A stretch of DNA of 64,000 bases, taken from contig NZ_CP024966.1 in the NCBI RefSeq assembly GCF_002804125.1, forward strand, positions 682,001 to 746,000. The letters are read 5' to 3'. Within the stretch, counting starts at the first letter, position 1. Each line of letters opens with the position of its first letter. Shown here one piece after another: positions 1 to 64,000 of the stretch. The translations under genes and the position numbers were made by a program. The notes beneath the pieces were generated by a model, which was given only the letters and a program-made list of their open reading frames with translations, was not told the origin of the DNA and ran no database searches. This DNA is from Mesoplasma entomophilum. Its GTDB lineage: Bacteria; Bacillota_I; Bacilli_A; Mycoplasmatales; Mycoplasmataceae.

Positions 1-388
1 CAAATTGATATAACAAAGGGACATTAAGCTTTTTCGATAAAATTGGCCCAGCAATTGCAAAAGTATTACCAAAGTTAGTATTACCTGAAGCAATTACACC
101 TCTACAAAAATTTCTGTTGTTTTCATTATTTAAAAATTTAATAACTTGTTTTGGAACTGCACCTGAAGTAAATTCTCCACCACCACTGTATGTTGGAGTT
201 ATTAGTACATAATCAGAATTAACATCAATTTCTTCTTCTAATTCGTATGGTATTCTTGAATTTTCAACACCCAGTTTTTGAATAAATCTATGTGTATTGT
301 TTGAAATTGATGAAAAGTAAACAACATGAATTTTTCCCGTAGGTCTAACAATTTCTTCGCCTGAAACTAATTTAATATCATCATGCAT
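1..388 (-). CDS. nrdI: NrdI flavodoxin-like protein (C-terminal part cut by window edge)
   Basis: NrdI is the flavoprotein partner of class Ib/Ie ribonucleotide reductase; in class Ie systems it drives oxidation of a tyrosine in NrdF. About 129 residues are visible from an ATG at 388; the C-terminus lies left of the window. The flavodoxin-like core is recognisable: a beta strand HVVYFSS followed by the FMN-loop region [12 protein letters not shown], then [18 protein letters not shown] and a later [14 protein letters not shown], both typical of NrdI. The start is 3 nt past the nrdF stop, so the two are co-transcribed and translationally linked. nrdE, which normally follows, would lie outside the window. 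Confidence 0.93.
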
Positions 389-390
389 AA

Positions 391-1413
391 TTAAAACTCC
401 CAGTCTTCGTCTTCTGTTTCCTCTGAAACACCCATAATGTATGATGAACCATTTCCAGAGAAGAAATCATGGTTTTCGTCAGCTCTAGCTGACAATTGTG
501 TAAAGATTTCTGGTTCTATTTTTGTTTCTTCTTCAGTGAATGGTGAATCATAACCTAAATTTTGTAAAAATTTACCCGCGTTATAGACACTGAATCTAAT
601 TGCATCTTCAGCAAGCCCGAATCCATCGTACAATTCTTTTAAGTAAGCTGTTTCTAAATCAATTAGTTCGTATAGTAATTTAAATACGAAGTCTTTCATT
701 TCGGCTTGTTTTTCTGGAGAAAGTTTAGCAACTTTTTTTTGGTACTTGTATCCACTGTAGTAGTTGTGAATAACTTTGTCTCTTAAAATTAGTCTAATAA
801 TATCTGAAGTGTTAGGCAATTTACCTCTAGCTGATAGATAGAATGGTAAGTAGAAACCTCCATATAGTAAGAAACCTGGCATTAATGCTGCTGCAACTTT
901 AGATTTTAAAGGATCATCATTAACATAATAAGGAATTAATGCTTTTGCTCTTTCTTGTAATGTTTCTGTATTAATAACTCATTCATGAGCTTCTTCAATT
1001 TGTTCACTTGAACATAATGTTGAGAAAATTGATCCATATGATCTAGCATGAACAGCAACCATAAATGCAAAGTTTGTATAGATAACTTGTTCATGATCTG
1101 TTAATGAGTTAGGAACTTGAGCAACGTCTCCAACTGTTGCTTGAATTGTATCTAACAAAGTCAATCCAGTAAAAGTTCTTGTAATTAATTCTTGTCATTC
1201 TGGTGTTAATGTTCTTCATGATGTTAAATCATTTGAAACTGGTATTTTTTCTGGTAATCAGAAGTTTTGTGTAATTCTATTTCATACTTCTAAATCTTTT
1301 TCATCGTTTACTACGTTTCAATTAACTGAACGCATTTTACCTTTGAATCCTTGTTGCGCATATTCAATAGGCGAAACAGATTCGTTATAATATTGGTTTT
1401 TTATTTTAGCCAT
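391..1413 (-). CDS. nrdF: Ribonucleotide reductase small subunit, class Ie (metal-free) type
   Basis: 340 residues, beta subunit that supplies the radical for reduction of ribonucleotides to deoxyribonucleotides. Aligned by eye with ordinary NrdF, three of the four carboxylate metal ligands are replaced: Val119 in the MVAVHARSY helix (normally Glu), Pro179 in MPGFLLYGG (normally Glu), and Lys213 in RDKVIH (normally Glu). Asp88 and both His remain. This V/P/K pattern defines class Ie enzymes, which use a DOPA radical formed on a tyrosine instead of a metal site; Tyr126 in HARSY is at the expected place. TGA is read as Trp, for example at residue 145. ATG at 1413 has an AAAGGA ribosome site upstream. 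The gene lies directly behind a 2'-dG riboswitch. Confidence 0.96.
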
Positions 1414-1452
1414 ATATATCCTTTCGTTTTTTCTCTATTATAAAAGTCAACT

Positions 1453-1498
1453 AAATAAAAAAGTTTCTTTTTGGTCTTAAAGACAAAAAGAAACTTTA
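1453..1498 (-). terminator. Riboswitch-controlled terminator ahead of nrdF
   Basis: On the minus strand an almost perfect hairpin (arms AAAGTTTCTTTTTGTCTT and AAGACCAAAAAGAAACTTT) is followed by a run of T. The 5' arm AAAGTTTCTTT is complementary to the 5' flank and first P1 strand of the aptamer just upstream (AAAGAAACTT), so the same bases can build either an antiterminator or the terminator. Ligand binding should free the terminator and switch the nrd operon off. Confidence 0.9.
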
Positions 1499-1518
1499 AT
1501 AATTAAAGAGTGGTTTAT

Positions 1519-1585
1519 CACTTATAGTCTTCAAATCGGTTTGAAGGCGGGGTCAGTAGCCCTTTATGCTACCCTGTATAAGTTT
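1519..1585 (-). promoter_or_regulatory. 2'-deoxyguanosine (dG-I type) riboswitch aptamer
   Basis: The minus strand shows a purine-family three-way junction: P1 ACTTATA/TATAAGT, P2 GGTAGC/GCTACT with loop ATAAAGG, J2/3 TGACCCCGC, P3 CTTCAAA/TTTGAAG with loop CCGA, and J3/1 ACTATAAGT. The GG in L2 and CC in L3 can form the loop-loop contact. Sequence and position match the 2'-deoxyguanosine riboswitch known from Mesoplasma florum, which sits upstream of ribonucleotide reductase genes. It is inferred to shut off nrdF-nrdI when deoxyguanosine is plentiful, through the downstream terminator. Confidence 0.95.
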
Positions 1586-1665
1586 CTTTTATATTCAGTT
1601 GTAAGATAATAATAATTTTTTATTTTTTAAAAATCTTAAAATTAACTATTGATTTTATTTTTTTT

Positions 1666-3249
1666 CTATTTAAAATGATGTAATTTATATAACACTCCAA
1701 TAGAATCAATAACTTTTTCTTTCTGTTGTAATTTTTTATATTGTGCTAACAGTTTATTAATCTTAAATTCTATTAATTCAAGATCTTTATATGTATAAGA
1801 CATCATATTTTTTTTGTAAGGCCCAAAAGCTATAATATAGTATTTAACTAATGTTTCTCATGAATATTCAAAAGTTTTTGGTGCCTTTGGGTCGATGGTT
1901 ATCGTCAATGAAAGTATCTTTAACATAATTGACATTTGAGAATTATAATCAGCTATTTCCTCAAAACGATTTGCCTTATTTAACAATTTTTGAAAGTATT
2001 TTGCATCTAAATTTATTGACTTAAATTTTACATTTTTATAATTAAACTCAAATTTTCCATCAATCTCACTATAAAAATTCATAGTTTTCACTATTCCAAC
2101 TTTTTTAAATGATATTAGACATTCTCCTAAAACACCATTATTTCGCTTTGTTTTATTAATCATTTCCATATAATAAGTTGAATATCTTACTCTAGCTACA
2201 AAATCCACTAATTTTTCAGCTCTAAACTTTATTTTTTTGAATTCTTTAAACTTTTTAGAGTGTTTTATTGTTCAGGCAGGATTAAAGTCCTTTTGATTTA
2301 TAGGAGACATGCAGTGAACTGTTTTAAGAGCTCCATCAAAGGTTTTAATATTTATTTTACAATGTTCTTTAGATGAGTTTAAAAAGATTGGTAAATAAGC
2401 GTATAAAGCTTCATAAACTTCGTCTCCTTCAGATATAACTGAAATATTTTTTAAGTTATCTCTCAAAAATATAGTTGTTATTTTTGAAAGTTCATGAATT
2501 ATTTTAAATTTTTGTTTAATATCAATACTTTCTCAATTATCTTTTTTAAAATTTAAAATAAAAGCATTTAATTCATCTTCATTTTTTAGAAATTGAATTG
2601 TTGGTGCAAGCCATTCTTTTTCTTCAAAACTAAGTTCTCTACCCTTTTTATATGCTTCTGATATGTTTTTTCTTGTAAAAACCTTTTTGATCTTATCTAC
2701 CATATCAGCAGGCTTAAGAACATCTATCATAACCATTGTTATTAAAAACGGGTAAACAATTGAATAATAGTATTTGCTTTCTTTATCATTTTTAAAGTTT
2801 ATATCATATTCAAATTTACTTGTTAGAGCACATAAACTTGCAAAATTTCAATAATAATTTTGACTGATATCTTCTGAACTAATAAATGATGTTTTAATAA
2901 TATGATTTAATACAAATTCTTCAATCACTTCTTTAATAAATAATTTTTGAATTTCATCAATTTCTTTAAATTTTGATTGTACATTTTTATCTTGAAAAGT
3001 AAAAGTGAAAAGTTCTTTATAATTCTCTATTACGTAATTAGATATTTCAGTATACTTTTCAGGCTCTATATTAATTAATGACTCATTTTTTCATAATTGA
3101 AATTGAAAAAGAGAATAATATGTAACATCATAAATTTCGTTAACTTTTTCTTTTAAATCATTATTAATTTTTTTAAAAATTTGAGATGAATCTTTTTTAA
3201 TATATTCGTCAAAATATGCTCAAAAAATAGTGTCTAAACGATTTATCAT
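1666..3249 (-). CDS. Hypothetical protein, 527 residues
   Basis: I do not recognise a family. One continuous frame runs from ATG 3249 to TAG 1666 when TGA is read as Trp (for example in IFWAYFDEY near the start and in EYSWETL near the end). The protein is mostly helical and Lys/Glu/Asn-rich, with no signal peptide. A moderately hydrophobic stretch around residues 160-175 (YYYSIVYPFLITMVMIDVL) is too weak to call a membrane anchor. It starts 14 nt after the trmFO stop and probably ends the ABC exporter-trmFO operon. The nrd promoter and riboswitch lie just downstream. It is likely lineage-specific; its role is unknown. Confidence 0.8.
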
Positions 3250-3263
3250 GTTTTATCCTTTTT

Positions 3264-4604
3264 CTATATATTTTTAATGTAGTCTTTAATCGAATTAATT
3301 GCTAATTCTGAAAAACTCTCATTTTTTAGTTTTTTAATTTCTTGTTTTGTTACTTTTCTGCTAGGTCTTTTAAAATCAATTTCATCTACAATACCTCAAT
3401 TTGCTTTCATGGGTTGAAAGTTTGTTATTGATGCCTTATTAATATAATTTAGTAAAGCTCCTGATACAGTTTTAGAAGATGGAATACTCATTTCCTTATC
3501 TTCTATAAAGTTAGCTATGTTGATTGCAGTTATTAATCCTGAAACACAAGATTCAACATATCCTTCAACACCTGTTATTTGACCAGCAAAAAATATATTT
3601 TTATTTGATTTTAGTTGTAAATATTTGTTAAGAACTTTTGGTGAATTAATGAAATTATTTTTATGCATGACACCATACCTAACAAACTTAGCATTTTCCA
3701 ATCCTGGTATCATAGAAAAAATTCTTTTTTGTTCTGGTCATTTTAAATTTGTTTGAAATCCAACAATATTATACAGTCTGTCATTTGCATCATCTTGTCG
3801 CAATTGCACAACAGCATGATTTCTTGTGCCATCAGGCTTGTCTAAACCTCTAGGTTTCATAGGACCAAATAATAATGTTTCAATACCTCTTTTAGCCATA
3901 GCTTCAACTGGCATGCATCCTTCAAAATATTTTAATTCTGCTTCACCTGGCAAATGACCAATAGCAATTTCTGCTTTAATTAATTCGTTATAAAAATTTA
4001 AATATTCATCTTTTGACATTGGGCAATTTATATAATCACTAGTTTCACCTTTGTCATATCTGTTTTTTTGATAAGCTATGCTCATGTCAATTGAATCTTT
4101 TTCAATTATTGGTGCAACAGCATCATAAAAGTAAAAATCATCACTGCCAATAATTTTAGTAATTTCTGATTGTAGTTTATCAGTGGTTAATGGTCCAGAA
4201 GCAATTAGAGTTATTTCGCTTGGGTCAATATTTTCGACCTCCTGATCAATCACTTCAATATTTTTATTTGAACTAATTTCATTTGTAATGTATTCTGAAA
4301 ACAAAACTCTATCAACTGCTAGACTTCCTCCAGCTGGAACTTGTGCGTATTCTGCTGCTCTAATTATTAAAGAATCTAAAAGCCTCATTTCTTCTTTTAG
4401 AGTACCAACTGCATTAGTGATTTCGTTACTTCTTAAAGAATTAGAACAAACTAATTCAGCAAACCCGTCCAAAACTTGGACGGGATTTTTAGTTATTCTT
4501 TTAACTTCATAAAGTTTAACTTTTATATTTCTTTTTGCTAATTGATAAGCAGCTTCTGTACCTGCTAAACCAGCTCCAATAATATTTACCGTTTTATTTT
4601 TCAT
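3264..4604 (-). CDS. trmFO: TrmFO, folate-dependent tRNA U54 methyltransferase
   Basis: 446 residues, close to family size. FAD- and folate-dependent enzyme that makes 5-methyluridine at position 54 of tRNA (methylenetetrahydrofolate--tRNA-(uracil-5-)-methyltransferase). The N-terminus has the FAD dinucleotide fold [19 protein letters not shown], followed by the TrmFO-type [21 protein letters not shown] and a later [26 protein letters not shown] GidA/MnmG-like alternative is unlikely because of the size and these motifs. Two internal TGA codons read as Trp, one at 3396-3398 in KANWGIVDE. The ATG at 4604 shares one base with the stop of the upstream ABC gene (TAATG), so the genes are coupled. 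Confidence 0.95.
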
Positions 4605-6505
4605 TAATTCATCAATCCTGCTTCATATAATTTCTTAAATCTACCAGGAGTTGATATTAATTCATCATAAGTTCCTTGTTGAACAATACCTTTTCCATTT
4701 GCTCCAAGAACAATGATTTGATCTACATTTTTAATTGTTGATAAACGGTGAGCAATAGTAACACTTGTTCTACCTTTCATCAATTTATCTAATTCAGCTT
4801 GAATTTCTTTTTCTACAATATTATCTAAAGCTGATGTAGCTTCATCTAGTATTAAGAAGTCAGGGTTTTTCAAGAATACTCTTGCAATAACTAAACGTTG
4901 TTTTTGTCCACCTGATAATAAGAAACCTCTTTGACCTAAGATTGTATTATATCCATCTTTTAATGAAATAATAAAGTCGTGTAAATTAGCTTTTTTACAT
5001 GCTTTCATAATTTCTTCATCAGTTGCATCAAATTTAGCATATCTAATGTTTTCAAAGAAATCACCAAATAAAATTTGTGGTTCTTGCTCTACATATCCAA
5101 CTCTACTTAAGTATGCTGGTAAGTTAATTGTATTTAAATCATGTGAATCTTTTACTAAAGAATCTTCATTTTTATATTTACCTTCAACCATTATTTGCCC
5201 ATCTACTGGCATGTAAAATCTCAATAATAATTTAGCAATTGTTGATTTACCACTACCTGTTTCACCAACAAAAGCATAAGATTTACCTTTTTCAAATGTG
5301 ATATTCATTTTTGGCAAAATAGTTTTTTCTGGTTTTTTAGGATAAGCAAATGAAACATTTTCAAATGTAATTGAATTAATTTTTTCAATTTCTGGACCTT
5401 GAGGATTTGGTTTGATTGTTGGTTCTGGGTCAGTTAACTCTGAAATTCTCTGAGCCGCATTTTGTGCTCTCGTAGCTGATCTTAATGTTGGAATTAACAT
5501 AGCAATAGCACCAACAACAAATGATACTAAAACTTGGGCTAAAGGCATTTTAACTAATAATAGTTCGGTATTACCATTTTTTAAGAAAGCAACACAAAAT
5601 ATGATAACAAATAAAGGCATCATTGCTGAAGCTGTTATTTGAATTCATTGAGTTAGTAAAGCTGATCATTGAACAGCTTTATCACCAGCTCTATTATAAA
5701 TTTCATTTAAGTCTTCAACTCTTTTAACTTCATATTCTTCCAGACCAGAAGATTTAATTAAAGATATATTTGAAATTCTATCTGTCATATCTTGATCAAC
5801 TTCACGTTTTCTGTCAAAAGCTGCAATTAGTTTTCTTCTATTTTGAATAAAAATTAATACAGCAATCCCAATTGAGAAAACCATATAGACAGCCATAATA
5901 ACTGCGACATATCAAATTCCTGATAATATCATGATTATTACAGCCATGATTATTCCAGTTAAGAAATAAATTATATTTGTAAAGAATTGTTGAATACCAA
6001 ATGCTAATGATTGTGTATCACCAACAAGTCTTGTTAAAATATTTCCTGATACATGATCAAAGAAGAAATCAACATCTTGTTGTGCTAATCTAATCAACAT
6101 TTTTTGTCTTTGATTAATTTCAACATGTAAAGAAAATTGAGCGACACTTCAGTTAACAACATACTCAGACATGAATAAAAGTACAAGAGTTGCTAATGTT
6201 ATATATAATCAAATTTCTCAATCTATAATAGATACTTGTCATGCTAAAAAACTTAAAGTTTCTTTTTTTTCTGGTCCTGCTAAATCATTCATGATACCTG
6301 AAATCATCATTGTTGCAAATACGGGTAAGAATGTTGAAATTAATGCATCTAACATTGTAAAAAAACAAACAGCAAAGAAAAGAGTTTTATTTTGGCTTGC
6401 TGATTCAAATATTTGCCTCATAAAAACACCAAGTTTTTTAAATGAAAATTCCATATTTACATCAAAACCATGTTTGTTTAATTGTTTTTGATTATTGTTG
6501 CTCAT
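4604..6505 (-). CDS. ABC exporter, fused membrane and ATPase domains (subunit B)
   Basis: 633 residues. The N-terminal half has about six membrane segments of the type-I exporter fold (roughly residues 35-330). The C-terminal ATPase domain has Walker [10 protein letters not shown] near residue 415, signature LLSGGQKQR near 512 and Walker [13 protein letters not shown] near 530. It is of MsbA/MdlB/LmrA type, exporting a lipid, drug or peptide that cannot be named from sequence. It overlaps the end of the upstream ABC gene by 14 nt and resembles it, so the two most likely form a heterodimer. Both ATPase domains keep the Walker B glutamate, so neither site looks dead. Confidence 0.93.
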
Positions 6506-8468
6506 TACTTATTACACCCTTTCCATCATTTTTTGAATTACCTGCATCATATAAATCTTTAAAATGACCTGGCACTTTTTTAAGTTCATTGAATGTTCCT
6601 CTTTGAACTATTCCTTGCTTAGGAGCTAGAACTAAGATTTCATCAACATTTTTAATTGTAGATAGACGGTGTGCAATTGTTACACTTGTTCTACCTTTCA
6701 TTAATTCATTTAATTTTGCTTGAATTTCTTTTTCTACAATATTATCTAAAGCAGAAGTTGCTTCGTCTAAAATTAATAGTTGAGGGTTCTTTAAAAACAT
6801 TCTAGCAATTACTAAACGTTGTTTTTGTCCACCAGATAGCATAAATCCTCTTTCTCCAAGAATTGTTTCATATCCGTCTGGTCAACTCATAATTAATTCA
6901 TGTAATTCAGCTTTTTTACAAGCAGCTATAACTTGTTTATCGGTTGCGTCAAATCTTCCGTATCTTACGTTGTCATAAACATTACCTAAGAAAATAGCAG
7001 GTTCTTGCTCAACATATCCTACTTTGTCTAAGTAACTTGATAATACAACATCTTTTAAATCAACATTTTCATTAATTAAAACTTGTCCAATAGTTGGATC
7101 ATAAAATCTTAATAACAATTTTGAAATTGTTGATTTACCAGCACCTGTAGTTCCTACGAATGCATATGATTTGCCTTGTTCAAAAGTAAAATCAAATTTT
7201 GGTAAAATAAGTTCTGTTGGTTTTTCAGGATAAGCAAATGCTACATCTCTAAAATAAATATTTCCTTGAATTTTATCAATTACCACACCTTCTTTGTCCT
7301 CAAAGTGATTATTGAATCTTGGCTCTTGTTCTAAGATTTCACCAACTCTTTTTGAAGCTACATTTGATTGAGTTAATCCAACTAAAACTCTTAAGAAAGA
7401 CATAAGTGGACCAATCATTAAAGCTGAAGCTGAAATCATACCTGGTAAAACTGCGGCTACATGTGAAGCATCATAAATTAATACAGTAGCAATAATCATA
7501 ACTGTTTCAATTGCATTAATGATTAAGAATATTAATGACAATATCATTGCTTGATAGTAGTTCATATGTGTTGATTGTTTAAAATAAGGAACATGTTTTT
7601 CAATAAATCTATTTTCTTCATATTCTTCAGTTCCTGAAGCTTTAATTAGTTTAACATTACTAATTCTATCAGTAACATCACCATTAACTTCTGTAACAAT
7701 TTTTCTTGTTTTATATGCAATTGGTTTCATTGGAATAAATAAAACTGCAAAAATTATAAACATTACCACAAATACAGAAAATAATACAATTGTTAAAGAC
7801 CCTGAAATTGTTGACATAACAATTATTGAGGCAACGGTTGTTAAAACCCCATTTAAGAAAGTAATTGGAATAATTCCAGTTTGTTCTCCAATGATTTGAG
7901 TATCAGATACAACTTTGGTCAAAATTTCACCAATTTTTTTATCTGAATAATAAGACATATCCATTGAAACTAATTTTTTGTTTAAATCATTTCTTAAATC
8001 AACTTCAATTTTTTTACCTAGCATACCTGCTGTTCATTGAGAAACAAAAGTAGCTAAAGCCATAAACAATATAATACCTATTTCAATTCCCAATAAAGGA
8101 TAGAATTTTACGCCTCATCATTTTTTCATTGCTGAATCAATCATTTCCTGAAGTTGGTTTGGTAAATTTGCTATATTACCATATTTTTCAATAGTTACAG
8201 CTGCACTCATTTGTTCAATAATTTTAGGTGTCATCGCTGTTGATATTGATAAAATAATTACTGAAACTAACATAAGCGTTGTTCATAATTTATTTTTTTT
8301 CATATATCTAATTAATAAACCAATATATGTAGTTTTCTTCTTAGATTTAGTTGTATCTAATTCTGTATTCAAGTCAGATTTCTTCAATCATCTTGAAACT
8401 CTAACTTGTGGTGTTGAAGATTCATTTAGCTTTTCATTGTCAAGCATTTGCTGTTCTTCTCTGTCCAT
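6492..8468 (-). CDS. ABC exporter, fused membrane and ATPase domains (subunit A)
   Basis: 658 residues and the first gene of the exporter pair. A hydrophilic tail of about 50 residues precedes the membrane region (first segment [17 protein letters not shown]). The ATPase domain has Walker [10 protein letters not shown], signature MLSGGQKQR at 543-551 and Walker [16 protein letters not shown] at 8468 has a GAGGGGA-like site upstream. The coding sequence runs 14 nt into the next ABC gene, a sign of translational coupling and a 1:1 complex. The substrate is unknown; the multidrug/lipid exporter family is clear from the domain order. Confidence 0.93.
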
Positions 8469-8532
8469 AAAATCCCCTCATTTCTAAAAAATACCATTGT
8501 GTATTTTAAATATTTTACCACCAAAATACAAA

Positions 8533-8557
8533 ATAAAAAACACCAAAAGTGTTTTTA
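8533..8557 (-). terminator. Intrinsic terminator after dprA-like gene
   Basis: On the minus strand the hairpin AAAACAC-TTTT-GGTGTTTT runs into a T-rich tail right at the dprA-like stop codon. It separates the ssb-dprA unit from the ABC exporter operon. Confidence 0.8.
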
Positions 8558-9334
8558 AATTTGATTTAAAATATCTGTTGCATTTTCCAATAATTTTGCA
8601 CCATTTTTAAGTAAATTATTACTTGATGATTTAAAATTTTTTAAATTTTGAGGTATTGCAAAATAAGGTTTGTTTTCATTGATTACTGCATTTACTAGTG
8701 GCTCAATTTCACTAAAGTTTGAATGTTCTAAGAATATCACTGCTTTTGATAACCCATTAATAATTCTAATATTCATTTCATTTTTATTATTAATTGATTT
8801 ATATTTAAAATTGTTTGATTCTTCGTATTCACTAATCACCAAGAAATCATAGTAATCAATGTTTTTGTATTTGCTTCAATATTCACTTTCAATAAACTTT
8901 TGAAGAGGCTCTTTAGTTAATATTATTAGTTTTCCTTTTTTTGCAATTATAAAATCAATTATTCTATGATCTGAATCACTTTCTGCTGAAATTAAAATTG
9001 TTCTTTTTTCTTTTATTAAATCATTAACGATTGCCTTTATTGCGTTATCATTATATTCGTCAATATTGTCAGAACTGCTAATATAAATAGTTTGAAAGTA
9101 GTTTTGTAATAATGAAATATTACCTAAATAATAAATAATGAATGAAGGTTTCATTATTTGCTTAAGATTATTGGGATACAATGGATTAATTATTGAAATG
9201 AAATTATTTGGTATTGAATTAGGAACCTGAATTAATTCCTGAGTTTCTATTTTTTCTTTTCTATCTAATGCATCATAAATTTGTTCTCAATCTCCATGAT
9301 ACTTTAATGAGAAATATAATAAAACATTATCCAT
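8555..9334 (-). CDS. dprA: DprA/Smf-like DNA-processing protein, divergent
   Basis: 259 residues. DprA loads RecA on incoming single-stranded DNA in competent bacteria. Visible family marks: LYPNNLKQIMKPSFIIYYLGN (residues ~51-71) matches the DprA entry motif, and the C-terminus FAIPQNLKNFKSSSNNLLKNG plus AKLLENATDIL matches the terminal VPG...NxLI..GA...DIL block. The usual AIVGTR nucleotide-fold strand is degraded to TIYISSSD, so the ligand site is altered. It starts 2 nt after the ssb stop. The pairing with a single-strand binding protein supports a role in single-stranded DNA handling. DprA-family membership is fairly sure; retained competence function is not. Confidence 0.82.
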
Positions 9335-9336
9335 TA

Positions 9337-9642
9337 TTAGTTTAAATACATTATTCTATTTGCAATAATTTCATTAAAGACATTAGCATTCTCTTTATTA
9401 ATAGATGAATGCACTCTTGCTTCGATACCAACAACAGCTTGATCATGTAATGCAAACTCATCATTAATAGCAGAAGACCAAGCTTTAACGTTAATTAAAT
9501 CGTCTTCATTTTTTCCCGTTTTTGATTTATAAGAGTTGGGGACTCTAACTACAAATTTGTATAACTTTGCGTTTCCATCTTTTGAAGTATAAGCAACTTG
9601 TGCATCTCCTTCAATTTGTCCAATTATATTTACTAGATTCAT
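9337..9642 (-). CDS. ssb: Short single-stranded DNA-binding (SSB-like) protein
   Basis: 101 residues forming one OB-fold: MNLVNIIGQIEGDAQV, then FVVRVPNSYKSKTGKNEDDL and INVKAWSS, typical of SSB strands 1-4. At 101 residues it lacks the glycine-rich linker and acidic tip that recruit partner proteins in standard SSB (about 160 residues). It may therefore be a secondary SSB or a minimised form. ATG at 9642 has a good AGGAG site. A 14-bp inverted repeat lies 21 nt upstream. The dprA-like gene follows directly. Confidence 0.85.
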   Translation of the reverse strand: MNLVNIIGQIEGDAQVAYTSKDGNAKLYKFVVRVPNSYKSKTGKNEDDLINVKAWSSAINDEFALHDQAVVGIEARVHSSINKENANVFNEIIANRIMYLN

Positions 9643-9662
9643 ATGAACTCCTTTTTTTATTC

Positions 9663-9676
9663 GTCAGACACCTGAC
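9663..9676. repeat. 14-bp inverted repeat upstream of ssb
   Basis: GTCAG-ACAC-CTGAC, a perfect 5-bp palindrome with a 4-bp centre, in the 69-bp space between rnhB and ssb and next to TATAAT-like sequence. It is GC-richer than its surroundings. No T-run follows on either strand in the right place, so it is not a clear terminator. It could be an operator or a short mRNA hairpin. Confidence 0.4.
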
Positions 9677-9711
9677 ACAATATAATTAAGGAAAAAATAA
9701 AAAAAATAACA

Positions 9712-10338
9712 TTAAAAGTTATTTTCTAAAATATCTTTAATCGGTTTATAGCTTTTTCTATGAATTGGCAACACACCAAATTTTTTAGTTTTTTCTACAT
9801 GCTCTTTAACACAATAACCTTTATGCAAATCAAAATTATATTCAGGATAAACTTTTGCATATTCAATCATTATGTTGTCTCTTGTTGTTTTGGCTAGAAT
9901 TGAAGCAGCTGCAATTGATTGACTTAAATCATCTCCTTTAATAAATGGTAAACAATTGTAATTCTCAATAACAATTTTTTCAGCATCAATTAAGCTTACC
10001 ACTGGCTTTGGTTTTAAATTCATAATTGAATTAACCATTCCAACTCTACTTGCCTGTTTTGGATTTAATATATCAACATCACTAGCTTCAATAATTTCAA
10101 TAGCATAGCTTATCGCAATTGCTTTAATTTCTTCAAAAAGCAATTCTCTTTGTTTCTTAGATAATTTTTTTGAATCTCTAATTAATGGATTCTGATAATC
10201 GCTTGGCAAGATAACACTTGCAACTACAATTGGTCCTGCCATTGCTCCTCTGCCAGCTTCATCACTACCACTAATAAATTTTGTTTTATTTTCAAACCTA
10301 ATTTGACTATCAAATAAGATTCTTGACTTATCTATCAT
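9712..10338 (-). CDS. rnhB: Ribonuclease HII
   Basis: 208 residues. Removes ribonucleotides from DNA and RNA-DNA hybrids. The N-terminal signature SGSDEAGRGAMAGPIVVASV carries the DEAGRG catalytic motif. Later SLIDAEKIV and SIAAASILAKTTRDNIM, followed by YPEYNFDLHKGY, complete the family pattern. ATG at 10338 lies inside the end of rbgA (7-nt overlap), so the two genes are coupled, as the rbgA/ylqF-rnhB pair is in many Firmicutes. Confidence 0.96.
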   Translation of the reverse strand: MIDKSRILFDSQIRFENKTKFISGSDEAGRGAMAGPIVVASVILPSDYQNPLIRDSKKLSKKQRELLFEEIKAIAISYAIEIIEASDVDILNPKQASRVGMVNSIMNLKPKPVVSLIDAEKIVIENYNCLPFIKGDDLSQSIAAASILAKTTRDNIMIEYAKVYPEYNFDLHKGYCVKEHVEKTKKFGVLPIHRKSYKPIKDILENNF

Positions 10339-11279
10339 AAATCTGAAATATCCTCAATTGCTTTTTCATTTTTAACTTTTGAAGCTTTTTCCATTTCTTC
10401 AGGAACAACTTCTAATATCCTTTCAAATGAAACTTTAGTAAATTCATTCCCAATAATATCTCGCATAAATGTATCAATAACACGATCATAATCAAGTAAG
10501 TCATCATTCATGTATCATTTTCTAACTTTTGCTATCATTTCAAAAATAATAAATGTATCAGCAATTTGAATAGGTCTTTGTAATCTTGGAGAAATCTTAT
10601 AATGGTTTTCAATTAATCCTTCATAGTGGTTGAATAAATATTGCATTAATTTCCCAGCAACTCTTTCTTTTGGGTAAACATCTTCTTTAATAGAATTTAT
10701 TGCACAAATATTTGTAGCAACTGTTTCATTTTCTAATTTAGCTGGTAAGACTCCAGGTGTGTCTAATAATGAAATAAATTGTGATAAATGAATTAATTGA
10801 ATTCCTCTTGTTAATCCCGGTTTATTTCCAGCTTTAACACTTTTGTTTTTAATTAATCTATTGATAAAAGTTGATTTTCCAACATTTGGAATTCCAATAA
10901 CTAAAACATTAATTAATGAATTAACCATTCCCTTTGCTTTATCTTTTTCTTGTTTTTCTTTTGTTGCTTTATTAATTAAATCAATTAATGGTTTAACAAT
11001 ATTTTTTTGTTTATCATCTAATACCATTACAGTGTTATTTTTTTTCTCATAGTATTCAACTCATTCCTGAGTTATTTTTGGATCTGCAATATCTGCTTTT
11101 GATAAAACATATAAAACTGGTTTATTTTTTAGTATTTTTGAAAAAGTTAAATTACGAGATGAATATGGAGCACGAGCATCCAAAATTTCAATTACTAAAT
11201 CAACCACAGGAATTTTTTCTTCAATATTTTTTAAAGTCTTATTCATATGACCTGGAAATCAGTTAAATTCTGCACTCAT
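10332..11279 (-). CDS. rbgA: Ribosome biogenesis GTPase RbgA (YlqF)
   Basis: 315 residues. Circularly permuted GTPase needed for late assembly of the 50S subunit. The permuted motif order is visible: G4 LSKAD and G5-like region first, then G1 IGIPNVGKST and G3 DTPGVL. The N-terminus FNWFPGHMNKTLKNIEEKIP is the YlqF hallmark. The stop TAG follows a UGA Trp codon (DLW) and overlaps rnhB. The gene has its own extended -10 promoter (TGTTATAAT, minus strand, -10 at 11306-11311) just past the rplS terminator. Confidence 0.95.
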
Positions 11280-11305
11280 GTTATTTCTCCTTTTAATCTT
11301 TTTAT

Positions 11306-11311
11306 ATTATA
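11306..11311 (-). promoter_or_regulatory. Extended -10 promoter of rbgA
   Basis: Minus-strand TGTTATAAT is an extended -10 element 26 nt upstream of the rbgA start. It abuts the T-run of the rplS terminator, so termination of one unit and initiation of the next share one short space. Confidence 0.6.
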
Positions 11312-11315
11312 ACAA

Positions 11316-11347
11316 ATAAAAAAACCCTCATTTGACATGAGAGTTAT
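11316..11347 (-). terminator. Intrinsic terminator of the rpsP-rimM-trmD-rplS operon
   Basis: Minus-strand hairpin ACTCTCAT-GTCA-ATGAGGGT (8 bp with one G-T pair) is followed by seven T. It lies 20 nt after the rplS stop. Confidence 0.88.
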
Positions 11348-11366
11348 ATTGTTTAATAATTGACAA

Positions 11367-11753
11367 CTATTTTTTATCAGCTTTTGTTGGTAAGATTTCT
11401 TTAATTCTTGCAGCTTTACCTGATAATTTTCTGATGTAGTAAATTCTAGCTCTACGTACACGTCCACGTTTAACGATAGTAACTTTATCAATGATTGGTG
11501 AGTGTAGTGGGAATGTTCTTTCTACGAATACACCGTTTGATAATTTTCTAACAACAACAGAATAAGTAATACCTGAACCTTGAGTTTTGATTACTAATCC
11601 TTCAAATGTTTGAATACGGAATTTTTCTCCCTCTTTAATTTTAACGTCAACTTTAATAGTATCCCCTGATGTAAAATCTGGTAAGTCGTTACGTAATTGG
11701 TTGTTAATAATAGCGTATTTTGATTGTGTTGTTTTTGTTGCTTTTGATGCCAT
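11367..11753 (-). CDS. rplS: 50S ribosomal protein L19
   Basis: 128 residues, a typical size for L19, which sits at the 30S-50S interface. Family stretches include [41 protein letters not shown] and [21 protein letters not shown]. It is the last gene of the classic rpsP-rimM-trmD-rplS operon. The start lies 1 nt after the trmD stop, and its AAGGAG site is inside the trmD coding end. Confidence 0.98.
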
Positions 11754-11754
11754 A

Positions 11755-12486
11755 TTATTTATCTCCTTTCGATTTTTTTAGATTTTCTAATAATTGTATT
11801 TGTACTTTGTTTAATTTTGATTCATCAATTAAATCTGGTCTTTTATTAAAAGTAGATATTAATTGTTGTTCATCTCTTCACTTTTGAATATTAGCATGGT
11901 GTCCACTTAAAAGGACTTCAGGAACTTTGTCTCCCCTATAATCATGGGGTTTGGTGTATACTGGATAATCCAATAAGTTATTTTCAAAACTTTCTTGTTC
12001 ATGTGATTCTGTATTTATAACTCCTGGTAGGATTCTAGTAATTGAATCTAACATTATTAATGAAGGCAATTCTCCACCAGTTAATACATAATCACCAATT
12101 GAAATTTCAATATCAATATATTTCAATATTCTTTCATCAAAACCTTCATAATGTCCACAAACAATAATAATGTGATCATATTCAGCTGCAAATGATTTTG
12201 CAATATTTTGATTTCAAGTTTTTCCTTGTGGAGAAGTTAATACAACAATTGAGTTTTTTGTTTTAACAGATTCAATTGCACTGACAACTGGATCACACAT
12301 TAAAACCATTCCTCTTCCTCCACCAAATTGATATTCATCAACTTGATTATGAGGTAATGTTGTAAAATCTCTTATATCAATAATTTCTAATTCAATTTTT
12401 TCACGCTCTAAAGCTTTTTTAATAATTGATTCAGAAATATAAGACTTAATGATATTTGGAAATAACGTTAGAATTGAATATTTCAT
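11755..12486 (-). CDS. trmD: tRNA (guanine37-N1)-methyltransferase
   Basis: 243 residues. SPOUT methylase that makes m1G37 and prevents +1 frameshifting. Visible motifs: [37 protein letters not shown] and the knot region [17 protein letters not shown], then [16 protein letters not shown] at 12486 shares a base with the rimM stop (TAATG). Three in-frame TGA codons sit where conserved Trp or aromatic residues fall. Confidence 0.97.
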
Positions 12487-12986
12487 TATTTTAATCCTTC
12501 AATGTTTTTTAAAGTTATAATTCTAGATTCATCATCAATGTTATCAGTGTAAACGTCAACCAAAGGCACTCAAAATGCTTTTTCTTCATTTTCTAATAGT
12601 ACTTTGACTAAATCATGATTACCATTAAACATTGTTTCAATAACTTTACCTTTTTGACTGTTATACACAACAGAATAGTAAGTTAAATCATAGAATATTG
12701 AAAATGCATTATTATCATTTAAATATTTAATTTTTTTACCTTTAAATATTTCAACCTCATTAATGTGATTATGCTCTTTAAAGTAAACAACTAAATGACT
12801 TTTTTGCATGCTTATTGATTCAACCTGTTTTGGAGTAATTACATTATTTGTATTTTCAATAAATAAAAGTTTGATTCCATTTATATCGTTAACTTCAATG
12901 TTTTTTTCTAAAGCTATTTTCACAGCCCCTTTTATACCAAATGTGTTGACAATTTTTCCAATAGATAATAAGTTTTTATTTTCCAT
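12486..12986 (-). CDS. rimM: Ribosome maturation factor RimM
   Basis: 166 residues. Helps assemble the 30S head and binds S19. The N-terminus [16 protein letters not shown] is the RimM signature (usually vGkivgthGlkGevkv). The PRC-barrel part [20 protein letters not shown] and the terminal [19 protein letters not shown] (family: ipfv...v..id...rI) follow. Sequence is divergent but length and operon place (between rpsP and trmD) leave little doubt. Confidence 0.93.
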
Positions 12987-13045
12987 TATACTTCCTTGCT
13001 AAAATTTTAAAGTGGTTTTAAAACAAATTCTTAATTCTGCTTGAA

Positions 13046-13315
13046 TTATTTTTTGTTAGCAAGTTTTGCTTCGTGTAATGCTTTCATTACACCTTGTTGT
13101 GATAATAATTCTCTAACAGTTTCAGTTGGTTGAGCTCCATTTTGTAATCATTTTAAAGCTAATTCATTGTTAATTTTAACTTCTGATTTTAATGGATCAA
13201 ATGTTCCAATTAATTCTATGTATTGACCATTACGGTTAACTCTTGAATCAGCAGCAACGATTCTGTAGAAAGGTGCTTGTTTTTTACCAATTCTTTTTAA
13301 TCTAATTTTTACCAT
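13046..13315 (-). CDS. rpsP: 30S ribosomal protein S16
   Basis: 89 residues. [20 protein letters not shown] is the canonical S16 N-terminus; [12 protein letters not shown] and [19 protein letters not shown] follow. The true start is ATG 13315, with an AGGAGG site, rather than the longer upstream frame. It is first in the rpsP-rimM-trmD-rplS operon, behind a good promoter at 13348-13375. Confidence 0.98.
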
Positions 13316-13347
13316 GTTTCCTCCTATAATTTTTAAAACCTTATTTA

Positions 13348-13375
13348 ATTTTACTAAAAATAAAAAGGGTGTCAA
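13348..13375 (-). promoter_or_regulatory. Promoter of the rpsP operon
   Basis: On the minus strand, consensus -35 TTGACA, 16-nt spacer and -10 TAAAAT lie 32-60 nt upstream of the rpsP ATG, giving a short leader. This is the best -35 box seen in the window. Confidence 0.8.
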
Positions 13376-13401
13376 GTAAAACTACTTAACTTCCCTAATT
13401 T

Positions 13402-14271
13402 TTATTTATATCTATGGTTTATTGGTCTCATTCTTCATTCAACAATACTGAATATTGAGAAAGCAACTGTATATCTAAGCATATTTCATGCAAATATTGA
13501 TAAAAGTATAAAGAAGTTGATATCCGTAACATTTTCCAATTTGCCATCTGAATGATGGTGTTCTTCATGGAATAACTGTATTGAATGCTCATGAATGTGG
13601 TCATGACTACTTGTTAAACCGTCTAAATACATCCCTAATATGAACATACCTGTTGAAATCACAGATGCTAATATAATCATTACTGGTATTGGTACAAACC
13701 TTTTGAATCTTGCCTTTGTTTTATCTGTATCTCTATGTATTGGTGAATTATTAAAAAATACATTAAACACAGCTCATACCATTCAAACTATCAAGATATT
13801 TTGAGGTGCTTCAATTGTAGTTGATCAAATACCGTGCTCTCCACCGTGAATTGCAAAATGGATAAAAGGATTTAAAAATCCTATGATTGATGAAAAAATT
13901 GGGCCAAGTGTAGCAATTGAAATACAAATAAATGCAATATCCAAAAATCTAAAATCAATCCATAATTGACCTGAACCAACTGGCAATGCAATTTTTTCAA
14001 AGAAAATATCTATAGCACTAACCGTTGCTGTTAAAGCTAAAAATACAGAAGTAAGTACCATTTTATAAATAAGTCTTCTTCTAGACATTTTAAACTCAAT
14101 AGATAATTTAAATTCGTTTTTTTCAATATGATCATGTTGACCTCTATCATCAAAATGATGTATACCATGATAATGATCTTCTTTTTTATGCTCCAAATTA
14201 TTAATTTCTTCTTCTTCAAGTAGACTTATATCTTTTAAGTAAGCCTCATATTCTTTTTTATTCTTTTTCAT
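13402..14271 (-). CDS. ECF transporter S component-like membrane protein with histidine clusters
   Basis: 289 residues. Membrane segments start near residue 70 (IYKMVLTSVFLALTATVSAI) and the SGQLWIDFRFLDIAFICISI-TLGPIFSSIIGFL region resembles the fold of energy-coupling-factor substrate-binding subunits (FolT/HmpT-like). Unusual are two histidine clusters: seven His among residues 28-48, before the first membrane helix, and eight His among residues 223-240, in a loop between helices (HDHIHEH, HEEHHH). These could bind or buffer a divalent metal. The substrate is not identifiable; metal, folate or another vitamin are possible. It stands alone between the rpsP operon and divergent ppa. Confidence 0.72.
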
Positions 14272-14380
14272 GATTCTCCTAATTTATAAAAATTATAAAT
14301 AAGAATTTTAACTTTTTCAAGTAAATATTAAAAAATAAATTAATATAAGATAAAATAAAAAAAGAAAAGAGGAAATTAAT

Positions 14381-14944
14381 ATGTCAAAAAACAATGTATT
14401 AGATATGATCGTTGAAATTCCTAAAGGTTCATCTAATAAATATGAAGTAGATGCAAAAACTGGAAGAATTATTTTGGATAGAGTTTTATATGGAGCTAAC
14501 TTTTATCCAGGTGAATATGGAATGGTTGAAAACACACTTGATTGAGATGGAGATCCATTAGATGTTATTAGTTTATGTACTTACCCAACAATGCCAGGTG
14601 TTCAAGTAAGTGTTAGAATCTTAGGTTCAATAAAAATGATTGATGCTGGAGAAATTGATACTAAACTATTTGGAGTATTTAACGATGACCCAAGATTTAG
14701 TTCTTATGAAAAATTAGAAGATGTACCTCAACATTTACGTGATGAAATTGAAAACTTCTTCTTACAATACAAGGCTTTACAAAAAAAATCAGTAAAAATT
14801 AACGGTTGAGGAACTTTAGAAGAAGCAATCGAAGAATTACATGAATGTAAAGAAAGATTTGCTGAATACAAAGACAGACTTGAAGCTGGTGAAAGAGACT
14901 TAATCTTAGCTGAGTGAAAAGCAAAAGGAATTGGACAAGGATAA
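14381..14944 (+). CDS. ppa: Inorganic pyrophosphatase
   Basis: 187 residues, soluble family I enzyme hydrolysing PPi to phosphate. Motifs: MIVEIPKGSSNKYEVD, FYPGEYGMVENTLDWDGDPLD with the DxDPLD catalytic stretch, DDPRF and LQYKALQKKSVKINGWG. Divergent from the ECF S-like gene, with an AGAGGAAA ribosome site. A strong terminator follows. Confidence 0.97.
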
Positions 14945-14945
14945 T

Positions 14946-14972
14946 TTGAACAACTTTAAGTTGTTTTTTTTA
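14946..14972 (+). terminator. Intrinsic terminator of ppa
   Basis: Hairpin AACAAC-TTTA-AGTTGTT followed by eight T, 4 nt past the ppa stop. Confidence 0.9.
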
Positions 14973-14973
14973 T

Positions 14974-15000
14974 GTTAAAAAGAAAGGTTTAACCTTTCTC
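14974..15000 (-). terminator. Intrinsic terminator of the 264-residue membrane protein gene
   Basis: Minus-strand hairpin AGAAAGGTT-AAACCTTTCT followed by T4, directly after the stop at 15001. It is back-to-back with the ppa terminator at a convergent junction. Confidence 0.85.
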
Positions 15001-15795
15001 TTACATATATACGAATGGACCAACTCATTTAGAATTTTCTCAAAAATCAGCATTTTTGATTAAAGGTAAATAACTTATTTTAATGTTTTGCGCATAAGTT
15101 CTAGCACTTACAAAATCTTGTGTGTAATCTTCCAATGCTAATTTGACCAATGAACTAATTTCATTACTATAGTTATACTCAATTGCTTCTTTTACCTTAA
15201 ATGAAAATAAATAAGATATTATCATTGAAATCAAACCAATAAAGAATAAAACTGAAAACATTGGTATTTTTCAAACTCAAAGAATGATCTTATCTATATT
15301 TTCATTTGTTTTTCCGCTCATATATCCAAATAGAATGCAGTTCATTAATAAACATATACACATTAGTGATAATGATAAGAACGGAATAGTTATTAATAAT
15401 CATTTATATCCTCTAACTAAGCCATTTTTTTCATTTATTTTTGACGCAATTCATAATCTTGAAATAATATAATCGATTTCATAACCTACTGATTCAAATA
15501 TTTTTTTTGATATTACTATTTGTTTTTTGCTTTTATTTAAATTTCTAAAAAGATTAATGTAATTTTCTGTATCCGCATAAATGATCTCATAATCTGCTAA
15601 AAGATAAATTCTTTTAAACTGCTCGATTATTCTTTCAATTTCTTTTGAACTAATCACATCATTATATGAATTGATTCTTGGTACCTGATAATTGATGTAT
15701 GCCCTATTAAAATACAACACTGAAAATAGCAACGATATCATTACAATAAAGTTAACTATTAGTAGCATTAAATTTATAATAAATAAACTATCCAT
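15001..15795 (-). CDS. Membrane protein, possibly a degenerate YugP-type zinc metallopeptidase
   Basis: 264 residues with an N-terminal membrane segment (residues 4-28), a soluble part, and two later hydrophobic segments near 155-175 and 190-215. The layout, and the stretch QIVISKKIFESVGYEIDYIISRL where YugP-like proteins have a beta strand and the AAHExxH helix, suggest a relic of that family. However, the HExxH zinc motif is absent, so it could not be a peptidase by that mechanism. The family link is an inference from weak similarity; the safe call is an uncharacterised membrane protein. It is monocistronic, with its own terminator. Confidence 0.6.
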
Positions 15796-15814
15796 TGTAT
15801 CACCTATAATGATT

Positions 15815-15843
15815 ATAAAAAAAATAACACCTAAGTGTTATAA
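15815..15843 (-). terminator. Intrinsic terminator of the scpA-yebC operon
   Basis: Minus-strand hairpin ATAACACTTAGGTGTTAT followed by eight T, about 15 nt after the yebC stop. Confidence 0.9.
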
Positions 15844-15858
15844 AAAGATTTTTATTAA

Positions 15859-16572
15859 TTAAATAGCTGCATTATGATATACGTTTTGTACATCTTCTAA
15901 TTCATCAAGTTTATCTAATAATGTTTGTAATTGTTGTTTTAATTCAGCATCAGTTACTTCAATATAATCATCAGTTGGGATTAATTTAATTTCTGCCATT
16001 AAGTATTCTTCAATTCCTAATTCATCTAATGAATGTTTAACTGCATTAAAAGATTTGTAAGGAGCTGTAACAATAATCATATCTTCTTCGACTTCGACAT
16101 CATTAACATCAACTTCGCTCATCATTAATTGTTCAAGCACATCTTCTTCTGTTTTGCCTTTAAAAGCAAACATTGAAACTTCCTCAAACATAAATGCAAC
16201 CTTACCTTCTGGATTACCATTGTTTTTATTAAAAACTTCTCTAATGTTTGCTGCTGCTCGATTAACATTACTTGTTAATGCATCAACAATAATAGCTGTG
16301 TTTCCTGGACCCATTCCTTCGTATCTATTTGATACATAGTTTTCAGCATCTCCACCAGTCGCTCTTTTGATAGCTCTATCAATAACATCTTTTGGAATTT
16401 GATTTGATTTAGCTTTATCAATTAAAGTTCTTAATGCTAAGTTTGATGTTGGATCTGAACCACCGGCTTTAGCTGCCATATAAATTTCTTTACTTGCTCT
16501 ACCATTAGCTGCTGACTTTTTAGCAGCTGTTTTCGCCATTGAAGCGGCACGGACTTCGTGTGCTCTTCCCAT
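15859..16572 (-). CDS. yebC: YebC/PmpR family protein
   Basis: 237 residues, the usual length. Starts MGRAHEVRAASMAKTAAKKS (family: MgRhseiryrkakkDaarsK) and continues with NLALRTLIDKAKSNQIPKDV, YEGMGPGNTAIIVDALT and NRAAANIREVFNKNNG. Members act as transcription regulators or, as shown for some, as ribosome-associated factors that ease translation of proline stretches. Last gene of an operon with scpA, scpB, rluB and the deoxynucleoside kinase; it starts 1 nt after the kinase stop. Confidence 0.96.
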   Translation of the reverse strand: MGRAHEVRAASMAKTAAKKSAANGRASKEIYMAAKAGGSDPTSNLALRTLIDKAKSNQIPKDVIDRAIKRATGGDAENYVSNRYEGMGPGNTAIIVDALTSNVNRAAANIREVFNKNNGNPEGKVAFMFEEVSMFAFKGKTEEDVLEQLMMSEVDVNDVEVEEDMIIVTAPYKSFNAVKHSLDELGIEEYLMAEIKLIPTDDYIEVTDAELKQQLQTLLDKLDELEDVQNVYHNAAI

Positions 16573-16573
16573 A

Positions 16574-17194
16574 TTAAATCTCCTTCTTAATTTTTTCTAT
16601 ATTTCGTATAACTTCTTCAACTTTCTCATCTAAGTTATTGTTGTTAGCATCAATAACTAAAAATGGAAAATCATTTTTATGTTCTTGGTAATATTCTTCA
16701 TATGATTCATTTAAAATTTTTCAGTACTCATTATCAATACTTAATTCTGCTGATCTTCCACGTTCATTAATTCTTCTAATTGAAGTTTCATCAGAAACTT
16801 TTAAGTATACAACTAAATCAAATTTTAATCTGTCGTTTGGATATTTTAAATTTTCAGAAACTACATATTGAAAGAAATCACAATATGTTTTGTAATCCAT
16901 ATCATCAACATTCCCCATTTTATGACCAACATTCATGAATATTGGATCTTCAATAATTGTTCTATCAAAAATTTTGTTTTTTAAATCTTTGGCTGCAAAT
17001 AATTGTTTTGATCTTGCTGTTAACATGAATATTTGCATTCTAAAAGCATAAGCCTTAATATCTTTGTAATAATCTTCAAAGTAGGGGTTTTCATCTATTG
17101 GCTCAGGAAATATTTCATAATTTAATCTTTCTGATAATTCTTGTGATATTGATGATTTACCTGCTCCTACTGTTCCAAAAATTGCTATTTTCAT
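16574..17194 (-). CDS. Deoxynucleoside kinase (deoxyadenosine/deoxyguanosine kinase family)
   Basis: 206 residues. Phosphorylates salvaged deoxynucleosides to their monophosphates. P-loop GTVGAGKSS at residues 7-15, the DRT motif (D77-R78-T79, in IFDRTIIEDPIF) and the lid arginines in RINERGRSAEL place it in the dCK/dGK family common in mollicutes. Purine preference is typical for this group but cannot be fixed by eye. It would consume deoxyguanosine, the inferred ligand of the nrd riboswitch, which links salvage to control of reduction. Cotranscribed between rluB and yebC. Confidence 0.92.
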
Positions 17195-17207
17195 AATTTA
17201 TACCTCT

Positions 17208-17963
17208 TTATTTAATTTTTAAGTCTTCTTTTCTTTTTGTTGATTGATAAATTCCATAGAATTTTTTAACCTCATGAGGTTTTAATTCTCTATATCTTCC
17301 AACTTCTAAATCATCAACTTCTAAAAATTCAATTTTAGTTCTTTTTAATTTCATTAAGTTAGCTTCAATAGCTGAAAACATTTGCTTAACGTGGTGTTTT
17401 TTACCTTCTGCAATTGTCATTTCAATAATTGATTGATCTTTTTCTTGATCATAATTTAATAATTCTGCTTGAATTGCTTTTGTAAAGTAATCATCTTCAA
17501 TTTTTACACCTTTAAGTAATTGGTTTACTTGTTGTTTTGAAACTTTACCTTTACATAAACCTTGATAAGTTTTAAAGAATTCATATCTTGGGTGCATAAC
17601 AAAATTTGCAAATTCACCATCATTAGTCATTATAATTAAGCCACTAACATCATAATCAAGTCTTCCAACAGGATAAACTCGCGTTGGTACGTCTTTAAAA
17701 TAATCTGCAACTGTTTTACGTTGTTTAGGATCATACATTGTTGTTAAAACAAGTCTTGGTTTATTAAATAAATAATAAAACTTTTCATTGTTTTTAGTTG
17801 TTTGTTTCCCATTAACTTCAATATCAGCATCAGGACTTGTTTTGAAACCAAGCTCAGTAATTACCACACCATTAACTTTAACTTTACCTTCAACAATTAA
17901 TTTTTCTGCATTTCTTCTTGAAGTTACTCCCCTAGCTGAAATAATTTTTTGTAATCTTTCCAT
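17208..17963 (-). CDS. rluB: Pseudouridine synthase, RluB/RsuA family
   Basis: 251 residues. N-terminal S4 RNA-binding domain (MERLQKIISARGVTSRRNAE onward), then the catalytic motif GRLDYDVSGL with Asp103. Modifies a 23S rRNA uridine (RluB-type) or a 16S one (RsuA-type); the scpB-rluB pairing as in Bacillus favours RluB. The start at 17963 shares one base with the scpB stop. Confidence 0.93.
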   Translation of the reverse strand: MERLQKIISARGVTSRRNAEKLIVEGKVKVNGVVITELGFKTSPDADIEVNGKQTTKNNEKFYYLFNKPRLVLTTMYDPKQRKTVADYFKDVPTRVYPVGRLDYDVSGLIIMTNDGEFANFVMHPRYEFFKTYQGLCKGKVSKQQVNQLLKGVKIEDDYFTKAIQAELLNYDQEKDQSIIEMTIAEGKKHHVKQMFSAIEANLMKLKRTKIEFLEVDDLEVGRYRELKPHEVKKFYGIYQSTKRKEDLKIK

Positions 17964-18592
17964 TAAAAAATTTCCTCTGAGCCATCTTCATTAAAAACAT
18001 CATCTTCTGAAACCATTTCCTCGGTTATTTTTGTGTCTTCATCAAAATCATTTTCATCATTTTCATTTTTATATGAAGCAAAATCAATTTGTGGTAGCGC
18101 TTCAAAACCACCTGTAATATTGAATAACTTGAAGAAGTTATCTGTAATTGTATATAGGTTTGCTCCTGTTGAAGTTTTACCAACAGCTTTGATTAATTTT
18201 TTTTGTCTTAATCTGTAAATTTGGTATGAACATTCAGCCTGTCTTATTAACTCAATATCATGCTTTGAGATTGGTCCTTTATAAACAATTATTGATAAAA
18301 CTTCGATGCTTGAATTTGATAATCTAGAGTTGTTAACTTCTAATTCTAATTTTGCAAAATATTCATGTAATTCTGGTTTAGTCTGTAATCTATATTTATT
18401 TTTTCCAAACTTTTGAATTGAAAATGCAGAATCAACATCTGAAGAATATTTTTTTTCTAACTCCAAAATAGTTTCTTGAATTGTTACTGGTCTAACATCT
18501 TCTAATACATTTTGTAAGTCTAGTAAACTAATACCTTCATCACCATAAACAAACAATAAACCTTCAACTACAGCTTTAATATTATTATTCAT
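17963..18592 (-). CDS. scpB: Segregation and condensation protein ScpB
   Basis: 209 residues. Winged-helix partner of SMC-ScpA in chromosome condensation. Family blocks: NIKAVVEGLLFVYGDEGISL, LSNSSIEVLSIIVYKGPISK and YQIYRLRQKKLIKAVGKTST. The C-terminal tail is highly acidic (about residues 175-209). It overlaps the scpA end by 8 nt, as expected for a stoichiometric complex. Confidence 0.95.
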   Translation of the reverse strand: MNNNIKAVVEGLLFVYGDEGISLLDLQNVLEDVRPVTIQETILELEKKYSSDVDSAFSIQKFGKNKYRLQTKPELHEYFAKLELEVNNSRLSNSSIEVLSIIVYKGPISKHDIELIRQAECSYQIYRLRQKKLIKAVGKTSTGANLYTITDNFFKLFNITGGFEALPQIDFASYKNENDENDFDEDTKITEEMVSEDDVFNEDGSEEIF

Positions 18593-19418
18593 AATCTTCT
18601 ACCTCTTCTATTCTTTTCAAAATTGATTCGTCAGCTAAAGCTTCTGAAGTAAATCTAAATTCCAACGTGTCATTTTTTTGGTTAATAACTGCAACTTGAT
18701 GTCTAACCATATCTAATACAGCCAAAAAAGTGGAAATTAAGTTAATTAAATTTAATTCATATCCACTAATAACTTCTTCAAGCTTTCATTCTTTGTGTTT
18801 ATTTGTTTTCATAACATCAACAATTGATCTAGCAATTACTTGTGGTGAAATAATTTCATTTTGAATTGGTGCGTATGCGTCTTCTAAAAGCATGCTTTCA
18901 TCATATTCAAAATCATCATTAAAGTTTTGTGCTCTTTGTAATATAGATTGAAAGATATCAGCAAACTCATCAATACCTATATTTAAAGGATCAAGCATTA
19001 ATTCGTCATTTCTATCAGCAATTGATTGAACGAATGATTTTTTAGTTTTTGGTTTTGAGTAAGTGTTTAAATATTCTTCTTGCTTATTGTAAAAATACTC
19101 ACTAACTTCTTTAATTTGTCCATATTGATTAATTTGTTCAAGCAAATCTTCAAACATAAACTCATCTTGCAATTCTTCTTCGTCTTTTGGAAGCAAAATT
19201 CTTGATTTCATTTCGATCATTTGAGCAGCCATAACTAAGTATTCACTTGCTAATTCAATATCTAATTTTTGTTGGCTTTCAATGTATTTTAAATACTGAT
19301 CAATTATTTCACTTAAGTTAATTTCAAAAATATCAATTTTTTTATCCTTAACCATATTTCATAGCAAGTCCAAGGGACCTGAGAAATTGGAAATGTTTAA
19401 TTCGTCTCAATGTTGCAT
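18585..19418 (-). CDS. scpA: Segregation and condensation protein ScpA (kleisin)
   Basis: 277 residues. N-terminus ISNFSGPLDLLWNMVKDKKI is the ScpA kleisin hallmark, followed by EYLVMAAQMIEMKSRILLP. The true start is ATG 19418 (MQHWDEL), with an AAGGAGAAA site; two TGA Trp codons lie in the first 25 residues. First gene of scpA-scpB-rluB-kinase-yebC. Confidence 0.95.
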
Positions 19419-19469
19419 GTTATTTCTCCTTAGTTATTTATTATTTTATAATAAATTGACCCTTTTTTC

Positions 19470-20309
19470 CTATTTATTAACTTGATTTAACTTTATTAAT
19501 TTTATTAATTCGCCATCATTTTTTAAATCTCTATGCATTTGGATTAATGTTCTTGATACTAAAATAAAAAGTAATTCAGTTTCTAATGCTATATTATATT
19601 TTGATTTGGGATCTGTGAAAGAATGCTCAAGATTATTCCTTAACTTTCTAATATAATGGAAAGATACAGATTTGTTTAATGTTTTTAAATATTCAGCAAA
19701 AGCTAATTTTCTAACTGTTGTTTTAAATAAAGGCATTGATACAGAATCAAAATCTTTTGTAAAAATATAATTGCTCTTTATGTCAATGGTTTTAAGGTTA
19801 TACTTATTAACAAGAAAAACGTTAATAAACATCAATTTGTCAAAAATTGAATATAAATATTTATACATCACTAACTGATCATGAAATTCTAATTCATTAA
19901 TTGCAAAACGCTCATTAACACTATCATAACATTTACTTTTTGTTGATTTGTTTATGTAATAATTAACAATCATTTTAATTTCTGAATAAATGTAAAAATT
20001 AAAAAAATAATTTTTAATTGTCATTAGTGAAAGCAACGTTTTTAAAAGATATAAAAACTCATGCGTATCTTTTGTTGAAGGAATAATTTTATTTGGCTTT
20101 ATGTCAATTTCAAGAATTCGATTATTTTTAACTAAATTAATATTTAATCTATGAGAAATTGTTGAATCTTTTAAAATTACTTCGTCAATCATATTACCTA
20201 TAAAAAATAATATATCGTCGGCCTCGGATTGTTTAATTCTTTTGTTTTTAACAATTTTAATTAATTGCTTTATTTTTTCACAATGCTCATTAAGTTTTAA
20301 TTCATTCAT
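19470..20309 (-). CDS. Unknown 279-residue protein with HEPN-like RNxxxH motif
   Basis: Not recognised as a named family. The all-helical C-terminal half has KYLYSIFDKLMFINVFL (residues ~150-166) and later YIRKLRNNLEHSF, in which R224-N225-N-L-E-H229 fits the R-x4-H active-site motif of HEPN ribonucleases. Spacing to the earlier helix carrying D157/K158 also fits a HEPN four-helix bundle. The fold assignment is my inference. It is the last gene after argS, a permease-like protein and a 189-residue protein, all closely spaced, and ends before scpA. There is no obvious partner nucleotidyltransferase (MNT) next to it. Confidence 0.72.
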   Translation of the reverse strand: MNELKLNEHCEKIKQLIKIVKNKRIKQSEADDILFFIGNMIDEVILKDSTISHRLNINLVKNNRILEIDIKPNKIIPSTKDTHEFLYLLKTLLSLMTIKNYFFNFYIYSEIKMIVNYYINKSTKSKCYDSVNERFAINELEFHDQLVMYKYLYSIFDKLMFINVFLVNKYNLKTIDIKSNYIFTKDFDSVSMPLFKTTVRKLAFAEYLKTLNKSVSFHYIRKLRNNLEHSFTDPKSKYNIALETELLFILVSRTLIQMHRDLKNDGELIKLIKLNQVNK

Positions 20310-20329
20310 ATAATTTCTCCCTTCTTGTT

Positions 20330-20899
20330 TTATTTAGCCATTACTTCAAATACATTTGCATGTCATTTATAAATTTTAATAAAGATTTCATTTTGCTCTT
20401 TAAAAAACTCTTTTGTTAATTCGCCAGTTATTTGATTTTCTAATTGAGGATTTTCATTGATTAGTTTTTCATTTGAAAATATTTCAACTTGTTTTCTTAT
20501 CCATTTAACTAATTTAGAGGCATGTTCTTTTTCTTCTTTTGTTAAAGACTTTTCATTATACTTTATTTCAAATTCATCTTTTAAGTTTGAATTTAATGTT
20601 TGATAATTAATAACTTCTTTAAACATTGTTTCTCTAATTGCTTCTTTGAATTTTTCTGAAAAATCTTCTATTTCATTTTGTTGTATAAACAACATTCCAA
20701 ATAAATCAGATTGTTTAACAAATTTATGATCATTATATGTTGCTATTTTATTTACTATTGTTTCAAATTCAGTTAAAAGTTTTTTGCTTATTTTTTGCTT
20801 ATTTTTATTTTCAAAATACTTAATAAAATCACGAAAAACTTTATTATTTAGTTTTTCATTAATTTTAATTTTATCTAATTTCTCTAAATTGTTTTTCAT
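20330..20899 (-). CDS. Unknown 189-residue protein
   Basis: No family recognised. Charged and helical, Lys/Glu/Asn-rich, no membrane segment. A UGA Trp codon near the end (KWHANVFEVMAK) extends it beyond the first TGA. It starts 9 nt after the permease-like gene and lies 20 nt before the HEPN-like gene, so all three share a transcript. It could be a partner of either neighbour, but the sequence gives no direct sign of this. Confidence 0.7.
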
Positions 20900-20908
20900 G
20901 ATTTCTCC

Positions 20909-22393
20909 TTATTCAATAATAATTCTTGAATTAATTTTTTTCTCTACAGATTGTTTTTCATATTCTGAAAAAATATGTTTAATATTTGCATAGTCAATGA
21001 ACTCTGCAATCACTTGATCTATTCACAATACTGTTAAGAATAAATAAATACTATTAATAAAAAATAATGATGCAGCTGTTATTCTAATAACTTTTTTTAA
21101 GTTATTTTCAAATGCAATAATATTTTCAATATTTGTTTCAGCAATAATTGATTGGATTGATTGATATGTAAATAAACCTGTTTTTGTATAAATAAAAGAA
21201 TTAAAAATGAAAATAACTAAAAATTGTCCAAGCAGCAATGCTGAAGCTATAAAGCCTGTAACTGGTATACCTTTTGATGCACGATAGTTTCACATAATTG
21301 CAAAAGCAAATCACATGTAGAATAAAACAAAATATGCAGAACCAAAAATTAAGTTTGAAATAATTATTCATACTGAATTAATAACAAATGTTGAAATTAA
21401 CAATGTTAAACCTGAAATAACGATCAATGCAAAAATTAAATTTTTCACACCTATTTTAGGTAGCATAATTTTATATAATGTATATCCTATTACAAACTGA
21501 CCAAAAATAAATAATGCTTGGTATTTTCTATCTAATGCTTCAAGTCATTTTTGATTATCATTGCCAATTTTTGAATTAGCCACAAAGTACATTCTAAATA
21601 TTGGGGATTGTATAAAACCATAAATAATACCTAATATTAAAGTAAGTATAATTAATTTTACTAATGTTGATTTTGAGTATTTTATTAATTCTTCTTTTAA
21701 AACTAGTCTGAACTCTCCAATTTTATTTTTATTCTCTGAACCATTTTTAAAACTAATTAATAATGACAATAACAAAAGAATAACGGTTACAATATTCAAA
21801 ACAATTATTTTATCTGTAACAAAATTATTAATATTTAAAATTCAGTTACCTATAAAAGTTGCAAATGTAATTACAAATCCAATAGCAAAAGAAACTTTTA
21901 ATGCAAATAGTCTATTATATTTTTGTTCATTTAAATATAGGAAATATAAACTCTGTGATGAAATACTAATACCTAATATAATTGCTTGCAAGATAATTAT
22001 TACTTTAAATCAAGCCGCATCATTTGAAGGAATAAATAATAACAGAGAAGCAAGAATTGAAGCTAAAATTGAAGCTCTTATTCAAATGTTTCTGCTTCTT
22101 ATTTTTCCGGTTATTCACGTTGCAAAAGGTTTAAGTAGAATTGCAAACAACATTGAACTACCAAATAATAGTAAAACCACAACTGTTGCTGATGGCATCT
22201 TATCAAAAGCATCAGTTAATACATTTGAGTTTTCTTGAATTAAGATTGCATTAGTAACTCAAACAATTAATGTTTGAGTATAAAACCAAAATATTTTCTT
22301 TTCAAAATTTTGTTTTTTATAAAGAAAATATAAAAATGCTAATCCTAAAATAATAATTAAAGGAACTACAATAATTAAATCTCAATTATTCAT
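20909..22393 (-). CDS. Permease-like (MFS-type) membrane protein
   Basis: 494 residues with about 12 hydrophobic segments, beginning LIIVVPLIIILGLAFLYFL. A basic cytoplasmic loop (about residues 215-245, NGSENKNKIGEFRLVLKEEL) splits two six-helix halves, which is the MFS layout. A typical MFS-A motif is not evident; WITGKIRSRNIWIRAS after helix 3 may be its remnant. The substrate is unknown. ATG at 22393 lies 1 nt after the argS stop. Several TGA Trp codons occur, as usual in membrane proteins here. Confidence 0.72.
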
Positions 22394-22394
22394 A

Positions 22395-24056
22395 TTACAT
22401 TGTTTCTAAAGCACTAACACCAATAATAGTGAAAGCATTAGTTAATACTTGTAAAACTGCTAAAACTAATCCTAGTCTTGCTTCACTTATTGGTAAATCT
22501 TTTTCATCAAGAATTTTTGTATCTGCATAGTATGAATGGAATTGTTTACATACAGTTTGAATGTATTCACAAATTAATTGTGGCGCTCTATTTTTAGCAG
22601 CCATTTGAATTACCTGGTTAAAATTATCTAAAGTTAATAATAATTCTATTTCTTTTTTATTTGATAATAAATTTGTTTCTTCTAAATTAGCTTTAATATT
22701 TTTTTGTTCAGCTTGATTTAAAATTGAATGGCATCTTGCTGTTGCATATTGTGCATAGTAAACTGGGTTGGTTGCATTTTTTTGTTGAACTAGGTCTAAG
22801 TCTAAGTCCATATGTGAACTACTTGATTTAGATGCTAACATATATCTTAAAGCATCTTTTCCAACCATTTCCATAATATCAACTAATCAAACAGCAGTTC
22901 CTTTTCTTTTACTCATTTTGTATTCTTGACCGTCCTTGATCAATCTTACCATTTGTACCATTTCAATTTCCAAAATGTCTGGATTATGACCTAATAATTG
23001 TAAACCAGCTCTCATTCTTTGAATGTAACCATGGTGGTCCCCACCTCAAATATTAATTAGTACATCAGCTTTGGTTCTATCAATTCTGATATTATGTGTT
23101 GCTAAATCTGGAACAATGTATGTTAAGGAACCATCTTTTTTAATTAACACACGATCTTTGTCATCACCAAATTCAGTTGTTTTTAATCATAAAGCTCCAT
23201 CAGCTTCATAGGTTGCATTTTTTTCCTTATATTCTTCTAAAAGTTTTTCAATTTGATTTGTATCGTACATTTCTTGTTCACTTGAATAGTGATCAATTAC
23301 AACTCCAAAATCTTTTAATTGTTTTTTAATTTCAGCTAAGAAATATTCTGTAGCTTCTTTTCTAAAAATTTGATGAACTTCATCATCAGAAATTGCAGTT
23401 TCTGTAAAAGTTAAATTTTTAAATTTATCTCCATATTTTTCAATCAAAGTATTAGCTAAATCATCATAGAAAGTTCCACCATAAGTATTAACTGGTTTCT
23501 CCGCTTCAATTCCTAGTGCTCATTGATAATGAACAAAAACAGTAACAGCTAAAATATTAATTTGATTTCCTGCATCATTTGTATAATATTCAGTTTGCAC
23601 TTCATAACCATCAAATTTTAAAACTTCTTCTAATACAGAACCAGTTACAGCATTTCTCGCATGCCCAACGTGTAAATATCCTGTAGGGTTTGCTGAAACA
23701 TATTCAATGTTTATAATTTCATTTTTACTTTTATTTTTACCATATGCTTCTTTTAAAGTTGTTATGTTTTTAATAGCTCTTGAAAGTAATTTTGTTTTTA
23801 GTTTAATGTTAATAAAACCAGGTCCTGCTATTTCAATTTGATCATAATAATCTTTTTGCATTAATTCTTGTTTAATAGTTTCTGCTAATTGAACAGGATT
23901 TTGTTTTAGTTCTTTTGCACTCATTAAAGCAAGAGTTGTAGAAAAATGACTATCAATATTATTTTTGTTTATTTCAACAATTGGTTCCTTTGTTATATTT
24001 ATTTTTTTTGCTATTGTTTTTAAGTCATCTTTAACTATATTAATTATGTTATCCAT
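22395..24056 (-). CDS. argS: Arginyl-tRNA synthetase
   Basis: 553 residues, the normal size for a class I ArgRS. HIGH-type motif [13 protein letters not shown] preceded by [10 protein letters not shown], and KMSKRKG later, with YLHVGHARN... and [12 protein letters not shown] typical of ArgRS. The start is taken at [12 protein letters not shown] (24056), which has an AAAGGGAAA site; a longer upstream frame lacks support. Followed 1 nt later by the permease-like gene. Confidence 0.97.
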
Positions 24057-24106
24057 TTTGTTTCCCTTTCTAAGGAAAAAACATTTGTCGAACAAATGTT
24101 TTATCT

Positions 24107-24652
24107 CTATATTGACATTAATTCTTTTTCTTTAATTTTTGATATCTCATCTAATTTTTTGATATTTGAATCTGTTAATTTTTGCACGTCAGCTTCAATG
24201 CCTTTAACAACATCTTCACTAATTGATTTGTCTTTTTTAGCTGTATCAATTGAATCTCTACGAATATTTCTAATACGAACTTTAAAGTTTTCTAATTCTT
24301 TATTCATTTTTTTAACTAAATCTTTTCTAATTTCTTCTGTTAATGCAGGAATATTAATTCTTACAACTTCAGCATCAGAAATTGGATTTAAGTTTAAGTC
24401 TGATTTGTTAATTGCTGCAACAACTTCTTGAATTAAACTTTTATCTCAAGGTTTAATTACTAATAGTTGAGGTTCTGGTGTTGAGATTTGAGCAGTTTGA
24501 TTAACTGGTGTTGGAGTTCCATAGTAGTTAACCATAACTTTATCTAACATTGTAGCACTTGCTCTACCTGTTCTAATTGTTTTAATGTGATCTTGTCACG
24601 CAGCAACTGTGTCTTCCATTTGTTGCTCTGCTAATAATAAAATTTCATCCAT
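24107..24652 (-). CDS. frr: Ribosome recycling factor
   Basis: 181 residues. Splits post-termination ribosomes with EF-G. Blocks: [59 protein letters not shown] and [10 protein letters not shown]. It follows pyrH by 11 nt, the usual pyrH-frr order. Confidence 0.97.
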
Positions 24653-24663
24653 ATTTATTTCTC

Positions 24664-25380
24664 CTATTCTTCTATGATTGTTGATTCTAAAGAACCTTCC
24701 ATAACTTTAATAATGTTATTTGGTCCTTGCATGTCAAATACTTCGATTGGAAGTTTTGCGTCTTTTGCTAATGTTGCTGCTGTTAAATCCATTACACGTA
24801 ATTGTTTATCAGCTATTTCACGATGAGTTAATTTTTCATAAAATTTGGCATTAGGATTTAAATTTGGGTCTGAATCATAAACTCCTTTAACTCCATTTTT
24901 TGCCATTAATACTGCATCAGCATCAATTTCGATTGCACGAATTACTGAATTAGTATCTGTTGTAAAATAAGCAAATCCTGTACCTCCAACAAAAATTGAA
25001 ATGTAACCTTCATTCATTTTTAATCTAGCTCTTTTAAAGTTATAATCATCTGTCACTGTTTCAATTGGTAAAGATGAATAAACATTAACCTTGTCATAAC
25101 CTAAACGTTTGATAGTTGATTCTAAAGCTAGACCATTCATAACTGTTGCTAACATTCCCATGTAATCAGCATTAATTTGTGGCATGTCAATATCAGTTCC
25201 AAGTTTACCTCTTCAGATATTTCCTCCACCAATAACAATTCCTAATTTTAATCCATTTTTTGCTAATTCAACAATTTGTTTAGCAATGTCTTCTAATTTT
25301 TCCTTGTTGTAAATTTCATTTTCGCTTTTTAAAGCTTCACCACTAAGTTTTAATAAAACTGTACTATATTTATATTTCAT
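24664..25380 (-). CDS. pyrH: UMP kinase
   Basis: 238 residues, bacterial UMPK of the amino-acid-kinase fold: LLKLSGEAL at the N-terminus, GIVIGGGNIWRG, MNGLALE, GYISIFVGGTGFAYFTTDTN and DLTAATLAKD. Makes UDP from UMP for RNA and lipid precursors. First gene of the pyrH-frr-argS run. It is separated from rpsB-tsf by a membrane protein gene and a terminator. Confidence 0.97.
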
Positions 25381-25427
25381 TTAAAATACCTCATTCATCT
25401 TATTTATTATACCCAAAAACACTAATA

Positions 25428-25453
25428 AAAAAAGCACTCCTAAGAATGCTTTA
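25428..25453 (-). terminator. Intrinsic terminator of the rpsB-tsf-membrane protein unit
   Basis: Minus-strand hairpin AAGCATTC-TTAG-GAGTGCTT (one G-T pair) followed by seven T. Confidence 0.88.
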
Positions 25454-25455
25454 AA

Positions 25456-26016
25456 CTATTTATTTCTAATTGATTTATTATGATATGCTAATGCATCTTC
25501 GCTATCAACTTTAATACCTATGATTTTTTCATCAAAGAATGATGCATCAACCATTTTTGTACTAAATTTAACTTTTTTTATTACTCTTTTACCCTGTTTA
25601 TAAAAAACGAAAATATATGGTGTTCTAGTATCACTAATAATTTTAACAATGTTTTTATTATCAATTTTTTCTCCAATTAAGTTAATTGAATCTTTTGTTA
25701 ATGCAACCCCATAATATGGAATGAAAAAGAATAATGAAATAACTGAACCAGCTATACAAATCATTCCAATAACTGTTGTAATTATTGCGCCTGTATTTGA
25801 GTTTAAAAGATCTGGCTTATAAATTACAGCTGTAATAATTCCCATAATTTCACTAATTGAAATTAAAGAAACTGTAATGATTGGTAAAACTAAACCATAT
25901 TTTTTTGACTTAGTATCTAATTTTCTAAACTGATAGTAATAGAATGCAAGTGTTAATAATAATAGTAATGAAATACCAATTAACACAATGCTCATAATTA
26001 AAAATTTTGAACTCAT
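25456..26016 (-). CDS. Unknown membrane protein, 186 residues
   Basis: Three hydrophobic segments: residues ~5-30, ~44-66 and ~78-103. A soluble C-terminal domain of about 80 residues follows (GVALTKDSINLIGEKIDNKN...), resembling small PH-like or bPH domains in pattern only. No family is recognised. It begins 2 nt after the tsf stop and so is translated with EF-Ts; its terminator follows 3 nt after the stop. It replaces the pyrH gene that usually follows tsf. Confidence 0.7.
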   Translation of the reverse strand: MSSKFLIMSIVLIGISLLLLLTLAFYYYQFRKLDTKSKKYGLVLPIITVSLISISEIMGIITAVIYKPDLLNSNTGAIITTVIGMICIAGSVISLFFFIPYYGVALTKDSINLIGEKIDNKNIVKIISDTRTPYIFVFYKQGKRVIKKVKFSTKMVDASFFDEKIIGIKVDSEDALAYHNKSIRNK

Positions 26017-26018
26017 AA

Positions 26019-26912
26019 TTAGTTACCTAATTGAGCAGCTACTTCACTTGCAAAGTCAGTAACTACTTTTTCAATTCCTTCTCCAACTTCATATCTTATC
26101 ATGTCAATTAAAGTTACTTTTTTAGATTCTAAAAATTGCCCTACTTTGAAACTTTCATCAACAACATATTGTTGGTCTACTAAACTAATTTCTGATAAAC
26201 GTTTTGATAATTTTCCTTTTAAAATGTTTTCTAAAACATTTTCAGGTTTACCTTGTAATTTTGGATCTTCTTTAGCTTCAGCTTTAATGATGCTAAATTC
26301 TGATTCTTTAAATTCAGCAGGGATTTCTTCCATGCTTTTGTATTGTGGGCTCATTGCTGCAACGTGCATAGCTAAGTTATATGCGTCTGATGCATCAAGT
26401 GTTCCTTTAAAGTTCAATGCAACTGAAACTCTTTTGTTTGCATGGTTGTATAAAGTAGTTGTATTTCCAGCTTCTTTAGCAATTAAAGTAAATCTTCTTA
26501 ATTGAATTTTTTCTCCAATTGTTGCTGTAGCATTTACTAATACTTGTTCAATTGTTTCACCTGAATTTGTTGTTAATGCTAATCCTTCTTCTAAAGTTTT
26601 TGCATCTGATGCCAATAATACATTAGCAATTTCATCAATTAAGCTGATGAATTTTTCGTTTTGAGCAACGAAGTCAGTTTCTGAGTTAACTTCAAGAATA
26701 ACAACTTTTTTATTGTCTTCTTTAGCTAAAGCTACACCTTCAGCAGCTACACGGTCTGATTTTTTAGCAGCTTTTGCTAATCCGTTTTCTCTTAATCAAA
26801 CGATAGCGTCATCGATGTTTCCATCTGTTGCTTCTAAAGCTTTTTTACAGTCCATCATACCAGCTTGTGTAATTTCTCTTAATTCTTTAATTAATTGTGC
26901 GTTTACAGCCAT
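26019..26912 (-). CDS. tsf: Elongation factor Ts
   Basis: 297 residues. Nucleotide exchange factor for EF-Tu. N-terminal UBA-like part [20 protein letters not shown] and the [10 protein letters not shown] signature ([10 protein letters not shown]) are clear, followed by the dimerisation domain with [27 protein letters not shown]. 34 nt after rpsB, the usual pair. Confidence 0.97.
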
Positions 26913-26946
26913 ATATGTTTTCTCCTTTTGGTTTTAGTTTATTTTA

Positions 26947-27747
26947 TTAGTTATTTGTTTTTTCAGGTCTATTTCAACTTCTGTTGTTTGAGTAGTTGTT
27001 TTCGCCTTCTGTTCTTTCACGTTTAACAACAACTGTTTTTAAAACTGAAGGTGCTAATTTTAAGTTAGCTCCATCAGCGAATGCGTCAACTAAAGCGTTG
27101 ATCATAATGTTTACTGATTCTTGTAAATCATCGTTTGCAGGAATTGGTAAAGTTACGATATCTGGATCAACGTTTGTGTCACATAGTCCAATTACTGGAA
27201 TGTTTAACTTGATTGCTTCTTTAACAGCAATTTCATCTGATTTAGGATCTACAACAATTAATGCAGCAGGTAATTTACGCATTTGTTTGATTCCACCTAA
27301 TGATTTTTCTAAGTTAGCTTTTTCTTTTAAAATTAATATTTGTTCTTTTTTAGTTCTTAAAGCTAATTGTCCATTTTTTTCTGATTCTTCAATTTCTCAT
27401 AACGCTTTGATTCTTTTTACAATTGTTTTGAAGTTTGTTAAAGTTCCACCTAATCATCTTTGGTTAACGTAGTAGTTACCTGATCTTAATGCAGCTTCCT
27501 TAACAGCTAATTTAGCTGAACGTCTTGTTCCTACGAATAAAACTTTTTCACCTTTAGCTCCGATTGATTGAACTAATTTTTCAGCTTGTCTTAATTGAAT
27601 TAAAGTCTTTTCTAAGTCAATTACGTGGTTTTTTGATTTTGACCCATAAATAAATGGTGCCATTTTTGGATTTCATCTTTTTGTTTGGTGACCATATTGA
27701 ACACCAGCAGCAGATAATTCATCTCTTGTTACTTCTTTGTATGCCAT
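26947..27747 (-). CDS. rpsB: 30S ribosomal protein S2
   Basis: 266 residues. Blocks: LSAAGVQYGHQTKRWNPKMA (family LLEAGVHFGHQTRRWNPKM), IIDLEKT-like VIDLEKTLIQL, WLGGTLTNFKTI, LPAALIVVDPKSDEIAVKEA and IPVIGLCDTNVDPDIVTLPI. A C-terminal Asn-rich tail is normal. Transcribed from a strong promoter through a 139-nt structured leader. Confidence 0.98.
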
Positions 27748-27886
27748 GTTTGTACTCCTTCTTTTTTTGTATTTGTTAGGCTTCCAAGTGATTCGAACAC
27801 TACCACCCTTTTTACTAATTTGGGCACTGGGTAAATGAATTCTCACTTGTGATTGAATATCTATTAACTTTGTTAAATAATCAACT
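27748..27886 (-). ncRNA. Structured 5' leader of rpsB (candidate autoregulatory element)
   Basis: The minus-strand leader is about 139 nt. CAAGTGA near 27842-27850 is complementary to TCACTTG near 27784-27792 and would close a long stem. Inside it, ACCCAGTGCCC faces AAAGGGTGGTAG, and GTG-TTCGAAT-CAC reads like a tRNA T-arm. Ribosomal protein operons often carry leaders that mimic the rRNA target, so autoregulation by S2 is plausible. I cannot match it to a named family, and it also faintly recalls the T-box AGGGTGGNACC motif without the rest of that element. Confidence 0.6.
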
Positions 27887-27892
27887 TTTAAA

Positions 27893-27921
27893 ATTATAGC
27901 AAAAAAAGCCCAATTTTTAAA
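27893..27921 (-). promoter_or_regulatory. Promoter of rpsB-tsf
   Basis: Minus strand: -35 TTTAAA, 17-nt spacer and extended -10 TGCTATAAT. The -35 lies in the loop of the preceding gene's terminator hairpin and the T-run is the spacer, so terminator and promoter occupy the same 30 bases. Confidence 0.75.
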
Positions 27922-27929
27922 GGGCTTAT
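27899..27929 (-). terminator. Intrinsic terminator of the flippase-like gene
   Basis: Minus-strand hairpin AAGCCCTTTAAAAATTGGGCTT followed by T7; its sequence doubles as the rpsB promoter. Confidence 0.85.
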
Positions 27930-27943
27930 TTTAAGATATAGAG

Positions 27944-29983
27944 TTATTTTTTACTTTTAGCATTATTTGTTGGTTTCTCGTTAGCTTTTAAAGTATAAAC
28001 CTTAGGTGTATTTTTGTACTTATATCTTTTTTCAAAATAACTTTCATTGTCAATAACTTCATTGTTTTCTTCGATTTGATCATATAAAGATTTAATTATC
28101 TGATTGTTTTGGTCTGCTTCTTCTTCAGCATTTATACCAGCATCAATGAATCTAGCAATTTTAAGTTTGCTACTATTTTTTTGAACAATTTGTTTAACAA
28201 TAGGCAAGTTAACTATAATGTTTAATCCAATTTTTGGTCTAAATATTAGTGGCAAAATAATACAAATCGGTAAACTTGTTATTGCTGTTATAGCTAATAC
28301 ACTAATAATTGTTGGAATAGATATTGCTCCAACATCAACTTTAATTTTTTCACCTACAACTTCACTAGTTATATTAATTAAAGCGAATTTACTTAATCCA
28401 TAATTAATAAATATCGAAGTTGAAATAATAGGCACTAATAAAAATATAAAATTTGGTATTACATTTTTTAATGATGAATTATAAGTAATGTGTGTTCAAG
28501 TAAATGACCACAAAAAGAAATACGTGAACATTATAAATATAAGTTTAATAATATAAAAATATCTAATCATTCGTGAAATTCAATTATCTACAGTTCCTGA
28601 TTTAAATGCAAAGAAATATAACAAAACCAAAGTTAAACTAGCTGTAATTAAATATCAAATAGCAATTAAGTTTAATCACTTTGTCGTTCTTTTTTCAACA
28701 CCTTTTGCTTGAACTAAAACATATTGTCCTTGAACTATAATAATTGCACTTGTTGATAAGCCAAATAGAATTGAAAATTCCTGTCCTGAGAAGATATATT
28801 TCAAAGCTTGTGCTTGATAAATTGCACTAACATCAGTTTCATTAAAATCTTTTGCAATTACATTTCCAAATAAACCTGTTGCTACAAATGGAGTTAATAT
28901 AGAAATCATAACAAAACTAAAAGCAGCTACAATGTATGTATAAAGTTCATAATTCGTATATGTTTTTCATTCAATTCTTCCTTCTTTTAAAATTTGAGAA
29001 ACAAAATATTCTCTAAAAGAAACAATAAAATTCAACATAATGATTCTAATGTTGATACCAACAATCATATATATTGATAACATAGATGTTGTTTTAAGTC
29101 CTGATGTTCCTAAAACAACCAAAAGAATAATAATATCAGCGTTCATTAAAATATTAATTCCTAATGAAGAGAAGAATAACTTTGATGATTTTCTAACTAA
29201 GTTATGATCATTAAAATCAGAGTAAAACTTAATTCATGGGTATTTTCTTTTTACATAAAACATTATCATGAAACCACGAATAAACGGGTAAATAACAATT
29301 GGCAAAAATACTAATACAGGACTTATGTAAACACCTTTAAAGTTAATTCAACTTAATAGCGAAATGATTAACATGTAAACAATCACATCTGTAAAAAGTA
29401 TAATAGCCCTTCTTAAATAATTTTGCTTATCAGCTTCAAGAACATTTTCATAAATACCAAAAATGGAAGAACTAACTACTTGTTTAAAACCAAAAAAGAA
29501 ACAAACAAAACCTAGTTCTCATAAATGAATAGTAGCATTTTGAGTTGGAGCAGTTAGACCGCTTATAATATCATCACCCTGTAAAAAATGAGGAGCAAGA
29601 GCAATTTCAAGTGGATATAAAATTGAAATTAATGTTACAAATAGTAATCCACTTCAAAGTTTATTACGATACTTTCTTTTTGCTGTAGAAAAAGACTCAT
29701 TTGCTGTAATTCAATCCTTTTCCATAATTGGTTTAGCCATTAAAATAACCGTAGTTACTCCAAGTGCACCTTCACAAGTACCACCGATAATAGCAACTGA
29801 CATAGAAATTCTTACGAACCCGTTAAACTCAGTACCATAAGCACTCAAGATTCAATAAATCATAAGAATTTGAATAATAGTATTAGTTAAGGAAATAGCA
29901 ACTCCAACTAGCGCACTTCACACACTTGTTCTTGCTGATGTCTTTAAAACAACATTATCTGTAGCTGTAGCTTCAAGTTGCAT
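27944..29983 (-). CDS. MATE/flippase-like (MOP superfamily) membrane protein
   Basis: 679 residues with about 12-14 hydrophobic segments, then a charged cytoplasmic tail of about 90 residues (from KIARFIDAGINAEEEADQ to KPTNNAKSKK). The helix pattern and the start SALVGVAISLTNTIIQILMI resemble polysaccharide or lipid flippases (Wzx/MurJ-like). The substrate is unknown; with no peptidoglycan in mollicutes, a glycan or glycolipid cargo is more likely. It is 18 nt after the pseudouridine synthase gene and ends the CPBP-rlu-flippase operon. Confidence 0.72.
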
Positions 29984-30001
29984 TTTTCCACCTCCTTATT
30001 C

Positions 30002-30910
30002 TTATCAGGTTGGTTCTATTTCTATAATTTTACCATTTAGATTTTCTAAATTTCCTTCAAATCCATTGAACACTAATTTATTAGCAAATAAGAAAATCAT
30101 TTTATTATTGTTAATAATTGTTCCTGAGTATCTTGAGTCATTAATGATAGATGCTCCATAGTATTCTAAAGTAGCTCTAATTTGGTGTTTTCTACCTGTT
30201 AGAATTTGAACTTCTAATTCTGTTTGTTCATTTGTTACATCTAAACTAACAACATTAAATATTGTTGTTGCTTCTTTATAATCTGATCTAAATTCTTCGC
30301 TAAAAACTGATTTTTGAATAATAGGATCATATTTGATTCATCCTTTAGCAACTAAACTTTCAGTAACTGGAACATCAATTCTACAACGGTAATATTTTTC
30401 AATTTTATCTTTGTCTTGAATTGCTTCAACCATAATATCATGAGTTTGCTTGTTTTTGGCATACATTATCAAACCTGATGTTAATTTATCTAATCTATGA
30501 ATATGACTAATTACATATGAATTTTCTTCACTTGGATTATATTGTTTTGTATCAAATAAATAATTTTTAACAATATCATCCATACTTGTTTTAACTGGTG
30601 AATGGACTTCAACATTATATGGTTTTTTAACTATTAATAAATTTGTATCTTCATAAATAACATCAATATCATAATTTGATAATTTTTTGAAATCATCTCT
30701 TAATACTGGTTTATTGTTATCATAAACTACAATTACATCGTTAGTTTTAATTAAGTAATCTTTATCCTTAATTCTTTTATTGTTAATTTTAATATCACCT
30801 TTTCTTAGTCATTTGTAAATAACTGAAAGTGGTGTTGTTTTATAGTTCTTTTTTAAGAACTTAAATAATGTTTGGTTATCATCATTTTGATTTGCAATAA
30901 ATTTGTTCAT
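30002..30910 (-). CDS. Pseudouridine synthase, RluC/RluD family
   Basis: 302 residues. N-terminal S4-like domain (LFKFLKKNYKTTPLSVIYKW-LRKGDIKINNKRI), catalytic HRLDKLTSGLIMYAK with the active Asp, and the terminal ILTGRKHQIRATLEYYG family signature. Target uridines in 23S rRNA are probable (RluC-like). The stop follows a UGA Trp codon (PTW). ATG shares a base with the upstream protease stop (TAATG). Confidence 0.93.
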
Positions 30911-31896
30911 TAGTTTCTCCCTGCGATCATTAAAATAAAAGTAATAAGGTTTGATCCTAAGTGAACTAATCATGTATAGGTTACATTACCTTCTGTGTAA
31001 ATAAAAGTTGCTGATAAGATAATTCCTGGTATCAAATAAATATAAATGTTTTCTACATCACCCATGCCTACGTGAACCATAGCAAATGCTAGTGATGAAA
31101 CTATCATTGCAAATCATTTATTACCAACCCCTGTAAAAATTGAATCTCTAAATGCTAGTTCTTCAACCATTGGTGCTACTATAACACTAAAAATGAATAG
31201 TAAAATTGAGTAAAAAACTTTGACTGTCATTGAAGAATTTTTGTAAATATCTTCAAGCGCAGATTGGTTAGCTGTTTGTGTTTCAATAAAACTTAAAGCA
31301 TAAGAAGTTCCAAATAAAATTGTAGTCATTATTAAAACTATTATTAAAACTCTTTTCCATTCTTTTTTTAAAGTTAAAAAAATTCTATCTTTTAAAAAAG
31401 GCACTTTTATGAACAATATTATTCCAACAATTATCTCAGCAATTATTTGCAGTGTCACTGATACAAATTGTGCGGCAACCTTATTACCACTTAAGCCAGA
31501 TAGACCTAAAATTAAAGAACCTAATATAATCACAAATAAAAATGGTAAGACAATAAAAGCATATATACCAAATGCATTTGTTCTTGTGAAAAGTTCATTA
31601 TCTCTTTTATACAAGATAAAACAACCAATTGCTGAACAAATGATCTGAACTGAAACAAATACAAGATTTATAATGTTTTGAGTATCATCAATTGTGTTTG
31701 CATTTACTGTGAATTTTAAAATTATTAGAATTATTAATGGCACAAATAAAACTGAACTAGCAAATATTATTCCATCAATTAAAGGATTAAAAACATTAAA
31801 CTTAAATTTAACTTCTTGTGGTAATTCATCATCAAATCTAACTTTATTAAATGTTGATTTCATAAATTTTTTAAATTTATTTATTTTTACTTTCAT
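30910..31896 (-). CDS. CPBP family intramembrane metalloprotease
   Basis: 328 residues, about eight membrane segments. The CAAX-protease (Abi/CPBP) motifs are present: E245-E246-x3-R250 in VEELAFRDSIF, FAMVHVG with the second-motif histidine, and HLGSNLITF with the third-motif His and Asn. A cytoplasmic basic N-terminus (about 30 residues) precedes the first helix. Such proteins process membrane substrates or confer bacteriocin immunity; the actual substrate is unknown. Confidence 0.9.
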
Positions 31897-31935
31897 GTTT
31901 CTCCTTTTTATCTTTGTCTAATTAATTAAAACATA

Positions 31936-31961
31936 TAAAAAAATTGCTTAAAGCAATTTTA
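31936..31961 (-). terminator. Intrinsic terminator of ptsH
   Basis: Minus-strand hairpin AAAATTGC-TTTAA-GCAATTTT continuing into T, 12 nt after the ptsH stop. Confidence 0.85.
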
Positions 31962-31973
31962 ATTAATTTTTTA

Positions 31974-32243
31974 TTAACCTTCAATTAATGCTGCTGAAAT
32001 CATTGCTTCTTTAATTCCTGCAACAGCTGCATCAGCATCTGAACCTTCAGCAATAATAGTAACTTCGTCACCACTTTTAATTTGCATTGATAAGATATTC
32101 ATAATTGATCTTAAATTTCCAGTTTTTGATCCTGAAACAATTTTAACATCAGATTCAAATTTAGAAGCTGCAGAAATAATTGCAGTTGCTGGTCTTGCGT
32201 GTAATCCAATTTTGTCAGTAATAACTGCTGTAAATTGTGCCAT
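31974..32243 (-). CDS. ptsH: Phosphocarrier protein HPr
   Basis: 89 residues. Carries phosphate from enzyme I to sugar permeases of the PTS. His15 in KIGLHARPAT is the phosphorylation site, and Ser46 in NLRSIMNIL is the regulatory serine site of HPr kinase. Monocistronic, with its own promoter, an AGGAGG site and a terminator. Confidence 0.98.
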   Translation of the reverse strand: MAQFTAVITDKIGLHARPATAIISAASKFESDVKIVSGSKTGNLRSIMNILSMQIKSGDEVTIIAEGSDADAAVAGIKEAMISAALIEG

Positions 32244-32277
32244 TTAAATTTCCTCCTGTATTTTTTAATACATTATA

Positions 32278-32307
32278 ATTATAACAATAAGTTTTCTTTT
32301 TTAACAA
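32278..32307 (-). promoter_or_regulatory. Promoter of ptsH
   Basis: Minus strand: -35 TTGTTA, 18-nt spacer and -10 TATAAT; a second overlapping TATAAT lies at 32272-32277. Downstream is a short AT hairpin and the ribosome site. Confidence 0.65.
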
Positions 32308-32318
32308 TTCTTACTAAA

Positions 32319-34490
32319 TTAATTTTTCTTTGATATAGTTGCATCATTGACTGATATAGGCATAATTCCATAACTTGAACTAAAAGCTACTTTCATAGTT
32401 TGTCCATTTATTTCAACAATTACACCATCTCCAAAAATCATATGTTCGATGATATCATTTTTTTCATAACCTATAGTTGCTTTATTTTGTACACTTGAAT
32501 TTGTTTTTCCAAGGTGGCTCATGTTTGCAAATGGATTTGAACTTTTTTGATACTTACCTTCAAAGTGATATAAATCCTGATTAAACTCTTTAATGAATTT
32601 TGATGGTGCTAATTCTGATTGAGAAATAAATGAAAACTCTCCTTTTATGTATGTAATAAACACTTTTTCTTCAGCACGAGTAATAGCTACATATAATGTT
32701 CTACGTTCTTCTTCTATTTCCTTAGCAGAGTTAGCTGATAATCTTCCAGGAAAAACATCTTGATTTAATCCAACGACAAAAACAACTTTATTTTCTAAAC
32801 CTTTTGCTGCATGCACTGTTAATAAAGTTACTTTTTGAGCTTCAATGTCATCTGCGTCAGAATTTAATAAAGCTTCCTCTTGCAAGTAAGAAACTATTTT
32901 TTCAGTTGAGCCTTCTTCAGGATCAGCTGGTTGATAAGATTTATCAAAATTTTCTAATTGATCATATAATGATTCAATGTAGCTTATATCTTCTTTTTTT
33001 TCTGTATCAATTAATTTTTGCATATAACCAGATTCAACAAGCATATATTGTAATGTCATTCTAATATTTTTGCTTTCTTTGTAAACATCAACAGATTTTG
33101 AAAGCACATTTCTTATTGTTGTTAAATGCTTTGAGACTTGATTAATATGCAATTCATCTTCGTTAACAATTAAATCATAAAGAGACACATTCATATCATC
33201 TGCTTTTTCTTTAAGCTTCTTAATTGTTACATCTCCAACTTTTGGAATACTTTTTAAAACTCTTTCAACAGCCTGTTGGTCTTGGGTAGCTAATGTTCTT
33301 AAGAACGCATTTGCCTCTTTAATAACTTTTCTGTCCTTGAAACGAATTCCACCAATTAATTGAAAAGGTATCTTATTATTTTGAAATTCTTTTTCAAATT
33401 CTTGTGATCATGCATTAAGCCTGTATAAAACAAAAATGTCTTTATATTCATATCCTTCACTAATTAATTCTTTAATCTTTAATGTCACATATCTTGCTTC
33501 GTCATTTCTTGTTTCGCATTCTTTAACTGTAGGTAAATCACCTGAAACATTATTTGTAAAAATATCTTTTGCCTCACGATTTTTGTTGTTATTAATAAAA
33601 TCATTTGCTAAATCTAATATTTTTTGAGTTGATCTATAATTTTGATTTAGCGTAATACTTACCCCATTTGAAAAAGCTTTTGTAAAGTTTAAAATAATAT
33701 CTACTTTAGCTCCTCTTCATGAATAAATAGTTTGATCTGGGTCTCCAACAACAGTTAAATTGTTTTTTTCTCTTGTTAAAAACTTAATTAAATCAAATTG
33801 TAAATCATTTGTATCTTGAAACTCATCTACCATAACATAATCGTATCTATTTCTTCATTTTTCAAGAGCTTCAGGATACTCATTGAAAAGTTTAAATACC
33901 AATACTTGTAAGTCATTAAAATCAATTGAATTTATTGTTTTCAAGTATTCTTCATACTTTTGATATATTGTTGCAATTGCTCTTTCAAGCCCACTGTAGC
34001 ATTCTTCCATTGCTTCAATTGGTGAAATTAGATCATTTTTTCAATTTCCTATTCTGTAAATTATTTTCTTCTCTGTATATTTTTTTAATTCTGTTAAATT
34101 ACTAAAGTGCTCATTTATTAAGCTTCTAATTATTGCAATTTGATCTCCTTGATCAATGATTAAAAAGTTTTTATTTAGTCCAATTAGTTCAAAATCTTCT
34201 CTTAAAACTCTTGAGCATCAAGCATGAAATGTTGAAATATGAGGATTACTTGTTAAATCAGGCACGATTTTTGCAACTCTATCTCGCATTTCTCTAGCTG
34301 CTTTATTTGTAAATGTAACGGCAAGTATTTTATATGGAGCCATTTTTAATTCTTCAATTAAATATGCAATTTTAGTTGTAATAACTTTAGTTTTTCCTGA
34401 ACCTGCTCCTGCAACTATTCGCAATGGTTTATCTGTAATTGTTACAGCCGCCAATTGTTGTTCATTTAATTGAATTAATAAATTATTCAT
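32319..34490 (-). CDS. pcrA: ATP-dependent DNA helicase PcrA/UvrD
   Basis: 723 residues, the usual superfamily-1 length. Walker A VAGAGSGKTKVITTKIAYLI (residues 25 on), then ILAVTFTNKAAREMRDR (motif Ia), a DExx region VMVDEFQDTND in the TGA-interrupted part, and VTLLTVHAAKGLENKVVFVV plus EEERRTLYVAITRAEEKVFI (motifs V and VI). Works in repair and in removing RecA or stalled polymerase. It overlaps the RDD gene by 8 nt; the start MNNLLIQLNEQQLAAV fits PcrA. Confidence 0.96.
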
Positions 34491-35319
34491 GGCTTTCTCC
34501 TTTTTCTTTTTGCTCAATTTGTTTTTTACTTTTCTTTTCAAGTTTTAAATTCTCAGTCAGACTTGGCTTATCAACTTGTATTGAACTGTAAAATTCTTTT
34601 TCTTCAGAATTACCAATTTGATTCAATATTTCTTCATTAAATTTACCAGGTGTTTCCTGCATAACAGATTTGGTTGAAATTTTTGGATATCTTTTTATTT
34701 GTTTTGATTTTTCTAAAACAACAATTACTTTGTTTTTCATGTCCACTGATGATTGATGATTTTTTTGAAGTTTAATTGATAATCCTACCGCTACATTTCA
34801 AATCATAAAAATTCAATAATTTAATTGATAAATAATATATCCTAAATTAAGATAAACACCATTTTTTGTTTTATCATATTTCATCATTAAGAATAAAAAT
34901 AAAATATTACCTAAATATAATAAGCACCAAGGCATTATAATAAATCATAATTCGCGTTGAAATACATCTTTAAATTTTATTTTTTCATCTACCTTAAATT
35001 TCACTAGCTTTATTTTAAAAATAATTTTTCCTACTGTTTTACCCTTTAATAAATAGGGAAATAAAACAAAGTAGGAAAAATTTCATATTAAAGCTGTTGA
35101 AAAAATTATAAATAAAAATATTCAATTGCCTTCCTTAGCTTGATCTTTAAAAATATATCCTAAAATCAAAAATAATAAGGAACTAATAATTAAATCTGTA
35201 AGTCTTGCGAAAAATACTTTTCATAAACTTGGTAAATAAAATTCATTTTCCTTTAATGCATTTTTTTCTACCTTAGATAATTCATAATTTATATCAACAG
35301 TTTTTGTTACTTCTAACAT
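34483..35319 (-). CDS. RDD-family membrane protein
   Basis: 278 residues. An RDD motif is visible in the first membrane region (FARLTDLIISSLLFLILGYI, with Arg-Leu-Thr-Asp), and LLKGKTVGKIIFKIKLVKF is the second family signature (GkTiGkkllgirvv). About four membrane segments, then a long hydrophilic tail of about 90 residues rich in Lys and Glu (to KKQIEQKEKGESHE). The function of RDD proteins is mostly unknown; some act in ion or solute transport. Between the glycosyltransferase-like gene and pcrA. Confidence 0.85.
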
Positions 35320-35324
35320 AGCAA

Positions 35325-36284
35325 CTATCCTATTTTTTTAAGTTGTTCATTAATAAAGCCATTGAAATTTTCCATTCTGATTGTGAAGTCTGGATTTGCG
35401 TTTTCTAAGAAAATTGCATTCTGCGTAGTGAATTCTTTAACTTTTCTATCAAGTTTTGTATTAACAAATAAAATAGCTTTTTTGTTAATGACAGGATTTT
35501 TAATTCTTTTTGATAAGTCCAAGAAGTTATAAGCCATACAGTAGTTAGCTGCATAGTTTAATTGATCTTTAAACTCTTTGTATGTTCCTATTCTTCTGTA
35601 GTAATTTAGAACATGAGGTCATTGGTTAACAATATCAAAGATTGAGTATTTTGGTACAGAAACTTTGTGCTTAAATAAAACATCTCCTGATAAGTAAAAG
35701 TTTCTTGAATGAGCAAGTGACATGAATAAGAATAACATGTCAAATCTAACATTTTTTTTGAAAGTAATTCTAAAGTCTTTAATAAATTTACTTCTAAATA
35801 ATTTACCATATATTTCTTGTGTTATGTAAGCAAAAACTTCTTTATTTTCTTGTAAGTCATATAATCTATCTGTTTCTAATAAAGGTTGTGTTTCACCTTC
35901 AAATAAATTTGATTGTTCATATTGAACTTCAATTAAATCTATTTTGTTTTCACTTGATTCAATAATGTCTTGAACTTTTTGAACATAGTTTTCATTAATT
36001 AAATCTCCTTCTTTTAAGAATGAAACATACTCTCCACGAGCTAGTTCAATTCCATTGTTTCAATTTAGAGATTCTCCTTGACCCTTAGAATTAAAAATTA
36101 ACATAATTTTATCATTTTCAATAAACTGATCTCTAACAAAATCCATAGCTTCTTTTTCTATGTTTGGTTCATCAACTATTATAATTAGCTCATATGAATC
36201 ATTAGTTTGTTTTTTTAGTGTATTAATTGTTTTAAATAATTTTTCTTCTCTAGCTTGACTAGATATAATAAATGAAACTAACAT
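35325..36284 (-). CDS. Glycosyltransferase family 2-like protein, active site degraded
   Basis: 319 residues. The GT-A start MLVSFIISSQAREEKLFKTI and ELIIIVDEPN fit family 2, and NSKGQGESLNWNNGIELARG matches the nucleotide-sugar region. However, the usual metal-binding D-x-D after GEYV is FLKEGD, so the first aspartate is missing. It may be a reduced or altered transferase for glycolipids or a capsule. Starts 171 nt from divergent def; an RDD protein and pcrA follow 5 nt on. Confidence 0.75.
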
Positions 36285-36455
36285 TCTTTCACCTCTCTTG
36301 AATATAACTATATATATTTTACACTAAAAGGTATTTTTTTGTTATTTATTCTTTTAACTACTTATCAGTACATGCAATAATTTTTGAAATAAATTTCATA
36401 TATAATATTAAAAAAGCAAAAATATAACAAATTTTTAAATTATGAAAGGAATAAA
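36285..36455. promoter_or_regulatory. Divergent promoter region between glycosyltransferase-like gene and def
   Basis: 171 bp, extremely AT-rich. On the plus strand TATAAT at 36401-36406 is a -10 candidate for def; its -35 is weak. On the minus strand TAAAATATATA near 36311-36322 may serve the glycosyltransferase gene. I see no riboswitch or other structure. Confidence 0.45.
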
Positions 36456-37058
36456 ATGAGCATTAAAAATTATTTATTACAAACTGAAATACCTTCAAAC
36501 AACTGACTTACAAAAGATGACAACAAAGAAATTATTAGATCTGTTTCTTCAAAAGTTGCTGATGTTAATAATTTAACTGAAGACGAAGAATTAACAATGA
36601 AAAAATTAATTGATTTTGTTGTTGCTAGTCAAGATGAAAAATTTAACTACGAAGGCAAAGAAGACTATTTAAGACCTGCTGTCGGATTAGCTGCTCCACA
36701 AATTGGAATCAATAAAGACATGTTTTACATCAGATTTAATTTACCTAATGACAAAATTGAAGAATATGCAATGATCAATACTGAATACATCGCTAAGTCT
36801 TCAAGATTAGCTGCTCTTGAAGAAGGCGAAGGTTGTTTAAGCGTTGATGAAGATAAGCACGGAATAGTTCCAAGAGCATGAATAATTTCTGTTAAAGGAT
36901 TTGATTGATTAAGAAAAGAATGAGTTGAGTTAAAACTTAAAGATTACCGTTCTATTGTTTTCCAACATGAAATGGATCATAATATTGGTAATTTATACTA
37001 TGATCACATAAATAATGAAGATCCTGAGTTTATTGGTGATGATTGAGTTATCCTTTAA
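36456..37058 (+). CDS. def: Peptide deformylase
   Basis: 200 residues. Removes the formyl group from new proteins. The three motifs are present: VGLAAPQIG (residues ~76-84), EGEGCLSVDE and QHEMDHNIG, supplying the Cys and two His metal ligands and the catalytic Glu. Several TGA Trp codons lie between motifs 2 and 3. Ribosome site GAAAGGA before ATG. Confidence 0.97.
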
Positions 37059-37204
37059 TTTGTGATAATATCAATTTAACAAAAAAGCAAAATACATATT
37101 TGAATGTTAAATCATAATATTTTAATTAATCAATTGGAAAAAAATTTAATAGTCAAAACATAAGTTATGTTTATGTATGTTTATTTTATATAAATGGAGG
37201 AAAA

Positions 37205-38971
37205 ATGGAAAAGGAAAAAATTGCTTCTACAAATCAAATTATTGAAAAAGAAGATTTTGAACCTTTTGTTTTTAAACAAAAAGAAGTTCAAAGAAAATAT
37301 ATTAAAACTGAATCACCAACTAAAGTGTTTGCTTTGGGTGGCCTTGAAGAAATTGGTAAGAACACTTACTGCATAGAACATGAAAATGAAATTATCATGA
37401 TTGACGCAGGAGTTAAATTTCCTGATGATTCAATGTTAGGAATTAACGCCGTTATTCCTGATTATTCATATTTAAAAGAAAATGAGTCAAAAATTAAAGC
37501 ATTATTTATTACTCATGGACATGAGGACCACATTGGTGGAATACACTATTTAGTTAAACAAGTTAATATACCTGTTATTTATGCACCAGAATTAGCTGCT
37601 GCTTTAATTAGAGATAGATTAAAAGAACACAAATTAACAGATAAAACAATTGTTAAAGAATATGTTGCTGATGATATCTGAGCAACCAAAAATTTACGTG
37701 TTAGTTATGCAGCTTTAAATCACTCTATTCCAGATGCATTTGGTATTCTAGTGGAAACTCCAAATGGAAATATTTTTTCAACAGGAGATTATAAATTTGA
37801 CTGGTCACCTTTAGGACACTTTGCTGAATTAAGCAAATTAGCAAGTATGGGTGATAAAGGAATTGAACTTTTAATGTCAGACTCAACAAATGCTGAGGTT
37901 GAAGGTTATACACCTGGTGAGAAGGGAATCATTGAAAACATTGATAAACTTTTCTTGAAAGCAAAAGGAAGAATTTTTATTACAACTTTTGCTTCTAACG
38001 TTCACCGTATTCAGCAAATTGTTGAATTAGCTAATAAATATGACAAAAAAGTTGTTATCCTTGGTAGATCTATTGAAAGAATTATTAAAATAATTCGTCA
38101 AATGGGTCACTTAAAAATTAATGACAAAATGTTTATTAAAGCTAATGATATTGATAAATATCCAGCTAATAAGATTATGATTATCTCAACAGGTAGCCAA
38201 GGTGAACCAATGGCTGCACTTTCAAGAATTGCTACAAATAGACACCAATCTATTTCAATAATTCCTGGCGACACTATTATTTTCTCTTCATCACCAATTC
38301 CTGGAAATAGAGCTGATGTTGAAATATTAATTAATAGGTTAACTAGAATAGGTGCTAATGTTATTGAATCTTCACCAACCAATAGAATTCATACTTCTGG
38401 TCATGCTAGTCAAGAAGAACAAAAATTATTATTTACATTATTAAGACCTAATTATTTTATGCCGATGCATGGTGAATTCAGAATGTTAAAAAAACATATC
38501 GAAACAGCTGAATCAGTTAACTTAAGACCTGGGCATGGATTTGTAATGGCGAATGGTGATCAATTAGAATTATTACAAGGTAATGCTCAAATTGGAAAAC
38601 GTGTTGATGCTGATGCAATTTATGTAGATGGTAAAGATATGACTGCTCATGCTTCAAATATAATTAGAGAACGTGACATTTTAAGTAAGGATGGATTAAT
38701 ATCAGTTGTTGTTTCAATCGATTCGCAAACTAACAAACTATTATGTGCACCAAGAATAATTTCACGTGGAAGTTTTTATGTAAAGGATTCAGGAAATATT
38801 ATTAGTGAGGCAATTACAATTGTTACAGAAGCAATTAATGAAGTATTAAATTCTTCTAAACCAACTTTTGGGGCAATTAAGAAAGCAATTAAACAATCAC
38901 TTTCACCTTACATTTTTAAAACAAAGCGCAGAAATCCATTAATTATTCCAGTTATATTAAACAAAAAATAA
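37205..38971 (+). CDS. rnj: Ribonuclease J
   Basis: 588 residues. Metallo-beta-lactamase/beta-CASP nuclease with 5' exo- and endonuclease activity on [20 protein letters not shown] at residues ~43-59, HGHEDH at 104-109 and [17 protein letters not shown] are clear, with later [11 protein letters not shown] and [13 protein letters not shown] leading 35-residue extension is usual. AGGAGG-type site (GGAGGAAAA) precedes ATG. Convergent with the ABC permease gene. Confidence 0.96.
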
Positions 38972-38993
38972 GAGTTTTAAAGCTCTTATTTTT
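38965..38993. terminator. Bidirectional terminator between RNase J and ABC permease genes
   Basis: AATAAGAG-TTTTAAAG-CTCTTATT with A-run before and T-run after serves both strands. It sits on the last bases of both genes: the rnj stop is at 38971 and the permease stop at 38993. Confidence 0.88.
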
Positions 38994-41608
38994 TAATAAT
39001 TAATATTTGTTATTTTTAATTTCCTAATCTTTTTTGAATATTTAATAGAATTTTTCAAGTCTTTTCGTACTTTGAAATCCGTTGATGCTTTTAGTAATTT
39101 TTTAAATTTAATTATTTCCATTTTTGATTCTTGTTTGACTTCGGCAACTCAAACCTTTCTTTTAAAAGCAAAATCTTTTTTATATTTTTTGAATTTTAAT
39201 TCTTCTAATTTAACAATATTACTGTCAGCTATTAAATTATTATATTTTTTTCTAATGTTATAGAAATCTATATAAGCTTTGTTTCATGCGTTTTTAAATG
39301 AAAGTTTTTCTTCTTTTTTAATTCTTATTGCATTATTCATTATAGTTTGATTTGTATAAGCGTATAAAGACATTGATTCTTGATATGATAGTTTAGCATC
39401 TAAATTTAATAGTTTTTCATTTGATTTAAAAGTTGAAAAAAATCTTTGATTTACGAAATTTATTATCGAAGAAATTAAATTTAAATTAGTACCAAATGAA
39501 AGTTTATTTCTTATTGAAGCTGAAATAAATTCAATTAATAACGTGAATAAAATGATACCAAATAATAAAGCTCCAAATTCATTGAAATATTGATCTGTAA
39601 AATATGAATTTAATAAATATCCCATATTACCTGCTCCAACAGCTCCTAGCATTGCGACTTCTTTGAAGTTTATATCAAATCTATAAATGATATTTGACAT
39701 GGCTGCTGTTGATGTTTGAGACATTATTCCATATCTTAATTTGGCAAATCAGTTAACTCCTGTTGCCTCAAGTTGAAAAATTATTTTTTGATTTATATCA
39801 TCAAATAACTCCCTATTATATTTTGTAAGCATACCTATAGTTCCCATAATAAGTGCTAATACACCTGTGAAAGGACCCATTCCGACAACTATGACAAAAA
39901 TTAATGCATAAATGTATGTTGGAATGGCTCTTATCATTGATGTTAATGCTATAAAAAATCTTGCCACATATTTGTTAACTATTTTTTCTGATGATAACAT
40001 ACCTAATACATATGCTATTACTGCGCCTATAAAAGTTCCAACAACTGCAATAGATAAAGTTTCATATAAAAGATACATAACGCTATAAGGCGCTCTATTA
40101 TTTCCTCCATTGGCTTTTGATATGAACAATGATGACCAATTTATTTTAAAAATTTCTAATAAATTTCTATTTGTAATTTCAATCATTTCTTTTGAAGAAA
40201 GTTTTCAGTTAATCAATGTTAAGGTGTAAATAAAGAAACCAAATATAATTAAATAAAGTATTATTCTTTTTATGTAACTCTTAGGCTCACTTCTTAAAGC
40301 TTTTTCAATTGTTAAATTTTCAAGAAATTCTTTGTGTGATTTTGTTCTTTCAATTTTTAAATTTTCGATTTTTAAATTTTTAGCATTATCCACTTCCAGT
40401 TTAAGTTTTGCTTGAGATATTTTATCAATTCGAAATTTAAGTCCAGTTTCTAAATCCTTTGAATATAGATCAAAACTGCCAGGATTACTTTTCTTAAGGT
40501 TTTTATAATTTGCTTTTTCAAACTTAATATTTTCGTTCAAATTCTTTTTAAATTTTGATACCATGTTTTGTCTTTGCACTAGCAATTCTTTTTTTTCAAC
40601 TTCTGATTTTGAATTTTTAATTTTTTCATCTATTTTTACACAAAGAATATTATTTATATAAAAACTAATTGTTTTTTGCGAATTTATTTTTTTAATTTGC
40701 TCATCAAAACGTTTTTGATGTTTTCCATCAATTCTAAAATCTTTATCTTCAATTATATAATTTCTAATAAGTCAAATACATAATTCTAGCAACAATATTA
40801 TGGCAATAAGTAAGCACAACAAGAAACCTACCCTGTTTCATTCGTTATAATCTACAGCGTTATTAATCATTTGACCAATCCCTACTCTTGTTACACCCGC
40901 TATAATAGAAACATATCTAATGTTTGTTTCTAATGAGTAAAACATTATTGAAAGAACATGATGAGAAACTTGTGGTCAAACAGCCGCTCTAAATGAAACT
41001 GTTTTGTTAGCTCCTGTAGCTTGTGATGTTGAAAATATTTTTACATTGATCTGTTCAATTCTTTCGTACAAAGTTTTTCCTGAAATAGAAAATGTAAAAA
41101 ATGTCAATGATAAAGTTATTGTAAATGTTGAAGCTCCAAAATAGTTAACTAAAATTAAAGCATAAACAAATGAAGGAATAGTTCTAAATACCGACAATAT
41201 AAGTCTTGCAATAAAATTCACAGATTTATTTCTTGTAACGTTAGATGATGCTAATACAGCAATAGGTATTGCTATAATAACTCCTATAATAGTACCTGCA
41301 AAAGCCATTACAACTGTGTCTCAAATTGAAACAAAAGCATTATATAAAAATGAATGGCCTGTTTCATTTACTAAGTTAAAATCTGTTCAATCTCATTTAA
41401 ACATATCCCCTATTCTTTCAAAAAGGCTAGGCATATCTTTAAAAAATTCCATTCATTTTGAATCAAGTGTAAAAAAAGATAATATAACTATAAATAATGT
41501 AAATAAAGTTATTGATCAATAAAATAATTTTTTTGGAGATTTTGAATAATTATTTTTTATTTTAAAAGACTTTTGATTAAAAAATGCATTAGATATTCTC
41601 TTTGTCAT
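38993..41608 (-). CDS. Double-length ABC importer permease (phosphonate-family, two PhnE-like domains)
   Basis: 871 residues. It contains two PhnE-like inner-membrane domains in one chain: the first around residues 30-260, the second around 480-720. Each has the permease signature, for example RTIPSFVYALILVNYFG with later SQATGANKTVSFRAAVWPQV, and RAIPTYIYALIFVIVVG with later LEATGVNWFAKLRYGI. A charged, helical linker of about 170 residues joins them, and a charged tail follows. In most bacteria the permease is a separate homodimer. Starts at the ATPase stop (TAATG). Completes the SBP-ATPase-permease operon. Confidence 0.9.
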
Positions 41609-42357
41609 TATTTACCATAAATCTCTTCTAATTTCTCTTTATTTAATTTTTTTGAATCTCCATCAAAAACTATTTCTCCATCTTTTAAACCAATTATTCT
41701 GTCACAATATTTTAAAGCTAAATCAATATGATGAATATTTATTATAACTGTTATATTTAGTTCAAGATTAATTTTTTTAAAATCTTCCATTACTTTATTA
41801 GCCAAAATTGGGTCCAACGCCGAAACTGGTTCATCAGCAATAATTATCTTAGGGTCTTGATTTATTGTTCTAGCTAAAGCAACTCTTTGTTGTTGCCCAC
41901 CGGATAAATTATCTGCTCTTATATATGAAAATTCCAGTAAACTAAGTTTTTCTAAAGCGCTTAAAGCTTTTCTTTTTTCATCTTTATCAAAAAAACCAAT
42001 AATAGCCCTAAAAAAATTCATTTGTGCAACTCTTGAATTCAAAACGTTTTTTAAAACAGTTTGTTTTTCAATATTATTATATTCCTGTGACATAAGACCT
42101 ATGTGTTTTCTTAAGTCTCTTAATTTTTTTCCTTTAGTTTTGCTTATTTCATATTTTTCTTTATCATTAATTTCAATTATAATTTCACCTGATGAAATGC
42201 TATTTATTTTATTAATTGTTTTTAACAATGTTGTTTTTCCGGCCCCGGATAAACCAATTACTGCTACAAATTCCCCATCATTAATTTTTATATTTATATT
42301 TTTTAAAACATGTTTTCCGTTAGGCCAAACTTTTTCAACTTTTTGAAATTCTATCAT
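41608..42357 (-). CDS. ABC importer ATPase (phosphonate-family, PhnC-like)
   Basis: 249 residues. Walker A GLSGAGKTTLLKTINK, Q-loop MSQEYNNI, signature LSGGQQQRVALAR, Walker B IIIADEPVSALDP, and the H-loop IINIHHIDLAL. PhnC-type ATPase. I take ATG 42357 (MIEFQKVEKVWPNGKH), the standard start; an upstream TTG frame is less likely. There is no clear Shine-Dalgarno site, and a 9-bp hairpin lies 19 nt upstream, perhaps lowering expression relative to the binding protein. Confidence 0.92.
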   Translation of the reverse strand: MIEFQKVEKVWPNGKHVLKNINIKINDGEFVAVIGLSGAGKTTLLKTINKINSISSGEIIIEINDKEKYEISKTKGKKLRDLRKHIGLMSQEYNNIEKQTVLKNVLNSRVAQMNFFRAIIGFFDKDEKRKALSALEKLSLLEFSYIRADNLSGGQQQRVALARTINQDPKIIIADEPVSALDPILANKVMEDFKKINLELNITVIINIHHIDLALKYCDRIIGLKDGEIVFDGDSKKLNKEKLEEIYGK

Positions 42358-42375
42358 TCTATTCACGCAACACGC

Positions 42376-42398
42376 AAAATACGCCAAATGCGTATTTT
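42376..42398 (-). repeat. Perfect hairpin between binding-protein and ATPase genes
   Basis: 9-bp perfect stem AAAATACGC/GCGTATTTT with a 5-nt loop. On the minus strand only T4 then GCG follows, so it is a weak terminator at most. It may protect the 3' end of the binding-protein message or attenuate the downstream genes. Confidence 0.55.
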
Positions 42399-42422
42399 TA
42401 CTTTCTTTCTATTAAAATATTT

Positions 42423-43637
42423 TTACAAATCTTTTATTAATTTTTCTATTTCATCAGCTTGAACACTACTTGTTGAAATTTGAGTATCTAATGTTTTTTC
42501 TCATTCAATTGATTCTTGATTTTCATCAGGTCCAATATAACCTGTATGGTTATAAACTTTAAAGATATTTTTATTTTCATCTTTACTAATAAGATCTTTA
42601 AATGAATCTCTCAAATCTTTTATAATTTTTTTATCTTGAACTCTTTTTCTTGAATACATAATTCCATCATTTATTATTTTGTCAGACATTCCGATTACGC
42701 TTGAATTTTTGAAAGCTGAAATCGAATCTGATAGATTTGCTATTTCATATCTTATATCACTGAAACCAACAGCAACACCATCTTTCTGAGCTGAAACGTT
42801 TTGTGCTCCTGATGGATAATCAATTTGTTTTACTGAATTTTGATATATGTATTTAATTTGATTGTCATTAAAACCAATAACATTTTTTAATCACATCAAT
42901 GGATAGATTGTTCCTGCACTTGAAGTTTTACTTTTTGATACAGAAAAATTTACTTTACCTTTTGCTTCATCTCCTTTGGCTTCTGGTAAAATTAATTTCT
43001 TTATAACGTCTTTGTAATCAGTATCTGACATTTCACTTGTTATGTTAGCTTTATTAAACAATTCATTATTAACATAAATATATGATCTATAATAAGTTGA
43101 AGTGTTTTGTGTATCTAAATATTTGTCTCTTATTTCTTGTTTTGTGATGCTTGTCCCATCTTCTATTTTTAATGCTTGATTGTATTTTAAAGCATACTCT
43201 TTTGATTCCTTTGCATCCATTTTGTCGCTCATACCTTTTTCTATTCTGTATGAATCTCTTGAAGACTCAAGAAGGATACCTATTTTGTCATATGTCCCGT
43301 CACTTTTATGATTACCTTTGTTTTTATTGTAAGTTCCTACTGGTAAAAAAGCTAAATCAGCTTTACCTGCAGCTAATGTTGAACCTGCAGCTTCATAATT
43401 TGTAGAAGTAGATATTTTAATTTTTTTATTAAATTTTTCTCCACGCTCTTCAGCTCTTGATTTCATTTCTGCTTGAAGCTTTCCTTCCAATGGTTTAACT
43501 GTATTAATAACTTCAGTTGAATTATTTGATGGAATAAAAATAATGTCAAATGTATCTGTTGTTCCACATGATACAACTGTTGTTGCTGCTGTTCCTGTTA
43601 TTCCAATGGCTCCGACTATTGCTAATAATTTTTTCAT
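42423..43637 (-). CDS. Lipoprotein substrate-binding protein of phosphonate-family ABC importer
   Basis: 404 residues. Signal peptide KLLAIVGAIGITGTAATTVV ends in lipobox VVSC with Cys24 as the lipid anchor. The mature part starts TFDIIFIPSNNSTEVINTV and has AAGKADLAFLPVGTY, the fold pattern of PhnD/p37-type binding proteins (family ST..a.aLaaGqvDiafl). Mollicute p37 homologues have been found with other ligands such as thiamine pyrophosphate, so phosphonate is not assured. The purine-type riboswitch in its leader argues for a purine-linked substrate. First gene of the importer operon. Confidence 0.9.
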
Positions 43638-43689
43638 ATTTCCTCCTCTATTTTGAAAAAAAGCAACTTAAAGAAAAACTTCAACATAG

Positions 43690-43720
43690 AAAAAAGGAGT
43701 TTTTTTTTACAAAAAACTCC
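43690..43720 (-). terminator. Riboswitch-controlled terminator of the importer operon
   Basis: Minus strand: GGAGTTTTTTG-TAAA-AAAAACTCC followed by T6. The 5' arm GGAGTTTTT can also pair with the 5' flank of the aptamer (AAAAACTT), so formation of P1 and of the terminator are linked as in the nrd riboswitch. Confidence 0.85.
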
Positions 43721-43725
43721 TACAC

Positions 43726-43788
43726 ACTTATAGTCCCGAGATTGGTCTCGGGGCGGATCAGTAGCCCATTATGCTACCCTGTATAAGT
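43726..43788 (-). promoter_or_regulatory. Purine-family riboswitch, variant of the 2'-dG aptamer
   Basis: P1 ACTTATA/TATAAGT and P2 GGTAGC/GCTACT with loop ATAATGG are near identical to the nrd riboswitch. P3 is replaced by a stronger stem CCCGAGA/TCTCGGG with loop CCAA, which still has the CC for L2-L3 contact. J2/3 is TGATCCGC here against TGACCCCGC in the nrd aptamer, one nucleotide shorter and with T for C. J3/1 ACTATAAGT is the same. Changes in J2/3 alter ligand choice in this family, so this one may bind guanine or 2'-dG. Confidence 0.9.
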
Positions 43789-43812
43789 TTTTCTTATTAA
43801 GTTGTTATTTTC

Positions 43813-43841
43813 ATTTTAAACATATTTTAAAAAACAAACAA
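43813..43841 (-). promoter_or_regulatory. Promoter of the importer operon
   Basis: Minus strand: -35 TTGTTT, 17-nt spacer and -10 TAAAAT, about 25 nt upstream of the aptamer. Confidence 0.65.
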
Positions 43842-43897
43842 CACTTTTTGAAAAAAATGTTTTTTTTATTAACTTATACATTTATAAATAAAAATAT

Positions 43898-43903
43898 TAT
43901 AAT
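43898..43903 (+). promoter_or_regulatory. -10 element of the 316-residue membrane protein gene
   Basis: TATAAT 30 nt before the ATG; the -35 region is weak. The 136-bp space between the divergent riboswitch and this gene has no other recognised element. Confidence 0.5.
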
Positions 43904-43933
43904 TAATCTAACCATGAAAGGAGATTATCAAAT

Positions 43934-44884
43934 ATGGCTACAAATAGAAATTATGGTAGAAGTTATATTCCTAGAGGGTTTATAAAGTTTGCACAAATAT
44001 TAGGAACAGCTGTTACTGCCCTTATATTAATAATGACAATTTACTTTTTCTCAAACGATGAGTTCTTAGCTTCAGGTGATCCAACTACAGTAACTTGAAG
44101 TTCCTTAATAATTGGAATCGAAATATATTTCTTATGAAAATCAATTTATTCAGCTTATGTAATTATTAGTTATTTAAATAAAGCATCTGATGAAGAAATA
44201 ATTGCCAATAGATATATACTAGCAGTATTAAGTGTTGGAGTTGGAGGAATAGTTACACCTTTTATCTTAACTTCAATGCCTAACATTGAAACTCAATCAT
44301 CAATGAATCCAAGAGCTTTCTTAGCAAAACACTTAGGTTTAACAATGCTAATTGGTTTTACATTATTCTTAGTATCATTTATTTCAATTACTTTATCAAC
44401 TGGAATTACTTTTAGCGAATTAATCGATACTAGTAATGAATTTGGATTAATTGGTTTCTTAGCAGTTACATTATCAATTGTTGGATTTTTAATTGGTGTT
44501 TTAGGATTTGGATTATTTTCAAGAAATAATTCATCAGATTTAATGAAAGAAAAAAATTTACAAGGTTATACAATGCAAATTGTTGGTGTAATTTTCACAA
44601 TTATTGCAACATTAGAATTAGTGTTCTTAATTATAATGGCAATCTTTAGATTAATTGGTGTGATTTTCCAATCATTCAGTTATATGAGTCGTTATGATGG
44701 ATTCTACAAAGTTTTCGCAATATTCCTTGCATTTTCAAGAATTGGTATTGAAATTTGATATGTTACATGAGTTGTATCAATGTATTCAAAAATTATTTCA
44801 GGTCTTTGATCAAAAGAACAAGTTATTAAAATTAATAACTTTGAGAAAGTTGATGAAGCAAGAGTTCAAAAACAAAATGCATAA
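43934..44884 (+). CDS. Unknown polytopic membrane protein, 316 residues
   Basis: Seven or eight hydrophobic segments, starting with FAQILGTAVTALILIMTIYF. No conserved motif is visible and the family is not recognised; it may be a mollicute-specific membrane protein. Ribosome site AAAGGAGAT is good. Trp codons are TGA. Ends in a shared terminator with the convergent small-protein gene. Confidence 0.75.
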
Positions 44885-44913
44885 AAAAAGTGGATTAAAA
44901 TCCGCTTTTTTTA
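44883..44913. terminator. Bidirectional terminator
   Basis: AAAAAAGTGGAT-TAAA-ATCCGCTTTTTT (one wobble) with A and T runs, serving both the plus-strand membrane gene and the minus-strand small-protein gene. Confidence 0.88.
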
Positions 44914-45165
44914 TCTTCTTACATAAACCAAAACATTTGCTGGTTTACCACAACCACAAATACCACAATTTTCTCTTTCTTCTTTTAATTCAACTTTAGC
45001 ATTTAAATATTCACTTCTTCCATCTTGAATTGACTTTGTTACATTTTCGCCTTTTTCAAAAGCCATTAAAATTGTATAACCTTTATTTAATTTATCGTTT
45101 ACTTCTTCCATGCTAATTTTAGTCATGTCTAAAATTTCAATTACTTTATCTGCATTATTTTTCAC
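44911..45165 (-). CDS. Small cysteine-motif protein, 84 residues
   Basis: Not recognised. Soluble, helical and acidic, with a near-C-terminal CxxCxC motif (C67, C70, C72, in NCGICGCGKPAN) that could bind zinc or iron. The start is GTG at 45165, which shares one base with the upstream TAG and has a GAGGAG ribosome site; an internal ATG (residue 14) is the alternative. Translationally coupled to the 166-residue zinc-ribbon membrane protein. Confidence 0.65.
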   Translation of the reverse strand: MKNNADKVIEILDMTKISMEEVNDKLNKGYTILMAFEKGENVTKSIQDGRSEYLNAKVELKEERENCGICGCGKPANVLVYVRR

Positions 45166-45665
45166 TATTTTAACTCCTCTTTAGCTTTTTTAAAAGCAGC
45201 ATCATAAATAAGTTTAGCTTCTTCATCAATATAGTCATTAGCATGTTGTCCGTCTCTAACAAAAGATAATGAATAAAAATATCCTATTGTAATAATTAAG
45301 ATTGCTCCTGCTGTTAATATGCCAGCAAATACAAGTTCAGTAACTCCTTTAGATTTTTTAGCTAAATCTATAATTTGTTCACCATTTTCTGAATTATAAC
45401 TTTTGTAATCAAAAATATTAATAATGCCGGGAATAAATAAAGAACATGCAATTATAAAACAAAGTAAAGCTAAAATGGCTCATGGTCAGTACTTCTTATT
45501 TATTGCTTTGAAACACCCCATATGACTAGTATATATTCTTCCACCAGTTGTTACAAAACCTATGTTTGAATTATTAGGTGTATAAACTGCGCCACTTGAA
45601 ACTTGACCGCTTCTACTCAATTGATATGGTTTTATAGACTGCTTACAATAATTACAATTTTTCAT
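45165..45665 (-). CDS. Zinc-ribbon-like membrane protein, 166 residues
   Basis: Starts MKNCNYCKQSI, and a later HMGC gives a C4-x2-C7...H48-x2-C51 pattern that looks like a small zinc-binding knuckle in the cytoplasmic N-terminus. Two hydrophobic segments follow (about residues 60-85 and 110-132), then a charged tail. No family recognised. It forms a two-gene unit with the CxxCxC protein. It lies divergent from the FMN riboswitch-riboflavin transporter unit. Confidence 0.72.
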
Positions 45666-45749
45666 TTTTTATTTCTCCTGTGTCTTATTATATTTTATAA
45701 CTTTAACTTTCTTTTATTATTATATAAAACAAAAAAAGTTATTATTTTA

Positions 45750-45755
45750 TATAAT
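45750..45755 (+). promoter_or_regulatory. -10 element for the FMN riboswitch transcript
   Basis: TATAAT about 10 nt before the aptamer start; -35 is weak. The gene is thus transcribed with a full riboswitch leader. Confidence 0.5.
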
Positions 45756-45763
45756 AAGAATAT

Positions 45764-45877
45764 AACATTTTCGGGGCAAGGTGTAATTCCTTACCGATGG
45801 TAATAGTCCATGAACCTTTACAGGTTGATTCAGTGAAATTCTGAAACCGACGGTATAGTCCGGATGGTAGAAAATGT
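45764..45877 (+). promoter_or_regulatory. FMN riboswitch (RFN element)
   Basis: Conserved RFN blocks in order: GGGGCAAGGTGTAATTCC, CCGATGGTAATAGTCC, GATTCAGTGAAATTCTG, CCGACGGTATAGTCCGGATG. P1 is ACATTTTC/GAAAATGT. FMN binding should reduce expression of the following riboflavin transporter. The P1 3' strand AAAATGT can also pair with ACATTTT just downstream (about 45891-45897), an alternative fold. Confidence 0.95.
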
Positions 45878-45921
45878 CAGCAGATGATAAACATTTTTTG
45901 TTTACTTTTTTGCTGTACGCC

Positions 45922-45948
45922 TCGCTTGTTAAATAAGCGTTTTTTTAT
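45922..45948 (+). terminator. Terminator of the FMN riboswitch expression platform
   Basis: CGCTT-GTTAAAT-AAGCG followed by T7, 19 nt before the GTG start and just before the AAGGAGGT ribosome site. Confidence 0.8.
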
Positions 45949-45966
45949 TGCAAGGAGGTACAACTA

Positions 45967-46653
45967 GTGAATAAAAAGTATAAAATCTGAAATTATAAAT
46001 ATGATTTTGCAGAAATAAATTTCAAAAACTGAAAAGAAGTTTTTCATGATACTTTTAGACTTAATATAAGAAAACTTGCACTTCTTTCAATGTTATTTGC
46101 TTTTGAAATTTTAATGACAATTATTTCTAAAATAATAATGGGTATAGCTATACCAATGATCGTTGGTGTTTATACAATTGAAATATCTTTTTTCGTAATA
46201 TTAATTATTTATTTATGTTCAAACTATTTGTATGCATCTATTTTATCTATTAGTGCCATCTGATTTAGGCTATTGCTTGGTAGCGAACCAATTGGTTTAC
46301 TTTCAATGATGATTTCTGATATGGTTTTCTTAACGATATTTGCAATAGTTTTCTTTTTTCTTAAAAAATTTATTCTTTTAAGATTTGAATTTAAAAATCA
46401 AATTAAAGTGTTTGCTTATTTGATATCCATAGGTGGCTTAATTTCAATGTTTGCATCTGGTTTTATTTCTATGCTATGTAATGACACTTTCATATTTAAT
46501 ATGTATTACTTGTCTGACAGTGATAGTGGATATTGAAATATGCTTTTATGAGTTGGGTTTGGAGTTACATTAGCTAAATATGTGATTAACATAATATTAT
46601 TTATTTCTACAATTAAGGTTCTTTTCATTTTAATAAAACAATCAAGAGCATAA
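45967..46653 (+). CDS. ribU: Riboflavin transporter, ECF S component (RibU-like)
   Basis: 228 residues with about six membrane segments (from [20 protein letters not shown] on). Start is GTG 45967 with a strong AAGGAGGT site; no ATG fits. The preceding FMN riboswitch indicates riboflavin or FMN uptake, and the size and topology fit the RibU S subunit of an ECF transporter. Sequence similarity to RibU is weak by eye, so the gene assignment depends mainly on the riboswitch. Confidence 0.8.
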
Positions 46654-46685
46654 AAAAAACAGACTTTTCAAAAGTCTGTTTTTCT
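46654..46685. terminator. Bidirectional terminator between ribU and pgk
   Basis: AAAACAGACTTTT-CAAAAGTCTGTTTT, a nearly uninterrupted palindrome with flanking A and T runs. Confidence 0.88.
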
Positions 46686-46697
46686 TTATTAAGTTAA

Positions 46698-47912
46698 TTA
46701 TTTGTTTTGAATTGCAGCAATTCCAGGTAATTCTTTACCTTCCATGTATTCTAATGAAGCTCCACCACCAGTAGAAATTCATGAGAATTCATCTTTAAAT
46801 CCTAATTTAATTGCAGCTGCAGCTGAGTCTCCTCCACCAATTAAAGTGAATCCTCCATCAGCTTTACGTTTTGCAGCAGCTTCACAAACAGCAACAGTAC
46901 CAGCTTTAAAGTTTTCAAATTCACTAACTCCCATTGGTCCGTTTCAAACAACAGTTTTTGCGTTTGCTAATTCTTTTTCGTACATTTCAATAGTTTTTGG
47001 TCCAATGTCTAACCCCATCATTCCTGCTGGAACATTTTCTCCACATAATGTTGGAGCAACATCAGCATATTCAGGAGCGCATAAACTATCAACTGGTAAC
47101 ATAATTTTTCCATTAGCTTTTTCTAAGTATTCTTTTGCTAATTCAACTTTATCAGCTTCTAATAAAGAGTTTCCAATTTCCAATCCCATTGCTTTGTGGA
47201 ATGTATAAGTCATACCCCCACCAATTAAGATTTTGTCAACTTTATTTAACAAGTTGTCAATAACACCAATTTTATCAGAAACTTTAGCTCCTCCTAAAAT
47301 TGCAACGAAAGGTCTTTCTGGTGCATCTATTCCTTTTCCCAACATTTCAATTTCATTTTGTACTAAGAAACCTAATGCTGATTCAGATATGTTTGAAGCA
47401 ATACCTACATTTGAAGCATGAGCACGGTGTGCTGTACCAAATGCATCATTAATAAATACATCTCCAAGACTTGCTCAATATTTTCCTAATTCTGAAGCGT
47501 TTTTTGATTCAGCTTTTACAACTTCGCCATCTTTAACATCTTCAAAACGAGTGTTTTCAAATAATAAAACTTGTTTTTCATTTAAAGCATTTATAGCTGA
47601 TTCTAACTCAGCTCCTCTTGTTTGGTTAACAAAGATTACTGATTGACCTAAAACTTCTTCTAATCTTTTTGCTACTGGAGCTAATGATTTAGTTTTTTTA
47701 TCATCTTCACTTTTAATTCTTGATAAGTGTGAAAATAAAATAACTTTTGCATCATTTTCAACCAAGTACTTAATAGTTGGTAATGCAGCTTGAATACGGT
47801 TGTCATCAGTAATAATTCCATCTTTTAATGGAACATTAAAATCAACACGAACTAAAACTTTTTTTCCTTTTACATTAATATCTTTTAATGTTTTTTTCAA
47901 ATTGTAATTCAT
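46698..47912 (-). CDS. pgk: Phosphoglycerate kinase
   Basis: 404 residues. ATP-generating glycolysis step. Blocks: [74 protein letters not shown], and the C-terminal [13 protein letters not shown] plus [15 protein letters not shown]. Full length. It lies downstream of gap, separated by a terminator. Confidence 0.98.
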
Positions 47913-47981
47913 TCCATTCTCCTCTTTTTTCTTTACAATATATATTTTAACTCTTTTATCTAAATTATTAAAATTAATAAG

Positions 47982-48007
47982 AAAAAAAATACCCTAAAGG
48001 GTATTTA
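47982..48007 (-). terminator. Intrinsic terminator of gap
   Basis: Minus-strand hairpin AAATACCC-TTT-AGGGTATTT followed by T8, 20 nt after the gap stop. Confidence 0.88.
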
Positions 48008-48026
48008 AATTTGTTAATTCTTAGAA

Positions 48027-49040
<1,014 letters not shown>

Positions 49041-49077
49041 ATATTTTATCCTCTCTTGTAATATCTATACATTAATA

Positions 49078-49106
49078 ATTTTACACTCTTAAATAAAAAA
49101 GAACAA
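49078..49106 (-). promoter_or_regulatory. Promoter of gap
   Basis: Minus strand: -35 TTGTTC (in the 3' arm of the dnaI terminator), 17-nt spacer, -10 TAAAAT, 38 nt before ATG. Confidence 0.65.
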
Positions 49107-49143
49107 TTTTTTCAAAAAAATCTTTGAAAAATTATGTTCTTTT
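49094..49143 (-). terminator. Intrinsic terminator of dnaB-dnaI
   Basis: Minus-strand long hairpin with outer arms AAAAAGAAC/GTTCTTTTT and an inner ATTTTTCAAA/TTTGAAAAAAT pairing, ending in T. It includes the dnaI stop codon. Confidence 0.8.
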
Positions 49144-50067
49144 TGAGTGTTTACCATTTAGTGTTGCAAATGTTGTTAATGTTGTTATTCTTTCTTTAAG
49201 TCTTGCAACTTTCATAAGTTCTATTTCTTTGTTATTTTTATTAATATTATAAATTTTATCTAGTTCATATAAAGTAAAGTTTGAAGAAATAAAAGTAAGT
49301 TTTTTTCTATTCATTCTGTAATTTAAAATGATATATCATAAATTGTCTCTAGTTCAACTTGATACCATTTCACCAGCAAAATCGTCAATAAATAAAATGT
49401 CTGCTTTTTTCATTTGATTAATGTACGGAATAGAAGAAACTGAGTTTTTACTAAATTGCTCTTTGCATTTCTCAATAATATCAGGTGCTGTACAAAAGAA
49501 AACTTTTGTATCTCTTTTAGCTGCTTCATTTGCTAATGTTTTAAAAATAGTTGTTTTTCCTATACCAGGATTTCCATAAAGATAAACACCTTTTATATTT
49601 TTTCTTTCAAGGTTATTTTTGTCTTCAATATAATTTACTATCAACTTTCCTGAATTTTCAATTAAAAGTTTTCTTTCCTCAATTTCTTCATCATTGAAAA
49701 AGTTTTCAGTTCTTAAATCTTCCAAATAATTTTTAATTGTTTTTGGAAATTGATCAACACTAAAATCTTTATAAATATAATTATTTTTAATTGCTTGGTT
49801 TTTATTTTCATATAAAAAGTGGGCGCATGGTGATGAACTTAAATAAAAGTTAGAGTTTTTAAAAGTTAGATTTAATTGTCTTCCTCTTATTCTTTGTTTG
49901 CACTCTTTTAATGGACCGCTTATACATTCGGCATAATCAGATACAAATTCAAATAAAATAATAAAATTTTTCTTTAAAACTTCATCAGTTATTTCATAGA
50001 CATCACTTTTACTATTTTCAATTAAATTAGCAATAACTTTATTATCTTTAAAAATTTGAATATCCAT
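49132..50067 (-). CDS. dnaI: Primosomal protein DnaI (helicase loader)
   Basis: 311 residues. Loads the replicative helicase at the origin. AAA+ features: Walker A GNPGIGKTT at residues 165-173, Walker B ILFIDDFAGE, and terminal LKERITTLTTF. The N-terminal domain has C49, C56, C81 and H83, fitting the zinc-binding DnaI N-domain. It starts 7 nt after the dnaB-like stop. Confidence 0.93.
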
Positions 50068-50074
50068 ATCTGAC

Positions 50075-51271
50075 CTACCATTCTATATCTATATTTTTTT
50101 CCATTACAAATTCATTTACAGGCTGTTTTCTTGCATAAATAGAATCATCTTTATCTTTTCTGACTACAATTTGATCATGTTTTTTACTTAAATTTTTTAA
50201 GTACATATAAAGTTCTTTTGTTGTTGAAATTTGCTTTGCTTTTAAACTTTCAACTATTTTTACAACATAGTTATAAATAAACTTTTTATCGTTTTTTAAA
50301 TAAGAATAACTAATTAAACAATTCAATATACCATCTGTTAAATTATATTTTAGTTTAAGTGAACTAATTATGTCAACTACATTTTGATTAGCTTCTACTC
50401 CCATGCATTCATTGTAAAAATTTATTCATTCAGTAGAATTAAAGCTATTAATAATATTTATATCATTATCAGATAAATCTGAACTAAATGTTTTTTTAAT
50501 AAGTTCTCTCGATATGGCATTAAATTCTTTATTTAAAGAAATTCAGTCTATTTCGTTAGAGGCTTTTTTGTAATGATTAATTAATAATTCAGATATAAAT
50601 TCAATTGTGAATTCTTTTTTTATTAATAAAGCATCCAAATTAGATTTGACACTTTCATTAAAATCTATTAGTACACCTTTTCTTACTAATAAACCTTTCA
50701 GATCCGATAAATTTAACATTTCATCACAAATGTAAACATCCTTTTTAGCTGTTTGAACTGCTTGTTCAATATCGGCGAAATCAAATTCATTTTCATCACT
50801 TGTTTCGAACGAATCATCTATCTCATAATCTAAATCATCTATGTTAAATTCCCTATTTCTAAATTGCAAGTGCGCCAATTCAAAATTTTCTTCACCTACT
50901 TTTTTTAGCAATCATGATCTTGTTGCATCATTTTCAAAAAATTGTTTTGGAGACAGTGGTAAATTTAAAACAATTGCCATATTTCCACTTTTTTTAGATT
51001 TAAAACATTTAATTAGTTTTAATTTTGTCAATTTTCCTAAATTTTTTTTCAATTGTTTTTCTGATGATGAAGTTATTAATGCCATTCTTTCTAAAGTGAA
51101 TGGTGATGAATTAAGTTTTTTACTTCAATTACTTTCTAGTATTAAAGTATTGTAAAGGCCTATTGCTGAAGCTCCAATGATAGGTTGGTATAGATTGTAT
51201 AAAACTTCATGATCAATTTTTGATAATTCTTTAGATCAGTGAATTAAATATTTACGATTTAAAATGTTCAT
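50075..51271 (-). CDS. dnaB: Replication initiation/restart protein DnaB (DnaD-domain, Bacillus type)
   Basis: 398 residues. Helicase-loading cofactor in Firmicutes, not the helicase. The N-terminus YLIHWSKELSKIDHEVLYNLYQPIIGASAIGLYNTL fits DnaB, and the C-terminal DnaD-like helices (NLTDGILNCLISYSYLKNDK) are visible. Divergent and helical. Adjacent dnaI strongly supports the call. Its UGA codons are Trp. Confidence 0.85.
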
Positions 51272-51372
51272 ACTAAACCCCCTTGATATAAATATAAATA
51301 TAAATATAAAAAAAATAATTTATTTAATATTTTTATAGATATTTTAAATAAATTTTGTTGTGTTTATAACCA

Positions 51373-51402
51373 TAAAAAAAACCTATGTTAAACATAGATT
51401 TA
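51373..51402 (-). terminator. Intrinsic terminator of mutM
   Basis: Minus-strand ATCTATGTT-TAACATAGGT (one G-T) followed by T7, about 30 nt after the mutM stop. It separates ezrA...mutM from dnaB-dnaI. Confidence 0.85.
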
Positions 51403-51431
51403 TTTTAAGTTTTCCACATTTCCACAAAAAG

Positions 51432-52259
51432 TTAGTGTTGACAAATTTTACAAAAGTACGTACCTCGTCCAGCTACTTGTTTTTTTACGATTTTAGAGCC
51501 ACATACAAAACATTCTTCATCTCTTCTTAAATGCACCTTTAATTCATGCTGAAATTGCCCTACTTCCCCGTTCCCAGACTTATAACTATGAATAGAAGTT
51601 CCTTTCAAGGCAATGGCTCTTTCTAAAATTTTATTTGACGCTTTTATTATTTTAATAATTTCTTTGTCTGTCAAAGATTTAGTAATTCTTTCTGGGTGAA
51701 TATTAGCTGCAAATAAAATTTCGTTTGCATATATATTACCAATTCCGCATAAAACACTTTGATCAAGAACAAAAGCTTTTATCAACGAATTTGAGTTAGT
51801 TGCTTTATCTTTTAAATATTTAAAAGAAGGTTTACTGTTTAAAGGTTCTGGGCCTAATTTGTTCATGCCACTTAATTCAAGGTAATCATCTTTTTCCCAA
51901 ATTTCAATTGTTCCAAATTTCCTTGAATCATAATATTTTAAGTATTCACCATTAGATAACTCAAACTGTAATCTTAGATGATTCTTATTATAAATATCAA
52001 TTTCTTTAGGTGAAACACTTCATTTTCCTTCCATTCTTAAGTGACTTATCATCATTCAATCTTTGAACTCAAACATAAGGTATTTACCATAGTTTAAAAC
52101 CCTTAATATTTTTTGATTAGATACTTCTTTTTTAAATTCATTAACTTCATTTCTTCAAATCATTTTTTCAAAAAAACATTCAGTATTTAAGATTGAAAGA
52201 TTTGCAACTTTATTATTTAGAAAAACTGCAACCGTTCTGACTTCTGGTAGTTCAGGCAT
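51432..52259 (-). CDS. mutM: Formamidopyrimidine-DNA glycosylase
   Basis: 275 residues. Removes oxidised purines such as 8-oxoguanine. N-terminal PELPEV with catalytic Pro2/Glu3, GKYLMFEF with the conserved Lys, H2TH part CGIGNIYANEILF, and C-terminal zinc finger CFVCGSKIVKKQVAGRGTYF-CKICQH. All active parts present. Starts 15 nt after the polA stop, the usual polA-mutM order. Confidence 0.97.
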
Positions 52260-52273
52260 CTAAATCACTCCTT

Positions 52274-54961
52274 TTATTTTAATTCAAATCAATTATTACC
52301 TTTTGATTTATTAACTTCAAGTTTTATTACAATTTCATCTGCTTTTTTGCCAACCATTACAGCTAGTTTTTTAAACGCATTTTTCATGCATTCTTCAATT
52401 ATTTCATTTGCTAACTTTTCTTCATTTTCAAATATTTCAAAAATAATTTCATCGTGAATTTGAGCAACCATAAAGCTATTTAAATTATTATTTTTAAATT
52501 GCTCAAATATATCAACCATGGCTACTTTTAGTATATCTGCTGCTGTACCTTGAATTGGCATATTCACAGCTATTCTATTTCCAAAACTTTTAACCAAAAA
52601 GTTAGTTGATGTTAACTCATTTACTATTCTTCTTCTATTTGCATAAGTTTCAGCATATCCTTTTACAGTTGCCTCATTTACTAAACTGTCTTTATACATC
52701 ATAAGTTTCGCGAAGGAATTATAGTAATCTTCTATAAACTTTTTAGCATCTTTAATACTTATTTTTAAATCATTACTTAAACCAAAATCACTTAAACCAT
52801 AAATTATTCCAAAGTTAAATACTTTGGCTATTCTTCTTTGATCACTAGTTATAACGTCTTCTTGTTCTAAATTAAATATTTTTCTAGCTGCTTCAGCATG
52901 CACATCTCTATCATTTTTAAAAATATCTAATAAAGTGTCTTCTTCACCTAGTTGTGCTAAAACTCTTAATTCTATTTGTGAATAATCAAAACTATAAAAT
53001 GTCGTATCATTGTTAGAAATAAATATTTTACGTGCTTCTTTTTGCAGTTCATCTTTAACAGAAATATTTTGAATATTTGGTTCTGAAGAAGATAACCTTC
53101 CTGTATTTGTTAGGGTTTGATTAAATATTGTATGAACTTTGTTATCCTCAAAAATAAATTTTTCAAATCCTCTTAAATAAGTTGAATAAAGTTTATTTAA
53201 TTTTCTATGTTCTAACAATAGTTGAACAACTGGATGCAGATGAACTATTTTTTCTAATGCTTCTCTATCAGTACTTTGTTTTTTATTTGAAGGTAAACCT
53301 ATTTGATCAAATAGTAATTCTTTAATTTGTTTTGGAGAACCAAAATTAAAATCATTGCTTATTTGACCTTGCAAAACAGTTTTCATTCTTTCTTCTAATT
53401 CTTCAATAAGAGATAAAGTTCTAGCTGTTTGTTTATCAAGTTCTAGCTTATCAATTAGAATACCCTTTTGTTCCATTTCGAAAAGAACTTTAACTAATGG
53501 TAATTCAATTTTTTTATATAAATCAAATTGATTTTCTTCCATCAATTTATTTATTATTGGTTCATAAGTATTTTTTAGCATTTCTAATTTACTAATAATA
53601 AAATCAGCTTTTGTTGAAACTTCAATTTCTTTATTTTGTTTTGCGCCTTTTCCATAAATCATTTCGTCTTCTTCAATAAATAATTCAGTTTCAACAATAT
53701 TTACTAAATTTTGAATTCTAGATGTTATATTTGGATTTAGAACATACGAAGCAACCATTGCATCATATATGAAACTATCATAATTGAACTTTATATTATT
53801 ATTTTTTAAAATCGTTGCTGTCTTTTTAATATCATATGTTGCTTTTTTGTATTTAGATTCTGAAAAAAAGTCTTGAAGTTCGTTATCATTTTTGAACTGA
53901 TTTAAATAGAAAAAACCTTTTTCATTAGAAATCGCTATTCCTAATATTTCACCTTTATGATAGTTTTCTTCTATTGATTCAACATAAACAAAGTTGATTT
54001 CAGACGAATATAAATTATTTCACTTTTCTAATTGTTTGTACAAAGTTTTTTCTTTTGGTAAATTTTCTTCGAATTTATTAATTATTCCAACTCTACTTGA
54101 AAGTCTTTTAACTAAAGAAATCATTTCATATTTTTCTAAAAAATTTATAAGACCGTTAAGATTTACATTAATTGGTTCAAATTTTAAATCTTCAATTTCT
54201 ACTTCACAATTTATAGTTGCTATTTCTTTACATAAAAATGCTGATTCTTTTCCATTAATTAGTTTTTCTTTTAACTTGCCTGTAATAGATTCAATATTTT
54301 CGTATATGCCTTCAACAGTTTTATATTCCTTTAATAATTTAATTGCTGTTTTTTCACCAACACCTTCAACACCTTTTAAATTATCTGAAGGATCTCCCAT
54401 AAGTCCTTTTAAATCAACAACATTTGCCGGAGCAACCTCTCATTTTTCTAAAAGTTCATTTGTACCAAATAATTCTAAATTGGATGTTCCTGTTTTAGGC
54501 AATAATATTTTTGTTTTATTAGTAATTAATTGAAACATATCTTTATCACTTGTCAAAATTTCTACTTCAAAATCTTCACAATGACTTTCAATTATTTTAG
54601 ACATTGTACCTATTAAGTCATCCGCCTCATAATTTTCTTTTTCTCATCATGAAATATTTGCTGAATCTAAAAATTCTCTAACTATTTGAAATTGGGGAAT
54701 TAAATCTTCGGGAGTTGCTGATCTACCTGCTTTGTAATTTTCTAATTTATCATGTCTAAAAGTTTTCTTTGATTTATCAAACGCAACTTTAACATCAAAA
54801 TAATCTCTATCACTAATTAAACTTGTCAGCATATTTGCAAACGAATATATAGCATTTGTTGGTATCCCATTGCTTGTTTTTAAAATTGGTCCTGCATAAG
54901 CACTTGCATAGTATGCTCTAAACAATAATGAGTTTCCGTCTACTAATAATATTTTTTTCAT
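52274..54961 (-). CDS. polA: DNA polymerase I
   Basis: 895 residues. The N-terminal 5' nuclease domain (KKILLVDGNSLLFRAYYAS onward, with MGDPSDNLKGVEGVGEKTA) and C-terminal polymerase domain (SFDYSQIELRVLAQLGEED, RRIAKVFNFGIIYGLSDFGL, AQIHDEIIFE) are complete. In the middle domain the D-x-E pair of the 3' proofreading site is replaced (FVYVESIEE), so it is probably not a proofreader, as in Bacillus Pol I. Start ATG 54961 (MKKILLV) rather than an upstream in-frame ATG. Many TGA Trp codons. Confidence 0.97.
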
Positions 54962-54976
54962 AATTCCCTCTTTCAA

Positions 54977-57955
54977 TTAAACTGGCTTAACTATATTTTC
55001 TAGTATTCCTGTAATTTTATTTTTATATTTTTGTGTTTTGATTTTTAGTACATAATTTTTATTTACTACTAAATCATATTGTAGATTTTCAAAGTTAGAA
55101 GCAAAGACTGTTAAATCAATCGTCTCAGTATCATCAAAGACAGTAATAAAAGCCATATTATTTTGATTCTTATCTTTAATAATTCTAATACCTGAAACTT
55201 GACCTATTATGTTTACATCAAACATATTTTCAACTAATTTATTAATATCAGTAGGTTTAAAATATGCATTTTCATTTTTCAATTTTGTTATTGGGTTAGC
55301 TGAAATGTAAAAACCAAAAACTTCCTTTTCATAATTTGATTCCATTTCTTCATTTAATTGTTCTTCAAATAAATTTTCAATTTTTGTTTGTTTCTCTAAA
55401 GGCAGATTTTCATTGAAAGCCATCATTGCACTAAAAATAAAATCCTTATTCGCTACCATTGTTGATTTAGTATATCCAAAACAATCAAAACTTCCAGCTT
55501 TTGCCAACAACGTATAATTTGACTCATTAAGACCCTTATTTTTCATATAAAAGAAAAAGCTATTTAAATCATTAAATAAATCCTCGTGTTCATCAACAAC
55601 ATTGTTTAAAGTTGCTATAAAATCTCTACCAATGCCTTTTATTAAAGTTAGTGGCATATAGATTCTATTGTCAGAGCTTACATATACTGAGTTAATTTTA
55701 GTTTTTTCAAACTTATTATAAGGTGGCTTAACAGATGGTTTTATAACTTCAATTCCAAATTGTTTTACTTCTTTAATATATTTGCTTGTTTTACCTAAAT
55801 TACCCATAACTCCATTTAATAAAGCTGTGTAAAATTCTGCAGGATAGTGAGCTTTAAATCATGCTAATCAATAACCTATGTAAGAATAAGCTACAGCATG
55901 TGATTTATTAAATCCATATTTAGCAAACTGCTCGATTCAATTCCAAATTGCTAAAGCCTTTTCCTCTGAATAATTATTTTTAATTGCATTAGAAATAAAC
56001 TCATCTTTAACAGTCATCATATAGTCGATTTGTTTTTTACCCATAGCTCTTCTAACTATGTCAGCTTTACCTAATGAAAAATTACCTACTAATTGAAGAA
56101 TCTGCATTACTTGTTCTTGATAAACAATAACACCATAAGTTGGTAACAATATTTTAGCTAAACTTTTATCTACTAAACTTACTCTTCTATTATTTTTATT
56201 GTTTATATACTCAGGTATCATTTCTTGAGGCCCTGGTCTATATAAAGATGACGCAGCAGCTATATCATTTATGTTATTAACTTTCATGTCAATAATTAAA
56301 TTAGTCATCCCTTGAGATTCTAATTGGAAAATACCTGTGGTATTTCCTTCTCTTAAAATTTTAAAAGTTTTAGCATCATTTAAATCTATTTTTGAAAGAC
56401 TAAAATCTTTTTTATGATTAGTTTTAATTAAATCTAAAATTTCTTTTATCGTTGTTAGGTTTCTTAAACCTAATAAGTCCATTTTAATTAAACCTATCTC
56501 TTCAAGATAGTTCATATCAAATTGTGTTTGATAAATACCGTTTAACCCTTGTCTGATAGGCAACACAGTTCTCAGATCAACATCACTAATAATTATTCCG
56601 GCTGCATGAGTCCCTGTTTGTCTTGGACAACCAATTAATTTTTCAACTAATTTAAATATCGGTATGAATTCTTTTTTTTCACTATATTCTTTGATTAACT
56701 TTTGTGTTTTTAGTATTTCTTCGAATGTTAAATAATCATCTGTTAATGACTTAGTTATAAGGTTGACCAATTCTATATCAATTTGATAAACTCTACACGC
56801 ATCCCTAAAAGCAGATTTGAACGCAATTGTTTGATATGTAACAATAGTTGCTACATTATATTTGCCATATTTTTCAAATAAATATTCAATAACTTCATCT
56901 CTTCGATTATCTTGAAAGTCAATATCTATATCAGGCATTGTGATACGTTCTGGATTTAAAAATCTTTCAAAAAGTAAATTATACTCAATTGGATCAACTG
57001 TAGTAATACGCAATAGAAATGAAACTAAACTTCCTGCTGCACTTCCTCTACCTGGACCTACAATTATGTCATTTCTTCTAGCATAAGCTACATAATCATG
57101 CACAATTAAAAAATAATCAGCAAAACCAGTTTTTTCAATAACATTTAATTCTGTATTTAATCTCTCAATATACTCATTTGGAATATCAGAGTTTTTAATA
57201 TTTCTGAAATAATGATTTAAACCAGCTAAACACTTTTGTTTTAGGTATGAAAAACTTGGCATGTTATCTGGAGCAATGAATTTGGCCATATGCTTTTCAT
57301 TACTATCAAAAATATCTAGTTCAACACTATCACAAATATATCTTCCTACATTTTCTGTTTCTGGGAATACTTCAAGTATTTCATCAGAATAAGGATAAGA
57401 TTCATTTATTTTATATAAATCATTTGCTTCGCTAATTGTTATTCCATTTTTTAAAGCAAAAAGACCTCTATAATGCTCTTTGTCATCATCAGAGATATAT
57501 CTTATTGTATTAAAAAACAAGTTTTTTTCATTTGCGTTTATAACTTCAGCATCGTTAAAAAAAGCATTTTTATCGTCAACATTAGTAACTAAAATAATAT
57601 TTTTATCTATGCTTCTTTTAAGTAGACTATAAATTTCGTCATCATTTAATTTAGTTTCATCGTTAAGTTGAGAAGAGATTAAACAGATATGTCCATATCC
57701 CATTTTATTTTTTGGAATAAGAGTGATTATTTTTTTATCATCTAGCTCTATTGATAAACCAATTATAGGTTTAATATTTTCTTTTGAAGCCTTTTTGAAA
57801 AATTCTGCTACCCCATACATAGTTTTATTTTCACAGTAAAATAAATATTCAAACCCTTCTTTTTTAGCAAAAGAAATATACTCATTAACTTTAATTAATG
57901 ATTCTTGAAAATTATATACACTGCGTACATTTATTAGGGGTATAAAATTTGACAT
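54977..57955 (-). CDS. dnaE: DNA polymerase III alpha subunit, DnaE type
   Basis: 992 residues. Catalytic motif TMPDIDIDF gives two catalytic Asp, with VGPGRGSAAGSLVSFLLRI and KMDLLGLRNLTT for the rest of the palm. The N-terminal PHP domain is degenerate: the metal-site histidines of the usual HxH start are replaced (NVRSVYNF). The C-terminal OB-fold is near residues 890-985. Starts exactly at the thiI stop; polA follows 15 nt on. PolC is likely elsewhere as the main replicase. Confidence 0.97.
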
Positions 57956-59157
57956 TAATCCTCCTTGTTAGTTTCTTCAGTAAAACTTCCGTTATGGAAA
58001 ACAAATTTTTGAATTTTATTTTCCATTGTGTAATCTAATAATTCATTTCATAAAACAGCATTTTCTTGGTTTTCTGCCATTCATCTTTTTGGTTTTGTTA
58101 CAGGTTGCTTTGGAACAAATAATGAACAAGCATCATCAAATGGCAAAATTGATGTTTCATAAGATTTAATAAATTTTGAAATTGTTATTATTTCTTCTTT
58201 ATCATATGTAAGAACTGGTCTTAAGATAGGCAAATCACTTGTTGAGTTAATTACATCAATGCTTTGAATAGTTTGAGAAGCAACTTGTCCTAAACTTTCC
58301 CCAGTAATTAAAGCTTCATGTCCATTAACTTTTGCTAATAAATTAGCTATACGCATGAACATTCTTCTCATGATTGTTATCTTGTAACTTTCTTCTGGCA
58401 GGTGTTGTAATTCTTGTAATAACATAGAAAAATCACATACATAAAGGTTAAATTTTTTTGAATTGTATTTTGATACAATTTTAGCTAGTTCAAAAACTTT
58501 ATCTAATGCTTCAGGAGAAGTATGAGGTGGTGTCATGAAATGAATAAAGTCAACATGCATTCCTCTTTTCATTGTTAGAAAAGAAGCAACTGGTGAATCA
58601 ATTCCACCACTTAATAATGAAAGTCCTTTTCCGCTAACTCCTACAGGTAATCCTTTTAAACCTTCGATTCTTTTTGAAAAAATTTGAATTCCATCTTTTT
58701 TAACTAACACTTCAATTTTTAAATCTGGGTTGTGAACATCAACTATAAGGTTATCAACAGCTTTCAATACCATTGGTGCTAAAGCTAATTTTAAATCAGC
58801 ACTTGTCATAGGAAAACTTTTATCTTTTCTTGTGATTTCCAATTTAAATCTTTTATATTCTGAGTTTCTTGCGATTTCAATTACTTTTTCAGCAATTTTA
58901 TCTAAGTCTTTTTCGCATTTTTCAATTACTGATAGTGAATATATTCCAAAAACAGTTTTCAATTCCTCTAAAACATCGTCAAGAATATCATTTACTACAT
59001 CAATAACTAATGAGTTGTTATCTTTAATAAATTTAATTTTTGATTGATCAAATTTTTTTAATTTGAATTTAATATTATCTAAAAGTTTGCTAATAAACAT
59101 GTGTTTATTATTTCCTTTTAAGGTTAATTCACCATATCTTACTAATATACTTTTCAT
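57955..59157 (-). CDS. thiI: tRNA 4-thiouridine sulfurtransferase ThiI
   Basis: 400 residues. THUMP domain in the N-terminal part, PP-loop SGGIDS at residues 183-188, and DDACSLFVPKQP with the conserved Cys near the C-terminus. No rhodanese domain, as in Firmicute forms. Makes s4U8 in tRNA. In Bacillus thiI is near ezrA and rpsD, the same neighbourhood. The stop shares a base with the dnaE ATG. Confidence 0.95.
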
Positions 59158-59175
59158 TTGTTCCTAATTTCTATT

Positions 59176-60969
59176 TTAGCTAATAGCTATATTTTTTGAG
59201 TTTAGTTTACTCAATATAATAACATTGTCTTTTAAACACTCAATGTAATTTTCATCTTGCAATTTTTCCAAAGATTTTGAAATACTTTTGTCAATTGATT
59301 CAATTCCACCAAAACGGTTTAAATATGAAAGTGATACTTCGGAAAGCTTAGCTAAATAAATTGTTGACGCCATATCATTTTTCATAATTGCGAAACTTAT
59401 TATTTTAGCATCCAAAAATTGTATCATTTCATCATATTTATCTCTATCATAAAATAATTCTGGATTATTTTTTACATTTTTTTCAGATTTTTCTAATATT
59501 TTAAAACCTGTATTTATATGCTCTTGAAAAGTTTTTAAAATTGATATGTTTGGATTTTTTGCAATTAATACTTCCATAACAACAAGAACTTTTTTTAAAC
59601 TTATATTTCTAGATTGAATTTCATTAATTATTTCATTCTTAGATGTCAATTGAGCTCTGATAACTCTTAAGTTTTCAAATGACAAAAATATCTTTGAAAT
59701 TATATCCATTAAATTTGAACCTTGTTTTGCATATAAAAGTTTTTGAAAAGATGTTTCACTAATTGCAAACTCTTCTAGTAAGTTTGCATATTTCTCATTC
59801 TGTTCTTTAATTATTTGTTCTACAGATAATATTTTTGTTCTAATACTATTTATATTTGCAACATTATTACCGAACTGTTTATTTATGCTTCAAATATCAT
59901 AAAGAGAAGTGATTTCATTTTGAATTGAAGAAAAAGAATTCTTAATAACTTTTTGACTATTTTCAATAAATTGTTTAATAGCTGTTTCATATTTCATATT
60001 TATTTCAAATCCTCTAATTTGAGCTAATAAAGTTTCTGAATTTTCATAAGCTCTTTCAATGTTCAAAGAATATATTTCTCTTTTGATAGTTATTGATAGG
60101 TTTTTATAAAAATCTGAAATAGATGAAAACTGTGATCTCCTATTATTTTTTTGAAGTTCGTTATTTGTTGAAATCTGAAAAATTGATTTAGCAATTTCAT
60201 CTAACTTATTTTTCAATTGATTATCAACCAAATAAATCATTTTTTCAGTGTGATCTATAATTAAAATTAATTTAGAAATAATTTCATAAGCTTCTTTAAG
60301 GTTTGCTATTGCTTCATTAAATTTTGAATTTTGAATTTCTGCACCAGCCAATTCAATGCAAGAGTTCAAGTTATATAAAAAATTTGCATTTAAAGAATTT
60401 CGACTTCAAACATCATTCGAAATTCCATTTTTTGCTTTGATTAATGTTTTAATATTATTTGTTTCTTCAATAACACTTATGTATCAGTCTCTTGCAATTT
60501 TTTGCATTTCTAAAATTTGTTCAATATTATTAACTATATTTACTGTATCTGTTTGCAACGCGTATGAATTGTCAAATATTTTTTTTGCTTTTAAATAATT
60601 TCCTATTGTTGGTTTTGGTTTATAGTTGTTTGCATTAAACATTTTTGTTGTTTGATCAGCAAGTTCTACAAATCTTTCAGCAAATATATTGTAATAGTTT
60701 CTTAGTAATATTTTAAAAGTGGGTTCTAGAAATTTATTTTCTTTATTATGTAATGATACTTTATGAAAAATTTTTATTTTTACAAATAAAGGTGATGAAT
60801 TAACAAGTTCAAGTTTTCTAGAACTTTCATATGTATACTCAACAGTTTTTTTATAAATAACTAAAGCTATTAGTGTTCCTATTAATCCAAATAATGAGAC
60901 CACTACTAATATAATACCAACCATAAATAAGGCTGTTTGTTTACTTGATAAAGTTGCCATTAAATTCAT
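59176..60969 (-). CDS. EzrA-like membrane-anchored coiled-coil protein
   Basis: 597 residues. One N-terminal membrane segment (LFMVGIILVVVSLFGLIGTL, about residues 13-38), then long alpha-helical, Lys/Glu/Asn-rich sequence without a globular motif. This architecture and position between rpsD and thiI match the septation-ring regulator EzrA. Sequence identity cannot be confirmed by eye. If true it would modulate FtsZ ring assembly in a wall-less cell. Start ATG 60969, with an alternative ATG at 60960. Confidence 0.75.
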
Positions 60970-61006
60970 GAAATCACCACTTTTCTACTATATATTATTA
61001 TAACAA

Positions 61007-61012
61007 ATATAT
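61007..61012 (-). promoter_or_regulatory. Extended -10 promoter of ezrA-thiI-dnaE-polA-mutM
   Basis: Minus-strand TGTTATAAT about 40 nt upstream of the ezrA-like start. It is the only clear promoter for the block down to the mutM terminator. Confidence 0.6.
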
Positions 61013-61115
61013 TTAATACATTTGTTGTTGAAAGTAATCTAGTTTATATATATAATATTAAAGTTATTGTTTATATTCTGCGGATGAATATTTACTAAAA
61101 ACTGTTTACACTTAT

Positions 61116-61121
61116 TATAAT
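61116..61121 (+). promoter_or_regulatory. -10 element of rpsD
   Basis: TATAAT with a weak TTTACT -35 at 61091-61096; predicted start gives a leader of about 98 nt. Confidence 0.5.
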
Positions 61122-61126
61122 TTAAA

Positions 61127-61225
61127 AGTAACTCTTGGCAGTAAGAGCGAATTAGTAAACTGGTTAGTAAGGAATTCATCAAAGACTATTTTTAATAACG
61201 CTATTTTTAAAAAAGGAGATAACGT
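61127..61225 (+). ncRNA. Possible structured leader of rpsD
   Basis: About 98 nt between the promoter and ATG. Pairings: CTCTT...AAGAG (around 61133-61149), GAATT...AATTC (61151-61182) enclosing ACT-GGTT-AGT. S4 controls its own message in Bacillus through a leader pseudoknot, so an S4-responsive element is plausible. Not a clear match to the known one. Confidence 0.45.
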
Positions 61226-61852
61226 ATGTCAAGATATACAGGATCAACATTTAAAAAAGCAAGAAGATATGGTTTCTCAATTCTTGAGAATGGTAAAGAA
61301 TTTAGCAAAGGTAAAAAAAGAGTAACTACTCCAGGTCAACATGGTAAAGACAAAGCTCGTTTAAAAATGAGTGGATACGGTGCTCAATTACAGGAAAAAC
61401 AAAAAGTTAAATTCATGTATGGAATGACTGAAAGACAATTCAGAAATACATTTGCTAGAGCTAAAAAAGTTCACGGTGGAATTTTAGGAACAAACTTCCT
61501 AGTATTATTAGAATCAAGATTGGATAACATTGTTTTCCGTCTTGGATTTGCAATGACTAGACAAGCTGCTCGTCAATTAGTAAACCACGGACACATTTTA
61601 GTAAATGGTAAAAAAATAGACATTCCTTCATACCAAGTAAAACCAGGTGATTCAATTGAAGTTAAAGAAGCTATGAAGAAAAACGATAAAATTGCTGAAG
61701 CATTACAAAATAATGAATCAACAGTTGAATTCGTTAAAGTAGACAAAGCTAACTTAAAAGGGCAATTTGTAAGACTACCTGAACGTCAAGAATTAAACGT
61801 AGAAATCAACGATGCTTTAATTGTTGAATGATACAACCGTTTAATTAAATAA
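61226..61852 (+). CDS. rpsD: 30S ribosomal protein S4
   Basis: 208 residues. [20 protein letters not shown] start, [38 protein letters not shown] and the S4 domain [20 protein letters not shown] are diagnostic. The real end (WYNRLIK) lies beyond a TGA Trp codon. AAAAAGGAG site before ATG. Confidence 0.98.
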
Positions 61853-61866
61853 TAATTAAACAAATT

Positions 61867-61898
61867 AAAACACCGGTGATCATCACTGGTGTTTTTTT
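61867..61898 (+). terminator. Intrinsic terminator of rpsD
   Basis: Long stem AACACCGGTGAT/ATCACTGGTGTT with T7, 15 nt after the stop. Confidence 0.92.
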
Positions 61899-61914
61899 AT
61901 CTTACATTATATAA

Positions 61915-62060
61915 AACTCATCCTTAGATGAGTTAATTTTGTTTTGAGAGAAAAAATAAAATGTAAATTTGATAATAAAAGTATATATAAATGAAAAGAT
62001 TTAAAAACTGCTTTAGCAATTTTTATGCGGGGGGATAAATACTTATCCCCTATTTTTATT
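61915..62060. other. Intergenic run of three hairpins between rpsD and tyrS
   Basis: Three stems in 146 bp beyond the rpsD terminator: AACTCATC/GATGAGTT (61915-61934, usable as the tyrS terminator on the minus strand), an AT-rich TGC-TTTA-GCA stem (about 62004-62024), and GGGGATAA-ATAC-TTATCCCC (62031-62050) followed by TATTTTTATT on the plus strand. The last is GC-rich for this genome and looks like a plus-strand terminator with no gene before it. A small RNA ending there is possible. No tRNA fold or reading frame is seen. Confidence 0.45.
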
Positions 62061-62103
62061 ATATATATTTTTTTCCAAATGTTAAATAATATTTTGGAAT
62101 TTT

Positions 62104-63345
<1,242 letters not shown>

Positions 63346-63356
63346 AAATTCTCCTT

Positions 63357-64000
63357 TTATTTTATTTGTTTTAAACGGTCAGAAGGCATATTTTTTCTTC
63401 CAAATTTTGCCTGCTCTTTACCGTTTATTAGAACAGCATCACCTGTAAAGTTGTTATCTATTTTTGCTAGATATCCGCCAACTCCATATATATCAACAGG
63501 TACGTTGTTTGCTTCAAATTCTTTAATTTTTTCTGCTGTTAAGCCCGAAGAAACAATTATTTTTACATGTGTGTTTCCAGTTTTATCAAGCGCGTTTCTG
63601 ACTTCTTTAATTAAATATTCATTTACACCATATAAATTAGCATTAGCGGGGTATTTCATTTTATTTTCTTCTAAATATTTATCAATTAAATTTCCTGAAG
63701 TATCAATTCTGACAGCTCATAACTTTTCTTTAAAATGATTAGCAACTTTAACGGCATCTCTAACACAATCATTATTGTAATCAATTAATGATAATAAATT
63801 ACTTTCAGGAAAAGTTCTATAAAATGCTTCTGTAGCTTTTATAATATCTCCATCAAATGCCTGAATAAGAGCATGTGGCATTGTACCAGAAGGCTTTGGG
63901 ATTGACTCATCATCAATCAATTCTAATGATGCTTCTGTAACAAAAAGTTTTATTCCACCAACTCATGATGAATATCCATCATTTGCCAAAGTCAAATAAG
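63357..64000 (-). CDS. pncB: Nicotinate phosphoribosyltransferase (N-terminal part beyond window)
   Basis: About 214 C-terminal residues. PSGTMPHALIQAFDGD matches the PncB core motif (GTmaHa), with GGIKLFVTEASLELI before it, VRIDTSGNL (phosphate-binding region) and IIVSSGLTAEKIKEFE, then IYGVGGYL. Converts nicotinate to its mononucleotide for NAD synthesis. The start lies right of the window. It ends 11 nt before tyrS, so the two are probably cotranscribed. Confidence 0.92.

Follow-up and report, generated by a model that had tools for sequence, protein, structure and literature searches.

With a probability of roughly two in three, a riboswitch of the 2'-dG-I class acts as an OFF switch governing an ABC importer of the PhnD/PhnC/PhnE type co-opted for nucleic-acid salvage in Mesoplasma entomophilum. 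The aptamer and its class, an intrinsic terminator, a predicted helix competition, the phnD-phnC-phnE operon, and the association of such operons with purine aptamers and nucleotide genes were found by computation in a 64,000-nucleotide stretch of DNA (the window) and in related genomes (Table 1). The transporter is the stronger result; the aptamer adds one more copy to a type of switch that was already known.

Table 1. Features of the phn leader and operon and of other riboswitches in the window (positions in window coordinates).
Feature	Position	Strand	Evidence
2'-dG-I class aptamer (phn)	43726-43788	-	Rfam RF01510, 91.2 bits, E 6.4e-19, gathering cut-off 51
P1 of phn aptamer	43782-43788 with 43726-43732	-	
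P2 of phn aptamer	43773-43778 with 43760-43765	-	
J2/3 of phn aptamer (GATCCGC)	43753-43759	-	
P3 of phn aptamer	43746-43752 with 43735-43741	-	
C51 of phn aptamer (C58 in M. florum I-A numbering)	43755	-	sequence and alignment
C74 of phn aptamer (C80 in I-A)	43733	-	sequence and alignment; predicted Watson-Crick partner of the guanine base
Intrinsic terminator (11-pair stem 43695-43721, then T run)	43689-43721	-	1 found, 0.2 expected in shuffles
Predicted antiterminator, 5' strand (contains most of the P1 5' strand)	43780-43797	-	MFE folding
Predicted antiterminator, 3' strand (overlaps the terminator 5' half)	43709-43726	-	MFE folding
phnD-like substrate-binding lipoprotein, 404 aa (code 4)	42423-43637	-	PF12974, E 5.7e-9, over cut-off; lipoprotein signal NF038029
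phnC ATPase, 259 aa from TTG (likelier start ATG at 42357)	41608-42387	-	TIGR02315 equivalog, 332/266 bits
phnE double permease, 871 aa, two PhnE domains	38993-41608	-	TIGR01097 in two stretches, 362/217 bits; two BPD_transp_1 stretches
Sister 2'-dG-I aptamer (nrd switch), before nrdF (391-1413)	1520-1583	-	RF01510, 86.4 bits
FMN riboswitch, before riboflavin-type ECF S component (MMSYN1_0877 family, 45967-46653)	45763-45879	+	RF00050, 119.7 bits

The RF01510 covariance model matches the phn aptamer over its full length and rates it, with its shorter J2/3, above the nrd aptamer, the sole other purine aptamer within the window. Of the interval 43690-43788 given by an earlier sequence-only reading, 43690-43725 proves to be expression platform; its description of P1, P2 and L2 as near-copies of the nrd switch, with a J2/3 one base shorter, is confirmed by alignment, where 52 of 64 positions agree, P1 and P2 are identical, L2 is one base apart, and J2/3 reads GATCCGC against GACCCCGC. 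Its third claim, that P3 had been replaced, fails: the P3 sequence differs from that of the nrd switch, but length, pairing and the ACCNAT loop are kept through compensatory changes, so that exchange for an unrelated sequence is ruled out in favour of compensatory drift. Across 28 distinct related aptamers (nrd, phn, guaA and bmp, all C22-G52), stem pairing is present in 94.7% of cells, as against 28–40% in control alignments slid out of register, with two-sided changes in 71 cells (22 in shuffles) affecting 10 of 21 pairs.

In the binding pocket, sequence and alignment show C51, C74 and the C22-G52 pair (C31-G59 in I-A). The phn switch shares its architecture, near-identical P1 and P2, the ACCNAT L3, C22-G52, C51, C74, and a terminator and antiterminator with the M. 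florum type I-A 2'-dG-I riboswitch of ribonucleotide reductase (Rfam accession: RF01510), from which it differs in the shorter J2/3, the sequence of P3, a terminator much nearer the aptamer, and control of phnDCE instead of nrd. With the guanine riboswitch (Rfam accession: RF00167) it has in common the three-way junction, the L2–L3 contact sequences and C74, but carries C51 rather than U51, C22-G52 rather than U22-A52, A47 rather than U47, and a shorter J2/3. The Bacteroidetes 2'-dG-II riboswitch is likewise C51, with a pyrimidine at the probable equivalent of position 49, although it retains U22-A52 where the phn aptamer has C22-G52, and belongs to an unrelated lineage; sequence identity between 2'-dG-I and 2'-dG-II is low, at 36.7% (PMC8872408).

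As the sequence-only reading had it, the switch precedes genes for a binding protein, an ATPase and a double permease, and a search of Mollicutes for purine aptamers before PhnD-like genes, which that reading had suggested, bears out a purine-family switch on this importer. Strong full-length PhnD relatives occur in 19 of 320 genomes of the order (22 copies), with a purine aptamer at phnD in seven of the 19 and none in the other 12. Two specificities are represented: the C51 type in the genome of the window (G000), G009, G010 and G059, and the canonical guanine type, with U51, in G034, G027 and G054. The G027 match is weak, at 38.3 bits for a cut-off of 37, and the one in G054 (M. seiffertii) lies between two phnD copies. 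With the chance background set generously at 10 aptamers for every 700 genes, the probability of 7 of 19 is ∼5e-9, and that of at least 4 of 19, counting four independent cases, is ∼1e-4. The aptamer-bearing loci are scattered on the PhnD tree and do not form one clade; a single origin with losses may explain them. In M. grammopterae (G010) and in G009, which we take to be probably M. florum L1, the switch before phnDCE has the J2/3 GAACCGC, and across three Mesoplasma species (these two and M. entomophilum) and G059 it is kept with compensatory changes in P3. Nothing similar was found in a phage collection. Work in 2007 reportedly described purine-aptamer variants of the near-minimal, non-pathogenic M. 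florum, and the phn copy may already have been among the RNAs of that study; M. florum carries many 2'-dG-I riboswitches (PMC8872408), and Rfam describes RF01510 as an M. florum family.

The gene company of phnDCE is varied yet consistently nucleotide-related, which favours a role in nucleotide salvage. A gene for an NrnA-like DHH/DHHA1 protein lies 4–17 nt after phnE in 12 loci, and in two genomes an NrnA-like gene stands under a C51 aptamer of its own; for one such partner run against NCBIfam, NrnA is the best model, at 238 bits below the equivalog cut-off of 350. NrnA-like proteins hydrolyse phosphodiesters. Elsewhere the order is thyA-folA-acyltransferase-deoA-phnD-phnD-phnC-phnE-nrnA (G036); in G037, pyrR-pyrB-pyrC comes after a second phnDCE copy, and the genome also has deoC two genes upstream of phn genes; genes for a Bmp nucleoside importer end directly upstream of the phn aptamer in G059, with deoA nearby; hpt-pfkA-pyk-pyk lies upstream in G028, G041 and G043; and guaB-guaA is divergent from the phn operon in G003. 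Absence of phnDCE from four of the seven genus members indicates that the cargo has other routes.

It is probable that the cargo belongs to nucleic-acid salvage, most likely as a (deoxy)nucleotide, a short oligonucleotide or a nucleoside, while phosphonate or thiamine is unlikely. The earlier expectation of a purine, nucleoside or nucleotide cargo in place of a phosphonate is supported by the nucleotide-metabolism partners, by separate thiamine uptake, and by the aptamers in seven of 19 genomes. Within this range, a phosphorylated cargo is favoured because of the conserved NrnA-like partner and the PhnD-type binding protein, although its being specifically phosphorylated falls just short of an even chance. 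The PhnD-type proteins whose structures are known have phosphate, phosphite or phosphonates as ligands, and the residues S236, T238 and S239, invariant or nearly so in the PhnD family (A2) and situated in the stretch where the Pfam match begins, may form a phosphoryl-binding motif, judging from what is known of PhnD.

Against a nucleotide cargo stands the expectation that the phn aptamer would report a nucleoside, and the importer could carry a nucleoside such as deoxyguanosine, the switch then serving as end-product feedback on its own cargo. The predicted ligand 2'-dG is itself a nucleoside, the neighbouring deoA and deoC products act on nucleosides and nucleoside products, and the aptamer of a Bmp nucleoside-binding gene in G012 has the same J2/3, GATCCGC, as the phn switch. 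This arrangement is nevertheless somewhat unlikely, being at odds with both the phosphodiesterase-family partner and the ligands of known PhnD-type structures, and the genome already encodes a nucleoside importer of the Bmp type, in an operon that includes deoD and stands under a separate aptamer (L109, G000:C1:825000-833000; aptamer-bmp-ATPase-permease-permease-deoD). That importer resembles the Bmp/PnrA-type (RnsABCD) systems, which are also found under purine-family aptamers, but it belongs to another protein family than PhnDCE and its aptamer is U51. The small deoxyguanosine/guanine regulon outlined by the sequence-only reading extends to guaA and this Bmp importer, both with U51 aptamers, whereas the deoxynucleoside kinase that it included (16574-17194) carries no aptamer and is related by function.

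The Bmp aptamer, U51 on a 2'-dG-I scaffold, scores 71.2 bits in RF01510, and membership of that family alone therefore does not tell the ligand. Position 51 is more informative: C58 of I-A, its equivalent, decides between nucleoside and nucleobase, with C58U causing an 83-fold loss of affinity; U51C by itself switches a guanine aptamer over to dG; and the base of the ligand is paired by C80 (position 74) (PMC8872408). A calibration set of 95 purine-family aptamer matches in related Mollicutes genomes was sorted by base 51 and associated gene. C51 is found in 11 of 11 aptamers at nrdF, 1 of 1 at a B12-type ribonucleotide reductase and 2 of 2 at NrnA-like genes, and U51 in 9 of 9 at guaA and 7 of 7 at nucleobase permeases, while bmp genes and lipoproteins have both. 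No exception was seen, and the association gives a Fisher p of 7e-9, in which independence is overstated, many rows being orthologues. Positions 22/52, parsed in 92 of the aptamers, are C-G in 45, U-A in 47 and mixed in none. C51 thus points to 2'-dG over guanine as the ligand of the phn switch, and because of the C51 pocket and the sorting of base 51 by gene among relatives, the phn aptamer is predicted, probably rightly, to sense 2'-dG, and would turn transcription off.

The shortened J2/3 tempers this assignment. The full-length J2/3 of I-A, including the contact of position 56 with the 3'-OH, which falls within the shortened stretch, is lacking by one base. The missing base is most simply position 48, with the U moving to position 49, although the alignment cannot prove which base it is; position 48 is flipped out in the guanine riboswitch. 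If position 48 is the one missing, U49 and C51 would recall the 2'-dG-II core. With its shorter J2/3, the phn aptamer may tell dG, guanosine and guanine apart differently and could be less selective, and the guaA and bmp aptamers (GACCTGC, U51) share that J2/3 length, as would be expected if the phn aptamer sensed guanine or guanosine instead of 2'-dG. That ligand is unlikely, since the phn aptamer, unlike those U51 aptamers, has the C51 whose change to U is so costly in I-A.

A second C51 architecture retains U22-A52 (for example, GACTCCAC) and lies before nrdF, bmp, NrnA-like and B12-type ribonucleotide reductase genes at loci L093, L094, L085, L084, L088, L097, L098, L090, L092, L103 and L134–L136 of genomes G001, G002, G051–G055 and G059; in sequence, these aptamers look like an intermediate between guanine aptamers and 2'-dG-I. 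At one of these loci in G059, a C51 purine aptamer (L090:528-592) scores 52.1 bits, above the cut-off, and is followed by the gene for a B12-dependent ribonucleotide reductase (L090:674-3142; NF005991, 1259 bits). Sorted by base 51 and gene, the aptamer series amounts to a natural record of a guanine aptamer becoming a 2'-dG aptamer.

Lipoprotein genes form a further group of purine-aptamer targets. Three to five near-identical 2'-dG-I aptamers within ∼5 kb precede tandem lipoprotein genes at L117 (G008:C1:36256-41538) and L077 (G012:C1:26402-29176), a pattern suggestive of joint duplication of aptamer and lipoprotein, and a decayed 2'-dG-I-like copy (28.6 bits) that has lost the 5' strand of P1 lies before the gene for a 742-aa lipoprotein at L110 (G000:C1:538139-538197). 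A large surface lipoprotein, weakly P68-like and of the VIFMLPGEAVG type, is encoded behind C51 or U51 purine aptamers in several genera (L123:2717-4792, L095, L096, L108, L131, L139 and L140), and its cargo may be a nucleoside or nucleotide.

Folding of the phn leader is consistent with a transcriptional OFF switch, in that a terminator directly 3' of P1 and a mutually exclusive antiterminator sharing P1 are both predicted. When the growing transcript is folded, the aptamer forms first. With 16 to 24 nt transcribed beyond it, the MFE structure is the antiterminator with P1 broken, and keeping P1 costs 4–6 kcal/mol; addition of the terminator's 3' half then shifts the balance to the terminator together with P1. 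The M. florum L1-like copy (G009) shows similar predicted behaviour, and in the G059 leader P1 is displaced too, by other pairings, the antiterminator there being less clear. Matches in a promoter search at the phn operon were near chance level. The published scheme for the M. florum nrd switch is the same helix competition, operating as an OFF switch (PMC5838219), and by analogy the direction of control at the phn operon would also be OFF.

The ligand, control direction and cargo that we infer for the phn system combine as follows. At high cellular 2'-dG, or a high guanine-nucleoside pool reported by it, the ligand would pair with C74 while C51 grips its sugar edge; binding would lock P1 and block the antiterminator, so that the terminator would stop transcription before phnD. 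At low 2'-dG the antiterminator would form and the importer would be made. The PhnD/PhnC/PhnE-type importer would have been recruited to nucleic-acid salvage. Its likeliest cargo would be a phosphorylated nucleic-acid fragment, either a deoxynucleoside monophosphate or an oligonucleotide of very short length, and the next likeliest a nucleoside without phosphate.

A thiamine or thiamine diphosphate (ThDP) cargo, with an incidental purine switch, would align the importer with syn3A 0706–0708 and with the distant MG289 and Mh-p37 (p37/Cypl, with p29/p69), Mollicutes systems that likewise combine a PhnD-like protein with PhnC and PhnE. Thiamine or ThDP is the ligand of PhnD-like binding proteins in other mycoplasmas, and the syn3A system has been modelled as a ThDP importer (PMC6609329). 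In a fold search with a low-confidence PhnD model built from four sequences (pLDDT 52, pTM 0.47), MG289, PhnD, PtxB and p37 match about equally, MG289 best, so that the fold does not decide; the structural resemblance to MG289 and p37 is weak. By sequence, however, a PhnD-family profile search of the PDB gives only a marginal match, to PtxB, and finds neither p37 nor MG289 even at E 10; the neighbours differ from those of the p37/MG289 systems and are recurrently nucleotide genes; and the genome's only TPP riboswitch lies elsewhere, directly before ThiT (Pfam accession: PF09515), with a thiamin pyrophosphokinase also present. A TPP riboswitch was found at no scanned phnD locus, and P37-like loci belonging to a different family, also scanned, had no riboswitch either. 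Thiamine is therefore a very unlikely cargo and was rejected, separate thiamine uptake through ThiT being available in the genome.

Most improbable of all is a genuine phosphonate or phosphate importer with a stray copy of the nrd switch, rejected in spite of PhnC and PhnE scoring above the curated cut-offs for phosphonate importers, PhnD passing PF12974, and the copying of Mesoplasma aptamers to sites including unrelated lipoproteins, since the ∼404-aa lipoprotein PhnD fails the phosphonate subfamily model TIGR01098 (34.8 bits against 112), the permease is a fused double protein, the partners belong to nucleotide metabolism, PhnJ was not found in a genome search covering PhnJ alone among phosphonate pathways, the switch is retained with compensatory P3 changes, other genera have U51 aptamers at orthologues, and stray copying is disfavoured even under the generous background given above.

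Reports from the 1980s describe the uptake of deoxymononucleotides in M. mycoides. The nucleotides are reported to enter intact, by a system distinct from nucleoside uptake and with no gene assigned (PMC6609329), and import of nuclease products by a PhnC/PhnE system of M. meleagridis has been proposed earlier on weak positional grounds (PMC4807054). The evidence presented here is independent of, and stronger than, that positional argument. It may tentatively be proposed, with the odds somewhat against it, that the missing importer through which Mollicutes take up intact deoxynucleotides or short pieces of DNA is PhnDCE, as found in Mesoplasma and Spiroplasma-like relatives, partnered by an NrnA-like phosphodiesterase and controlled by 2'-dG or guanine riboswitches. 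In models of the minimal cell and of M. genitalium, systems of the PhnDCE type appear as importers of thiamine diphosphate or phosphonates, and the riboswitch provides an independent readout of the purpose of the operon. If the proposal is true, an orphan deoxynucleotide uptake activity would gain a candidate gene, and some ‘phosphonate’ and ‘thiamine diphosphate’ assignments in models of minimal cells would have to be revised.
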